64,000 nucleotides of DNA from Pegea sp. RAD2-039 (taxonomy: Eukaryota; Chordata; Thaliacea; Salpida; Salpidae), in NCBI GenBank assembly GCA_034620365.1, contig JAQGEQ010000270.1, positions 1,240,001 to 1,304,000 of the forward strand, in the 5' to 3' direction. The notes under the pieces were generated by a model. The model was not told where the DNA came from and did not search any database. It saw only the letters and a program-made list of their open reading frames with translations. The position numbers and the translations under genes were made by a program. Positions 1-64,000 of the stretch are shown here, one piece after another (positions within the stretch are counted from its first letter, which is position 1; each line of letters starts with the position of its first letter).

Positions 1-273
1 CTATTTTACTTATATTAAAGAATTCTTATCATGGATAATTGTTATGTTATATATTGTTAATGTGTAGTTATGGATTTTTATATAATAAAATATCACTTTC
101 TAGTTTTTTATTTTGTTATAAGATCTTCTTAAGAAGACATAATAATTTTTTTTTATAAAAATAAAATAATAAATATTTCACATGATTATTTAACAAACTT
201 GATCAATCAACTCAATACCACGTTTTAGAAAAATTGTTTAATTATTATCTTTAATTATATATTTTTATTAAAG

Positions 274-1020
274 CTTTATAGGTTTTTGGCTCGTCGAACT
301 GATAGTGGTTTCAATAGAGTTGTCTTGAAAAGACTTTACATGAGCAGAACTAACAAACCTCCTCTGTCACTTTCACGCTTGGTGAGTTATTTATTTATAA
401 ATAAGTTATAAATTATAAATGAGTTAAGATAGTTATGAAATAATGATTCTAGAGTTCTAAATCATTTGAAACTGAAATTCTTTAGCTACCCTCTTACGTA
501 AATACGAACAAATGTTTTAAGTGGTAAATTTTGGCGTAAAATATCAAATAAATTTGTTTATAGATGAAGAACATGAACAAACCTGATCGTTTGAACAAAA
601 CCGCAGTTGTGGTTGGAACTATCACCAATGATACGAGATATCTGAAAAAACTTCCAAAGTTGACAGTAAGATCAATAAATATGCAACTAAATCTTCATTA
701 ATAATCACTTTCAACAGGTTTGTGCCCTTCATGTCACTGAGGGAGCTCGTGCTCGCATCTTGGCTGCTGGTGGAACTATCTTAACGTTCGATCAGCTCGC
801 TCAACAAGCTCCTAAGGGTGAAAATACAGTTTTGATGCAAGGTAGGTTTTATTTTTAACTTTATGCTCCTAAACTGATTCAAACTCTCGTTGTAGGTCCT
901 CGTAAAGCACGTGAGGTCTATAGACACTTTGGACCTGCTCCAGGTGTTCCTAAGAGCCACACTAAGCCTTATGTTCGATCTAAGGGACGCAAATTTGAGC
1001 GTGCCCGTGGTCGTCGTTAA
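274..1020 (+). CDS. RPL18: 60S ribosomal protein L18 (eL18), 5'-partial
   Basis: Exons 274-381, 564-665, 718-841 and 896-1020 join in phase (GT-AG) and encode 152 residues ending in a stop. The translation follows eukaryotic L18 closely: it starts [14 protein letters not shown], continues with [33 protein letters not shown] and ILTFDQLA, and ends in the basic block [19 protein letters not shown]18 is a structural protein of the large ribosomal subunit, known elsewhere as about 188 residues, so roughly 30 N-terminal residues lie in exons left of the window; none is visible in bases 1-273. The chain stops right after GRR, a few residues before the end of the human protein. Three introns are 52-182 nt. 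An AATAAA polyadenylation signal lies at 1039-1044, so the 3'UTR is very short, as is usual for ribosomal protein genes. Confidence 0.96.
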
Positions 1021-1059
1021 GCGTCGAGCATAATTTCAATAAAAGGTTGAAATGAAAAT

Positions 1060-2010
1060 CCTGTTACTTTTTTCTGTTGATACAGAAGAATGATTTTAAA
1101 ATTTAGTTCGACTGATGTTTAAGATGAGGATCTTTGAGACTTTAAAGTATAAGCTAGACTCTTAGTAGAAGATCTTCTGTTTGGTGGCAAGATTATAAAT
1201 TGATTTGTACAACAAAGCTGGCTGGTAGGGTGCACAAGTTTAATCAAATGCTGCTTGGGTCGATTACAACCTTTAACACCCAGTCATTAGAAATTCGTAG
1301 TTTGTGTACGGGTGGTTTGAAAGTTAGTTACTAATTTGAGCTTACAACTATTGAAATTGATGCACTTGGTATATATTAGACAATAGGTTTTCTGGCCAAA
1401 CACCAGTAGTGTTCTCGTCACGGGTCAAGAACTATAGCATCGGAACAGTGTAGCTGAGCAAAAACAAGATTTAGATCTTTCAGACTGTGTCTAAAACTTA
1501 ATATTACAAAATTGATATAAAATGAAATTTCTTGTCAACATTAAATGGGTTAAATTTAACTTTGATGATATCACAGATCAAGTTTTTATCCAGCTGCTTA
1601 AATAAGTCTAAAATTTTTATGCATCTGGATAGTAGTCCTTTTATCAACTATTTCCTTATATTTGCTATTATCAGCTGTTAAAAGCAAATAAATCCTAGAA
1701 AGTAACTTAACACTGCCAGTTTCTTCATTTTTCCACTTATTTTGTTGCATCAAATTTTAAATTTAAAATTCGTACTTTTGCATCTGCAGTGTTCATATTT
1801 TTATAGATCAGTTATGCTAAATTGTAATAATTAGGACCCTTTCATCATATTTTTGCTCATGTTTTATTTTTGTTTCCTATAAGAGATGTATAGAGTTGAA
1901 TAAGATAGATAGCTCTAACTTAATAGATGTTATTTTTGAGAATGTGTGTTAGTGGGAGGTGCTCTCTTTAGGTACCCTCCTTCGAATTTACTATAATAAA
2001 TAAAAAAATA
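1060..2010 (-). mobile_element. Decayed mobile element with broken minus-strand reading frames
   Basis: This stretch is less AT-rich than its surroundings. On the minus strand it shows several open but interrupted coding pieces: one containing NEETGSVKLLSRIYLLL near 1.65-1.75 kb, one containing FLTRDENTTGVWPENLL near 1.36-1.44 kb, and one containing RISNDWVLKVVIDPSS near 1.24-1.32 kb. The first resembles a minus-strand piece at 50.84-51.07 kb (SEETGSIINNLLTKLL). On the plus strand, 1.7-2.0 kb shares words with 51.0-51.2 kb (CTGCCAGTTTCTTCA; CTGCAGT) and 54.7-54.8 kb (GTTAGTGG.AGGTGCT followed by ATAATAAATAA). I infer an old dispersed element lying on the minus strand. I cannot assign it to a transposon class. 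Confidence 0.5.
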
Positions 2011-3128
2011 TATAGATTATACTTCTGAGAAATCCCCAAAGTGTAATAAAATTTAATAAATTTTGAAATGACCGATCTTAAGTAATTTAGATTTTGATAT
2101 AATTTGTCATGTAGTGTATTCTAATAAAAGCTAGACTAGGAAAATAGTTTTATGCATTTTTAAACATTTTTTTGCAATAATATTACAACACAAAAAATCG
2201 TAACAACAAACTGACTGTACTTTACAAAACGTTCTGTATTAAAACTATTACATCTAATATTAAAACTAATTTTAAATTCTATTAAGTTAATTCAGCACAT
2301 ATGTTTTTGAGGCTTAGCTGGTTATTACTGAAAAAGAAACAATATATTAGATAAGCAAACTTAAGATCACTGTTTAAAAGGTTAATTTCACCACCCCGAA
2401 TAAGAGAATGAATAATTATGCATAAAACTTTTAGTGATACTTCAAAAGTTGAATCGAGAACACTGGAATTTATAAAACTGACTGCACATATAGAATTACA
2501 GTACTAACTATTTAAAATTATTTTGAATGTAAAACTATCTATTTCTCTACTTTTTTGTTTCTATTGTTAGTAACATTTTACTCAATTTTACTAATTAGGT
2601 TTATTTCATTCAATTAGAAATTACATAACGTTGGATATTACTTGCTTAAACTACAGGTAAAGAACTACTTTTAATTATATCAATAGCATTGGCTGTTATT
2701 AGAATGCTCATTACTGATGGACTATTTAGAAGGACTTACCATCTTGTATAAACTTATATTTTGTAAGTGATAAAACTGATAATAAATCTTTATGATGTTG
2801 AAATTCTTCAATTTACATTTATAGATTATTCAATAATTTTGAACAAGCCTAATCAGTTTGAAAAATAAAATATAATTCTAATACTACATGTAAAAGAAAC
2901 ACTGGCTTTACGTAAAAAAACTGACCCCATTTATTTTAATCATACTGTTTTTAATCTTAAACAGAAAATAATCATTTTGCCGCTCTAAAATAATTATATG
3001 GTAACCAACATGAAATAGTTCCCACAATTCACTGTTTGTCACGTGACAATTTATTGCTTTACCAGCTTCCCGTACATTCTACCATTTTGAGCATACAAGT
3101 TTAGTATTGTTGGTACGTTATATCGTAG
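2011..3128. other. Intergenic AT-rich spacer
   Basis: The spacer upstream of the FUBP/KSRP start contains no convincing exon or RNA gene. The last 120 bases are less AT-rich and contain a CACGTGAC E-box-like word at about 3041, compatible with a promoter or 5'UTR for the next gene. Confidence 0.5.
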
Positions 3129-6100
3129 ATGGAATCTGATTTAGTCGGCGCATCAGGAGATTCCATAACATCTAAGCTTAACACATCTCCTAAAGAAAAA
3201 GTCGAGGTAAGATTTTAGCTTTTTCACTTAATTATGAGATCTTGCCTTCCTATACTGTTCTTTTTAATGTGGTATACTTTATATACATTTTGCAAAAGTC
3301 TACATCTGTAGATTTTCAAATTACTTATTGTGACTGCCTGGAATTTTGAAATTTTATGTTGATTGAAATCCATAATAACTTCTTTAGCTAAAGTTTTGGT
3401 AAAATTATTAATAACAATATTTATTTTTAATTGCAGTAGACAATAATGTCTATTTGTTTTAATAACCTATAATCTAGATTGAAAAATAGTTGGCTTTTTA
3501 ATTTTGGTTATGATTGTAGAAACTAGGCAATTATAATTTTTCTAGAAATATTCAGGTGTATTTATAATGTTTTCATTAAAAGTATTTATAATTTTTTAAT
3601 TTTAGTTTTATTATATATTTAATTTTGTCTTATTTTTGTGATGATAAGCTTATGATAATGATTATTTATATAATATTAAGCTCTTATTTTTCAATGTTAA
3701 CTGTGGTTTTCAATATAATTGGTTAAAAAAATCGTGTTAAAAAGCCTTTTGTTTTTATAGAATAATTATATATCAATAGTTTAAGGTTTTCTTAAAAGTT
3801 GACTAATAGAATTCTTTCCAAAATATTATATAATGTGCTTTATTTAACTAAAAAATAAACTTTTATAACTACTACATCTAATTTTCTAGTCTGCAAGAAT
3901 GTTTTAGAAAAATTTAAGCAACATAAAACAAATGGATTATTTTATTATTTATATAAATACTATTTTGTTAAATTTCTATGGATTCTTAAAAACTTATATT
4001 AATATGTGATTATGTAATTAATTGTAAATACAATATTGTCTAAGTATAATGTTTGGTAGTTTTTTAGTTTTTAAGTATTATTAAACTGGTTTATATGTTG
4101 TATTCAAAGTTATTATTGAGATATATACCTTTTATTTATAAAATTACTGAAATGGAATTCCATTAATATCACCAATTTTTTTATTAATTATAAAACTGTA
4201 GATTATACTTAGCTTTCATGCAAATAATATTTTTTCAGTATATATTAAATATATCTAGGTTCATAATATTATCTTAAACATTTAATTTTTGAATGATTGA
4301 ATGGAATTATTGTATTAAGATTGTGACTCAAAAATAGAAACAAAAGAAAATTAAACTTTTTTATAACCTGTTTTCTAAGATTATTTATTAAAATGTTAAA
4401 TAATTGTTTATTTATCTAAATGTATTTTGATGCACGTTAGATTATTTGTATCCATGTATTTGATAATTGAATTGTATAAAGTAATATATATCAATTTTGT
4501 TCTACTGGTTTAAATATAGTGGATTAAAGATTTTCATTTTTTGCTATAACTTTTATAGTAATGTACTGATGATTTTTCATTTGTAATTTGAAGTTAAGTT
4601 GTTAAGCTTATAATTTTAAATTAGTTTTACATTTATAGAGATTTTATTAAAGCAGTTTCTTTATCAAATATAAGAGTAGGAATTATAATTCAAATATTTG
4701 ATTTTCATCTATATATTAATAAATATATAAATCATTATATTTTGTGATTTTCATAAACCTGTGTTTTTTTTAGTTATTTATGTTACAATTTTTTATAGAA
4801 ATATTTTTAACCTATTTTTATATTTATTTTATTTCAATATATTTCTACAAAAAGCTTTTCATCAAAGTTGAGTGAAAATAATTAAAATAGAAATGAGTTG
4901 CTAACTTCAGTTTTCAGGCTTTTATAAGTTGAGCAATTTTAAACTTTCAGTCTAAGTTAGCCAGCTTATGTAAAAGGAAATCAACTTATGGGTTGATATG
5001 AAAGTATTTGTTAAATATGTATTGAGGTGTTTACAGTATAACAGTTGAGACTTATTGCAACATTTTGAGTAATTTAGTAGCTTAGGTTTAAAAATGATGT
5101 TGCCAATAGCAAAGGTTCTTTACAAATGACTCAACTGTTTTTATTAGATATTAATAAGCTGAATTGTTTAGTATTCATGCCTTTAGGCTATATTTTTTAG
5201 ATTTCATTCAACTCAATTTATAAAATAAACTTGAAATTTGATGCCTAACAAGACTATGTTGAAAGTTTTTTTCTCAATATTTATGTGTATTCATTTACAT
5301 TTTCTATATTTATATTTTCATTACTTTTCACCATAGTTTCTTACAAGTTATTTTTTGTTAAATATATTTCTGTTTTCCTAAGATGTGCTGCCACTTAAAT
5401 TTTCTGTTGAACATTGCTTGTTAAAGCTTCTTGTATATCTTTTTGGTCCCAAATTTTTTGTTTATATTTATTTTCACCCGAAAACTTTTCAATATTAATG
5501 TAAATATAAAGTCAAATGTAATTACTTGTTATAACTGCTTATATATCATCAAAATGCAATTTTCAAATTAAAAATGCCAATAAGTAGCCAATAGGAAAAT
5601 CTTGTACTGTTTTTTTCTATTCGTATTTATTATTTGATTCACCAACAAAAAATTGAATTTTTTATGTAACTCTTTATATAGTTTTACTGATGTACCAATA
5701 TTTTTCGATTGATTTAAAAAATACCAATTTAGTATGTAATGATAATAAAATTTTATCTTTTATTACTCGTACTCCTACTTTTGCAGTTTCTACATTTTAT
5801 TAATCTAACCTTGTTCTGTAATTTTATCTTTATTCTGCTGTTTGTCTACTGAACAAGTGCTGCATTTAACTTCGAGAAAGTCGTTTATTTTCACTTTTTA
5901 GATTCTAAACACCCTTGGTATATCATTTCGAAATTGTAAAGATTTTATTTTTAAACCAAACCTGTTTTAAACTTTTTAATTTTCAAAGTTTACTTCATTT
6001 CCACTCATCTGTTTTGAGTTTTGTTGCATTGTTTTTGTTATTGGCTGCAATTGTCCTTTTCGTTGCTTTCTGTCTAAATATTCTTTTCATCCCAGTAACT

Positions 6101-9100
6101 GCTCACTTCAGTGGATGACTTAAGAGTTTCCTTAGGACCAAGAGGGTGTAGACAAAAATCAACATAATCAGGTTGGTTCAGTGAGACGCCAAATGTACTT
6201 TCAAATGCTACTACTCCAAATGTAAACAGCATGCTGCTCCTCACAAAATCAGTATTCGTTTTGATGTTTATTTAATAAACTACCCTATGCTAAAACGTCC
6301 AAAAATTGGTAATACACTTTTTGAGGTTGAAGAATTTCTTTGAGAATTGTGTCTTTTGAGGCCACCTAAATGTGCCAATTGTTAAACAAGAACATTATAA
6401 AATTGAAAAGATTTTCGAAATGAATTTTTTTAGTTAAAAGTTGGTCTGAAAAAGTCTTTATCTTTTTATAAACTTCTTTAAACAGATGTTTCTGTTTTCA
6501 GTGCCAAACCAACTTTGCATCTGATAAAGTTCCTGGGCCTATGGGCGACGCTCCACAAAAAAGACCTTTAGAAGATGCTGGTGAGACATCTGCTTCTAAA
6601 TTTTACTTTATTTTCTTCCACCATTTATTAAGTACAATTTTTTGTCCAACAGAAAACCCTAGTCCGAAAAAATTAGCTTCATCATCTCAAATAAATTGTA
6701 AGTTTCAATTACCTGATTTTCACAAATAACTTTCTTCATTTTCAGCGTTTCAAGCAACAACTACTAATATGCAAGGCAACGGGTAACTCGACTTTTTTTG
6801 AAGTCTTAATTTTGTAACAAATTGTTTTTTAGTACAACAAGCGATTCGATGCGCCTACCTGATGACCTTGTCGGCCTCAGTGAGTTACTTTGTTCCATGT
6901 GACGCCACATCACCTACATATGACTCATTTACATATTTTGTTAATTTCCCAATACTATTTGCATAATCAGATAAAAATTTTTAGTTCAAGAGTTAGATCC
7001 AATAGCAGTTTGTGATCGAGTCAATTAACATTTTTTAAACTGCTAGTTATCGGAAGAGGAGGCGAAAACATTATGAGGATGCAACGGGAGACCGGTTGTC
7101 GTATCCAAATCACTCAGAGTATCCCTGGCACCAAAGAACGCCCCTGTACTCTATCGGGAACTCAAGAACAAATCGAGTAAGTCTCCTTACAATTGCTAGC
7201 TAGTAGTAGGTTATTATGTACGATTGCAGAGTGTGCAAGAATATGCTGCACGAAATAATCCACCGTTCCAAAGCTGGAACTCTCAACAACAGCTTCAATG
7301 TTGGCCCTAATGGTATGGGTATGGGCGATGCTGGCTCCGAAAAGTCCATTGAAATGCAGATTCCACCAGATAAATGCGGTCTGATCATCGGTAAAGGAGG
7401 TGAAACCATTAAAATGGTGAGTATCATCAAGCAATCAACTATTTCTATTTTATAAATATCAATTTGTTGGTTTGAAGTTGCAACAAAATCTCGGTGTGAA
7501 AATGTTACTGATCCAAGAATCCACTGAAAATATTGGAAGCCCCAAACCTCTTCGAATATCTGGTCAACATGGCAATGTAGAAGTGAGAACCAATCTTACT
7601 GCTTACCTTACTAGCTGCTAAATTGATCTTTGTGACGTCAGAACGCCGTCAACGCTGTTCAACAAATGATGGCGCAACGCGATGCTCAAATCGCACAACA
7701 GAAGATGGATCGAGGTGACAGCGGTATTGTGGAAGTAAGTGTGTGAGGATGATCATGTGATCTTATTTGGCATCTTTCCAAACTCGCCAGCACACTATGT
7801 TTGGTGATGAACTCTCCAAATCGATGGTTGCTGTACCCAAAGCAGCTGTCGGAGTTGTGATTGGGAAAGGAGGAGACATGATCAACCAAATACAAAGTCT
7901 TACGGGAACCAGGATTCAATTCAAACCTGGTAGGTGCCCTCAAATTGAAACTCAAAAAGTCATGATTGTCTTCCACTTGTAGAAGATCCAATGTTGCCCA
8001 ATAGAATGTGTAGCATCATGGGCCAGAAAGAAGGAGTTGAATCTGCCTCACAAAGGATCAACGAAATCATTCAGAACGTCCAAGAGCGCGATGGTGTGAT
8101 GGGAGGTTTGTGACGTCATCACCGCTCGTGTCCCTTTTCAACTTGTCACCACAGGTCGGACCCCCCACAGCGGTGGTGCCATTAACTTTGGACACTGGGA
8201 AGGACCTAGTATGAGTCATCGAGGAAGTTTAGGAGGCCAGATCTGTTCTGAAGAGCATTTGGTTCCCGCTAACAAAACTGGATTAGTGATTGGCAAAGGT
8301 CCGGCTGCCTTTCATCACCTTCTTGCTTCTGTTGACCACAAATCTTTGTTGCAGGAGGAGAAACCATCAAACAGATCAATCTGCAATCGGGGGCCCATGC
8401 TGAAATACAGAAAAACCCACCTCCTGGTGGTGACCCTAGTTTTAAGACCTTTATCATCAAAGGTTGGTGCTTGAGATGGTTTCAAAGTTCTTTAAATATC
8501 AAATTGGTTTCCAGGAACCAGTGAACAGATCAAGCTATGCCGGCAACTGATTCAGGAGAAAGTAGATGCTGGTCCAGGTGGTATTGCTCCTAGTTTGCAG
8601 AATAGTACTTTACGTGGACCACCTCCAACAGCGTTTGGTCCCCCACCCCAAGTGGTAGGTCTGTTTGTAACCTCAACTGTCTCTACATCAATTATTTGAT
8701 GTTCAGGGCTTCGGTGGAACGGTTCCATCTACTCAATACGCTGGACAAACTCAAATAGCTCCACCGCAGACCCAGCCCACTCCCCAATCCTTTCAACAAA
8801 CTCAACCATGGGGCAGCCAATACCAACAGTGGACTCCACCAGCGACCACGACTCAACAAAACGGCGTTGAACTGAGTAAGTGCGATTCTTTTGGAAGCAG
8901 TTCTTTGTACTAACTTGTTGTCATGACAGCGAAACAAACCAATGAGTTAAGCAACGCCGCTTACTACTCGTACTTGCAACTTCAAGCACAAGCTTACCAG
9001 CAGACAGCAGGTACTTCCCCCCCTTTCCCACTCTCATATTCGTCTAATGTTCAAATCAGCTCCAGGTGCTACTGGTGTCAATTCACAACAGGATTTCACT

Positions 9101-9432
9101 AAAGAATGGAGTGAATATTTGAAGAATGCGCAAGCTGGTGCTGCCCTACCATCAGCTGCTGCTACTGACCGTGGACAGATTGCAGTTGCTGCCCCGACAG
9201 CTGCTGGAATCCAAACACCCACTGCGGCTGCAGCTACAGCAGTAGCTCAACAATCAGCTGGTGGTCAGGTAGCTTGCAATTGTTCAACTTCAGCGGTATC
9301 CATCATCATCATTCTTTTCAGGATTATTCGGCTCAATGGGCTGAATACTACCGTCAGTATTGGGCCATCCACCATCAACAACAATATGTTGCAGCAGCCA
9401 CTGCTGCCACTGGGCAGACACCTGCCACATAG
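3129..9432 (+). CDS. FUBP: FUBP/KSRP-family protein with four KH domains
   Basis: Eighteen exons join in phase to 674 aa: 3129-3206, 6502-6580, 6653-6697, 6746-6782, 6833-6879, 7047-7176, 7230-7416, 7478-7582, 7642-7734, 7791-7929, 7983-8105, 8155-8298, 8355-8462, 8515-8654, 8707-8875, 8930-9010, 9060-9268, 9322-9432. An N-terminal QKRPLED motif typical of FUBP precedes four KH domains with GXXG loops GRGG (98-101), GKGG (193-196), GKGG (292-295) and GKGG (401-404). A Pro/Gln-rich linker leads to two C-terminal tyrosine motifs, DFTKEWSEYL and DYSAQWAEYY, the hallmark of FUBP1-3/KHSRP. The family binds single-stranded DNA (FUSE) and AU-rich or intronic RNA in nucleus and cytoplasm. Human members are 572-711 aa, so this one looks complete. 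Intron 1 is 3.3 kb and very AT-rich; the others are about 45-170 nt. It could be the single orthologue of FUBP1/2/3. Confidence 0.96.
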
Positions 9433-9810
9433 GCTCCTTACTTACTTGTACATACACACATATATGGATCAGGTAAGAAGTGAAGGAGTAGTTGATTTGT
9501 GTTTAAGATATTTAATAAACTGACATTTGAGTTGATTACCAAATGATTAAAATAAATTAAAAATGTTTGATTTCGCTTAACTGAGATTCTCAAATCGTTT
9601 TTCTTGTCCAGGGACACTTGTACATAACCCACCCGGCTCCCTGAATCTATGAGGTGACAGGAAGATTGTGATCTTCTGCTGCTGTTTGCCTCACGTTTTC
9701 CTTTTATACGATTTTTTCCAGGAAGTTTTTCACATAATTTGTGTAAATCAGTTTATTGCGATTGTACCAAATTAATCGAATATTAAATGATAATAAATGT
9801 TAGTTTTGTT
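9433..9810 (+). other. FUBP/KSRP 3'UTR with a probable spliced intron
   Basis: Forty bases after the stop, GGATCAG is followed by a good donor, GTAAGAAG, at 9473. A polypyrimidine-rich acceptor ends TTGTCCAG at about 9612. This predicts a 140-nt 3'UTR intron. An AATAAA at about 9790 could be the polyadenylation signal. Confidence 0.5.
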
Positions 9811-12800
9811 TCTACTTACTGGCTGGCTGGCGGTACCCGTACCTGACGATGATAATGGGACATGTTTGTTTCGATAAAGACTTTTTCGTGTTCAAATGTT
9901 AAGGCCTTGATTATGTTAAATTGAAAAATTGCGATTTTTTTGCACATTCTTATCGAGATTTATATTTTTCAAAATATTTTTTAATTATTGAAAAGGTTTA
10001 ATTTATTTAGTACTTAATACGCCACCCCACCCCCATCTAGCTTAGCCAGTTTGGAGGGGGTGGTCTTTGTGTTTTGTTGTAGTTTTTGAAAAGTATTTTA
10101 TGAGTCAATTCAACTTTGATTTAACATCTAATTCATCCTTTTGATCGGTGTTATCTTGCCGCACTGTCGATTCGAACGTTTTAGGAAATTTCATGTTTAA
10201 TTCCGCTGCTAAATGGTAAAGAACGACATTTTTTGCTAGTGGAGGTATCGTCACCGTCGCTTCATTATTACATTTTTGTTTATCGACGCAAACGAAGCTG
10301 TATCAGTGTCGAAACATCGTCGTTAATTACTTTTACTAATCGTCAGTTTAGATCAACTATTTGTCGAGTAACTTACCTCGATGAAAAGTATCCTTCATCT
10401 TGTATATACATGTGTATCGTCTCCATGTTGCGCTCTTGTTGACTGAGGTGCTATCGACTTCTTTTTTTTGCAAATGTAAATAGCGAAAGTTTGTTGTTAC
10501 AAAGCGACGAAATTGTGTTGTGTGATCTTCTATCTACGAACATTTTTATTTTCAGTTTCGCTGACACAAATGTACTTGATTTTACGGTTTTGGTTTTTAG
10601 CAGATCAGCTTGGGAGGCTTCTATATCGTGGGTCTTTTACTGACAGGTTTTTACCACCTATTATCTGGTCGTAGAATTGTTGCATGACGTCATCTGTGTG
10701 CTTGTTTCTCGCTCATGTTTTGACAGTCAGAACAAAGCATAATTGACGTTGGAGGGCCTCGGTTAATTTTTATTTCAAAAGTTGCCTTGTTAATGAGTAA
10801 TTAGCGGTTTCGTTTGTTTAATGTTCAATCATTTGACTGAAAACAGTTTTTGTTCTTGTAAACATGTCCATTATTTAGATGAGAATTTTGTTGAATTTAC
10901 AAAAATATGCAAAAAAACAACTAACTTTTCTTCGATTTCAATATTTGTAGCTGTCTGTCTAATAACTTTTGTTTCGCTTTAACTTTTTTATCTAATTAAC
11001 GTGAATCTTATTTTTATTTAACGTTTAGTAACATGCTTGCTAGCTCATTTCTCCACCAGCATATGTGTTAGCAAACATTTGGTAATTAATTTGATGATAG
11101 GTTCTCTTGGAATTGCTAGTTTGACATGGCCACTGTGAAATGATGTCTTCCAAATTAAATCGGCGGTAAATCTATATATAACTTCTCTGTTTTAAATAAA
11201 TTTATTTTGAAGGAAGTAATATCAAATGTAGCTTAATTTGTTAATTTACAAGATTATTTGAAATCTTTAACCTGTTCTGAAGGTCATTTTCATCATTTGA
11301 TTAATTATTTGAAATGATTTCTTAACTTCCACATTCATTTCAAAAATAATTTGATGATAATTTTGAAGTAATTCAACAAACAGTTGCTCAGATATATCAT
11401 CTCTTTTTTGATCAGGTTGTTCTCTCATCTTCATATCCCCCTAATATATTAACTTCACTAAACACAATTTTTCATATACTTCAATTTTGCAACGTCTTCA
11501 CCTCTGATAGATTGTTGTAATTTTGACCACCATCTTTTCATATCTTATCAATTTGTCTTCCCTTTGCATATTCATTTTAAATCCGAATAATAACATCAAA
11601 TGTAGAAACTTCTCAACGTGGTTGGCTTGGCACTTATTGCTATATTTGTATTTCAAATTATGTCTTAAATTTCATAGTTTTGATGTCATTGATTTGATCG
11701 GTTGTATATTTTATCACTACAATTGTTATCTCATCTTTTTTAGTTGTACAACGTATTTTTAACCCATTTCAATTTGGTTTGTTGTGTATTTTAACGCTTT
11801 CATCTTTAAGAAACTTGTATTGTAAACATTTCTACATCAACCAATCACAATCACATTTTCCTTCCATACTTGCATTGTCTATTATTGTAGTTGATTATCA
11901 TCTCACTACATTTGTTAACTGCCTGACCTGACTGTGTCTTAGCACAACACAAACTTGGCATGTAAATGACCCATGTTATTAGGAGCCTCCCGACGCTTAT
12001 TGTTGTCGTTATTATTCACTATTTGCTTTTCAGCCTATAAACCACCAAGCTGCTGTGATAAAACTCATTTAATATAGTTTGATCGATTGATAAAGACAGA
12101 AGCTACTTTCTGCTCTTTTATCAATCGACTGTTCATTTAATTCGATGCGTTTATCAGTTTATAATCTTTTGTAAAACTCTGGTGAATCACACCAAGCCTA
12201 CGTGATCGAATATTCTTTTGATCATATTGTGTACTCATTACATAATGAAATTTATTTTGTAGTTCTTTATTAGTTGTAACTTATAGGTGAGACTCAGTTC
12301 AAAGCTTCATCTGATATTATCTTTTATAAGTAAAAATTTTAGTAAGATTTAGAATAAGCTGTGATTAGATCGGTTCTTCTATTTGATATTATCACCTGCA
12401 GCATTTTTACGATTTTGTTTTTCAGGTAATTTAAATACTGCCTTGAATAAAGCTTTAACTCGAAAAAATCTATTTGGTAACATGAAAAAACCTTTCAGCA
12501 AGAATAATTACTTTAAATCTAAAAATTTGTAGCGCGTTAGTACAAAATTCTTTGATTTACTAAAATTTATAACTTTCTGAAGTTTATTTTACCAAATGAT
12601 TCTATTTCTAGAAAAATCTACAATTTTCTCTTTCCTGTTTTTATATTTAGTCTAAGTAAACACGAATCCCTACATACTTGTAGTAAGTCTGAACAACCGC
12701 TAGTTTTGCAATAGTCATAATACATCTATCTTTTCACTTAAACTTTTAACAATTCCCCACTAAATAAATAGCTAATTTCAGTTTGGAGGGAATCTTTGCG

Positions 12801-12963
12801 TTTTATTAATTCAGGCGTGATGAGCCGGCATATAGAGAATTTGAAGACAAAAGGTTAAAGTTATGTACTCATTAAATTCGTGTTGATAGGGTTTTTTAGA
12901 TAGCAAAATACGACATTCACAGATTTGTGTTGAACAATGTCTTTCTTAAATAGTAAATCATAA
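9811..12963. other. Intergenic region between convergent genes
   Basis: This 3.2-kb spacer separates the convergent FUBP/KSRP and LACTB-like genes. Short ATG-initiated frames are AT-rich and without recognisable content. The only local structure I see is a possible hairpin at 10027-10063. On the minus strand, AATAAA (TTTATT on plus) near 12801 could serve the LACTB-like gene. Confidence 0.5.
10027..10063 (+). other. C-rich/G-rich inverted repeat (possible hairpin)
   Basis: CCACCCCC at 10027-10034 is complementary to GGGGGTGG at 10056-10063, with a 21-nt loop. It stands out against AT-rich DNA and could form a stable stem if transcribed in a long FUBP 3'UTR. Its function is unknown. Confidence 0.4.
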
Positions 12964-15900
12964 CTAATCACACCAGTCGACCTCTTCATCTGGCCGGATT
13001 TCCAAAAGTCTTTCGTCAAACATTTCAGATTCCTCACTAGGGCCAGCTTGGTCGCTATGTTGGTCACTAGGGTCAGGTTGTTGCCCACTAGGGCCAGGTT
13101 GTTGCCGACTAGGGCCAGGTTGTTGCCGACTAGGGCCAGGTCTTTGCGTAGAGGTAATTTGCCGATTACCACTTTCTCCGGATGGCCGTTGATCTCCAGC
13201 GTTTGGGTAGCGACCATGTGAAAGTTTAAACAACTCAAAAGCTTTGGCCACGTGATTGCTAAGACGATGAGTTATATCGTACATCTGAATGTTATCGCTA
13301 TTGCACATTACTACAGCAGTTATTAAAGGTTTCTCTTCCCCTCCCTCCACAGGTTTCTCTTTCATTGTTTGCTGTAACTTTCTTTTATATGTCTTTTTTG
13401 ACGTTAAACTTACAAAATTTGAACTCGGATTATTTCCTTCTTGCATGTTTCCATTTTCATGTAGATCTCCTCTCAATCTTGAAACAATAAAACCAGTAGA
13501 ACTTCCATTATTACTTCCACAACATGCTAACTGACTCCCTTCTTTACAATAACCGTTTGGAGGCTAAAAAAATAATTAAAAACTAATTGATATGCAAGTC
13601 ACTGAAGACACAAAAAGATCAAAGAAGTCGAAAAAATAATCTGATATCAGAAAATTTTAAAGTAGGTCATCTTAACAAAAATGCAAAACTAACCAAACTC
13701 TTGACATACTGTAAACCATTTATACATGTGAATCCCAATCTTAAACGACCGTCTTTTATTTTTATTTCAAGAAAATTGTCATCACAAGGTACCTAGATTG
13801 AAGAAAAAAAATTATTTAAATTCAACCAAATGCAGATAATTATTTGAAAATTGATAAATTTACGCGAGTTTGTAACCGACTTCAAGTCTACACCAATTTG
13901 ATGGTGGTAAAAAAAAGAGCTAAATTCAAAAGATTAAAAACTAACTACGATATGAAACATAAATATTTATTTCATTCAAATTATTTGTAAAGAAATACAA
14001 AAGAAATTTTTTCAATAAAAATTAGTAAAATTTCAAATCAATATTTTCAGGTTTGATAAAAATTTTAATATCAGAGTGGATTACAAGAACATCGAATTTG
14101 AGATCACTATTCACTTGCTTAAAAGTATTTGATTGGAACAAATAACGCTGTAAGCAGATATCCTCACCAATAAAACACAATGAAGTAAATAAACTTTAAA
14201 TAGTAATTACCTGAAAATCGCGAGCAAATACAGGACCAAGTTTAACAAGTTCTTTTGGATTAGAATACAGATCAAATTGTCTATCAATATCTGGAGATGG
14301 ATATGAAGTCCTGCCTTTGTGGTAGTAATGTCTGTAAAAGAAAATTGTATTTTATAGAAGAGCTAGCGACGTCTTCATTTTAAGCTCACATTTTTGAATT
14401 TTTATAACAGATTTTAGATTAAATAAATTTGCTGTTAAAAAGCTTTAAATAAATCCAAATCTTTTGGAAACATGAAATTGGAAAAGAAATTTGTAACCTG
14501 GCTGTATCTTTCGTATGTTCAAAACTAAATTGAGTAGGATCAAAGTTAAACTCATTTTTAAGTGCATCTTCCACGTTATGCTTACTTGCATACTGTAGAA
14601 GGCGACCAAATCCAATCTTGCTGAATGAGTTTGCTAAAAATAGTTTTTTGAAACAAAGGAACAGACTGAATTTTTACAAATAAATATTCTTAATTCATTT
14701 ATTTATCAAATAAAAATTAGTAAGAATAAGTACCACCGGATTCCTGGAAAAGATCAGCAGAAGCCAAGGCTGTTTCTAAGTCCTCGTCCTTCAAGAAGTT
14801 CCTCAAACCAGCTAAACTAGAAATCAATTTGCTCACATCAATCTGAAGATCAAAACATTTAGACTTTTACGAAGAGAAGCAAAAAATGAACACAGTAAAC
14901 AGATATAAAATTAAAATCTTATAAGAGAAATCTACATTGAATCAGGAGAAATCCTAAACTACAATCTTTAAATACTTCAATTGAAGTCTCTAGACATCCA
15001 AGAATTACATCATAATATATTTAAAGGAAATTATTTCTTGCAAATCGAATATGCGTCTTCATAAAATTGTTAAAGTATTTGAATATACAATTATTATAAA
15101 TTTATGAAGTTATTGTATACTTTATAAAACGACTACTTAAATGTAAAACATTAATGATAGAGGCCTGATTCGGCCGAGAACGGCCATCCGAGATGTGCTT
15201 TAGGTGATGAAATTAAAAATAAAGTAAAACAAAGTGAGATGCAGATGAATTAAACAAGCAAGATGCAGTGAAATGGAACAGAAAAAGCCTTTAGGGGTTC
15301 TTTCGTAATGATAAACATTAATATACCAGCAATTGAATTGAATGATCAGGTATATGAAAATGATCTTAAAATCCAGGAGTTTACATCCTTTTATGAAGCT
15401 GCAAACTCTACAATGATTTTGGTATTGGTCTTTAAGTCTTACAACTTTATACCAAATTGCCGCATATTAGCTTTCTCAGTAAATTATGGCTTTATTCGGT
15501 ATTACACTCAACAATTGTGAAAAAATAACTAATATCTTTTAAAAAAGTTTTCAGAAGAGGTGTAGAATAAGTGATGACAGCGAATTTTTACAAAAAGTTT
15601 CGAATAAAAGATAAAATAAATTCCAGAAATGATAATAAATTTCGAGGTTTTAGTGGATTATGAAAACGTGATTACAGAATCTATCAATGTTTGTTCTTAC
15701 TTCTCTGCTTCCAACCAACAATCCACTGTCACAATTTCTATACATATGTCCCACTACTGCTGCCAAAATAGTCCCTGTACGCATCTTTGTATTTTCTCCC
15801 ATTTTCTGAATATTTTCGATATCTTTAAATCCTTCACCTTAAATAATCAAATAGGAGATGTACATTAAACATTTGTAAAAAAGTTTGTTTTATCATACTT

Positions 15901-17410
15901 ATATTATTCAAAAATGTTTTTATACAATTCTGACAACTAAATCATTTAAAAAAAAATCACAAATTATAAGCCTAGTAGAGTAATTACAACTTGTTTGCTA
16001 TTTTAATAGTATTGAGTTAGATTATTAAATTAATTACTGAGTCATGACCAATTTTGTACAAACAAATAAAGATTGAGTTTAAAAGTTTTACCAAAATTGT
16101 TACTTATTTCAAATTATTGTTTTGTTAAACATATTTCATTTTGATAATTTTATTTAAATAAAAAGTTTTTAATTTATAATAAGTTTTTACAAAAAAGCTT
16201 ATATTTTGTGGTACTTAGAAATTATTTAATTAAATAGTATGCGTCAAAGATCTGTTACAAAAACCTTAAAAAATATCATTTTTAAATAAAATCTATAAAC
16301 ATTTAAAAACGTTTAATACAATTGTTACAAGTCTAAAAAATTGTCTTAACTTTAAAGAATTCAAAACGTGACTTATTAACTTACTATTTGAAAATACAAT
16401 TCCATTACAAGACACAGCCCATGAACATCCAGGTATCGCCCATCTTTGCATGAAGAATTGGATTCGACGATTCATTTTATGTTTAATATCACGACTAATT
16501 TGATTCCACTTCATATACAAGTTAGAATGAAAATTAAGACCACTTCATCAAATTAATTACAAACAATTTAATACTTACAAAAGAACTGAAATATGATGGG
16601 GACAAATTTCTATGAAGACTTTTATAAACAATTTATTATTAATTTTTAAATAAAATGGTGATTTTACTGAGACTACAATTATTTTTGCAAGAAATTAAAA
16701 TTCGAAAAGCTTTTTTCAATAAAACCCCTTATTTGATAACTCGTATTAGTCTGTGTTCAACCTTGGTTTTCAACTTTTTTGTAATTTTTCAATAATTTTG
16801 TGAGAATTTCTAGTTGAGATTATGTTAAGAGTAAACTATTTTGAGAATTCTAAAGGATTTATATAAATAGATGAAGGCATCTGTTATTATAAAGTTTAAA
16901 CTTCTTTGTTCTGTGCCACATATGCACCTTGTTAAAAGCTTGTAATATCAATACAATGTTTTCTTAACAAAGATTTTTGAGAAATTTAACAACTTGTTTC
17001 CTATAGCAACTCCGGTGTATTTTTCCATTTTGTGGAATTCTACCAGTTCTCATAAACTTGATATTTAATTGTTTGTTATTTTATTTACTTATATATTTAT
17101 TTACTTAATAAATGGCTGCAGATAAACAAAGTTAAGTACCCATAGATATGAAAAACATCAAAAAATATGGAAAGTGACAGTATTTAGATACCTATTTATA
17201 GTAATTACGCATTACTTTATCATATAGATGTCAAAAGGAAATTGATTTAGTAAAGCATTTACTTACAGTGATATTTTGTTGATGTTGACATTCACATTTT
17301 TGGAAAAACTTGACAGTAGTTATCAGTTGATAGCTACTTAGTGCTGCTATAGATTTAATACATTGCATATTCTTGTAAATATTATTAGAAACTGTAAATA
17401 AAACTACCAT
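12964..17410 (-). CDS. LACTB-like (serine beta-lactamase fold) protein, probably catalytically dead
   Basis: Eight minus-strand exons join in phase to 489 aa: 17410-17267, 16508-16385, 15837-15701, 14842-14734, 14633-14498, 14331-14211, 13792-13694, 13563-12964. The fold signature is seen in FMQRWAIPGCSWAVSCNGI, then EGFKDIEN, then ENTKMRTGTILAAVVGHM, then ISSLAGLRNF; the C-terminal strand is PLITAVVMCNSDN. This order matches mitochondrial LACTB and other class C-like serine hydrolases. Where LACTB has MRIASISK (the SxxK nucleophile motif), this protein has MRTGTILA: serine is threonine and lysine is alanine. The tyrosine and HTGG motifs also look replaced (NSFSK; CCGSNNG). About 20 residues after SxxK are missing. 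The N-terminus from Met15 (MQCIKSIAALSSYQ) is basic, Ser-rich and mitochondrial-presequence-like. The C-terminal ~90 residues are a Pro/Gln/Ser repeat and an acidic tail. Exon chaining is firm; the family call is by eye. Confidence 0.7.
13065..13149 (-). repeat. 21-bp coding tandem repeat in the LACTB-like gene
   Basis: About four copies of a 21-bp unit (plus-strand core ACTAGGGCCAGGTTGTTGCC) encode a 7-residue repeat, SRQQPGP and variants, in the low-complexity tail of the LACTB-like protein. The length is a multiple of three, so the frame is kept. Confidence 0.85.
15158..15205 (-). repeat. Fragment of the SINE 3' module
   Basis: Read on the minus strand, this contains GGCCGTTCTCGGCCGAATC followed by AGGCC. 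It nearly matches the 3' part of the SINE at 53.3 kb (ACCGTTCTCGGCCGAAGC then AGGCC). No tRNA-like head is visible next to it, so it looks 5'-truncated or decayed. It lies in an intron of the LACTB-like gene. Confidence 0.6.
16755..17050 (+). repeat. Dispersed repeat, copy 1
   Basis: This shares about 200 bp of near-identical sequence with 20.9-21.1 kb, for example TGAGAATTTCTAGTTGAGAT, GATGAAGGCATCTGTTATTA and GCCACATATGCACCTTGTT. Both copies have the same orientation. This one lies in the first intron of the LACTB-like gene, antisense to it. No terminal inverted repeats or target duplication could be fixed by eye. Confidence 0.85.
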
Positions 17411-19915
17411 ATTAATATTATGAAAATATTAAAACTTATATGTTAAAAATTTGATAATTTTGAAAATATCGGAGAAATTGACAGCAAAATAGAAACATTT
17501 TTCCTGTTTCTAACTATAATAAGTTATATAATATATTATATTTCTTTAGTAAAAAGTATTGTAAATTTTAAAAAAATGCGTTGTTCTATTCTGCAAGACA
17601 TTTTATGGTTTAAGCTATAAGAGAGTAGTTAGTAATTTTCAAAATTTAACTTTCTTTACTACAATATTTCAAATGAAATATTTGTAAACTTAACGCTGAA
17701 GCAGTGAAACGTAATAGTATTAAACCTATAAATTATTATGAAATAACAGGCGTTGATTATTAAATATTTCAGCTTGTTAATCAAAATTTGTTTACATCCA
17801 AATATACTTATTTTCAAATAACCTATCAGCCTATAAAATTACTATAGAAACAATTATCTATATAACACTAAGTAATTTTCGCAAGAATCAACTAAAAATT
17901 CGACTAAAAAACGTTAAATAAAAAAATAATCATAATGAAGATACAAAATTAAAAAAACTATGATTGATAATGATTAGACGCAGTTGCTACGTTGTTGATA
18001 TAAACTTATTTTTATGATGTTGCTATGCTTATACAAATTTGTATTGTCAGTGATAATCTGTCTGAAATTTTAGATCCATTTATTAAAAAGTATATTTAAG
18101 CACAAAAAGTTAAGTCACAAGTGTTAAGTTTAATACCCAGTATAATATTGTCGATTAGCAGCATTTACAAAATTAATTATACCAATTTAGGCAACTTGTT
18201 AGTATAAAAATATGATTTTTTAAAATAATTTAAAAAACTTGTCTTGACGTTTAATATATGATTAACACCATATATTTATAGTTGAAAAATTAGCTTGGAA
18301 AGAATATCTATAATGTGTGCTCGTTTGGTAATGAGATAATAAATACTAGCAAGGTTGGTTAACTCTCACATAGAGCATAACCATTTAACAAAAAAAAAAG
18401 AATCTTTTGCCACTGATTCCTAAAACTTCTTGACCAGCAAAACTAAGCCAAGGAATTTCTTGTACTGACAATTATGTGCTTAGTGGTAAAGGTGCAGAGG
18501 ACCTCTAGTTTCTAATTACACAAAGCAAAGTAAATAAATTGATGGCGTAATGATTAACTTCCATGAAAAAATTGATGATTATAAGAAAGAATTGAAAACC
18601 TTGCGAGCTTTAGATGAATATTAAAAAAATACATCTGGGTATAAAATGTTGACTTTTTCGTATGTGATTAGAGTTTGTAAAAACTTATGACAACATCAAT
18701 GAATCAATCGGCTTACTCAAACTGAATTAATGCATAAACTTTTTTTTCAAAAGTTTTTATAGCAAATTCGCATGTGTTTTTTGTACAGAAATTTAATATG
18801 AAACATTTGGACTGTTAAAAAAAGTTTTAGACCTATATATTTACTGACATTTTTTAATAAAGGTTCTGAATACTCGGTATTACAATTTATTTTATAAAAT
18901 CTAAACAAAACATCAACTTTTTCTATTCAATGGTTGAGTACTGCTCCGAATAAGACACTTATTTTAATCGATACTAATGATAAAAAGTTTGAAATGACAT
19001 CAAAATAGTTATCTAACGCTCAAGCTTTTTAATTTTGCATAGACATGTGAAACAATTATAATTTGCTTTTTATTTTATGTTTCATAGCTGGAGGTGGTAA
19101 GTACTATTTACTATAAATACTAAACAATATTTAAAATGACCTGTATGTTGTCAACTTCAATGTTATCATTTATACAATTTCTTGTCATTTTATAAGAGTG
19201 ATTTTTTTCTTCTAACAAGATTTCGTAAATGTATCGACTTCAAGGTATAACTCATAAATTCATAATTCATTTACATGCAATCCACTTTCATTAATAATTT
19301 TTATTTTAAATTGGGGTTAGTTTACTTACTTTTTCGTATTTGATTTTCTTTTAAGTATTTAGAATTCTTTAAACTACTTGTGCCAAAATGTCTTTTAATA
19401 TTTTTACACTCGAAGCAGTTTTCATACTTGTAGTTTCTGGTTAAGTCCTTCCAGCAGGCAGTAGTTAGACTTTTTTTTGCCTTTATTTGATAATTTTTAT
19501 AAATTGTTTATTGTATCAACATTTTTACTGAACTTTATAAGAATAAATAAATCACAAGATATATGAATTAGTTAAATCAATTGATATAAAAGTGTTTGTA
19601 CAAGATTATAAATGTAATAACTATATAATTAGAAAAAAATATCAAGTATTGTAGGAACTTTAAGTTAATTATTTCCAGCTGTAAATTTTTGGCATAAAAT
19701 TAATTTAGGCATGTTGTTTATTTTTTATGCTAAATCTTTTTTTTAAGCTGTTAAAATGACTTATACATTTTAGTTGAATATTTAAGCATTTTTTATTGCA
19801 TAAAACCTTATTAGAATATTTTATGAAACAAAATGAAGTAAATTTATAATTTTTTGCTTCTAGGTTACTTTATTAAAGCTTTTCAAAATAATAGTTTGTT
19901 AAAATAATAGTTTTT
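17411..19915. other. Intergenic AT-rich region with one exon-like island
   Basis: This is mostly featureless AT-rich DNA between the divergent LACTB-like and CARF genes. One island at 18438-18508 (+) looks like a terminal exon: an acceptor CTTGACCAG is followed by an open frame containing KLSQGISCTDNYVLSG and ending KGAEDL-stop. No partner exons were found, so it is not called as a gene. Confidence 0.35.
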
Positions 19916-22717
19916 ATGGCCAATGAATTCTCTGAAATGATGTTATGCTCTCCTAAAACAACTTCTGTTTATGGACTATTTGCAACTTATTTAAAAAGTG
20001 CCATCAAAGTTGACAATTATGTTCGTGGACATATTGATGACGAAAATGTTTTTCTACAATTTTTAGAAGAGTTTTCTTTTGTTTGTAAAACTAAATTTAC
20101 GACCAGAACCTCTTGGAAAAAAAATCATGAAACTAGAGCTAAGGGTAGATATGGGCGCGAAGGTAACATCTTTTTATAAAATAATAAAAAATAGAAATAA
20201 AATATATCAATTATCTGATTGAAATTTAATAAACTTTATTTCTCATTAATTTTTTTTTAGGTTCTATAATTTTATATAGTTATAATTGTTTGCTTTTTTT
20301 TTCTTTTACTTTTTGATTGTTGAAGCTTATTGAACTATATTTTGTTATTGTTCTTACTAATACTATAATTTTTTATCAAATAAATTTTCTTTTTCTTATT
20401 CATTTCTCAGTGTTTTATTATAAACTATTTAAGTACTTAGAAATATGATGAGCACTTTTCATAAAACTTTAATATATAAGTAAATATTTTAATGTATGAC
20501 CTTATAAACTTATTTAATGTTTTTTAAATTTGTAGAGAGGCTTTATTGGGAATACAAGTCTGGCAATTTAATGGTTCCTTTTACTGGTGTGCCATTTGTT
20601 GTTAGAAGTTGTTTAACTAAACATTGTCAATTTGGTCAACATTATTATAAGACTACAGGCCAGCGTTTTCAAGTTAGTTATTGTTTAACTTGGGTTTTCT
20701 AATATTGCTATATCTCAACTAACATTCTATTGTAAAACTAAATTTAAACAATTTTTTGAATTGGGTTAATAATTAATTCTTGCTGTCTTTTTATTTTATT
20801 TGAAACATAATTTTAAAGAATGAAACTAAAATTTTAGAGATTTATTTGATAATTATTTTAATCTTTTTGTCAATGCATTTATTCACCTTTAAGTAATTTC
20901 CTATTCAACCTTTTTTTTGTAATATTTTAATGATTTTGTGAGAATTTCTAGTTGAGATTATATTAAGAGTAAACTAGTTTGAGAAATCTAAAGGATTTAT
21001 ATAAATAGATGAAGGCATCTGTTATTATAAAGTGTAAACAACTTCTTTGTACTATGCCACATATGCACCTTGTTTAAAGCTTTTCACATCAATACAATGT
21101 TCTCTTAAATATTTTTCTGAGTAATTTTCCACTGTTTGGAAAATTTTCTCTTACTACATCAAAATCTATCACCTCTTAAAATTGTGTTAAATATATGATA
21201 AAATGTGATAACATTTTAAAAATATTTGCACTCAAATTGTTTTTTGTTTGCTGTAAGAGTTGTATAATTTGTCATCTGTGTTGAGTAAAAATGTTGATAA
21301 AGTTAAAGATTTTTCTCATCTAAAATCTTATTTTAATCTTTCCTGTTTTTTACAACTAATTCTTTTATAAGTTTAAGTTTTCATTTCCTGTCAATTATTA
21401 AATCTTAAATTTATTTTTTTAATTTTATTTCTTGGTTATTTCTGATATTTATTGGAGGTAAACACATTTTTAGGTAGATTTTTAAGTTGAAATTGTACAA
21501 ACAAAAAACTAGCATATGTTATTGACCATCTTATTCTGTTTAGATTTTATATATATAAAGTTCATAAATTGGCTTAAATGATTGTGTCTTGTATTTTTAA
21601 ATACATATTTATACAGTTTTAACAAAAATTAAATTTTGTTTTAATTAATTTATTTAATATCTCACTCCAAACAAAATCCAACTTCATTTTCACTTAAAAC
21701 AAGTTACAAATACTTAGATGCTATCTGCAACTAACCATTTGTTTGCAGAAACAGCTTGAAGCTTCACAAACTGATCCTTCCCTAGCACCTCCACAAACTA
21801 AAAAAAGACGAAACAAACTATCAAAGAAACGTAATTGCCCAGCAATTCTTCATATTCGAGAAATCGTCTTATTCCCCGACTTTGCTCTTCCACTCAATTC
21901 GTCAACGAAAGGTCATCGAACTCTGAAAGCTACTCGCCTTGGTGAGCTCCGGCAAGCTCTTAACTCAAATCAACAAGTCATAAAACCTGAAAATGGTCAA
22001 CTAGTTCATAGAGACCCTTTCAACCGCGTTCATCGATTCTTTCTCAACTTACCTCTTCCCGAAGCCCACCGATCTCACCTTGAACCATGCGGAGGCTTCG
22101 CTAGTAAGCTCTCCGATTCCACTGTAAATCAAATCGATGATTTAGTGAAACGTGGAATCTATAAAGCTTCACATGTGCACGCAGTTCTGAGGCGAAGTGT
22201 AGAACAAGAATTGATTTCTCGATATGGAGAAGAACCTAATGAAAGTAAACTTGAGAAGTTATGTCCTAGTGAAGATGTAATTGCTGAACATATTTACATC
22301 AACTCTATCACTTGTAAACCGACTGTAATCGTAGAAGAAGAAGAAGAAGAAACTGTGTATGTGAACTGTAATGAAAACCTCGTTGACTCCAACGTACCTA
22401 CCACAGAAGATGATATAAACACCAACGTTTTCCACCACCACCACCCATCTATATCACTTCTGCCAAAGGACACAAACAATTCTCAATTGTTAAACTTAGT
22501 TCCCAATACTTATAACAAATTCTCTTTTATGCTGAACAATTACACTGATGGTGATTTACTTGAAAGTGGCGATGTTCTGTACATGGATAAATTGAGCTCA
22601 TCTGACTCAGTGAAAACAATTGAATATCTTACAGATAGTTCTTCAACCACACTGGAAATTGCTGGTAATCAAGCCACTAGTGCAGACGATAAATTATATT
22701 TAAACTTGTGTTGTTAG
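19916..22717 (+). CDS. CARF: CARF / ALS2CR8-family transcription factor
   Basis: Exons 19916-20162, 20536-20672 and 21749-22717 join in phase to 450 aa. The order of motifs matches the ALS2CR8 (calcium-responsive transcription factor) domain: a region with FLEEFSFVCKTKFTTRTSWK; then PFTGVPFVVRSCLTKHCQFG, equivalent to the family's GIPFV...CQYGP; a basic KKRRNKLSKKRNCPAILHIR segment like the CPAR strand; the FFLNLPLPEAHRSH block with its conserved His; then a helical LSDSTVNQIDDLVKRGI segment like the family's LVSQGI. CARF is known in vertebrates as a nuclear DNA-binding activator responsive to calcium, for example at a BDNF promoter. The C-terminal ~140 residues are acidic and Ser/Asn-rich with a Glu run and a run of His, plausibly an activation region. 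Human CARF is longer at the N-terminus, so upstream exons may be missing. AATAAA lies near 22915. Confidence 0.85.
20902..21300 (+). repeat. Dispersed repeat, copy 2 (composite)
   Basis: The first 220 bp match the repeat at 16.76-17.0 kb. The stretch near 21.23-21.29 kb (ACTCAAATTG, then AGAGTTGTATAATTTGT) matches 51.16-51.21 kb, linking this copy to the family seen at 1.7-2.0, 51.0 and 54.7 kb. It lies in an intron of the CARF gene, in the sense orientation. Confidence 0.75.
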
Positions 22718-24546
22718 TCACTTGTAGTTGAATCTTAGTTGATGTAATTAAATTTTGATTCCTACTATTTTTGAATCTTTTTTGCTGAAAGCAAAAACTG
22801 CCATTTAGTTTTCAGCGTAAGTTCTTTAAAGTTCAAGTTCCATGCATCGTCAGACTGATAGTTGCTTAAATAACATTTGTCATTTATACAATCCTAAATT
22901 TTAGTTCTTTACATAATAAAATTGACTTGTTATTGAATCATCTTGTGTGTTTGGTATGACTTTAGATTGTTTCTTACTCCAGAGGTTTATTATAAACTTT
23001 TAAAGTAGTTTAATTTAAGAAATTAAAGTTGCGTTTACTTGGTAAGACTCCTTACTCCATCTTTAAAATTGCCAGGACTTACTAAATAGTGGTAGTTAAT
23101 TTAAATTATAATTTACAACAAAAGATAACTAACTGTTAGGACTGATCTTAAATCCTAGCAATTGACCTATCATAGAGTTAAAATCTTTTTCTATAAACAG
23201 CTAAATTGAAATGAGCTCATCACTTGAATAAATCTTGCAGAAAATTTCTTATTAGCTATACATATTAATCTTGAATAACTTTTATTGTTAGCAAATACTC
23301 TTTCAAGAGATGATTCGTTTTAAACAATGTCTTCGTCTGTAAACTTAACTGACTTTATTAGCTCCTAAAAGCTTGCTAAGACCTCTTACAAGTCTATTCT
23401 GGCGTTCATTTTTGAATTGCCTTTTTTAATGTAAGTTGGTTGGATTTTAACAGCATTTACTTTGAACACAACTCTTATATCACCTTCTTTTAAAATGGAT
23501 AAGTATCAAAAAGATTAAATAAGCCAATAGTTGATGCTTGCAACCAAATATTATGTCAAACAATTTCGATAAATTTATTTTACCCATTGATAATGTTTCA
23601 GAATTTAAATATTAGTACTAGAATTCCCATTTTCGAAACCTTTTAAGACTAATTATGAGTTTTTTTCAAACTAAATCCTTCTATAGATGCTATTTATTTT
23701 GATTTTACATTTTTGTTTAACCAATCTCCTTTTACTTGTTAACTACTAAATCTATTTTTTACCTAATAGTTTGAGTACTCAAACTTAAGTATTCAACTTT
23801 TTATTTTCACTTATTTTAAAATTTTTATCCTAGAAAGTATAGAATAATTTAATAATTATGATTAAAGCTTTTTGTAGCCAAAATTTCTTTTAGGCAATAT
23901 TTAGTTGACGACCAATATTTGAAGTTATATAAAAATTACTTTACCTTAACTACGACTTGGTTTACAAGTACTTACAAATAGTTGGGTATTTATTTGTTGA
24001 TTTATCAACAGTTTTTATTTTTCTTCAGAATAATCTATTTTTTGAGATTTTGATATGGTGAGAAATTATTAAATAGATTTTTAAATTACTGAAATTTAAC
24101 TAACATGATAATTTATCCAAGTAAATACCAAATTAGTTTCGGTAAAACTTACAAAGTTGAAATATTTAGCTCTAAAAACATTTGAGATTAAAAAAAACAA
24201 AACCAATCTCAGTTGCTATATTTTTTGTTTAACTTAAACAGTTAAATTTAAAGTTAAATCTAAAGTAAATACTGTTTAGTTTACGTAAAATCGAATATGA
24301 ATGAATTAAATGACTTTTAAAATAGTTTTGTAAGCTTTAATCTGCTTATAACTTGAAATAATTTTCAATATATTTATTAAATTAATATGACTTGGCCATA
24401 ATTTAGAACTTCTTTATTACTTGTTTGGTTAAATAATTAGCTCAATTGTTCCATTACAATAAATAAAAGGTTTTCATCAATTTTTTAACATCATTTTATG
24501 AATATTATAATTTTAAAAATTAAAAAAAATTATTTTTTATTTTAAG
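22718..24546. other. Intergenic AT-rich region
   Basis: This lies between the CARF stop and the first recognised scramblase exon. The missing 5' exon of the scramblase may be here: ATATG followed by a GTGAGA donor near 24054-24059 is a possible but unsupported start exon. Nothing else is recognisable. Confidence 0.4.
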
Positions 24547-26811
24547 GAGCTAAATCCAATATCAGTTGACCATCAACCATACGGTGATCCTGCCAAAAAC
24601 TTTGGTCGTACTCTGACCGATTGTCCTCCAGGTTTGGAATATTTAACACAATTAGATCAATTACAGATACAGCAAAAAGTAGAGCTTTTTGAAGGTAAGC
24701 TGAATTTTAATCATATTTATTTGCACTGAAGTTATATTATTTTGATTTATGCTACAAAACTAGCCAACAATGTTAAATCAGTCATGCAACGAAGAGTTTA
24801 TAATATCAGTATTCCTGTAATCTTTTTTCTGTCACTATTTCTAAAGTCCCAAGATGCAACTTATAAAAAGTTATTGCAAATATCGATTAGTAATAATTTA
24901 ATGTAGTAATTTAAAATAAACTTTTCGATGAAGAAATATTATTTTTATTAACCTTTTTCTAATATCAAATCACTTTATACATTCATTATTTTTCTAACTT
25001 TTTTTTCTTATATACTTTCTTTTTTATATTAATAACTAAAATAATGCTCCCTAAAAAATTGGATCATTAATCTCTATAATGACGTGTCTACCTCTACAAA
25101 TGTCATGTTTGATTCGCTCTTAAATATCAATTTTTTTTCAGTTTTAACAAACATTGAAACAAAAAACAAATTTGTTGTACTCAATAAAACTGGTCAACAA
25201 TGTTATTTTGCCTATGAAGGTAAGTTAGACCTTTTGTCAATTTTATTAACTTATTTAGTTGTGGTAACATATATTTATATAATTTCAACAATTATTCAAG
25301 CGGTTTTAACAGAAGACAATTATTTAATTTATATTTTTTTATAGAATCTGAACTATGTATGAGATTATGCTGTGGTAAAGAACGCGGCTTTACAATGCAT
25401 GTTGTTGATAATTTAGGACAAGTAAGAATGTTTCAAACTTTTTTCATAACTTCAGTTATTTGGGCAAAAGCTCATGCTTACCTTTTTGAGAACTCAAATT
25501 TGAGAGACAAATAAATAAATATTTCGAAATTCAAAGTCATTTATTTGATAAATTTCTTAAACTCTTCAAACTACAATTAAAAATTATTTTAAACTTTTTG
25601 AAGAGCTTTAAAATATATGCTGAGCGAAGAACTAAATCAACAAATCACTAATATTCTTCAATCTTTAGGAAGTAATTCGAATTGTACGACCTTTCAAATG
25701 TTGTGCTGGATGTTGTTGGTGTGCAGATAAGGAATGTTGTTCTTTTAGTGTTATTGTAGAGTCACCTCCTGGCAATGTAATTGGAAGTATCAGACAGTCG
25801 TGAGTACAAACCTGTTCACTTCTTGCTTAGTTTGTTAAGTATTGATGATGCTTTAGAAAATTGACAAAGTTCCATTAATTTTAAAGGCATCTGATATAGA
25901 AACGTAATCTTCAAACAGCTGGATTTAAAGTTTGTTTCACGATACCAATCACTCTAAGCTCATTTGCATGTTGATATAATACTTTTGATGAAAACCTATT
26001 TTTAATCAGTGAAATCAATTTAACATCTTGACTTGTAAAAACTCTTCGGCCAACAACACCAAACCATGAATCTTGTTGTAGATAGCTGAAAGTGTTTAGA
26101 ATTTATGCAATTATGTGCATCGAATATACTTTTTGCTAGTAAATATGCCCCTGATCAAATAATCCTCTAAATTTGTCGTCCATCTTTTCAACTGATTACA
26201 AACTAATTTTTTAGGAGATCATTTTGGACTCCTTGTTACGAAATACTGGATGAAACCAACCAAGTTGTCTTCCGTGTTAAAGGTCCTTGCTGTATTCTTA
26301 AAGGTGCTCTTTGTACCTGTGACTTTCCTTTCCAAGTTATCCCGGTTAATGGATTCAGTGACTCGATAGGTCAAGTTACAAAAAAGTATTCTGGGCTGGG
26401 TAAAGAATGCTTTACTGATGCAACCCACTTCAATGTCGACTGTAAGTAAACTTAACAAATTTCTAAATATTTTTATTTGTTTGTTTTTTTAGTTCCTGTT
26501 GACTTGAATGTAAAGATGAAAGCGTGTATATTCGCCATGACGTTTTTAATTGTAAGTTTTTTTTCAGATACTTTTTACTTTGCATCTGTTTAAAAGTAGT
26601 TCAACTAAAAAGCTTTTTTTCATTTAAATATGTTGAAATGAATTTTTAAAATAAGCTAAAATACAATTTTATTTTATTTCATTATCATCAAATTTATCAT
26701 CAAAGATTTTTTAATATCAACTTATGATGGAAAATATTCTAAAAGATTTTTTAATGAGGACATTTTAATTTATTCTAGGATATTATGTTCTTTGAAAACA
26801 ACAACAACTAG
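24547..26811 (+). CDS. PLSCR: Phospholipid scramblase, first exon not found
   Basis: Seven exons join in phase and give 250 residues plus stop: 24547-24694, 25142-25219, 25345-25421, 25669-25799, 26215-26441, 26493-26551, 26779-26811. Family landmarks appear in order: PPGLEYLTQLDQ, VELFEVLT, NKFVVLNKTGQQCYFAYEES, a cysteine cluster FKCCAGCCWCADKECC (the palmitoylation-type patch), PPGNVIGSIRQ, FRVKGPCC, KYSGLGKECFTDATHF (calcium-binding-like segment), FPVDLNVKMKA and a final hydrophobic helix ending DIMFFE, then four Asn and stop. Scramblases move phospholipids between membrane leaflets in response to calcium and also act in the nucleus. The open frame begins at an acceptor, with no Met in this exon, so the short proline-rich N-terminus must be encoded upstream. 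Confidence 0.93.
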
Positions 26812-29194
26812 AAGATTTTGTCAGAAATTTGTTTGAGTTTTAATTTTTCAGCATTTAACAAATATCCAGTTTTGCTTTAAACATTTTATTGTTTTTAAGT
26901 TGTTGAAAAAGTTTAGAGCAAAACATGAAAGTTGTATCCACTTGTTTTTCTTTTAGGTACTTTCTGCTTGTTATTTGTTAATGAATTTGAATCGTTTTTG
27001 TGTTATTTAAAGCTTCATGTTCAATAATTTCTTAAGTCAAATAAATACACTTTTAAACGTAACTAATTTGTAAGAATCAGCAGCAAATTCAAACTTCTTT
27101 TTGTTAAATCGAAACACGCATGCGGATTTTAACATCAATTTCATCTTTTATAAATCAGAAAATATCTCATACTAAAAGATTGTGGTTCTCCTGTGATAAA
27201 AGTGGAAAAAATGAGGTTGCTTACATATAATCTGACATATTTTGTAAAAAATGTTTAAATCTAGCGATCGATGATTGAAAATTTAGATCATAGGAACAAA
27301 ATCAGCATTACAAGTAGCGAACTATCGGAAAAATTCAGTTAATTACCGGGTTACCTTAGTTTAACAAACCTTTTCTTATATCCCTAAACCTTATATATAG
27401 AGCTCTAGAACTATAAAAACACATATATTACCCATTAAAGAATATGCTATGGTATAGACATCTAAAATACGAATAAGAAAAAATACTTTTCAAATATGTA
27501 TTTCGAGTACAATTATTCAAAAATGTTCAAGTCCAGAAAACTTATAAATAGTAAAACTACCTGACCAATATTATTTTCTTCACTTTTTGGATTGATGAAA
27601 GTTTTTTGGGTCAATTTTTTTCATCAGACGAGAGCTTAATCACAATAAGATAAATCTTTAAAAATTCGAAAATGGATTTTTAAAGAAATATAAACAAAAT
27701 AAGTTGCAACAGATAAGTAGATTTTTAGATAATATCAGTTAACGAATATGGATTTTCAATTTTTGGACAATTATAGCGTTTTTCCGGCGTATTCTTCACG
27801 CTACGTAGCAAGCACTAGGAACATGCAGCTTATGTAAGACAAATTTTGCTTAATGTAATTATTCATATTATCATTATACAAGTAAACAAAAAATTTATTG
27901 TTACTCCTTAATTCAAAAAATCGTTAAAAAAAATAGCTTAGTTAAAAAATTTCGGCTATATAAGTTTTTGTTTTAATATTAAATGCATCTGATTTTGAAC
28001 ATAATTGTCAACGTATTAAGTTTTGTACTACGTAAAGATAAGAGCCACATTGTAAACTAAGTAAAAGGTTGTTGTAAAATCATCTGAGGTCTTCTGTTGT
28101 CAACAGTCTGCTGTTATGGCTTTTTTTTACAAATTTTGTAGCTAATTATTTTAATGCAATTTATTTTTCTAAAATATTTGATAGTAATGTAGTATACTGT
28201 AAACTTTTGTATTATGTGTGTTATTTTATATAATATTATATAAGTAACGTTTGTTGAATTTATTTTGTTTTACTTTTATTATAAAAGTAAAAGGCTTTTT
28301 ATAATATAACTTTTATAATTTCATTTGGTCTTTAGTTTATAATGAAGTTTTTCCATTAAAAATTTCCTTATTTTCATCATCATAACAGAAGATTATAGTA
28401 TTTTAAATCTTCAAACAAATATTTTAGATTTTTTGATTATCTTTATTAGTTAATAATAATTAAGTTTTAATTTATTTATATTAACTGATAAATAAGCTTA
28501 TCTACACATCTTGCTGTGGGTTAAACTTGTGACTATTAGAACTGATTTTTGAAATTCATCAAAACACATCTTAATTAATTTTTTTATACAAATGTAATTA
28601 AATAATTAATTTGATAGTAAATGAAGCTATAAATAAATTTATTTTTATTTTAGCTAATTAGATTAAAGTAAAAACAAAAATCCTTAATTTCCATTAAATT
28701 ATTAAATATTTATTAACTTATTTTATTAATTATTATTGTTTTAAACATAAATTTGTTTTAATATAAAATAATAGATATGAAATCTTATTTTATTGCATAT
28801 AATTGGTAGCTATAAGTTATAAATTATTTAAAAACTTCTATTAATAATTTTTATTGTATAATTTTAAAAGCTCATGGAAAATTATTTGTTTTTATTCTAT
28901 GTTATCATATTTAGGCTTGCTTTAACCTTAGAATAAGTACTACTAAATAAAATAGATTAATTATTTAAAGTATTAATTATTTAGTTCTTTTCTAAAGTAG
29001 TATAAACTTGCTGATAATGATGAATAGATCTTGAAAACTTGGATTAATTTGATAAGTCTCAAAGTTTGAATTCTTTTGAAAAGTTTTGCATTTTTAGTTG
29101 TAATAAATTTAAATATCATAATTTTATTATTTGATATTTGTTTCCTAATAAGGATTTTTTTTTCAAGATATAGAGGATAATATTAAAACAACTG
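26812..29194. other. Intergenic AT-rich region with an exon-like island
   Basis: Mostly AT-rich spacer. AATAAA near 27041 may end the scramblase transcript. On the minus strand at about 27.72-27.82 kb an acceptor GTTCCTAG is followed by an open segment containing LLRSVKNTPEKRYNCPKIEN and ending in a stop. It resembles a terminal exon, but no partner exon was found. Confidence 0.35.
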
Positions 29195-29917
29195 ATGTCA
29201 GAAATTCAAACAGAACTTCCTTCTTCAGTTCTTGGCACTCATAAATATTGGGAAGATTTTTACAAACAAGAAATTACTTCATCTGATAATGCTGAAATTG
29301 GTGATGGTTGGTTTGGTGAAAGTGCATCAAAACGTGTTATTAGTTGGCTCATCAAATCTAATTTAGTCCAAGCAAGCTCTAGTATCATAGATATAGGCTG
29401 TGGTGGAGGTGAACTGTTGATTGCTTTGCTAAAAAAAGATTTTACAAACCTAATTGGAATAGATTATAGTAAAAATGCAATAACAGTTGCTAAAACAAAT
29501 CTTGTCAAATCTGGTTTTGATCAAGTAAAAGTTTCACTTATGTGTTTAGATGTTATTAGTCAGAATATCTCTCATGTCACTACTAATAACGATAGTTTCA
29601 AATTAGAAGTTGTAAACTCTTTGGAAAGTAGTTTTGTACAAGCTACATTCAAAGTTTGCTTAGATAAAGGCACATATGATGCCATAAGTCTATGTCCAAA
29701 TAATTCAAACCAAAAAAGAAAGTGTTATCTTAAATTCCTTTTAAATATTTTACCAAAAGAAGGCATTTTCATAATTGTGTCATGTAATTGGACTGTTGAT
29801 GAATTGAAATTGCAATTTGATGCTTTGAAGTTTGTAGAAGAGATACAAGCTCCAAGCTTTTCTTTTGGTGGTAGATCTGGACAAACAGTATCTACTTGTG
29901 TTTTCATCAAATCCTGA
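29195..29917 (+). CDS. EEF1AKMT2: EEF1A lysine methyltransferase 2 (METTL10), intronless
   Basis: A single open frame encodes 240 aa. It reads like METTL10/EEF1AKMT2 throughout: SVLGTHKYWEDFY at the N-terminus, GDGWFGES, the SAM-binding motif DIGCGGG (66-72) followed by LIGIDYSKNAI, the post-motif CLDKGTYDAISLCPNN, KRKCYLKFL, VSCNWTVDEL, and the C-terminal signature SFSFGGRSGQ. The family is a class I SAM-dependent methyltransferase that methylates a lysine of elongation factor eEF1A in the cytosol. Length agrees with the human protein, which is slightly longer. Unlike the other confident, complete gene models here it has no intron, which might reflect retroposition or intron loss. A pyrimidine run ending TTTTTCAAG just upstream (about 29151-29167) could be a splice acceptor for a 5'UTR or trans-spliced leader. 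Confidence 0.95.
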   Translation: MSEIQTELPSSVLGTHKYWEDFYKQEITSSDNAEIGDGWFGESASKRVISWLIKSNLVQASSSIIDIGCGGGELLIALLKKDFTNLIGIDYSKNAITVAKTNLVKSGFDQVKVSLMCLDVISQNISHVTTNNDSFKLEVVNSLESSFVQATFKVCLDKGTYDAISLCPNNSNQKRKCYLKFLLNILPKEGIFIIVSCNWTVDELKLQFDALKFVEEIQAPSFSFGGRSGQTVSTCVFIKS

Positions 29918-30078
29918 TATTTTGATTATTTAATCATTAAACTGTTTCAGATTTCAGATGATTTATATGTTGATGATTTCATCAAATAATTGAGTACCTT
30001 ATTTTTTAAGTACATTTTCTATGTTTCAGCAACTAGTTCTGTTTAAGTTTTAGATTGAAGGTTTTAATTAGTGACAAA

Positions 30079-33000
30079 ATGTCAACTGCAACACCAACAA
30101 CAGGCGTGAAGCATGGTCGCGGCATTGTTAAGCAGGTGAGCTTAATATCATTATTAGAGATTGTAGCGTGATAAAAACTTTGAATTTTAAAACCAAAAAA
30201 GTAATTGACAATTATTTGAGTTGATTTATCTGAAGTTAGTGATCAATTTTAGGGTCGCACTTTGATACAAATGTATCTTTTATTCTCTTCAAATCATCAA
30301 AGCAAAATATTTTTAGGTTCTTTCAGGTGATTCAATTATCATCCGAGGACAACCTAAAGGAGGTCCCCCACCAGAAAAGTACATCAGTCTCTCAAACATC
30401 CAAGCACCAAGACTGGCCAGACGCGCGAACACCAACGTGGAAGGATCTGTTGATACAATCGATGAAGTCTGTTGTCTTCATCATCTTCATCTACATCATC
30501 TGATCTTCACATCTTTCAGCCCTTTGCTTGGCGATCAAGAGAGAATCTTCGTAAAAAGATCATTGGCAAGGAGATCTATTTCCAAGTTGACTACGCGCCT
30601 AGCAACGACCGTTGCTACGGAACTGTTTACCTGGGAACAAGTAAGTTGATCTTCATCTTTTAATCTTCATCTCAAAGACATCATGCAGACATGGAAGGCG
30701 AGAACTTGACAGAGACGCAAGTGAGTGAAGGTTTAGCTGAAGTGAGAAAAGTAAATGTTCGATCGGACAAGTGAGTCATCACGTGAGCTTCGATTCGCGA
30801 ACCGGATGTGATGATTTCATCTACAGCGCCGCTCATAATCGACTTATCGAGTTAGAGGACCAAGCCAAGACTGCTGAGAAGGGTAAATGGGCTCAACCTC
30901 TGCCTGCTGGGGCAGTTAGGGACATTACCTGGACTATCGACAACCCGAGGAACTTTGTGGACTCTTTTCGTGGTGAACCAATTCCAGGTAACCAACTGCT
31001 CATGACGTCATCATCGATTGCTAATGACGTCATCATTCAGCTGTGATTGAACAAGTACGCGATGGAAGTATGATGAGAGCTTCTTTGCTGTCTTCACATC
31101 ATCAAATCCAGTTCATCTTGAGGTCTGATTCTCTTTTTATCTCTTCTTTCAAATAAGAATCTTCTTAACAGCGGCATCAAGTGTCCGATGATCCGTAGAG
31201 ATCCCGAAGATGCAAAAAAGGAGATTTTTGAACCTTACGCTGCTGAAGCAAAATTCTTTGTCGAATCGCGACTCCTAGATCGAGACGTGAAGATCGTGCT
31301 TGAAGGAGTTTCGAATCAGAATCTTTTGCTAGCTACAGTCCTTCATCAAGTTTGTTCATCTTCAAAATCTTCTTCAAATCTTCATCTTCTTGATCTCAGA
31401 ATGGCAACATTACGGAGCTTCTTTTACGCGAAGGTTTCGCGCGTTGTGTTGATTGGAGCATCACTTCATATACACAAGGTCCCGAAAAGCTCCGTGCTCT
31501 CGAAAAGTAATTCCAACCTCCTCATCACTTCTCGATTTCTAACATCCTTCCTCAGACAAGCCAAGGAGCGCAAGGTCCGTATCTGGAAGGATTACGTCTC
31601 GAAGACCCCTGAAATCAATCCAGCAGAGAAGAACTTCACTGGAAAAGTCATTCAGATCTTATACGCGGACTCCATAGCTGTCAAAATGGCCAATGACGTC
31701 ATCAGGACAATTCATCTGTCCAGTGTCCGACCACCAAGGTCAGTTAAGGCTCACTACCTTTCATAAATTGACCAGTTGGTTTCAGGGCCGATGATTTGGT
31801 TTGTAAGGCGAGCAAACCGGTCAGTGAAGAAAACCGAGGCAAAGGACGAGCCCTGTACGATGTCCCCTATCTGTTTGAAGCTCGTGAGTTTCTACGTAAG
31901 AAGTTAATTGGTAAAAAGGTTCGAAAAACGCCATCACGTGACCATGTGACCACAACGTGACTATCTTGACCACTAGGTGCAAGTTAGTGTGGACTACATT
32001 AAACCAGCAAGCCCTGGAAATGAACAAGTCGGTGCCTACCCTGAACGCACATGTGCAACTATCACAAGTGGTGGCATGTAAGCGGTCTCCATCTCAACTA
32101 GTTTCCTAGCAACTAATCGATTGTCATAGAAACATCGCGGAAGCTATGGTCAGCAAGGGATTGGTCAAAGTAGTACGTCATCGTCAGGACGACGACTCGC
32201 GGTCAGCTCGTTATGATGACTTGTTATCAGCGGAACAGAGGTGACCCACATCCGACTGGTCATCAAATCTCTTAAAGATCTTTTATTTAGAGCGAGTAAA
32301 ACTGGAAAGGGTCTCTACTGCAAGAAGGAACCTCCAGTTCGCCACGTGACTGACGTCAATGGCGACAATTCGAAGCAATTGTTCCCATTTTTACAACGAT
32401 CTGGAAAGTAGGTTGTCACTTGTCAATCAGACGTGGTTTAAGGTGACATGTGGTCCACAGACTAGACGCAATAGTGGAGTATGTCTTCAGTGGATCACGT
32501 CTCAAGCTCTTCCTTCCACTTGAGTCTCGTCTCATTACTTTTCTGCTGGCTGGTACCTCTTACTAACCTTTTAAATCTTCAACTACTGACCACTAATTCG
32601 TGACCAGGTGTGGACTGTCCACGTGGGGCTAGAAATGGACCACAAGGGGTGATGGACGGTGACCCATTCTCGAAAGAAGCTCAAGCCTTCACCAAAGACT
32701 ACTGTATGCACCGAGACGTGAGTTGATTTCATTTCGATTTATTTATACACAAAACCGCTCGAAGCTTCGTGAAAAACACAATTGAGTAGATAAGTAGCAA
32801 AATGAAGGGGGTGGGCATGTAGGTGGAGGTTTGAAAGGAAGTTGTAGGCGTGTAGGTAGATACGTAGGTGGGTTCCATTCGTTCAAATCGTCGTTTCGTT
32901 GTTGGAATCGCGAAATACAATCGGAATCGCGACGCTCGTTTTCAGCTGGTCGTTGTAACTTAGTGGCAGCGTCATGTTGCCTAGACAACCATCAATTAGC

Positions 33001-36000
33001 GCTCTAAGTCATTTGAGGTTTACTTACTGTGATGATGTTTTGATGACGTAGCTGTGTTCGATCTCGATGATGCATGCTTTAGGTAACTAGGCAACGCGCG
33101 TTGATCAAAAAGTGTATTTGATGAACTTCTGTTATGATCTTTCCATAATTGTGGGTTGCTATAGAAACACGAATGCTCGAATCTCTCTTTATCATGAACG
33201 CTATATGACGCGTGTTGTAATCTCTGCTGCCGCCTAGCAGTAGAAACTTGTCGCGTGGCGTCGCCTCGTCCTGGCAGTTGTGCAAAGCGCTTTAGCGTCT
33301 CCAGCTCACTAAACGACGTTGCTATGGTGTTGAGCAATTGTTGTGACGACACTGAAGGAATTTCAGCGGCTGTCAAGGTAACCGGCAACTTGCGGGACGA
33401 TGTGGCCGGCCTGTCCAGGTCACTGTTCTGTCTGACCAAAGTATTGGCCCAGCCCAAATTGTTCTTTTGTTTCGTCACTGAATCTAATCTAATCGTGGTC
33501 GCCTCAAATGTCGGCTGCGTTGGGTTCCACCTATAAAGTGGTCACGTGATGTCATCGCTGCTAACATGACGTCATCACCTGTGTTGTTGCTGTGAGTTGG
33601 GCACTGGGGGAATTTTGCTGACGTCACTGAAGGGTTGCTTATTCATGACTATGACGTCATCGTTGTTGTTTAGTGGCGACTTTTTGTTGGCGGCAGTTTC
33701 GTTGTGAAGTCGATACAGCGCTTCTGCGAGTGACGTCATCACTTTAGTGTCATCACCGCGCGCGCACTCACCTGTCTTCTCGCTTCGATTCGAGCGATGA
33801 GGGTCGCTAATTTGTTCCTTGATATCTGAACTTTGTTGGTCGCTCCGTTGTCTGGCCCTTGCCTTGACACGATAATAGACCAACAAGAGGACCACAACTA
33901 GCAGTAACAGCGCGGTCATACAACCCACGATCGTCTTTGTCGTGTTCTGTAACGATATTATGACGTCATCAACGCGACTGATGACGATTTCGCTTTCTCG
34001 CTTTCATCAATTATTAATTATTTTGTGGCGACTTTTCGCGCGTTATTTTTGGCACTAAATCCGACTAAATCGAAATATTTCAAAATCAAAACCGCTAAGC
34101 TTCTTTTGTTTACACCCACCATCCGCCAATGACCTTTGACCTCACATCTAGCAAGTTTGATCTTATGATGACTCACCTCAGAATGGTTCAGAATATTTGA
34201 GTTGCTAATTGTGTTGTAGTCACTTGGTAACGTGTATCTGATGACCTGCTGCTTCGTTGTTGTCAATTTTTGCTGAAAAGAAATGAAATTAGCAACGAAA
34301 AGAAGATAATGAAATGTAAGATGGTCACCGGCACTTTTAAAGTGGTCAGTTGTTCGTAAGGACTAGAAGGAACCACGTCAGGTAGACCACAGCCCTTATC
34401 ATTGGTGGTTCTAAGTTCTATTGAGGACCATGTAATTCCTGCTAACAACTACAAGCTTAAAGATGGTCCATTTACTGACCAGATACCAACCACTTTTTTC
34501 CCCAGAACTTAAGGTCACTCGGTATGAACCATCGTCGAGACTATGTTCGTTGTCGCTTTTGTTGCCGATATCTATCTTTTGGCTACGATCTTTGTTCCTC
34601 TTCTTCTGACAAGGATCTGGATTAATGACTCCTGTTGAGATGAAAGATTGATGAATGATGAAGTAGACAAATGATGATGTCCTACCTGCGGATGACATCG
34701 AACCAACTGAGCAGCTTGTATTCAGCTCACTGTCAATTTCAGTTAGAAATTTTCCATTCAGATAATTTCCAGCAGAACATTTGGCGCAGATTTTATTTGC
34801 GGCCATTTTATCACATGTGTCATGAGCTAGCTTCATTTTGAGCATTCTACTTTTCATAAAAGACTTTTGAAGATGGATGAAATTGATGAAGATCAAATGA
34901 TCACCTGACAAATTCGAGTAAAGAGCAGTTACATAACCACTGATTACTCGTCAACATGACTTCCAGCAACACAGGATTGTAATCAAAGACATCTGCTGGT
35001 AGATTACTGATTCGATTTTCTCGTAAATCCAGCGTCTAAAAACCGAACAAGCATATGACGTCATCACTTCTCGATGTTTCCACTTACTTGCAGCTTGGTC
35101 AGTGACTGAAAGGCGTTTGAATCAATTGTTATCAGGTAGTTGTAACTGATGTTTAACCACTTCAAAGCTGGAACTCCTCTGAAAGCGTCTGCCTCGATGT
35201 TCTTCAACCTATTCCCACTTAAACTTAACTTCTGTAGTCCTCTTAGGCCGTTTGCTTTGCTGATGATCTTTGGGATTTCATAAAATTGACAATTTTCCAT
35301 TTTCAATTCCTGAAATAATTAAATCAGAAAGAGTTTGTTGAGTCTGTTCTTATGTTTTTAGCACAACATTTGATCAATATCTTCATTACATTAAGTCACT
35401 ACTAAGCAGTTAAGTGGCGCTATCTCTGTCATTTTGTGGTGTTTACTTACTAGAAGAAAGTAAAGAGCTTATGAGAGGATAGTATTCGAATAATCCGTTT
35501 ATATTTTCATTATTTCAATGTAACTTGTAGAAAGTGAAAACAACAGCAGCTAGTTACTTGGCGCCAACTTACATGCTGCAAGTTCACTTTATGTGAAATT
35601 TAATTTGATCTAACATCATATGGTTTATATATTTGTACCATCTGTTGATAATTTCTTCTTGACCAAAATTAATTATTTCGAAACGAGAAGTTATTTGATT
35701 AATCGCGGCATTATCTCATTAATCAAATAATTAAGATGAGGAAGGTACCGCAAGCCCAGCTAGTCCAATCATAGCTTTAGAAGACATTTTTGTAAGATGT
35801 CGAAGCTCGCTTAGGTCCAAACTTTTGAGGTTGGATAGTGGCAGGAAAGTATGGGCTTCGATCCAGTCAACAAGATTGGACCTCAAGGACAAAGTGACCA
35901 GGTTTTGATTGGCTTTATAAAACACTGGAATGGTTTTTAGCCGGTTCTCCGATAAGTCAAGATGCTGAAGACTCGGTGGAAATGGAGATACATAAGTCTG

Positions 36001-39000
36001 TAAGAAGATTTGTGGATGACAAAGATCAGGAAGATCTGATAACTCACAAAGACTTCTTCAATACCGCTCCCACTTAGATTCAGGACTTGCAACTTCTTGA
36101 GGTTATGAAGATTGTCTGTTTGGATATGGGTTATTGGGTTTCCACTAAGATCGATCTTACGAGTGTTAGGAGGATATGAAGTAGGAGCCTCTACCAGATT
36201 TCGATTCGCACATATCACCTGAAAGTAGAAAGAGATTTTGTTGTTGAAAGATTCCTTCAACTATTTTCTGATTACACCGTCGTGTGCTATCAAATACATA
36301 AATCGAACAAGCTTTTGTAGAAGCTTGTCTTCAACATCACTGCTCAAAACATCTTTTTATCTTCTTTCATCTTTATCTTATTCCCATCACAACCTTACAA
36401 TTTCTTCTATATACTTCATTAAAATTCTAGCAGATTATGTGATTACATGAAAGTAAGACTACTTTGAAGTTAGTCAGCCTGCCAAAATCTCTAAACAAAT
36501 CCTTTTTATTTGCAATCTTTCACAGCTTAAGCGTTACTTATGTCGTCACCACTAATTTATCGATTGAATTTTTCACCTTTATCATTTTGTGCAAATTCTC
36601 GAGTACCACAAGAAACTTACAGATAGCGTGAACTGCTACAAACTTAATTCACAATCAAATTAACAAATAAAAAAACAAATAAAAGCACCAACAACCTCAT
36701 CATTGCCACATCTGCAATGTCGTGGACATGTGTTGTCCGCAGCTGCCGCTGTCACCACATCTTCAATCTCACACCACCATAAGATCGTAGTGAACATGGC
36801 CAGCAAGCTCCTCATGTGTTTGTGTCCACCTCTGCATTTGAGGCCCACTATTGGTTCATTATTATGACAGCTTTGAAGTGTTTGTTGTGTGATATCGATG
36901 CTGACATCATCATTAAACCAGCTTTGTGTTAATTCGATTTGATCCAAGTTTGATATCTTCACTAAATCACTATCGTCACATTGCATCATATTTTGTCACT
37001 TTTTATATTTTGTAAATTAAATCAGTAGTTAGTTCACTAAACTCCTTCCTGTCAATAAAAAGAGCTTTTGCTCATCATCAAGACACTAATCATTTGATAC
37101 AAACAGCTGTTTAAATTCAACATCATCTAATTGTGTTAACTAAATATTTTGAGCAAATCAAAAATTGAAATCACAACAGCTGATTCGTTGAAACTGTCGT
37201 CAGCTTCATCACTACCTCCCAGCTCATCATCAAGCTACAAACAAACATATTTCTGTCACTTTTCGCCCTTTTACTACCAACCTCGCGCTTCAACTTTGTC
37301 GTTGAAACACGACTCAATATAGATAGCCGCTTATTGTTGGTGATGGTAGAAACTGGTTCTCCTGGGAACACCATCCAATCCCTAGCTTGTTTTTCCTTTC
37401 TTCTTTTTTCGCTGTAATTAAGTGGTAATGACGACGACATTTACCGCTTGCTTTCTCCAGACTTCTTTCTTTGCTTCTAATTTCAATTTTATGGAATCTG
37501 CAAAGACCCCCACAGAGATTATTTGTTTATTTTGGCTTCTTCAAATCAACTTGCATGAAATTTCATGTTCTCTTTTAAACGATTCATTTCTAATCATCAA
37601 TATTTTCATTATTTTATCTCAAATCTTTCTCTTTTATTTGTCATTGCCTTGCTTTATTTTCCTCTTTTTCTTTCTTTTCTGGTCACCAATTTTCATTGCG
37701 CAAAAAGAAAAAAAGGCCAAAATCTTCTTCTATTTGTATATTTTTTACTTCTAACTGTAATATGAGTGAAAAATTGAATATTTTTCCCAACCATCTCCAT
37801 TTTACTTTTCATTAATTTGATCTTAATCTTCAAAAAAATTTAATTAGAATAAAAATAGAAAAGTTTTAATGACATCTTTTGATTAAAACCTTTTTATACG
37901 AATTTTTCTTGAATCTAACTGCTTACAACCTTCTAAATTGTCGTTTCTAGTTCACTTCTAAAAAGGTTGATTGATGAGGTTTTTTACTACAACCAACTTT
38001 ATTTGATTTCCCGAAAGCTTCGTCTCAAATTGTTCAGTTAGAAGTTTAAGGTGGCAGCTAGAATTTTGATGAATGATAAATAAATTTGAAAATCAATATT
38101 TAAAGGAGAAGCAATTTTTAAGAAGTCTTTATCCATGCCTCTGTTTATTGGCAACAAATGATAATGAAAGGAAGACTTGTGGATGCGATAGTTCCCAATT
38201 TCACCTTTGTTTCTAATTCTTAAACTAATTTGGAAAAAAAAAGTTTGTAAACTGACTGCAGAAATTTTCGTATACAAACGTATGTTTCAGTCATTATTTA
38301 TTTATAAAGTTTCTAATTAGAAGAAGTTTGGAAATGATGATAATGAATCTGATTGAATCTTTCATATTTTAAAAATTTCAAATTTGATGTAAACAAAATA
38401 TTTGTAGAGAAAAGTTGGCTTTAACAAATAATTAGATTGGTAATTGTATCCATCAGTTGTTTTCAATTATATCATTTTGAAATTAGGAGATTTTAGTCAT
38501 TTTAAGATGTAAGACTGTCAGAAGCTACAAGCAGTTAAAACCACCCAAATAACTCCATTCAGTTATTACAAATATTTGAAGAATTTACAATTTTCAACTG
38601 ACTTATCCACGATATGAAAGATCTGAAAAGACGTTTTTATCGGCATCTTCAACCTGATTGAAAAGCAATTGATGCAAGAAAATTGGCAAGTTGTGATATT
38701 TGATGAAAATTCTTTAATCTACTTCACTGTCTTTCACTATCAGCTTTGTGGCTTTATAAATAAAATCCTAGCAACTCCTGTGAGCTGTGAGTGAGTTGAT
38801 TGACTGACAAGTTTATATTGGAATCGATTTTCTTGTTGACCAAATCTCTTGCGTTCACTTTCGTCCGAAATTTTTCATCTTTTTTTTCATCTTTAACAAA
38901 CAATTGACAAATTGTCAACCTAAAATATCCATTAAATCGCTTGTTAATTTGTAAATATTTTTTGTGTAGTGATAAATCTTTTTATTTATTTTTTATGTCT

Positions 39001-40808
39001 TTAAATCCAAATCGACTGATGGATCTTCATCATGTGTTAGTTTATTCGCATCTTTCCGTCTACAGTCTTTAAAACTTTGAAGTAGTTGATGTAAATGATT
39101 GAGTTAATATCGATTATTTAAAAGCTGAAGAACTATTTATAAAACAAAAAAAATGCATTTATAAGAAACTTCTAACAAGCAAAATATTGTAACAATATTA
39201 ACACTTGACCCCAAAACACACGAGGGCAGAGTGGTTCTTTTTAAAGAAAGAATAAGAAGCTGATGTTTGTATCTATCTACATCATCTCACTCCTTTTCGT
39301 GTCTACATCACATCAACTATTGAAATTCTTCCTTTTGTTATCGAATTATAAATAACATTTGCTGTCTACAGGTTACAGTTAAGGTGGAATCTCTCGGAAA
39401 AGCAGGAAACTTTATCGGGTGGGTTTTTATTGATGGGGCAAATCTGTCGGAGATGCTGTTAGATCGGGGACTTTCCCGTCTTCACTTCTCAGCTGAAAAG
39501 AGCTGCTACTTCAACGAGCTTGCAGCTGCTGAAAATCGAGCAAAAAAGACACAAATTAACGTAAGTTTAATCAGCTGCTACCTTTCATAAAAACCTGATG
39601 TTTCAATGACGATGAAACTGCTGTTGCTACTCACTTGATATACAAACACGACGCTACTACTGGTGGCGCTATTAGAACATCATTGTCATAAAAGTTTCAT
39701 CAAAATCAAATTTCGAACAGTTGTGGGAAAATTACGAGGAACCCAAAGAAAAAGTGATTGTTGAAGAACCTTTGGAACGAAAAGCGAACTTCCGCAATGT
39801 CTTTATCACTGAGATCACCTCAGAACTGCATTTCTACTGTCAATATGCTGAGAACGGAAACAAACTGCAGTTGCTAATGGACCAGGTTTTTATTGATTTA
39901 ATCTTCTAAAAGAATCGAAATTTTGATGTCAACTTTTGCAATGTGACATCTCGTGTTGTTCTAAATGATTGTATCTTTTAGATGAGAGCATCTTTAAAAG
40001 CTGATCCTCCTCTTGCCGGAGGATACAAAGCGAAGAGAGGAGACTTCTGCGTCGCTAAATTCACTGAAGATGAGATGTGGTATCGGGCTCGAGTTGAAAA
40101 GATCGAAGGCGAGATGATTCGCGTTCAATACATCGATTTCGGGAATGTGAGTTTCAAAGATCTTAAATCAATCTTCTGATGAAATGATCTTCTGCAGAAA
40201 GAGACTTTATCAGCATCTCGACTTGCTGCCTTGCCTACTGAGTTCAACACTCACGCCTTGCTGCCTCAAGCTCATCAGTTTGCTCTTGCACTCATCAAAG
40301 TCCCTGAAGATGTAAGTTTCATCTAATGATATATCACGTGACCAGGAAGCTTTTTGATTGGTTTGTTAATTTGAGTTTTTATTTTTCAGCAAGAATCTGT
40401 GTACGACGCTTACGAAGCTCTCTGTAGACTATTGGGATCACAACAGTTTGTCCTTAACACAGAATACAAGGACACATATGATCACGTGACCTTAGTCAAT
40501 AAGGTTCGCTTTTAACAAATCACCAAAAATGGCTTTTTAACAAATTGGCGCAGGAAACAGAGCAAGATGTTGGAAAGTATCTGATCTCCGAAGGTCTTTG
40601 TACTGTCGCTAAACGAAATGAGAAACGTTTGTCAAAATTGTTGTCTGATTACTACAAAGAACAAGATAAGGCAAAGAAGGCTCATGTGAGTAGAAGGAAG
40701 ATTACAAACAGATCTCTAACTTCTACTTGTTGTTGATAGTTGAATCTGTGGAGGTACGGAGACATTAGTGCTGATGACGCTTCTGAGTTTGGATACATGA
40801 AAAGTTAA
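30079..40808 (+). CDS. SND1: Staphylococcal nuclease domain protein 1 (Tudor-SN, p100)
   Basis: Exons: 30079-30135, 30317-30466, 30520-30640, 30689-30770, 30827-30987, 31041-31122, 31172-31349, 31400-31506, 31556-31738, 31786-31918, 31977-32077, 32130-32240, 32291-32407, 32461-32552, 32608-32717, 39372-39560, 39721-39885, 39982-40146, 40198-40311, 40390-40503, 40554-40685, 40740-40808. All chain in phase to 910 aa, equal to human SND1. Four N-terminal SN-like OB-fold repeats (for example [56 protein letters not shown]) are followed by a Tudor domain around residues 728-790 ([25 protein letters not shown]) split into a fifth SN repeat, ending [13 protein letters not shown]. The protein acts in RNA granules, small-RNA pathways, splicing and transcriptional co-activation. 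The intron after residue 595 is 6.65 kb and holds an antisense gene. Donors are sometimes weak (GTCTGT, GTTTTT). Confidence 0.97.
32883..36815 (-). CDS. Leucine-rich-repeat single-pass transmembrane protein, nested in the SND1 intron
   Basis: Minus-strand exons chain in phase to about 781 aa: 36815-36696, 36218-36048, 35997-35749, 35309-35088, 35035-34905, 34849-34686, 34631-34480, 34448-34329, 34272-34177, 33946-33772, 33723-33579, 33530-33028, 32980-32883. A signal-like start [15 protein letters not shown] is followed by an LRR N-cap [10 protein letters not shown]...C, about six LRRs (for example [19 protein letters not shown]), an LRR C-cap [12 protein letters not shown]...C, a linker with no clear Ig domain, a transmembrane helix [17 protein letters not shown] (about 484-500) and a ~280-residue Ser/Thr/Gln-rich cytoplasmic tail. 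The last exon reads out to NNETTI-stop, a class I PDZ-type terminus. The architecture recalls LRRC4/AMIGO/LRRTM-type cell-surface adhesion or signalling receptors. The start is uncertain: the frame is open upstream to Met at 36989. An alternative end is a stop at 33020 if the last intron is retained. Confidence 0.75.
37441..39371. other. Remainder of the large SND1 intron
   Basis: This is the 3' part of the 6.65-kb SND1 intron, upstream of the nested antisense gene. It probably holds that gene's promoter and 5' untranslated exons. It is rich in pyrimidine runs on the plus strand (37.42-37.75 kb). No coding exon was recognised. Confidence 0.4.
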
Positions 40809-41666
40809 TTTGATGATAAAGTAGCAGCAAATGAGGACTTAATCCAACGGATTTATCCTCAAGTCAATGTTTTAATTAAATCAAACCTTTCATCTCTTTA
40901 ATCTTCTTCTCATCCCTTCCTTAACTTGATCTTTAGCAGGAAATCTTTCCCTGTTAACTTCTCCTAAAACTTTTGTTTCAAATTGAAGCTTTGTTTAATC
41001 TTCAACTTCTTACCAAACATTCAGTTTGTTGCTTGTATTCAAGAAATATCAAATTAGTTTTATTTGTTAATTAGTTTGTCGTGTTCGATCAATTTATTTA
41101 ACTATTTCTTAAATCTGTTGGGGTAATATTTAATCAAAATGCTTTTGGTGATGATAAACGCTTCTTTATGATACTTGTGGCAGTTGGTTTATTAAAAGCA
41201 GTTATTCAACTTTTCAACAATCAAACAACTTCTAACAGTAAGCAGTATAGATCTTTAAATTATTAAAACTCGTTCAACATTTCTAATAATTTTTTTTCTG
41301 TTTATTTTGCTTTGATTAAGATGAAAACTATTTTATTAATTGATTAGGTCATCAACATTCTTATCTTAATTATTTTAAAGAATCGTTTAAATACTACATC
41401 TTCCTTTTTGATGTGGGCTTCACAACAGCTTTTAATTTCTTTCTGTTTTATTTTGAAAACAAAAAAAGCAACATCTGTAAATTGAAATAAATAAAAATGT
41501 TTATTGTCAAATCTACAAACTTTCCAACATTTTCAAATGATTAACAAAATATTATCTGAATAAAAAAATTCAAATATGCTGCTATAATATTACAGAGATG
41601 AAATCTGTCTAATCAAATCGTCCATATGTCCACTGAAGATTTATATTCAGGGTGATTGAAGACCAT
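40809..41666 (+). other. SND1 3' flank
   Basis: This probably contains the SND1 3'UTR. AATAAATAAAA at about 41486-41496 is the first strong polyadenylation-like signal. Otherwise it is AT-rich, with no coding signal. Confidence 0.4.
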
Positions 41667-44600
41667 TTAATATTGGATTAAGTCCGGCCCTGAAGAATAT
41701 TTCGGTTTTCAAACAATTTAACTTGTTTTATGTTTGACAGTTAGACTTTTTGAGAATGTATAATCATATAACTAGGTTAAGTTTAAGAAAATTTATTGAA
41801 TTTGTTTCAACTTACTTCCTCAACATTTTGATATTTAACCACTAATTGCTTAATGAAAAAATAAGCTAGTGCACCATTTCTGTTTGTAGGTTAAAATAAA
41901 TCAGAAAATAGAACAAAAGTCAAACTATCTTCTATTCTTTCACAAATAATATATTAAACAGTACTGCTACAATTTCCTAATGTTTAGGTCATCACAATTT
42001 TTATAAATAAGGCAATGTCACAACTTTCTGAATTTAAGATTCGCTCCAAATGGTTATTTAACCTAAATACTTTTGAAACTAGGATAAGCTATTGACATCT
42101 TAATTTACAATAAATTGAAATATTTTATTGTTCTAAAATATATTCTTATAGAGATTGATAAGTTTAATTTCAGTACAAAATACTCTAAACTGATTCAGTT
42201 TGCTTCTGCTAGAATTACAATTGATTATTTTCCTTTTTTATCTTATTCATCAACTGGAAACTAATACCATCTAATCAAAGAATATGCTAACAAAAAAGTT
42301 TGAACATAAAAATAATGATGTTTAAACTGACAAGAATTGAGATGAATTTTATGGCAATGATTTATTTTTTCGATGGAAAAAGATTTTGAAAAAGATAACT
42401 TTGGTTTTCAATAGTTTTCTGAGCAAATTTTTTTTTATAACAAACTTAAAGTCTAAACTTAAAAAGTTTAAAGAAATTTTAATGTATTTATCTTACGAAT
42501 ATAATTTCAAATTGTAAGTATTCAATTTTAAAGTAAATCAAAATAATTTGAAAAACTTCTTGGTTGTCTTTAATGGGAATATAACTTACCAGTCAATGTG
42601 CGCTCAGCATCTCCAACCACCAAGAGCAGATTGGCTACAAGGCAAGTTAAGGTACTAAGATCGACCTGACTTGCTTTCCATTAAATATTATTTTCTATGA
42701 TAGAATTAATTGAAACCAATATTCGTACCTCTCTAGCTGACAATTTCACTTAATGCAAAGATAATTCATAATTTTTACATAAAAAGAAGATTATGCAGCA
42801 ATAAAAAATATAATATTGAAACTAAATTATTTAAATAAGGTATAATGTTTAAATTCTGAAAAAGATTATCTAATATATTATTTTAAACAGATTTTTAAAA
42901 GTCTTTAAATAAATACAATTTATGGATTTTTAATATTTTTTTAGAGAAAAAGAGATAATATTAAAAATAAAGATAAAAACAACGAAATCAAAAAAACATA
43001 TTTTTACTTTGTATTTGAAATTAAGTTTGACTAATAAATAATTCAGCGTTTGACTGCTCAAAAAATGTCAGCATTATCTGACTGCATGAGAATCATGTAA
43101 AAATTTGTTATTTCATTAAAAGAGATTTTATTAAAGGATCAAAATATTTCTAAAGTTGATGTTTGACATAAAATAAACTTCTAATTTCAAAAAATGTTTA
43201 TAATGCAAGCATTTTTGTAGTCATTTTTCATAATTATTAAGATTGTTAAAAATATAATTACTTTGATCTAGTACGGAAATGATTTTTACATTTTAAACAA
43301 CTATTTGATCAATTTTTCAATTATGTTAATAAAATATTTTGTTTTTGAAATGTTGCTTAGATTCTCAGAATTATCAAAAGACGTCACTAATTTTTGGTCG
43401 TTTCTAATTTATTTTTGTAACAAATTAGATTGACGTCTTGCCAATATTATTTTTACTTTTATCATTAGATTAAACGTAACAGGCAAACCAATATGTATAT
43501 ATATTTAGAATAATTTATTAAACTAACAAACACTGTTTTTGAGATACAAGTTTTTAATTTTAAATCGTAAAAAAAAACTTGTCACATTTAAAAGTTATTA
43601 CTTTTTACTGACTATATTTTTTATAAGATTTTAATTTCGCTTAAAGTCTAATTTTAAAGCAACTTGTTCATTGTTAAGCGTGAATACTATTTACAAGTGT
43701 TGGCTGCACATATCAGCAGCTGTGCCAACATTAATTATTTGTGAGATATTTCAACTTTTTATGAAATCGTTACTAGAAGAAACTTTTTCATAAGAGTTTC
43801 CAAAAATTATTTTCAAAAAAGTTTTTACATAAAATTAAATTGACCATTGATATTCGTTATTATCAAGTGTGTTCAAAACTTGAAAAACATTTGAGAAAAA
43901 AAATAGTTTTAATACTTCAAAAATAATTAATTTTAATTAATCTGACTTTGAATTAATGGTGCTTAATAATTTGCTTCAATAAAATAATGTACTTAAGTAA
44001 AACTTACGAGGTTAAGTTATTCGCAGTTTCATTTTTTGCAAGTTCATTAAACTTTATTAAAATTGATTGAAATTTAGTTTACGTATTTCTTTGCAAAAAT
44101 ATGTGAATAAGAAATTTATAATTTTGATTATTAGTTATTTCCTAAATGATATATTTATACAAAACTCAGTAAGCCGCATTAGTTAAACACTAATATATCA
44201 CTCGAAAAATGTTATAAAATAGTTTATAAAATAGAATTTTACTGAAAAAGTATTTACAATGATTCAACATGTCAATCACTATTTAATTTTAATAACGCTT
44301 CATTTTTTATAATGAGATGTATTTTTTTTGTTTTATCCTTCATAAAGATGCTGATACCAATTAATACAAATACATTTACCACTTTTGGTGATTATCAGGC
44401 TTTTTATATCTTAGATAAATTTAGAATATTTGATAATTATTATAACTCTTTTAAAAATCTGTAAAATTGTTAAACATGTATTCTAATTAAATTATTAAAC
44501 TTTCTAAATACAGAGTTTACTTTTTTTGTTTAAGGTTAATTATTATTGATTGTTATATTTCAATGAAAAAAGGATCTTTTTAAAAACTGTTATTTTTATT

Positions 44601-46285
44601 GATAATTTAGTTTTTACAAAAAGTGCTTCTACTTTTTCTCAAAAAATATAGTCTATAGAACCATAAAAATAGTTATTATTAAGAACTATTTGAGCGCTCA
44701 CAAAATTAAATGATTCAAATTAGTTTAAATATCCAAAAATATATTTTTACCTTATGCTCATCAAATTTGAAAATGTTAAAAATTCTAGTTTTATGGGTAA
44801 AGGTGCAACAAATAGAACACAAATTGGAAACAATAGAAAAAGACTAAAAATAATGTATTTTTTTTAGGAAATGCAACAACAAATCTTAATTTAAAATACT
44901 TTTTACAAGGAAACTTTGTTTTTCACATACTTAATTTAGAATGAGCAATTACAGCCACAAAAATATAAATCTTTTTTTATCTTTACTAAAAATTTATCTA
45001 CTGCTAAATTTCTCCTTGATTCTGATCATAAAGTATTTTGTTTTACTTTTCACCAAATTGCTTATCACATTAAGTTTGAAATTTCATTTAGTTTTATTAG
45101 CTGAAGTTGAAAGTAATAAAAAAAACTTCTAGATTTTTAAGAAATTATAAAGTTAAAAACTTTATCAAAATAAAGTTTTTATAATTTTAAAAGATTTATT
45201 GATGTACTGAAGATAATTAGATGAAAAACTTTTCGTTATTCTGTTATAACAATCAAAACTTAACTTTCTGTTAAAAAAATCAAACTTTATTTATACTTTT
45301 AACCATTTCGTAGATTTATTTTTGAATCAAAATAAAAAAAAACCAATATAAAGTAAGGTTCCGTCAGAGACAAAAACAGTTAGTTTCTTAACACTTCTGA
45401 TAAGTAGTAAAGATATGTTTAACTATTATGAAATGTTGATCCTAATTAAAAGTCGCTAAAAGCTTTCGCTATTTTTATCGATTTGTTTTTCTCAAGAATA
45501 CTTTTTTAATCAAAAGTCAGTAGGTGAAATTGAACCAAGATCTGTTGCTTGCACTAATTAAACTAAAAACTCAGTTAATAGCAAGTATACTTTGTAGCTA
45601 AATCTACTTTAAACTAATTTAAAGCTTTTATAGTAATTTTTTCTTAAAATGTATTTCTATTTTTGTTCACCCAGATCTTTTTTATAATTTAAGGTAGTTT
45701 AGTTTAACATCTGTACAGATTGAACCAATAAAAAAGTTTCTACAATAATCTAAATTTGAGAAATCATTTTTATGACATAAATGACTTTATTATTTTCAAT
45801 GTATTTTAAATAGTACAATTTTTACCGATTGTTAGAAACAAGATTACTAATAAAGTTATATAAACAAAACTTTGTAACCAAAGTAGCTATATGAAAGATG
45901 CCAGAACTCATATGAGCTTGGTAAAGAGAGATTGTTGATTGAGATGGAACTATTCCCATTAGGGGTGTTTGCTGATATTTTCACATTATCACCTAGAATA
46001 AGATATACTTGATGGAATTCTCTAGGGTAATTATTTTCGCTAAAAATTACATCAATCGAAAAGTAAATGTAAAATTATAATTTTTCAATAATTTCAGTAT
46101 TTGAAAATAAATGTTTGTTTAATAGAGTTGAAGACAATTTTGTATATAATAAGGAAATATTTCAACTATATAATTTAACGATTACTAAAATGTTACACAA
46201 TAAAGCTTTATTTTATCAATTCTGTCAGATATTATAAATAAAATTGTGTTTTCTCCAGCATACCTGCATACCACTTAAGTCCCAT
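41667..46285 (-). CDS. Tentative micro-exon gene of unknown function
   Basis: Eight short GT-AG exons on the minus strand can be chained in phase into 132 aa: 46285-46264 (ATG), 45992-45871, 45386-45344, 44409-44380, 43719-43695, 43081-43032, 42673-42590, 41689-41667 (stop). The strongest are the second, whose translation includes GDNVKISANTPNGNSSISI and LPSSYEFWHLSYSYFG, and the seventh, with VDLSTLTCLVANLLLVVGD and a good GTAAGT donor. Both are markedly less AT-rich than the DNA around them. The 25-50-nt exons between them are weak and some splice choices are arbitrary (for example exon 2 could end at 45879, exon 3 could start at 45396). I do not recognise the protein. Introns of 0.3-1 kb with tiny exons are unlike the confident genes here. 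Confidence 0.3.
43378..43439. repeat. Short inverted repeat with TGACGTCTT ends
   Basis: AAGACGTCACTAATTT at 43378-43393 is almost the reverse complement of AAATTAGATTGACGTCTT at 43422-43439 (two extra bases in one arm), with a 28-nt centre. It could be a small MITE-like element or a hairpin. No target duplication was established. Confidence 0.55.
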
Positions 46286-49200
46286 GGCTAAGATTAATAA
46301 TATAAAACTTTCAATTTAAAGAAATTGACCTTTTAAAGTATATTACATAAAATTTACAAAGTTATAAAGAGTATGATTTCGATAGAATGTTTAATGATAC
46401 TTCCAATAATGATAACATTTGATTATACAATATATATTATACAATATAAATGTTATAAAGTTGATAGAATACAATTTTCAATGTAATAAAATTTGTCTGA
46501 CTCGTTTACAAAGGGTAACCTATTTTACAATAAATAGACCTTTAAAACAATTAAATGACCAAAAACCAACTCTTTAAAAATCTGTTTTTTTTGATAATAA
46601 AAGTGTTTAGTTAAAATTTAAACGTGCATTGCTAGCTTTAGTAAATTAATTTAAAATAAGTTTTTACCTTCTTATAAAAAATATTTGAAGTAAAAAATAT
46701 TTTTTTTAATTTGAGATAAGGTGATGTTTAATATAATAAAAAATTTATAAAAAATTAAACACAAAAAAATGAATTTCGGAAAATAATTCTTTTTGTTAGT
46801 AGCTTGAATAAAATTTTTTATCTACACAAAAAACGTCTTGTGCTTTAGAGTAATAAAATACTTACTTACAAATGCTCATTTAAGCCCTTTAAAAAATTTC
46901 GTTTGAACATCAATTTTGTTTTTCTGCATTAAAATATTTTACAAAAAAAAAACAAATTAGTTTTGGTGGAAAACTCGATTATCTTATAATTGTAAACGTA
47001 ACTAAGTAATAAAAATGATCTAATTATAATTTTATTAGAAATCTAATTTAGCTGTAAATATTTTGTTCAGGGTTTGAAATAAAAGAGACCATTGCGATAA
47101 AGATCAGTTGATTTTTTTTTGTTTATAAAAAGCTTGTGTATAATACAATTTATCAAGTAATCACATTTAAGTTTCCATCAATTTAATAGTATCAAACTTT
47201 TATCTACTTTTGTTTTCATTATTAAATAACTCTAAATCACTATAGAATGTTTTTATTTAACAGTTTCCCGAGAAAATAACAAGTTTTCAAATTTATTCCT
47301 GTATAGCATCGGTATTCACAGTGACTTAAAAAATCATACTTTCTTTTATTAATTTACCCTTTTGAACATTTTTTGCACAATTTTGTATCATAACTATCTT
47401 TAATTTAAGTAAGAAACTTAATTTAGAAATACAAAATATTTTTGGGTACATTATGTTTACAAACATTATAATTGTTTTCTAACCAAACAAAAAGAAAACT
47501 TTTAAAAATCTTTAAAATTTTATTCATAGATTTATTTAGTAGTTTAGATTGTATTTTTGCATAAATATGTTTTCAGTACTAAGCTTAACTATCTAAATTT
47601 CTTCATTTGTATAAATAAGTGTTGAATTATAATTATTTTTTAAATGAATTGCTCTTGTAAGATGTTAATAATATATTTTTTTATTTCTTTAAGATTTACT
47701 TCAGTAGAAACCAATAGAACATAAACATTAATTAAATTAATTTTGATAAACAAAGTAAAATAATTATATTTGGTATACTTTATTCCATTTTTAAATAGAT
47801 TCAAAATAGTGATAAGAACACCTCCAATATTTTAAAAATAAAAAGTTAGATTTAAATTATTTTTTAAATTTTGCAGTTTAAGAGAAATCCGTTTCTGATT
47901 CATCGATTGTAAATTTAAACGATTTTAATTGGAAAAGATAAGATAAAACATTTAAAGAAATTTAGAGACTGATATCGACAAAATAAAAGCTTCTGTAATT
48001 TTTTAGTTGTAAATATTTTTGTTGTTCCTTAAACTTTCATTCTTTTGGCCTTATACTCAATCTAATTTTAAAATGAATTCTTTAAATGAAATATTTACAA
48101 ATGTCAAGTTAGTTGTTTTAATGATTTTAATTGCAAAATCATTAGTAAATTTATTTGTGAAGCTTATTGCATTGAAGCTTATTGTCAAATAGAGTAAAAC
48201 GATATGTTGGAAATATGTAACATTCTGGAAAAACGCCAAATTATTCACCAGAAATTGGCTACAGCTTACTTAGAGATTTTTCGAGTTTTATGTGGTAAAT
48301 TAGATCATAGATAAGGACCTAATGAAAACTAGATGACTTTTTTATTAGCTGTTGACGCTTAATCCAGTTCATCTTCAAAAGAAAATTGAGCAAGATTTGT
48401 TTAATTTAACATAATGATCTAAAATTGGGTAAATTTATTTTATGAATTTATTAATTGAAAAACTATAAATTAAGAATAATCCAAAGTGAACAATTTTCTT
48501 CTAATAGTAGAAATATATTTTAATTATTAAATTTTCATACAGTTTTAAAGCTAAACATTTAACTTGAAACTTATAAAATGAATATAAATTATTATTTATA
48601 ACTTTGCCAGTTTTTCTGGCAAATAGTTACAAACAGATTTTATAATTGATGTAGTAAAAAGATCATTAATAGATAATCAAATATGTATTAAACAAATATA
48701 AGTGATATGCCAAAAATTAATGCAAAAAACTTCCATTATGATATCTTTAACATCTTTTATCATTTTTACTCTTGAAATTACTTGTCTATATGAAAATATA
48801 AAACTTTGTCTTTCTAAAAAATTGTTCTATACTTTATAAAAACATTAGTTTGAAGTTTTGTGAATCTAAAAACATTTTCACTAACCCTATAAATATTCTT
48901 CAAAATAATACGACAGTTTAAGAAAGATTTTACCGATCTTCATCTACTTTAATCAATAAAACCTTCAGTTGTTGTTTAAATAATTAATTTTTGTTTCAAA
49001 GGATAAAATCATTCTGATGTGGTTATGCTGGAAAATTTTTTATTCATTTTCATTCATTTAGCCCAAATACAAATTCATGAATTATTTAAAGATACCAGAA
49101 AGCATATTCTCCTTAAAATGAAAATATTTGGATGTTTATAAAAGTCATTTAAATTGAAAATGGATTTACGTGTCTTAAATTAGTTTAATTGATATTTCTA

Positions 49201-50840
49201 CAAACTGATATCACATCTAATATTATTCGAAATTGACTTACTTGTTGTAACATTTAATTATTTATTGTAAAATTATTCATCATTTAACTTCTTCTTTACA
49301 AATAAACTTTAAGTAAACTCCAGATAAATAAATTTTAATGGTAACTAAAATTTTACTTTTCAAATAGTTTACTAAAGATAATTTATTTACTTTACTTTAT
49401 TGTACTTGAAAAAATTGTACACAAAAAAGTTTTTTATTCAGTTAAAAAAATTGGTCAAAATAAACAAATAAATTAATAGTTTTTCCTATACACTCTAAAT
49501 ACAATCTTGTTTTAATCGGAGTTCAAACATACAAAGAAGCTCACAAAATGATGTTTTGTTGTATAAGAAAAGTAACATTCTATTGAACATAACAAAACTA
49601 AAACAAAATGCTTTAATATAATTTCATAGTTTTTATCTCTATAGCTTTCTAATTTTTGCTCCATTAATCATTAAAACGAGTTTGAGTTTTCACATCTTTA
49701 TTTACACCTTTATAAGAAATATTTCAGGCCTATTAATTGCTGTTTGGATAATTATAAATCACAGCTTTATTTCAAATTGGAAAATTGTGCTCATGATTAG
49801 TTTGTTTCAGTGGTTTCAGTCTTTTAAATCGATTTGCAAAAAAAATTTGAAATATAAATTTCAGTTTTTTGATACTTTTTCGACCACATATTGTTATGCT
49901 CAATTAGCTGTATACTTTTATACAAACTGTTTTGTATACCAAAAAGGCTTGTTTAACTTTCGTCTGTCACATTTTACAAGCTTATAAGGATTAGTTTCAA
50001 TCTTGTAAGCTTCTATCTTCGTTGAAGTGTTCCAAATATTTTAAGCTTTGCTTGGGGAAATTTGATGTCAGGTCATTTAAAGTTGTCTATGAACTTATAC
50101 AGATATAATTAGTAGATTGCATTTTCAGCTGTTAATTTTTTCCCTTGATCCAACAAATAAAAGTATTTTTATCATCTTCTAGCGGTAATGCAAATTGTAA
50201 ATAAAAAGTCCTATGGACATATTTTAAAACTTAACTTTTTTGAGTTGTAATTGCTGATTTTTGCAAAGAATTTGTTCAAATTTTTAAAGATTTTGCTTCT
50301 TTTATTCTAAAAATACACTAAATAAAGTTTATTTAGTTTTTTAAAAACCACCATGTTTGCTTAATACTGAAGAATATTAAAAACATCAAATTTTACTCAA
50401 GAGAAAGTGACCTAGTAAACAACTTTTGCCGTCTTAAATTAATAGAAATATTTATAAAAAAATGTTATTCTGTTATAAACTGTTCTTATTACTTGAACAA
50501 ATTAATTTCTTTTAAATTTATAAAAGTATTATTTTATGCTACAAGGTCTTCTATCAATAAGCGAAAATCTAAAGAGGTTTTAGGATATATATATTTGCAA
50601 AAACCTAAATAATAATGAAAAAATGTATCCAAATAAAGCAAAAAGCTAAGATGTAACTTATCAAAGACACAATCAACTTAATAACGGACTATCCCAAGAT
50701 AAAGGATCTAGAAGATGAATCAATTAAAAATATGAAAATATTTTACTTCAAATTCTATACCTTGCAACATAAATAGCTTGCACGACTATATACAGTTTTT
50801 AGAGGTTTCTGTCATCTTAACTTTGATAATTTTTTAAAGA
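46286..50840. other. AT-rich region, no confident gene
   Basis: Mostly low-complexity AT-rich DNA. A few short islands look exon-like: plus strand about 47877-47908 (KRNPFLIHR between a TTTTGCAG acceptor and a GTAAAT donor), plus strand about 48207-48297 (MLEICNILEKRQIIHQKL, then a GTAAAT donor), and minus strand 50050-49997 (QSLKYLEHFNEDRSLQD-stop after an acceptor). They could not be linked into a gene. Confidence 0.3.
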
Positions 50841-51235
50841 TCATAATATTCCATCTTTTCTTAGACGCTCATCATTCAAATTAACCCACTCAACATCTTT
50901 CATAACACTCAGTAGAATAACAGATTCTTCAACACGGTTTGAAATCTTCTTCCAGACTCTATCACCTCTTTGAAAACTTTGTAAAAAACATGATTTAAGT
51001 AATTTCGTTAATAAGTTGTTTATAATACTGCCAGTTTCTTCACTTATTTTGTAGTTTTGTTTCATAACTAATATCTACTTATGCTTCTGCAGTTTTCTTA
51101 CTTTTTTCTAAATTAATCATGTCAAACTTTGACACTTAAGACCTTTTCATTATCTTTCTGAACTCAAATTGTTTTGTGTTTACTACAAGAGCTGTATAAT
51201 TTGTGATGCGTTAAATAAGTAAATAAATAAAAACA
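50841..51235 (-). mobile_element. Remnant of the 1-2 kb mobile-element family
   Basis: A minus-strand open segment of 74 codons contains SEETGSIINNLLTKLL and RGDRVWKKISNRVEESV. Its start resembles the broken frame at about 1.75 kb (NEETGSVKLL). Adjacent non-coding words, ACTCAAATTGTTTTGTGTTT and AGAGCTGTATAATTTGT, recur at 21.23-21.29 kb. I infer an old copy of the same dispersed element. Confidence 0.5.
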
Positions 51236-53133
51236 TATATATTTTATAAGGATATAGTATATTTATTAGTATTTTCAAACTATATAATAGATTATAATGA
51301 TGCATCAAAGCTGTAAATATTGCAAAATAAAAAAACTTATTTATTTAACCTTGAAAAATATTGTGCTTTAAGATTATAGGTGACAAAAAATGAAATATTT
51401 TTTTAAGTCGAGCGACTAAAGTGAAATATATTTATAAAATTATTTTAGAAATATTAAAAGCTCAAACAATATAAATATGAGTATTACTTAGGACTGCTGT
51501 ATACTGACTTGTCAACATTTGAAATCTCTACAATTACTTCAGATTTTGCTCAGTGTACACAATTAAACAAACGTTAATGAAATTTTGACCAATGTGAACA
51601 AAAACTAGGGTTGAAAACTAGTAAAATTTTCCCTGATAAAATGATGTAAAATATTTTAAACTAAGCAGTTGGTTTTTTAAAAGATTTGTTTAATAAGAAT
51701 AATTTCTTTGCTTTCAAAAATAACTTTTGCTGTAAGCATCAGTATTTCATTATTTGATTATATTCGTAAGGAAAACTGCATTTTGTAAATTTGTTTCACT
51801 TTTAGCTTCTATTAAGAATTTTTGGAAGATTTAGAAAAGAAATTGGTTATAAAAAAGTGCTATAAAAATAATTACTTATTAACTTTGGTAATCATAAGGC
51901 CACAACAAATGATTATATTCTATATTTACTTTTGATTTGTTACTAGAATATTTGTTAATAGAAGCAGATGATTAATTTCTAACAAATGATAAAATATATA
52001 ATTTATTTTTTCATAATTTGTTGCAAATCTTATACTGAGTAAAATATCAGATATGAAATTTTAAGCAGCACTCAATTTAGGATCTTCTAAATACATGAAT
52101 CCTAAAGAGTAAACTACTTAGTTCTTAGTACAGAAAATGACAATTTGTCCAAAAAATTTAGGATTTATTTCATCTCAAAAACAAGATAAAATTTTATAAA
52201 TGAATCCATTATTCTTTGTTAATCACCTGGTATGTTGTATGAGTAAATTTAAAACTTAACTGAAATATTCTGTTTTGGAATAATTTTTATCGATATAATG
52301 AAACCAGCAGTTGATATTTGAGTGTTTTTTATTCTTGATTATTTTTTTAGATAATCAAAAATTTTATATAATAAACATACATGTTTGTAACATTATACCT
52401 ATTCCACTGATCAAAGCAGATCCTCATGTCACTGATGTCTTCAACAGAGGTACAAGCTTTTGATTCATTTTACTTCTCCTTATAAAATCAAATCTCCTTA
52501 TAATTGTCGAGAAAATATTAGCAAGTTTCATGACTTCTTTAAAACAATACTTAGTATATATTGATCGATTTAGCACTTTTACAAATTAAACATCCTTTGA
52601 CAACAAACACTAGTTCAACAAAATTGTCTCACAAACGATAATTTTGGTGATCAAGAGTATTTAGTGGTCGTGCAACTGGGCAAAAAACGTTTACTTAAAT
52701 GATAGCTTTAAAAGCTTTTTAAATCTTTTAAAACTAAGTGATTTTCTTTTAAGATCCACAAAAACTTAGTTTTGCTTACTTCAAAAATTTGGTAACATTA
52801 AGTATTTTATAAATAGACCTTCTATTTTCATTTTTCTTTGAAATAAGTATTTAAATTTTCATATTTTTGTTTAAACCATAGAAAAAAACAATAAGTTTTT
52901 TAATAACATAAATATAAACTTTGTGAGTATATATAAATGAAGAGTTTTATAAAAAAAATATAAAAGAAGCTTATATAAATTTGTAATGGAGAGTTCATTT
53001 CTTCTTTCATCACAAAAAGATTTCAGATCGCCATCTGATATAAAAGAATAAAAATCATGCGGTATCATTAGACATTTTTATGGCTTTCAAAACAACTGTG
53101 AAATATAAACTAATTAATAACTCAACTATTAGA
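51236..53133. other. AT-rich intergenic region
   Basis: No exon, RNA gene or repeat could be recognised in this stretch. Confidence 0.4.
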
Positions 53134-53376
53134 TTCACAGTATTCGTAGTTCTTATCACGCCCGACTAACATGCGGAAGGCCCGGGTTCAAACCCAGGCG
53201 GACACATGTTTGCGACAAGGAAAAGTCCATAAAAAGACCCGGGTAGAGTGCATCAGTTTTTCTGTTTTGCTGTATTCCTTTTTGGCGTAGAGATTCCTAC
53301 TGAATGGGAACAACTGAGTCCCCACCCTGGCTTACATCATGACCGTTCTCGGCCGAAGCAGGCCATAGAAAATAGA
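53134..53376 (+). mobile_element. tRNA-Val-derived SINE, copy 1
   Basis: The 5' head (about 53140-53216) resembles tRNA-Val, with a box-A-like region TAGTTCTTATCACG, a valine-type AAC anticodon in CTAACAT, and box B GGTTCAAACCC. The anticodon stem has a mismatch (CCGA against GCGG), so it is not a functional tRNA. The body continues GACAAGGAAAAGTCCATAAA and ends with CACCCTGGCTTACATCATGA and CCGTTCTCGGCCGAAGC. The same order is seen in the copy at 59.7-60.1 kb. The internal RNA polymerase III boxes would drive transcription of an active member. Confidence 0.85.
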
Positions 53377-54529
53377 ATTAATTTGAAAAATTTATTTCTG
53401 TTGTTTCAGCTGAAGTTTTTTTTAAACAAACCAGTTGCAAGCCTGATTGTTTTCAAAAACTATCTTTGTAAACACTGTTTCAGTTCATTAAAAAAATTCA
53501 AGTACAAATTTGAAAACAATTTTTCATATATAAATCAATGATATATTTATTAGATAAAAGTATGTAAGAAATATTAGTGAGATCGAAACATTAAAAAATT
53601 ATATTTATAAACTTTGATTGTTATTTATTAACTGATTTTTATCTAATGATAAGTTTGATTAACTAGTTTTACCTACAGTTTTTACATAAGTTTTTATATT
53701 TATGATTTGATTATTTGTGTTTACCATGTCTGAAAACTTTTTAAATCGATTAATAATTGAACAGCTGAAATTTCAAAGAAATGTTTTCTTCATACTGAAA
53801 ATATTAAGTCTACATAAGTTGTGGGTGTCTACAAGTTTGTGGATGTCACATAATCCACTTTTCAAATTAATTTCAATTAGATGGAGAAAGCTCTTTGAAC
53901 TTAGATACTTAGATGTCTTGTTGTAATTTGAATGAATAATATTATCAAAAATAAAACTTGAGAGATATCATTAAACAATAAAAGGAAGTTTTATTTGCAA
54001 AGTACAAGTGACTTTAAGTTGAAGAAAAATTGTTTAAAGTTTTATCAAATAATCATTGCAAAGATATGTAAATAAAAGTGTTTGGATTTGTAATTTATAT
54101 GAAACGACTCAAATCGAATTGGTCGATGTAATTATTGTATCTTAACTGTTTAAAGATTAATTAAATAATTAATTAAACAAATCTTACCACCATCAGCATT
54201 AGCAACTGTAAAGTTTAATTCAGAGTCAACATTTATAACTTTGAAGATTCAACAACTGGCACTCTTTGGTATTTCTTCTGGCTTTAAAAAATTGATTGTA
54301 AATTTGTATGTCAAAAACGACAGTTCATTGCTGATTCACAATTTTTTGATCTCCAATTTTAATCATTAAGTCTCCAGATGCTTACCATATATACTGAAAT
54401 TTGTAAATTGTTTGCTTAAATCATCACACAAACCTGCTTTGATATTTATCTGATAAAAGCTTAACTACTTGTGATGCTAAGTACCTTTATAAGCTACAAA
54501 TATATTTTCTACAATTAAGCTTGTATGTA

Positions 54530-54780
54530 GCTTTAGAGATACTTACCTTGTACATATTCAGCCACCAAGCTCAAGATTGGATTTGATTCGTTTTCTATTT
54601 TTTATATATTTAACATTCTATATAATTATTAACTGTTATATTGTATATGGTCTGCTGAAATGCCCTGTGCTGCATCTTTCTATATTTCCAACTTAATGAT
54701 GCATAATATTATTTGCAAGAATGTCTGTTAGTGGCAGGTGCTTTTATGTAATAAATAATTATCAGGTTGTATATATCACA
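54530..54780. repeat. Fragment of the dispersed element family
   Basis: The stretch around 54.70-54.77 kb (AAGAATGTCTGTTAGTGGCA, then GGTGCTTTT and a TAATAAATAA tail) matches the end of the element at 1.92-2.0 kb (GAGAATGTGTGTTAGTGGGA, then GGTGCTCTC, then ATAATAAATAA). Its left boundary is uncertain. Confidence 0.6.
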
Positions 54781-56567
54781 AGCTTTTAAAGGAAATTATT
54801 TTTCAATCAGCTAAAGAGCAAGCCCTAATCTTCAAACAGTTTGGATCTCATCTATGAGATTCTATAAAGTCTTTGATATATTTTAACAAATCTGATTAGG
54901 ATTTTTTTTCACTATAGCAAGAGTTGTTTGTTTAATTTTATTTTCAATTTGTTATAAAAATCAATAAAAGCTAAATTGGTTTGTAAAGTTAAATCATTTG
55001 TTCAAATATAAATAACTTTCTAGCACAAAAATCATTTCAAATTTTCTTATTTTTGCCTATTTGTGTTTATATATCTTTTATCTACTTTTTGTAATTGGAG
55101 ATAAAGTAGCATCATAATCTTAGTCTAAAGTATATCAAGAGCAATCTTATTAACTTGTAGATAGTATTTTGTAGCACTCAAAATTTAGATACAATTCGAA
55201 GTTATAAATACATTCAATTCTATGTAGACATTACATACATAGATTTTTTTAATTACTTTAAAAAAATAAAAACTTATCTTTGTAGAAAATTTAAGTCGTT
55301 TTACGTTTTGAAAAAGTCTAAACAAAATTTGAGTTTTGCTTGAATCATAAAAGCTAAAACCGTTGTCTTGTGACTTTTATCTTAAATTGTGAATATAAAA
55401 AGATCATCTGAATTTAGGGACTAAATTAAGCCATACCCTAAACTTTTTTAAGGCTGTTTTAGCATCGGATGCTTGTTGACTTTTACAAATATTAGTTTAT
55501 ATGTGAACTGAGCCCTCTGTTGTCTGTAGTTTGAAACCAAACACATTATTAATAATTCATAGTTCTTTTTGGTTTTTCATGTCTTTTTTGTTTATAAGAA
55601 AAGCAGCCATTTGTTCGTGGACAGCTTTTTGGCAAATTATGGTGCTGGCGTAATCTCAACAGTTATTATTACAATCATCTTAAAACTTAATTTCATTTTT
55701 TTATTTTGTTCCTGTGAACTCTTCAAACAATTTGTTCTAAACTAAAAGCAAATGAGCTGAAATTAACACAATTTAAACAATTTTTCTGACCCTAAAGACT
55801 TGCAAGCACAGTTGCTTCTGCCAGTTGTGTAATTGCTATAAATTAATTGTGTATTATTTTGTTCTTGTTGAGTCTGTGAATTTAAATATAAGCTTTGAAA
55901 CAGTTTGCGAGTCAACAATATTAAACTAACTAAACATTTTACTAATAAATTATACAATTAGATTACTTATTTAATTGTATCACTAATTACAGGCTTCTAT
56001 AAAGTTTTTAGCCAAAAAATAAAAATAAAAAATTGAAATAAACTATAAAGAAAATCGTTTCAGTGCTTTTTTGCCAAAGTTTAAAGCAAAACATTGAGTT
56101 GATCCAAAGACTTATTGGCATTAAAACTAACTTTTAGCTTCTTTTAGCTTGATTATTTTCTTGAATTTCCGCTAGAATAAACAAGAGCTCTCATCTTCAA
56201 ATCATCTTAATTCAGAAGCGAAAGTTGAGAGAAGATGTCGCGATAAAAACAAATCACAAATTGAAATAAACATAAATATAATTGTTCGTCTAAAAAAGCA
56301 CTTTTCATTTTCAAATAATTTTATTAATTTCAAATAGAAACACTTAAGTAATCTGATCAGAAATTTTTACTTCAATTAACCAAATTGCTTTCCTATTTTT
56401 TTTAATATTTGTTAAAACTTAAAGAATACACAAAACTCACAAATTTATTAGAATAAAAAAGTTTATTTTGGAGTTTAGTTTTTGTTGTTGTTTTGTTAGC
56501 AAATTTCTAGCTGCTATTTTTGTTTTTACTCACGTATTCACGCAAACAACATGTTTGTATCATATGT
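54781..56567. other. AT-rich intergenic region
   Basis: No exon, RNA gene or repeat could be supported in this stretch. Confidence 0.4.
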
Positions 56568-57070
56568 TTACTGAGAATGAATGTAGAGATTGACATCAGC
56601 TTCCGGAATGACATATTTCTTGTATACTTTTGTATACATAACATAAGACTTTGGATGGAACTATAAGAGATGACAGAGCATGAAAAAGATTAATTAAGTC
56701 AATGATGTTTGTGTCTTTCAAATGACAATTTGAAAATCAACTTCTTTTATTCGATGCTCTTAAGCATCAATAAGAAATATTCAAGTTTTATTAAAATCAA
56801 TAAAATAAAATTAATGTTGTGATTATGAATAATGAAAAAGCAAAACGTTTCTGACAACTGTTTTAAAAAATATGTAAAGAAAATATTTTTAAACTTTAAA
56901 ATTAAGATATGTAAACAATTTAAACACAAAAAACTCAACAAAATCCGCATAATTTTCGGTTTCGTAAACATGTTCTAAAACCTGAACATCATCTTCTTTG
57001 CCTTCTAGCGTTGACACATCAATACATACATCATAGTGCAGATTTTTTATCTGATGCTTGATCAGTTGAA
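56568..57070 (-). CDS. Two C-terminal exons of an unrecognised minus-strand gene
   Basis: Exon 57070-56982 lies between an ATTGCAG acceptor and a CAG/GTTTTA donor. It encodes 29 residues including HYDVCIDVSTLEGKEDDVQ. It splices in phase 0 to 56660-56568, preceded by a CTCTTATAG acceptor, which encodes FHPKSYVMYTKVYKKYVIPE, then ADVNLYIHSQ and stop. Both exons are clearly less AT-rich than their flanks. The first exon needs one upstream base to complete its first codon, so more exons lie at higher coordinates. Candidates at 57.17-57.39 kb and 57.48-57.53 kb do not join it in phase without changing an acceptor. I do not recognise the family. Confidence 0.4.
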
Positions 57071-59710
57071 CTGCAATTAAGATAAAATCAATATTTTTTG
57101 TGATTTGATCTTGCGGGATTAGAGAAGTTTTTTTTAGTCTACAAAATGAATCTTATCTTTAAAATAGTTCAAGAAAATTTGTTTCTAAGCTTTCTGCTTA
57201 CTTTTGAAAAATAGCTTTTCTCTTTAAAGTGATAAAATTTAAATATTTGAGTAGCGATTATAAAAATACTTTTATGACTGCAAACATTCATGGCTAAAAT
57301 TCTTTTGTTTTCAAATACTTTGAATGCTTTTAATCGTCTAACAGATTTACAAATAAGTTTAGAAAATTTTATAAAACTAAATTTCAGCAAAAGTTTTCTC
57401 CGAATTTGTCGTTTTCAATAAAATGCTTAATAGCTTTTTTCAATTTTTGTTTGATGTAAGTTGAAAGCAAGTTATTAAGTCACTTGTTCTTTATTTCGCG
57501 GCTAAATTGCTGTAGTTTTTTACACTGAAAATTGCATATGAAGAAAAGATGAAGTTTTAATATGTAAGATATTATTACAAGGTTTTGTTCCATTAAATTG
57601 GTCTGTTTATTTTAAAAGAAGCTTTAATACAAATTATTAAAAGGCTAGTTTCTAGTAGTGCATATCAAAAAACACATTTCCTTTTGAAAAAGTACCAGCA
57701 GATGAAGAGGAACGTAATTAAGACGTTAGTTTCAGTTTAGTCAGATTTTTTTTCTTTTTGGCAAAAGACTTTTTAATGTTCAGAATGAAAACTATTATAA
57801 AATTCTTTAGCAAATACTTATTTCAAAAAATACAAAACATTATTTTATTGTTAAAAAATAAAGATGTAACTTCAAAAAAAATGTTTGTCTCAAAGAAAAA
57901 CAAAATTTAATTTAAAAAACAAAAGATATTTTTGATAGCAATAAGACACACATTATAAGATCATGCAAATTACACAAAAGTAAAGTCATATATAAAATAA
58001 TGTGGTTTTTATAGTTGTTTACCAGTAAACAAAACCTGTCTTCAATATATTAATATGTAAAAGACCACATGCTAAGGACACTACATTCTTTTTGCAGTTA
58101 ACTTGAATTTAAAAACTCAAATATAATTTGGAAATAGATAAAACTAAACAGCTTGTTAAAAAATATTTTTGTAGTTTTGAAAAAAAAGATGGATCTTTAA
58201 CACGAAATACATCTTAGCAATCCTGCAGACTGCTTTTAAACTTAAAACCATTCCTGCTGGGCTAGAAAAATCATTAAAATAAATTATTAAGTCTTATTAA
58301 AAAGCGTTTTGTTAGCTTTTAAAAAGATGTATGGTTTTTGAATTCAAACAAATATTGTTTATAAATACAATTTATTGCAAAAGTTATTTAATATTGTTTT
58401 TTTTTAATAGACTGAGTTACAAAATGGGAAAATTTCGTTACTAATTTTACAAATGTGTAAACAATATCAATAACAATTTTGTGTATTCAAACAGATTTTT
58501 ATTAAGATGGTTGGTTTTCAGATTGTGATGATAAAGTCAGAGCTATTAGCTGATTACTTAACTAGTTTATATCTGAATAAACTGCTTGAACTGATGCCTT
58601 TTAAATGTAAAAATTGAAGAAAAAATGATGGGTTTAGCAGAAGACTGATACTTCGATTAAATAGCAATTAATTTTGCTTACAAACGTCAACATGAATTAC
58701 ATTTACAAAAATCGAATCATTCTGAAAACAACGAAAATAGATTGGTAAACAAAGTAAAGTAGAAGTTGAATTACAAGTGAAGAAAAACTGACAAGAAATT
58801 CTTTGTGGTTAGCAACTAACTATAGTCAGCTAATTAATTTGTAAATATTTTACAGTGATGAAATTAGAAGATTGATGAGCCAGTTGCACAAATCTTTTTA
58901 GTTTTAAACTCTTCAGCCCACGCATACTGTTTATTTAACTATTGTCAGTTTATAAGAATTAAAGGCTTCTATAAATTAAGGTAAAAAGAAGGAAGTATAG
59001 ATTATTTAAATATTATAAGCAAATATTGCACTTAGACTGGTTATTAATTCAAAATAAGTCCATTACTGAAAAAAGTTCGAAACCACAGCGTTGTAGAATC
59101 CAATAATTTTGTTTAAGATTTATGAGAAGCCACTAAGGTTGAGACGTTATAAAAGTTTTGACAAGTTATTAAGAGAATAAAGCATTTACTTAAAATTAGT
59201 TGAACATTTTTACCTATAAAGAGAAAACTTCCAGAAAGTTTCACTCTAGCAAGTTAAGTATTTACTGAAGCGCTTAAAAATATTTCATTTAATTAAATAA
59301 AGGCAAAGGTAAAATAACTTTTTATAGTTTTGATTTTCTTATATTATTTATTTAATTTAAATATAAAGAAAAAGATAAAAATTAATAAAAACTTTTTTAC
59401 CTTTTAACTAATGAATAAAAAAGCTAACAGTAAGTATCTTCTTAATTGTTCATCATTTTCTCATGAGACTTACACATTCTCAGCTAGTCGAAATGTTTTT
59501 GAAAACATTTTTGAAGAAAATTTATAGTGATTAGCTTTTAAGACAGATACAAGTTAACCTTGACTAATGGAATAGATTCGGCTAATGTAAGACTGGTAGT
59601 GAGTATTTAAGAATGATGAATGTTTCTTCCTTTCATTTTTAACATTTCTATTACTTAATAGTAGCTCCTAAGGAGTTTGCATCTCAAATCATAAAATGTC
59701 TTAATTATTA
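57071..59710. other. AT-rich region, possibly introns of the 56.6-57.1 kb gene
   Basis: If the gene ending at 56568 is real, this region must hold some of its introns. No exon could be fixed with confidence. Possible pieces are 57.48-57.53 kb (minus, KKLQQFSREIKN) and 57.17-57.38 kb (minus, VRRLKAFKVFENKRILAMN). Confidence 0.3.
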
Positions 59711-59718
59711 TAATGATT

Positions 59719-60080
59719 CATTTGATATGGTACCGAAAACGGCCTTATTGTAAGTCAGGATGGGAACTATGGAGATCCAGTTGTTGCCCAAGGTAGGTAG
59801 TGGAACAAACGGACTGATGCAGCTACGCCCGGCTGGTGTCGCAGGAGCTGCCAGAACGACACTAAGTACAGTGACTAACTGCCTACAAGGCTCCAACTCC
59901 GGCTTTGAATTCGGATTTTTGTGTCTCCTAGAAGTGTCATCATTAACTAAACTAACAAGACCTGGAGGTTTTTATGAACTTTGCCTTGCTGCAAATATGT
60001 GTCCACCTGGGTCCTTCCAACCCGGAACCTTCCGCGTGTTAGGCGGGCGTGATAACCACTACACTACGGAGACACACTAA
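59719..60080 (-). mobile_element. tRNA-Val-derived SINE, copy 2, with target-site duplication
   Basis: Read on the minus strand, the tRNA-Val-like head spans about 60077-60000: CCGTAGTGTAGTGGTTATCA (box A), the AAC anticodon in CCGCCTAACACGCGG, and box B GGGTTGGAAGG with one change from consensus. The body then runs GCAAGGCAAAGTTCATAAAA and, after a segment absent from the shorter copy at 53.1 kb, reaches CATCCTGACTTACAATAAGG and CCGTTTTCGGTACC. TAATGATT occurs at 59711-59718 and again at 60081-60088, directly flanking the element, a good target-site duplication and a sign of retroposition. Confidence 0.88.
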
Positions 60081-60088
60081 TAATGATT

Positions 60089-62252
60089 TAATTAATAATA
60101 GTTTATTTACTATTTTAATTATCATGATTATTATTATATTATACAGTTATCGAGTTTTTGTATTTTTATGAACGCATCATTATTATCATTTAGTTACATA
60201 ATGATACTAGTGTCAAAAGTTAATCAATATATTTTAACTAAAATAAAATTTTCGTTGAAATTGAATTCTAAGAAAATAATTTCTTAAAGAATGAAATTTG
60301 AAAATAGTATCTAATTAAATGAACAAAAATAAATTAGAAACTTCATTGAGTTTGAAAAAAAAGAAATAGTCTTAAAAATAGGATAGATAAAAAATGTCAA
60401 TTTTGTTTTAAGACCATCAAATTTATTTAGTTTAATTTGTCTATGACAAGATTTTCTAAATAAAGATTGGAATTCTTATTTCACTTTCAGTTAAAATATT
60501 TTTATGCTGAAAAAAAAATATTTAAAAAATGTCATATCAGCAAATAAATCAATAATTCCATTTGAACTTTTATACTTTGAAACATCTTTATATTTTAATT
60601 TAAATTAGTCGTAAAACTATTATAACAAACTTTATATCAGATTTTGTTCAAACTGTTGATTATCTAAGTCTATTTTTTAAATTTCTTTCCTATTCATGAA
60701 TATTTGAAAAGATATTTTAGTCGATTTGTTTTAAATATTAATTTGTCACAATGAAAGTATTTTCTATTTGTTTTACTAAAACTTTTGGCTTCTTAAGATT
60801 CAATTTATTCGATATTTATACTATTGACTGAGACATTAATCAAATAGACTTATATTGTGCAGAATAAGGATTTACCAAACAAAAATCAATTGATTATTGT
60901 TCGAAGTCTTATATAGAGTCTAAATAAACTCTGAATGAAAATTTCTTTCAAAAAGATTTATTGAGCAAATCACAACTTGCTTGGATTTTTCAAAAGTTTA
61001 GATTTTTTTTGTGCTGTTTTTAAACATAAAATAAATTTGTTTTTTGCTTTAAAAAATGAAAACAAATTATTCAAAAAATTTAGATAACAAATAATTATTT
61101 TTTTAATTTATATAAAGAATTTGATAATTTCAAGAATTTTGTTTTTGCTTCTAAAAGAAATTCATTTAAGAAATTTAAATCTTAAATCACAGAACTAAAA
61201 ATATAATAATATCTGCACATAGCAATTCATTTAGTTGGATTAGAAACAATTTAAAACTAATTTAATTTTTCATAAAAAGATTTGTAACATTCAATTTCTA
61301 TTCTACTAAACAACTTCACCAACAAACTTTTTGTTATTTACCTGAATATAATTCAACAAAATGATATAAAAAGATTACCTGAAACAAGCTTCAACAAAAG
61401 CTAGCTTACTGGAATTGTTTAAATATTTATCTCTATTCTTTCTGTTTGACATTCTATAAATGAAACAAATTTATTTTCGATTTTTTTAAGTATTTTTGGA
61501 AAACTAATTTGAACGTCGCTGACGGTGGTACAAAAAGACAAAAAAAAAACAAATTTGTTGAAAGTATTTTTAAAACATTCATCTTGACGATAAATGTCAA
61601 GGACTTCTTTGAAGTATTTGAAGAAGTTTAAAATATTGATTAATTTCAAAGTCTTCTTAGTCATTGTCGAGACTTTTTTTTTCAAAAAGCAAGTTCTGGG
61701 CGAAAATCTTCAGTCAAATTTGCTGTGAAATTAATTGAAATATTTTTCACTTTCTAACCAGAAGTGCTTTTGTATGGAGGCGAGACTGACATTTTCAGAA
61801 AGAGAGTAAAACGAAATAGTATCGAGATAACTAGAAATTTTGTTAAAGTAGACTCTACCTTCAAAAAAAGTTGAAAAAATAAATAAATTAAAAAGCAACT
61901 GATAGAGAAGTTCACAGATGACGTGATAGAAACACTAAAAAGATTTGAAGATGAAAGAAGAGATCAAATGATATTGCACACAAGCTCCAATCTTCATGTT
62001 TGGATCAACTTATCACGTGAGCTCTTCTGATAGGTTAGCTCAAATCACGTGATTAAATGGTAGAAAACTGGCAGTTTTTGAGTCATTTACTGCATCAGTA
62101 AGAAGTTTACTTTATTTGGTACTTCTTTGATTAGATCAAGAATAAATTAAATGTCTGCGGGAAAATAGAAAAAAAAAGGCCGCGAAATAAACCAAATATC
62201 TCGATCATCAGCGGCTGTTGAAAGTTCCTAATCAATGACTTGGTAGAAGTTG
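60089..62252. other. AT-rich region upstream of a convergent gene end
   Basis: Mostly AT-rich. At about 61.42-61.80 kb (minus) there are open segments (MSVSPPYKSTS; KYFKEVLDIYRQDECF) that could belong to an upstream part of the gene ending at 56568, but no consistent splicing was found. CACGTGA E-box-like words occur near 62015 and 62047. Confidence 0.3.
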
Positions 62253-64000
62253 CTACGTGGGATTGCTAGTGACGTCATCGATAACTACGTCATCAAGAGT
62301 GCCTTTCTTTTCACTGACATCAACAGAAATGACTTCATCATGTTTAGCATGATTGTGTATGATGTCATCTTGTATGACAGCAGCTTCTATGATGTCATCA
62401 TCTGCGAGGTTGTTTTGTGTGACGTCATCATTTGTAACGTTGTTGAGTGAGACGCCATTCTGGGTAATATCGTCTTGTATATATTCATCAGTTGTGACAT
62501 CATTATTAGTGACGTCATCATGTGCTTCTTCATCATTATTAATGACGTCATCATGTGCTACTTCATCATTATTAGTGACGTCATCATGTGCTACTTCATC
62601 ATCTATGACGTCATCATGTGCTTCTTCATCATCTATGACGTCATCATGTGCTACTTCATCATTTATGACGTCATCATGTGCTACTTCATCATCTATGACG
62701 TCATCATGTACTACTTTATCATCTATGACGTCATCATGTGCTTCTCCATCATCTATGACGTTATCATGTGCTACTTCATCATTTATGACGTCATCATGTG
62801 CTACTTCATGACTAGTTACGTCACTTTCACTGATATTTACAGAATCATCGAGAGACGAATCATCAAAAGCCATTTTATCCGCATTGAATCTCATATCTTT
62901 GAGAAGATCGATTTCTTCAAACTTTAGTTTCAGTTCATCTTCTTCTTCTGTTGCATTTTCATATTCTGTCTTTAAATAATCTTCGTTTACATCATCATTG
63001 TAATCTTCTTCAGGAGAATCTTCTGATCTGTTGGATGTTGAATCCACATCCAGGGACTTGATATACTCCGAAACAAGTTGATAACACAAACGATATTGTT
63101 TCTGCAGTGGACAAGTGGACTAATTATTTGGTCCAGTTGTCAGTGAAAGCCTACCATATTCTTGACCACATGAGGACGACTGTCCCGTAAATCTTTAACA
63201 CTTCGGCTGACATCGACCCGGCCCTCATTGTCCAGGTAGCCCAAAGAGTTCAGCATGGAACAGAAGATACCTGACCTCCCACATCCATCACTAGAGGATC
63301 AAAGATGAAGATCAGGATCAAGTTAAAGATTTCCATCACCTGCAGTGAACAAGAACTCGAGATTTCTGCTGATTGATCTTCAGATCTTCCAGTTCTTTCA
63401 AGATCAGTTGACGAAGATGAAGAAGATCTTGAAATCCTTTTGGTGAATCAATCTGATCTTCATCCTCCCATCCGAGATATTGGATGTGGATGACTGAATG
63501 AGGCGGATGCTAGAAGAAGATTATGAATAAGAGATCAATAGGAAGCGTTTCTATGACAACTCACATCTTTGCTAAGAAGATCAAAAGGAGATAAATGAAC
63601 TCTCAAATACCGGATGAGGATGTTCGGATAATCTTCATCAACTTCAATCTTGTCTTCGTGAACTTCCAACTTCTTGTCATAAACCAGAGGCTGGTCCGGA
63701 CTTGAAGGCCAGTAGTTGAAGTCCAGGTCCTAGACTATCTACTTGATGATCATTCATCAGATAAAGATCACTTACTGGATGTTTAGGGTCAAGTGGATTC
63801 AACATGATGATGATTCGGACATCGTTGTCGGCAATCATCCTCCAAAAATCTTCAGTTGTGTCTTTCATCGGAGATTGTGCCAAGATCAAAGACATCTTCT
63901 GATTATAAGTCTGAAAAAAAAATTCGATAATGACGTAATCCGCGTACCAGCTTCGATTCAGACCTGGACAGGGGACGCATTGTAGTAGACAGGGACTTGC
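62253..64000 (-). CDS. PTPR: Receptor-type protein tyrosine phosphatase, C-terminal PTP domain and acidic repeat tail (5'-partial)
   Basis: Minus-strand exons chain in phase: 64000-63964 (cut by the window edge), 63910-63776, 63729-63565, 63509-63340, 63290-63155, 63101-62253. The order is that of a PTP domain: VPVYYNASPVQTYNQKMSLI, AQSPMKDTTEDFWRMI, HIQYLGWEDED (WPD-loop position), RVLVHCSDGCGRSGIFCS (phosphate-binding loop), then RVDVSRSVKDLRDSRPHVV and YRLCYQLVSEYI. The loop sequence and its position before the tail suggest the membrane-distal D2 domain of a two-domain receptor phosphatase. The CX5R core (CSDGCGR) is intact and the aspartate of the WPD loop is present, although proline is glutamate. 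After the domain come about 270 residues of very acidic tail with ten copies of a 10-11-residue repeat (EVAHDDVIDD) and further decayed copies. The receptor part lies beyond the right edge. Confidence 0.85.
62511..62816 (-). repeat. 30-bp coding minisatellite with TGACGTCA in nearly every unit
   Basis: Ten units of 30 bp (33 bp in three of them) follow the plus-strand consensus TGACGTCATCATGTGCTACT, then TCATCATCTA. They encode the minus-strand repeat EVAHDDVIDD. Length changes are multiples of three. Both strands stay open in several frames through the array, so plus-strand frames here are by-products. The flanks (62.25-62.51 kb) hold further degenerate GACGTCATC-like units. Confidence 0.92.

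Follow-up and report, generated by a model that had tools for sequence, protein, structure and literature searches.

The SND1 gene and its long intron

The window, that is, the whole 64,000-nucleotide stretch of DNA analysed, contains an SND1 (Tudor-SN) gene on the plus strand and, antisense to it and wholly inside one of its introns, an LRR transmembrane gene resembling LRRC4. SND1 is a housekeeping gene. Spliced alignment of the human protein (910 aa) to positions 29950–41100 gives one collinear gene of 22 exons covering human residues about 21–910, and exon-level tblastn covers residues 27–908. The collinearity with human is nearly end to end and includes the SN repeats and Tudor/SN5, as judged from the alignment, tblastn and a PDB match. 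The 5′ part (30079..32717, plus strand; alignment and tblastn) comprises the ATG at 30079, read by eye, and coding exons 1–15, and its last base, 32717, lies at the residue matching human 593. The 3′ part (39372..40808, plus strand; alignment and the match to 3bdl) comprises coding exons 16–22 with the rest of SN4, Tudor/SN5 and the stop codon TAA, the last codon and the stop being read by eye.

Between the two parts the spliced alignment places a phase 0 intron of 6,654 bp (32718..39371, plus strand; GTGAGT...CTACAG), with exon 15 ending ...CMHRD and exon 16 beginning VTVKVES..., so that the original prediction of SND1 exons continuing in phase from 32717 to 39372 across 6.65 kb is borne out. 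It is the sole long intron of the gene, the other 20 measuring 48–181 bp. It falls after the equivalent of human SND1 residue 593, which is the position of human SND1 intron 16, and we take human LRRC4 to be located in that same intron 16. In human SND1, exon 16 runs to aa 593 (PMC3382171). Which intron of human SND1 contains LRRC4 is not stated in the retrieved excerpts of the literature searched, which bound its location loosely; those of PMC6297716 assign only SND1-IT1 (SND1 intron 16) and MIR593 (intron 17) to introns.

The continuity of the host gene bears on the question, raised with the original prediction, of whether the two parts of SND1 are separate or brought together by an assembly join, and answers it in part. 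The halves abut at human residues 593/594 with neither gap nor overlap, and the peptide joined over 32717/39372 matches human SND1 (3bdl) across the junction in the PDB search (E = 8e-28). An exon-level search of the 105.7 Mb assembly with the SND1 model (E ≤ 0.001) reported 19 places, every one of them at this locus; the halves are therefore not two paralogues, and SND1 appears to be single-copy. Searching the genome with the Pfam SNase family gave no hit, which we attribute to the short SND1 exons. A join of two loci between 36.8 and 39.4 kb might be suspected from the G+C content, which is 0.298 in the 3′ part of the host intron against 0.444 in the inner exons, but AT-rich DNA is common in the window, the window has no runs of N, and only 165 bp separate the end of the inner gene from the SND1 splice donor. 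Together with the exact meeting of the SND1 halves at a single locus, this makes such an artefact extremely improbable.

The nested gene and its product

The inner gene, in a hand-made gene model, has 12 coding exons encoding 740 aa and occupies 32883..36815 on the minus strand. Model and alignment thus uphold the original prediction that one SND1 intron contains a complete antisense LRR gene, except that 13 exons were counted there, and of its span, 32883..36989, the lower end stands while the start moves to 36815. An open, in-frame ATG lies upstream near 36989 and would explain the longer span. Human LRRC4B gives a spliced score of 400 on the minus strand and 49 on the plus strand, with 20 shuffled queries scoring 48–96.

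All 12 exons are read on the minus strand of the model. The first, exon A (36696..36815), has the start codon, the hydrophobic N-terminus and the first part of the LRRNT, and its donor, GTTGTT, is weak. Exon B (36048..36218) carries LRRNT and the first LRRs, and further LRRs follow in exons C (35749..35997; with the PDB search aligning its LDLSELRHL to LDLGELKRL of LRRC4B) and D (35088..35309). Exon E (34905..35035) contains the last LRR and the start of the LRRCT, which continues in exon F (34686..34846, model and PDB search; acceptor uncertain by a few bases) with a C-X2-C (CAKC) as in the LRRC4s. The linker at the position of the LRRC4 Ig domain is encoded by exon G (34480..34631), in which Pfam found no Ig, and the extracellular stalk by exon H (34177..34272). 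The transmembrane segment, TTKTIVGC..., lies in exon I (33772..33946), the cytoplasmic tail in exons J (33579..33723) and K (33028..33530), and the C-terminus, ...SNNETTI, with the stop codon TGA in exon L (32883..32980). Two motifs flank the gene on the same strand: 3′ of the stop, an AATAAA polyadenylation-like signal (32738..32743) 20 bp from the SND1 donor and, upstream, a TATAAA (37002..37007) that is a weak hint only.

LRRC4 (NGL-2), LRRC4B and LRRC4C are postsynaptic adhesion proteins of one family, whose members carry one IgC2 domain after the LRRCT and end, in NGL, with ETQI; the family is neurally expressed and binds netrin-G or LAR-type phosphatases. The parts of the inner protein follow the order seen in these proteins: a hydrophobic N-terminus leads into the LRRNT, and then come nine LRRs (a count made by eye from the gene model), an LRRCT with C-X2-C, a transmembrane segment and a C-terminal PDZ-type motif, here at the end (NETTI) of the cytoplasmic tail; the LRRCT is followed by a linker. 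The terminal ETTI fits a class I PDZ motif and could bind a PDZ domain. The transmembrane segment matches a segment of LRRC4C, in a comparison confined to this LRR family, and none of 2000 shuffles was as good. The LRRNT is weak (Pfam E = 0.12), the LRRCT family is not listed at E up to 1, and no Ig domain was found by Pfam at E up to 1 or by eye. In the model, the introns around the Ig position are 54, 207 and 230 bp, lengths that leave no room for a complete Ig exon. The cap cysteines, C-X3-C-X-C-X6-C in the LRRNT and C-X-C-X26-C-X2-C in the LRRCT, are the same as in LRRC4/NGL, with one extra cysteine, but differ in spacing from the C-X3-C-X-C-X8-C and P-X2-C-X-C-X19-C-X2-C given for that family (PMC4349622). 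Identity to the family is about 35%, no Ig is recognisable, and the tail was compared at its end only.

Relationship to LRRC4 and LINGO

Four of the five best matches of the inner gene in a PDB search (177,635 distinct sequences) are LRRC4-family chains, with E values between 5e-46 and 1e-37: LRRC4B is first and second (4.8e-46 and 8e-46), LRRC4 fourth (8.3e-42) and LRRC4C fifth (1.2e-37), each as one stretch spanning LRRNT, LRRs and LRRCT. The third match, ALS (6.4e-42), is in three pieces, and LINGO1 follows at 1.4e-24. Pairwise blastp gives 168 bits (35% identity) for LRRC4B, 150 for LRRC4, 140 for LRRC4C and 81 for LINGO1, and the spliced score is higher for LRRC4B (400) than for LINGO1 (226). 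LINGO proteins have a related LRR layout, but LINGO1 exceeds the inner protein in its number of LRRs and contains an Ig, and on these three comparisons, rather than on a tree, we set aside the identification of the inner gene as a LINGO.

Other comparisons place the gene less firmly. When human LRRC4 was searched exon by exon, the window locus ranked 23rd of 32 places, below other LRR genes. The LRRCT alone is too short to match LRRC4 significantly (E = 0.17), with a Toll-like receptor first at 0.0086. Two trees of the LRR domain contain no supported branches; in the free tree, the inner gene stands beside the LINGO pair with support of 43/67, and topology tests reject neither LRRC4 with the window gene (p = 0.27 and 0.21) nor LINGO with it (p = 0.22). 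As neither tree places the gene, orthology rests on the pairwise scores, features and position.

The spliced comparison covered 20 regions selected from 27 and 32 matches, together with the window. The genome also has a LINGO-like gene, L063, which prefers LINGO1 (414) to the LRRC4s (354–375), the inner gene showing the opposite preference. After splicing, L063 exceeds the inner gene for LRRC4 (361 against 353) and LRRC4C (375 against 339), the inner gene leading only for LRRC4B (400 against 354). A partial model of L063, fitted to LRRC4C, has LRRC4C as its first PDB match (4.4e-42). We nevertheless rejected L063 as a rival LRRC4, since the PDB matches of a fuller hand-made model are ALS first, then LRRTM, LRRC15 and LINGO1, with LRRC4 at 5.5e-32, and its match to LINGO1 (1.7e-43) is a single stretch over the LRRs and Ig.

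Origin and persistence of the nested pair

Human SND1 and LRRC4 lie at 7q32, and the coding sequence of vertebrate LRRC4 is uninterrupted. The two are described as a nested pair on different strands in human, in mouse, and in coelacanth and/or zebrafish (PMC3933685); human, mouse and rat all have LRRC4 inside SND1 in antisense orientation (PMC6297716). The locus described here has the same host, the opposite strand and an inner gene within one intron between coding exons; it differs in its 12 inner coding exons, in having no Ig that could be found, in a host intron that is the only long one, and in being compact, at 10.7 kb compared with about 440 kb in vertebrates (PMC6297716). Among the matches listed for open-licence PMC full text, the pair was not found reported outside vertebrates. 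The original prediction read the nesting as local and missed this parallel; the arrangement looks inherited.

We infer common descent of the two pairs, the tunicate identity of the genome and a promoter of the inner gene's own. We think it likely that the locus is the tunicate form of the SND1/LRRC4 pair, older than the tunicate–vertebrate split and kept by structural locking. On this account, an LRRC4-like adhesion gene would already have lain antisense in this SND1 intron in the common ancestor. SND1 transcription would run through the inner gene, the intron then being spliced out, and the inner gene would be transcribed from a promoter lying upstream of it, where the intron is AT-rich (about 37.0–39.4 kb), its transcript stopping just short of the SND1 donor. 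Rearrangement could not separate the two, because any breakpoint falling between them would disrupt SND1, and the pairing could end only if the inner gene were lost or duplicated. Hox-like genes are spread over at least five contigs in this genome, which indicates that ordinary neighbourhoods have been broken while the SND1 pair is intact. The homeobox genes suggest a tunicate, for which dispersed Hox genes, homeodomain introns, a Hox12-like/Hox13-like pair and a small genome would be expected; the homeodomains were classified by eye against consensus sequences. Searches for COX1 and for chitin-binding families found nothing, the control for the latter being silent too, and no rRNA or mitochondrial gene was obtained.

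Nesting could instead be convergent, if the SND1 intron that LRRC4 entered in vertebrates was entered independently in the tunicate line by some other LRR transmembrane gene, such as LINGO, LRRN or another of the LRR-Ig relatives. Of 19 nested structures described as lost in frog or chicken, 12 involve LRR genes (PMC3933685), and at a loose cut-off LRRC4, LINGO and LRRN form one cluster (PMC2235866); the unplaced position of the inner gene in both trees and the failure of Pfam to find an Ig domain point the same way. Convergence, however, requires agreement in host, in strand and in the intron occupied (one of 21), as well as an inner gene that by chance has LRRC4 as its nearest PDB family, and we consider it quite improbable. 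A comparable case is that of the LRRTM genes in vertebrate alpha-catenin introns, also antisense neuronal LRR transmembrane genes in one large host intron, but with another host and another LRR family (PMC3933685); in the excerpts of that paper, LRRTM was not found in tunicates or lancelets, and the vertebrate nested LRR genes are ascribed to retroposition. For LRRC4, a retroposed origin is weakened by the multi-exon structure of the inner gene. The LRRC4 cluster of Dolan et al. (2007, PMC2235866) has, in the part retrieved, mouse paralogues only, with fly and worm genes absent.

Antisense regulation between the inner gene and SND1, suggested with the original prediction as transcriptional interference or coordinated regulation, is possible alongside common descent. 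Nesting might have been kept by function, if antisense transcription or formation of the inner 3′ end at the SND1 donor made the genes antagonistic; such antagonism, by transcriptional interference or splice masking, is compatible with common descent. With the AATAAA 20 bp away, the predicted cleavage site would lie on or near the donor, and in mouse fat a decrease in Snd1 accompanies an increase in Lrrc4 (PMC9789969). Opposite changes in a single mouse model are not necessarily causal, though, and conservation is already explained by structural locking, so we judge retention by function to be unlikely. Also doubtful, and somewhat more so, is a chordate-old antisense switch, in which the 3′ end of an LRRC4-like gene on the SND1 donor would let strong neuronal transcription of the inner gene lower full-length SND1 there; the usefulness of this antagonism would have kept the intron occupied in both lines, and vertebrate LRRC4 would have shed its introns without moving, instead of arising as a retrocopy.

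If the descent proposed here is correct, both the LRRC4 adhesion family and its nesting in SND1 would be older than the vertebrates, and SND1/LRRC4 would count as a nested pair of great age. The pair makes it testable whether nesting persists because it is irreversible or through mutual regulation of the two genes.

The host gene and its long intron

SND1 (Tudor-SN) is a single plus-strand gene of 22 exons, collinear with human residues about 21–910 according to exon matches and to spliced alignment of human SND1 with the window. The last base of exon 15 is 32717 and the first of exon 16 is 39372; the phase 0 intron between them has the ends GTGAGT and CTACAG and is 6,654 bp long, against 48–181 bp for the other 20. 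The peptide across the exon 15/16 junction matches human SND1 in PDB entry 3bdl at 8e-28, and together with the intron phase and the collinear alignment this bears out the original prediction that the exons continue in phase across the gap. No N runs occur anywhere in the window. In the 105.7 Mb assembly, each of the 19 places that an exon-level search (E up to 0.001) gave for the SND1 model falls at this locus.

A methyltransferase-domain gene (Methyltransf_31, 7e-15; region 29174–30079) lies just upstream: some 160 bp separate its end from the SND1 start codon, and an acceptor-like TTTCAG, ending at 30029, falls in this gap. Operons with trans-splicing occur in tunicates, and these neighbours possibly form one. 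Per 2 kb, G+C is 42–47% across 30001–34000, where the 5' part of SND1 lies together with the 3' portion of the inner gene; it is 38–44% at 6–10 kb and 21–33% in most other steps.

The nested gene

As predicted, an LRR transmembrane gene lies wholly within this one intron on the opposite strand (36815–32883, minus). Thirteen exons had been proposed; our hand model has 12 coding exons and 740 residues, and the thirteenth was not found. The earlier end coordinate coincides with an in-frame ATG upstream, near 36989. In this model, which has weak points at the donor of exon A (start codon) and the acceptor of exon F (LRRCT), a hydrophobic N-terminus is followed by LRRNT, nine LRRs (counted by eye), LRRCT, linker, transmembrane segment and a cytoplasmic tail ending in NETTI. 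Pfam finds LRR_8 at 5e-37 and LRRNT at E 0.12 only, with no match to LRRCT or Ig families at E up to 1. The linker exon G (34631–34480, minus) contains DDGSYRV, which resembles the Ig F strand (DxGxYxC) minus its cysteine and may be an Ig remnant. As a control for chance, LRRC4B scores 400 on the minus strand, 49 on the plus strand and 48–96 for 20 shuffled queries. Among 27 places in the genome the best five are the gene's own exons and the next scores 43.8 bits, with no close second copy reported.

The palindrome TGACGTCA has 24 copies in the window (31003–35063 and 62270–62793 noted), 10 of them inside the SND1/LRRC4-like stretch and 11 within or beside a 30-bp tandem array. An open frame of 288 residues (62256–63119, minus) is partly a 30-bp tandem repeat of about 10 copies and matches nothing in Pfam at E up to 0.1. 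A second open frame, of 339 residues (21698–22714), carries an ALS2CR8 domain (1.3e-13), and a tRNA (59998–60073, minus; 33.8 bits) is the sole Rfam match in the window.

Family affinity

Among 177,635 distinct PDB sequences the best matches of the inner gene are LRRC4B (4.8e-46 and 8e-46), ALS (6.4e-42), LRRC4 (8.3e-42) and LRRC4C (1.2e-37), with LINGO1 at 1.4e-24; the LRRC4 alignments run continuously from LRRNT through LRRCT whereas that of ALS is split in three pieces. The order in blastp is LRRC4B (168 bits, 35%), LRRC4 (150), LRRC4C (140) and LINGO1 (81). In a comparison that covered LRRC4C among the LRR families, the transmembrane segment scores 93 with an LRRC4C segment, against at most 64 in 2000 shuffles. 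A LINGO-like gene elsewhere in the genome, L063, has the reverse preference (LINGO1 414, LRRC4s 354–375).

Other results point away from LRRC4. Searched exon by exon with human LRRC4, the window locus ranks 23rd of 32 places. When the window and 20 genomic regions are compared by spliced alignment, the window comes first for LRRC4B (400 v 354), and L063 does so for LRRC4 (361 v 353) and LRRC4C (375 v 339). A partial L063 model has LRRC4C as its top PDB match, while a fuller one has ALS, with LINGO1 well above LRRC4. The free LRR tree places the inner gene beside the LINGO pair (support 43/67), and tree tests reject neither grouping, with LRRC4 or with LINGO, giving no resolved placement. The LRRCT searched alone has no significant LRRC4 match and, unlike the LRRC4 family, the inner gene is without a recognisable Ig domain. 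Given the missing Ig, the LRRCT result, the trees, the L063 scores and the exon-wise ranking, we name the gene LRRC4-like, short of a proven NGL (LRRC4 family) member.

L063 itself (contig C15, 227000–233000) has a longer LRR row than LRRC4, an Ig-like region, a transmembrane segment and several introns; LINGO coding sequences are generally uninterrupted in vertebrates. An exon with a protein tyrosine phosphatase domain (PF00102, 2.4e-12) lies at the window edge (63680–64000). LAR-type phosphatase relatives are LRRC4B ligands. In a published clustering, only mouse paralogues fell into the LRRC4 cluster, which merges with LINGO and LRRN once the cut-off is loosened (Dolan et al., PMC2235866).

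Comparison with vertebrates

The Pegea pair has the same host, strand and nearest inner-gene family as the vertebrate one, and would share its intron position too, human LRRC4 presumably lying in SND1 intron 16. SND1/LRRC4 is a published different-strand nested pair (PMC3933685). Its antisense arrangement is common to human, mouse and rat, and the same source assigns SND1-IT1 to intron 16 and MIR593 to intron 17 (PMC6297716). On chromosome 7, LRRC4 is placed at around 127.67 Mb (PMC10319783, PMC8451157). In mouse fat Lrrc4 is up while Snd1 is down (PMC9789969). The SND1-BRAF fusion, joined at exon 16, retains SND1 residues 1–593 (PMC3382171); in VLQRE|VEVEVES the E before the bar is residue 593, and the Pegea host intron falls at exactly that point.

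Origin and persistence

With host, strand, nearest inner-gene family and, presumably, intron position all shared, common descent is the simplest account of the pair. That the inner gene has so many introns speaks against an ancestral nested gene that was simply a vertebrate retrocopy; their gain within tunicates is a possible alternative.

The nesting would need no function to persist, because a rearrangement separating the genes cuts SND1. Elsewhere in this genome ordinary gene neighbourhoods do come apart, as its scattered Hox genes indicate. Homeodomains gave 71 matches, from which 30 loci were inspected, along with 20 stretches, some overlapping, viewed through a motif filter. By homeodomain consensus we assign Hox1-like (contig C371), Hox2-like (C265), Hox3-like and Hox4-like (C18), Hox10-like (C283) and Hox12-like and Hox13-like genes (C235, 22 kb apart), which suggests a chordate with a broken cluster and, at an assembly size of 105.7 Mb, probably a tunicate. 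Cdx-like and Pdx-like genes were also among the inspected loci, and several of these genes have an intron within the homeodomain.

In the 165 bp that separate the inner-gene stop from the SND1 donor, a single AATAAA/ATTAAA was found, 20 bp from the donor, so that inner-gene cleavage is expected on or near it, which leaves room for a possible antagonism between the two genes.

Among the papers listed in searches of the open-licence literature, none was seen to describe the pair in an animal other than a vertebrate. The nested SND1/LRRC4 arrangement is already known in vertebrates; what would be new here is its counterpart in an apparent tunicate, with an LRRC4-like nested gene that is multi-exon and without a recognisable Ig domain.
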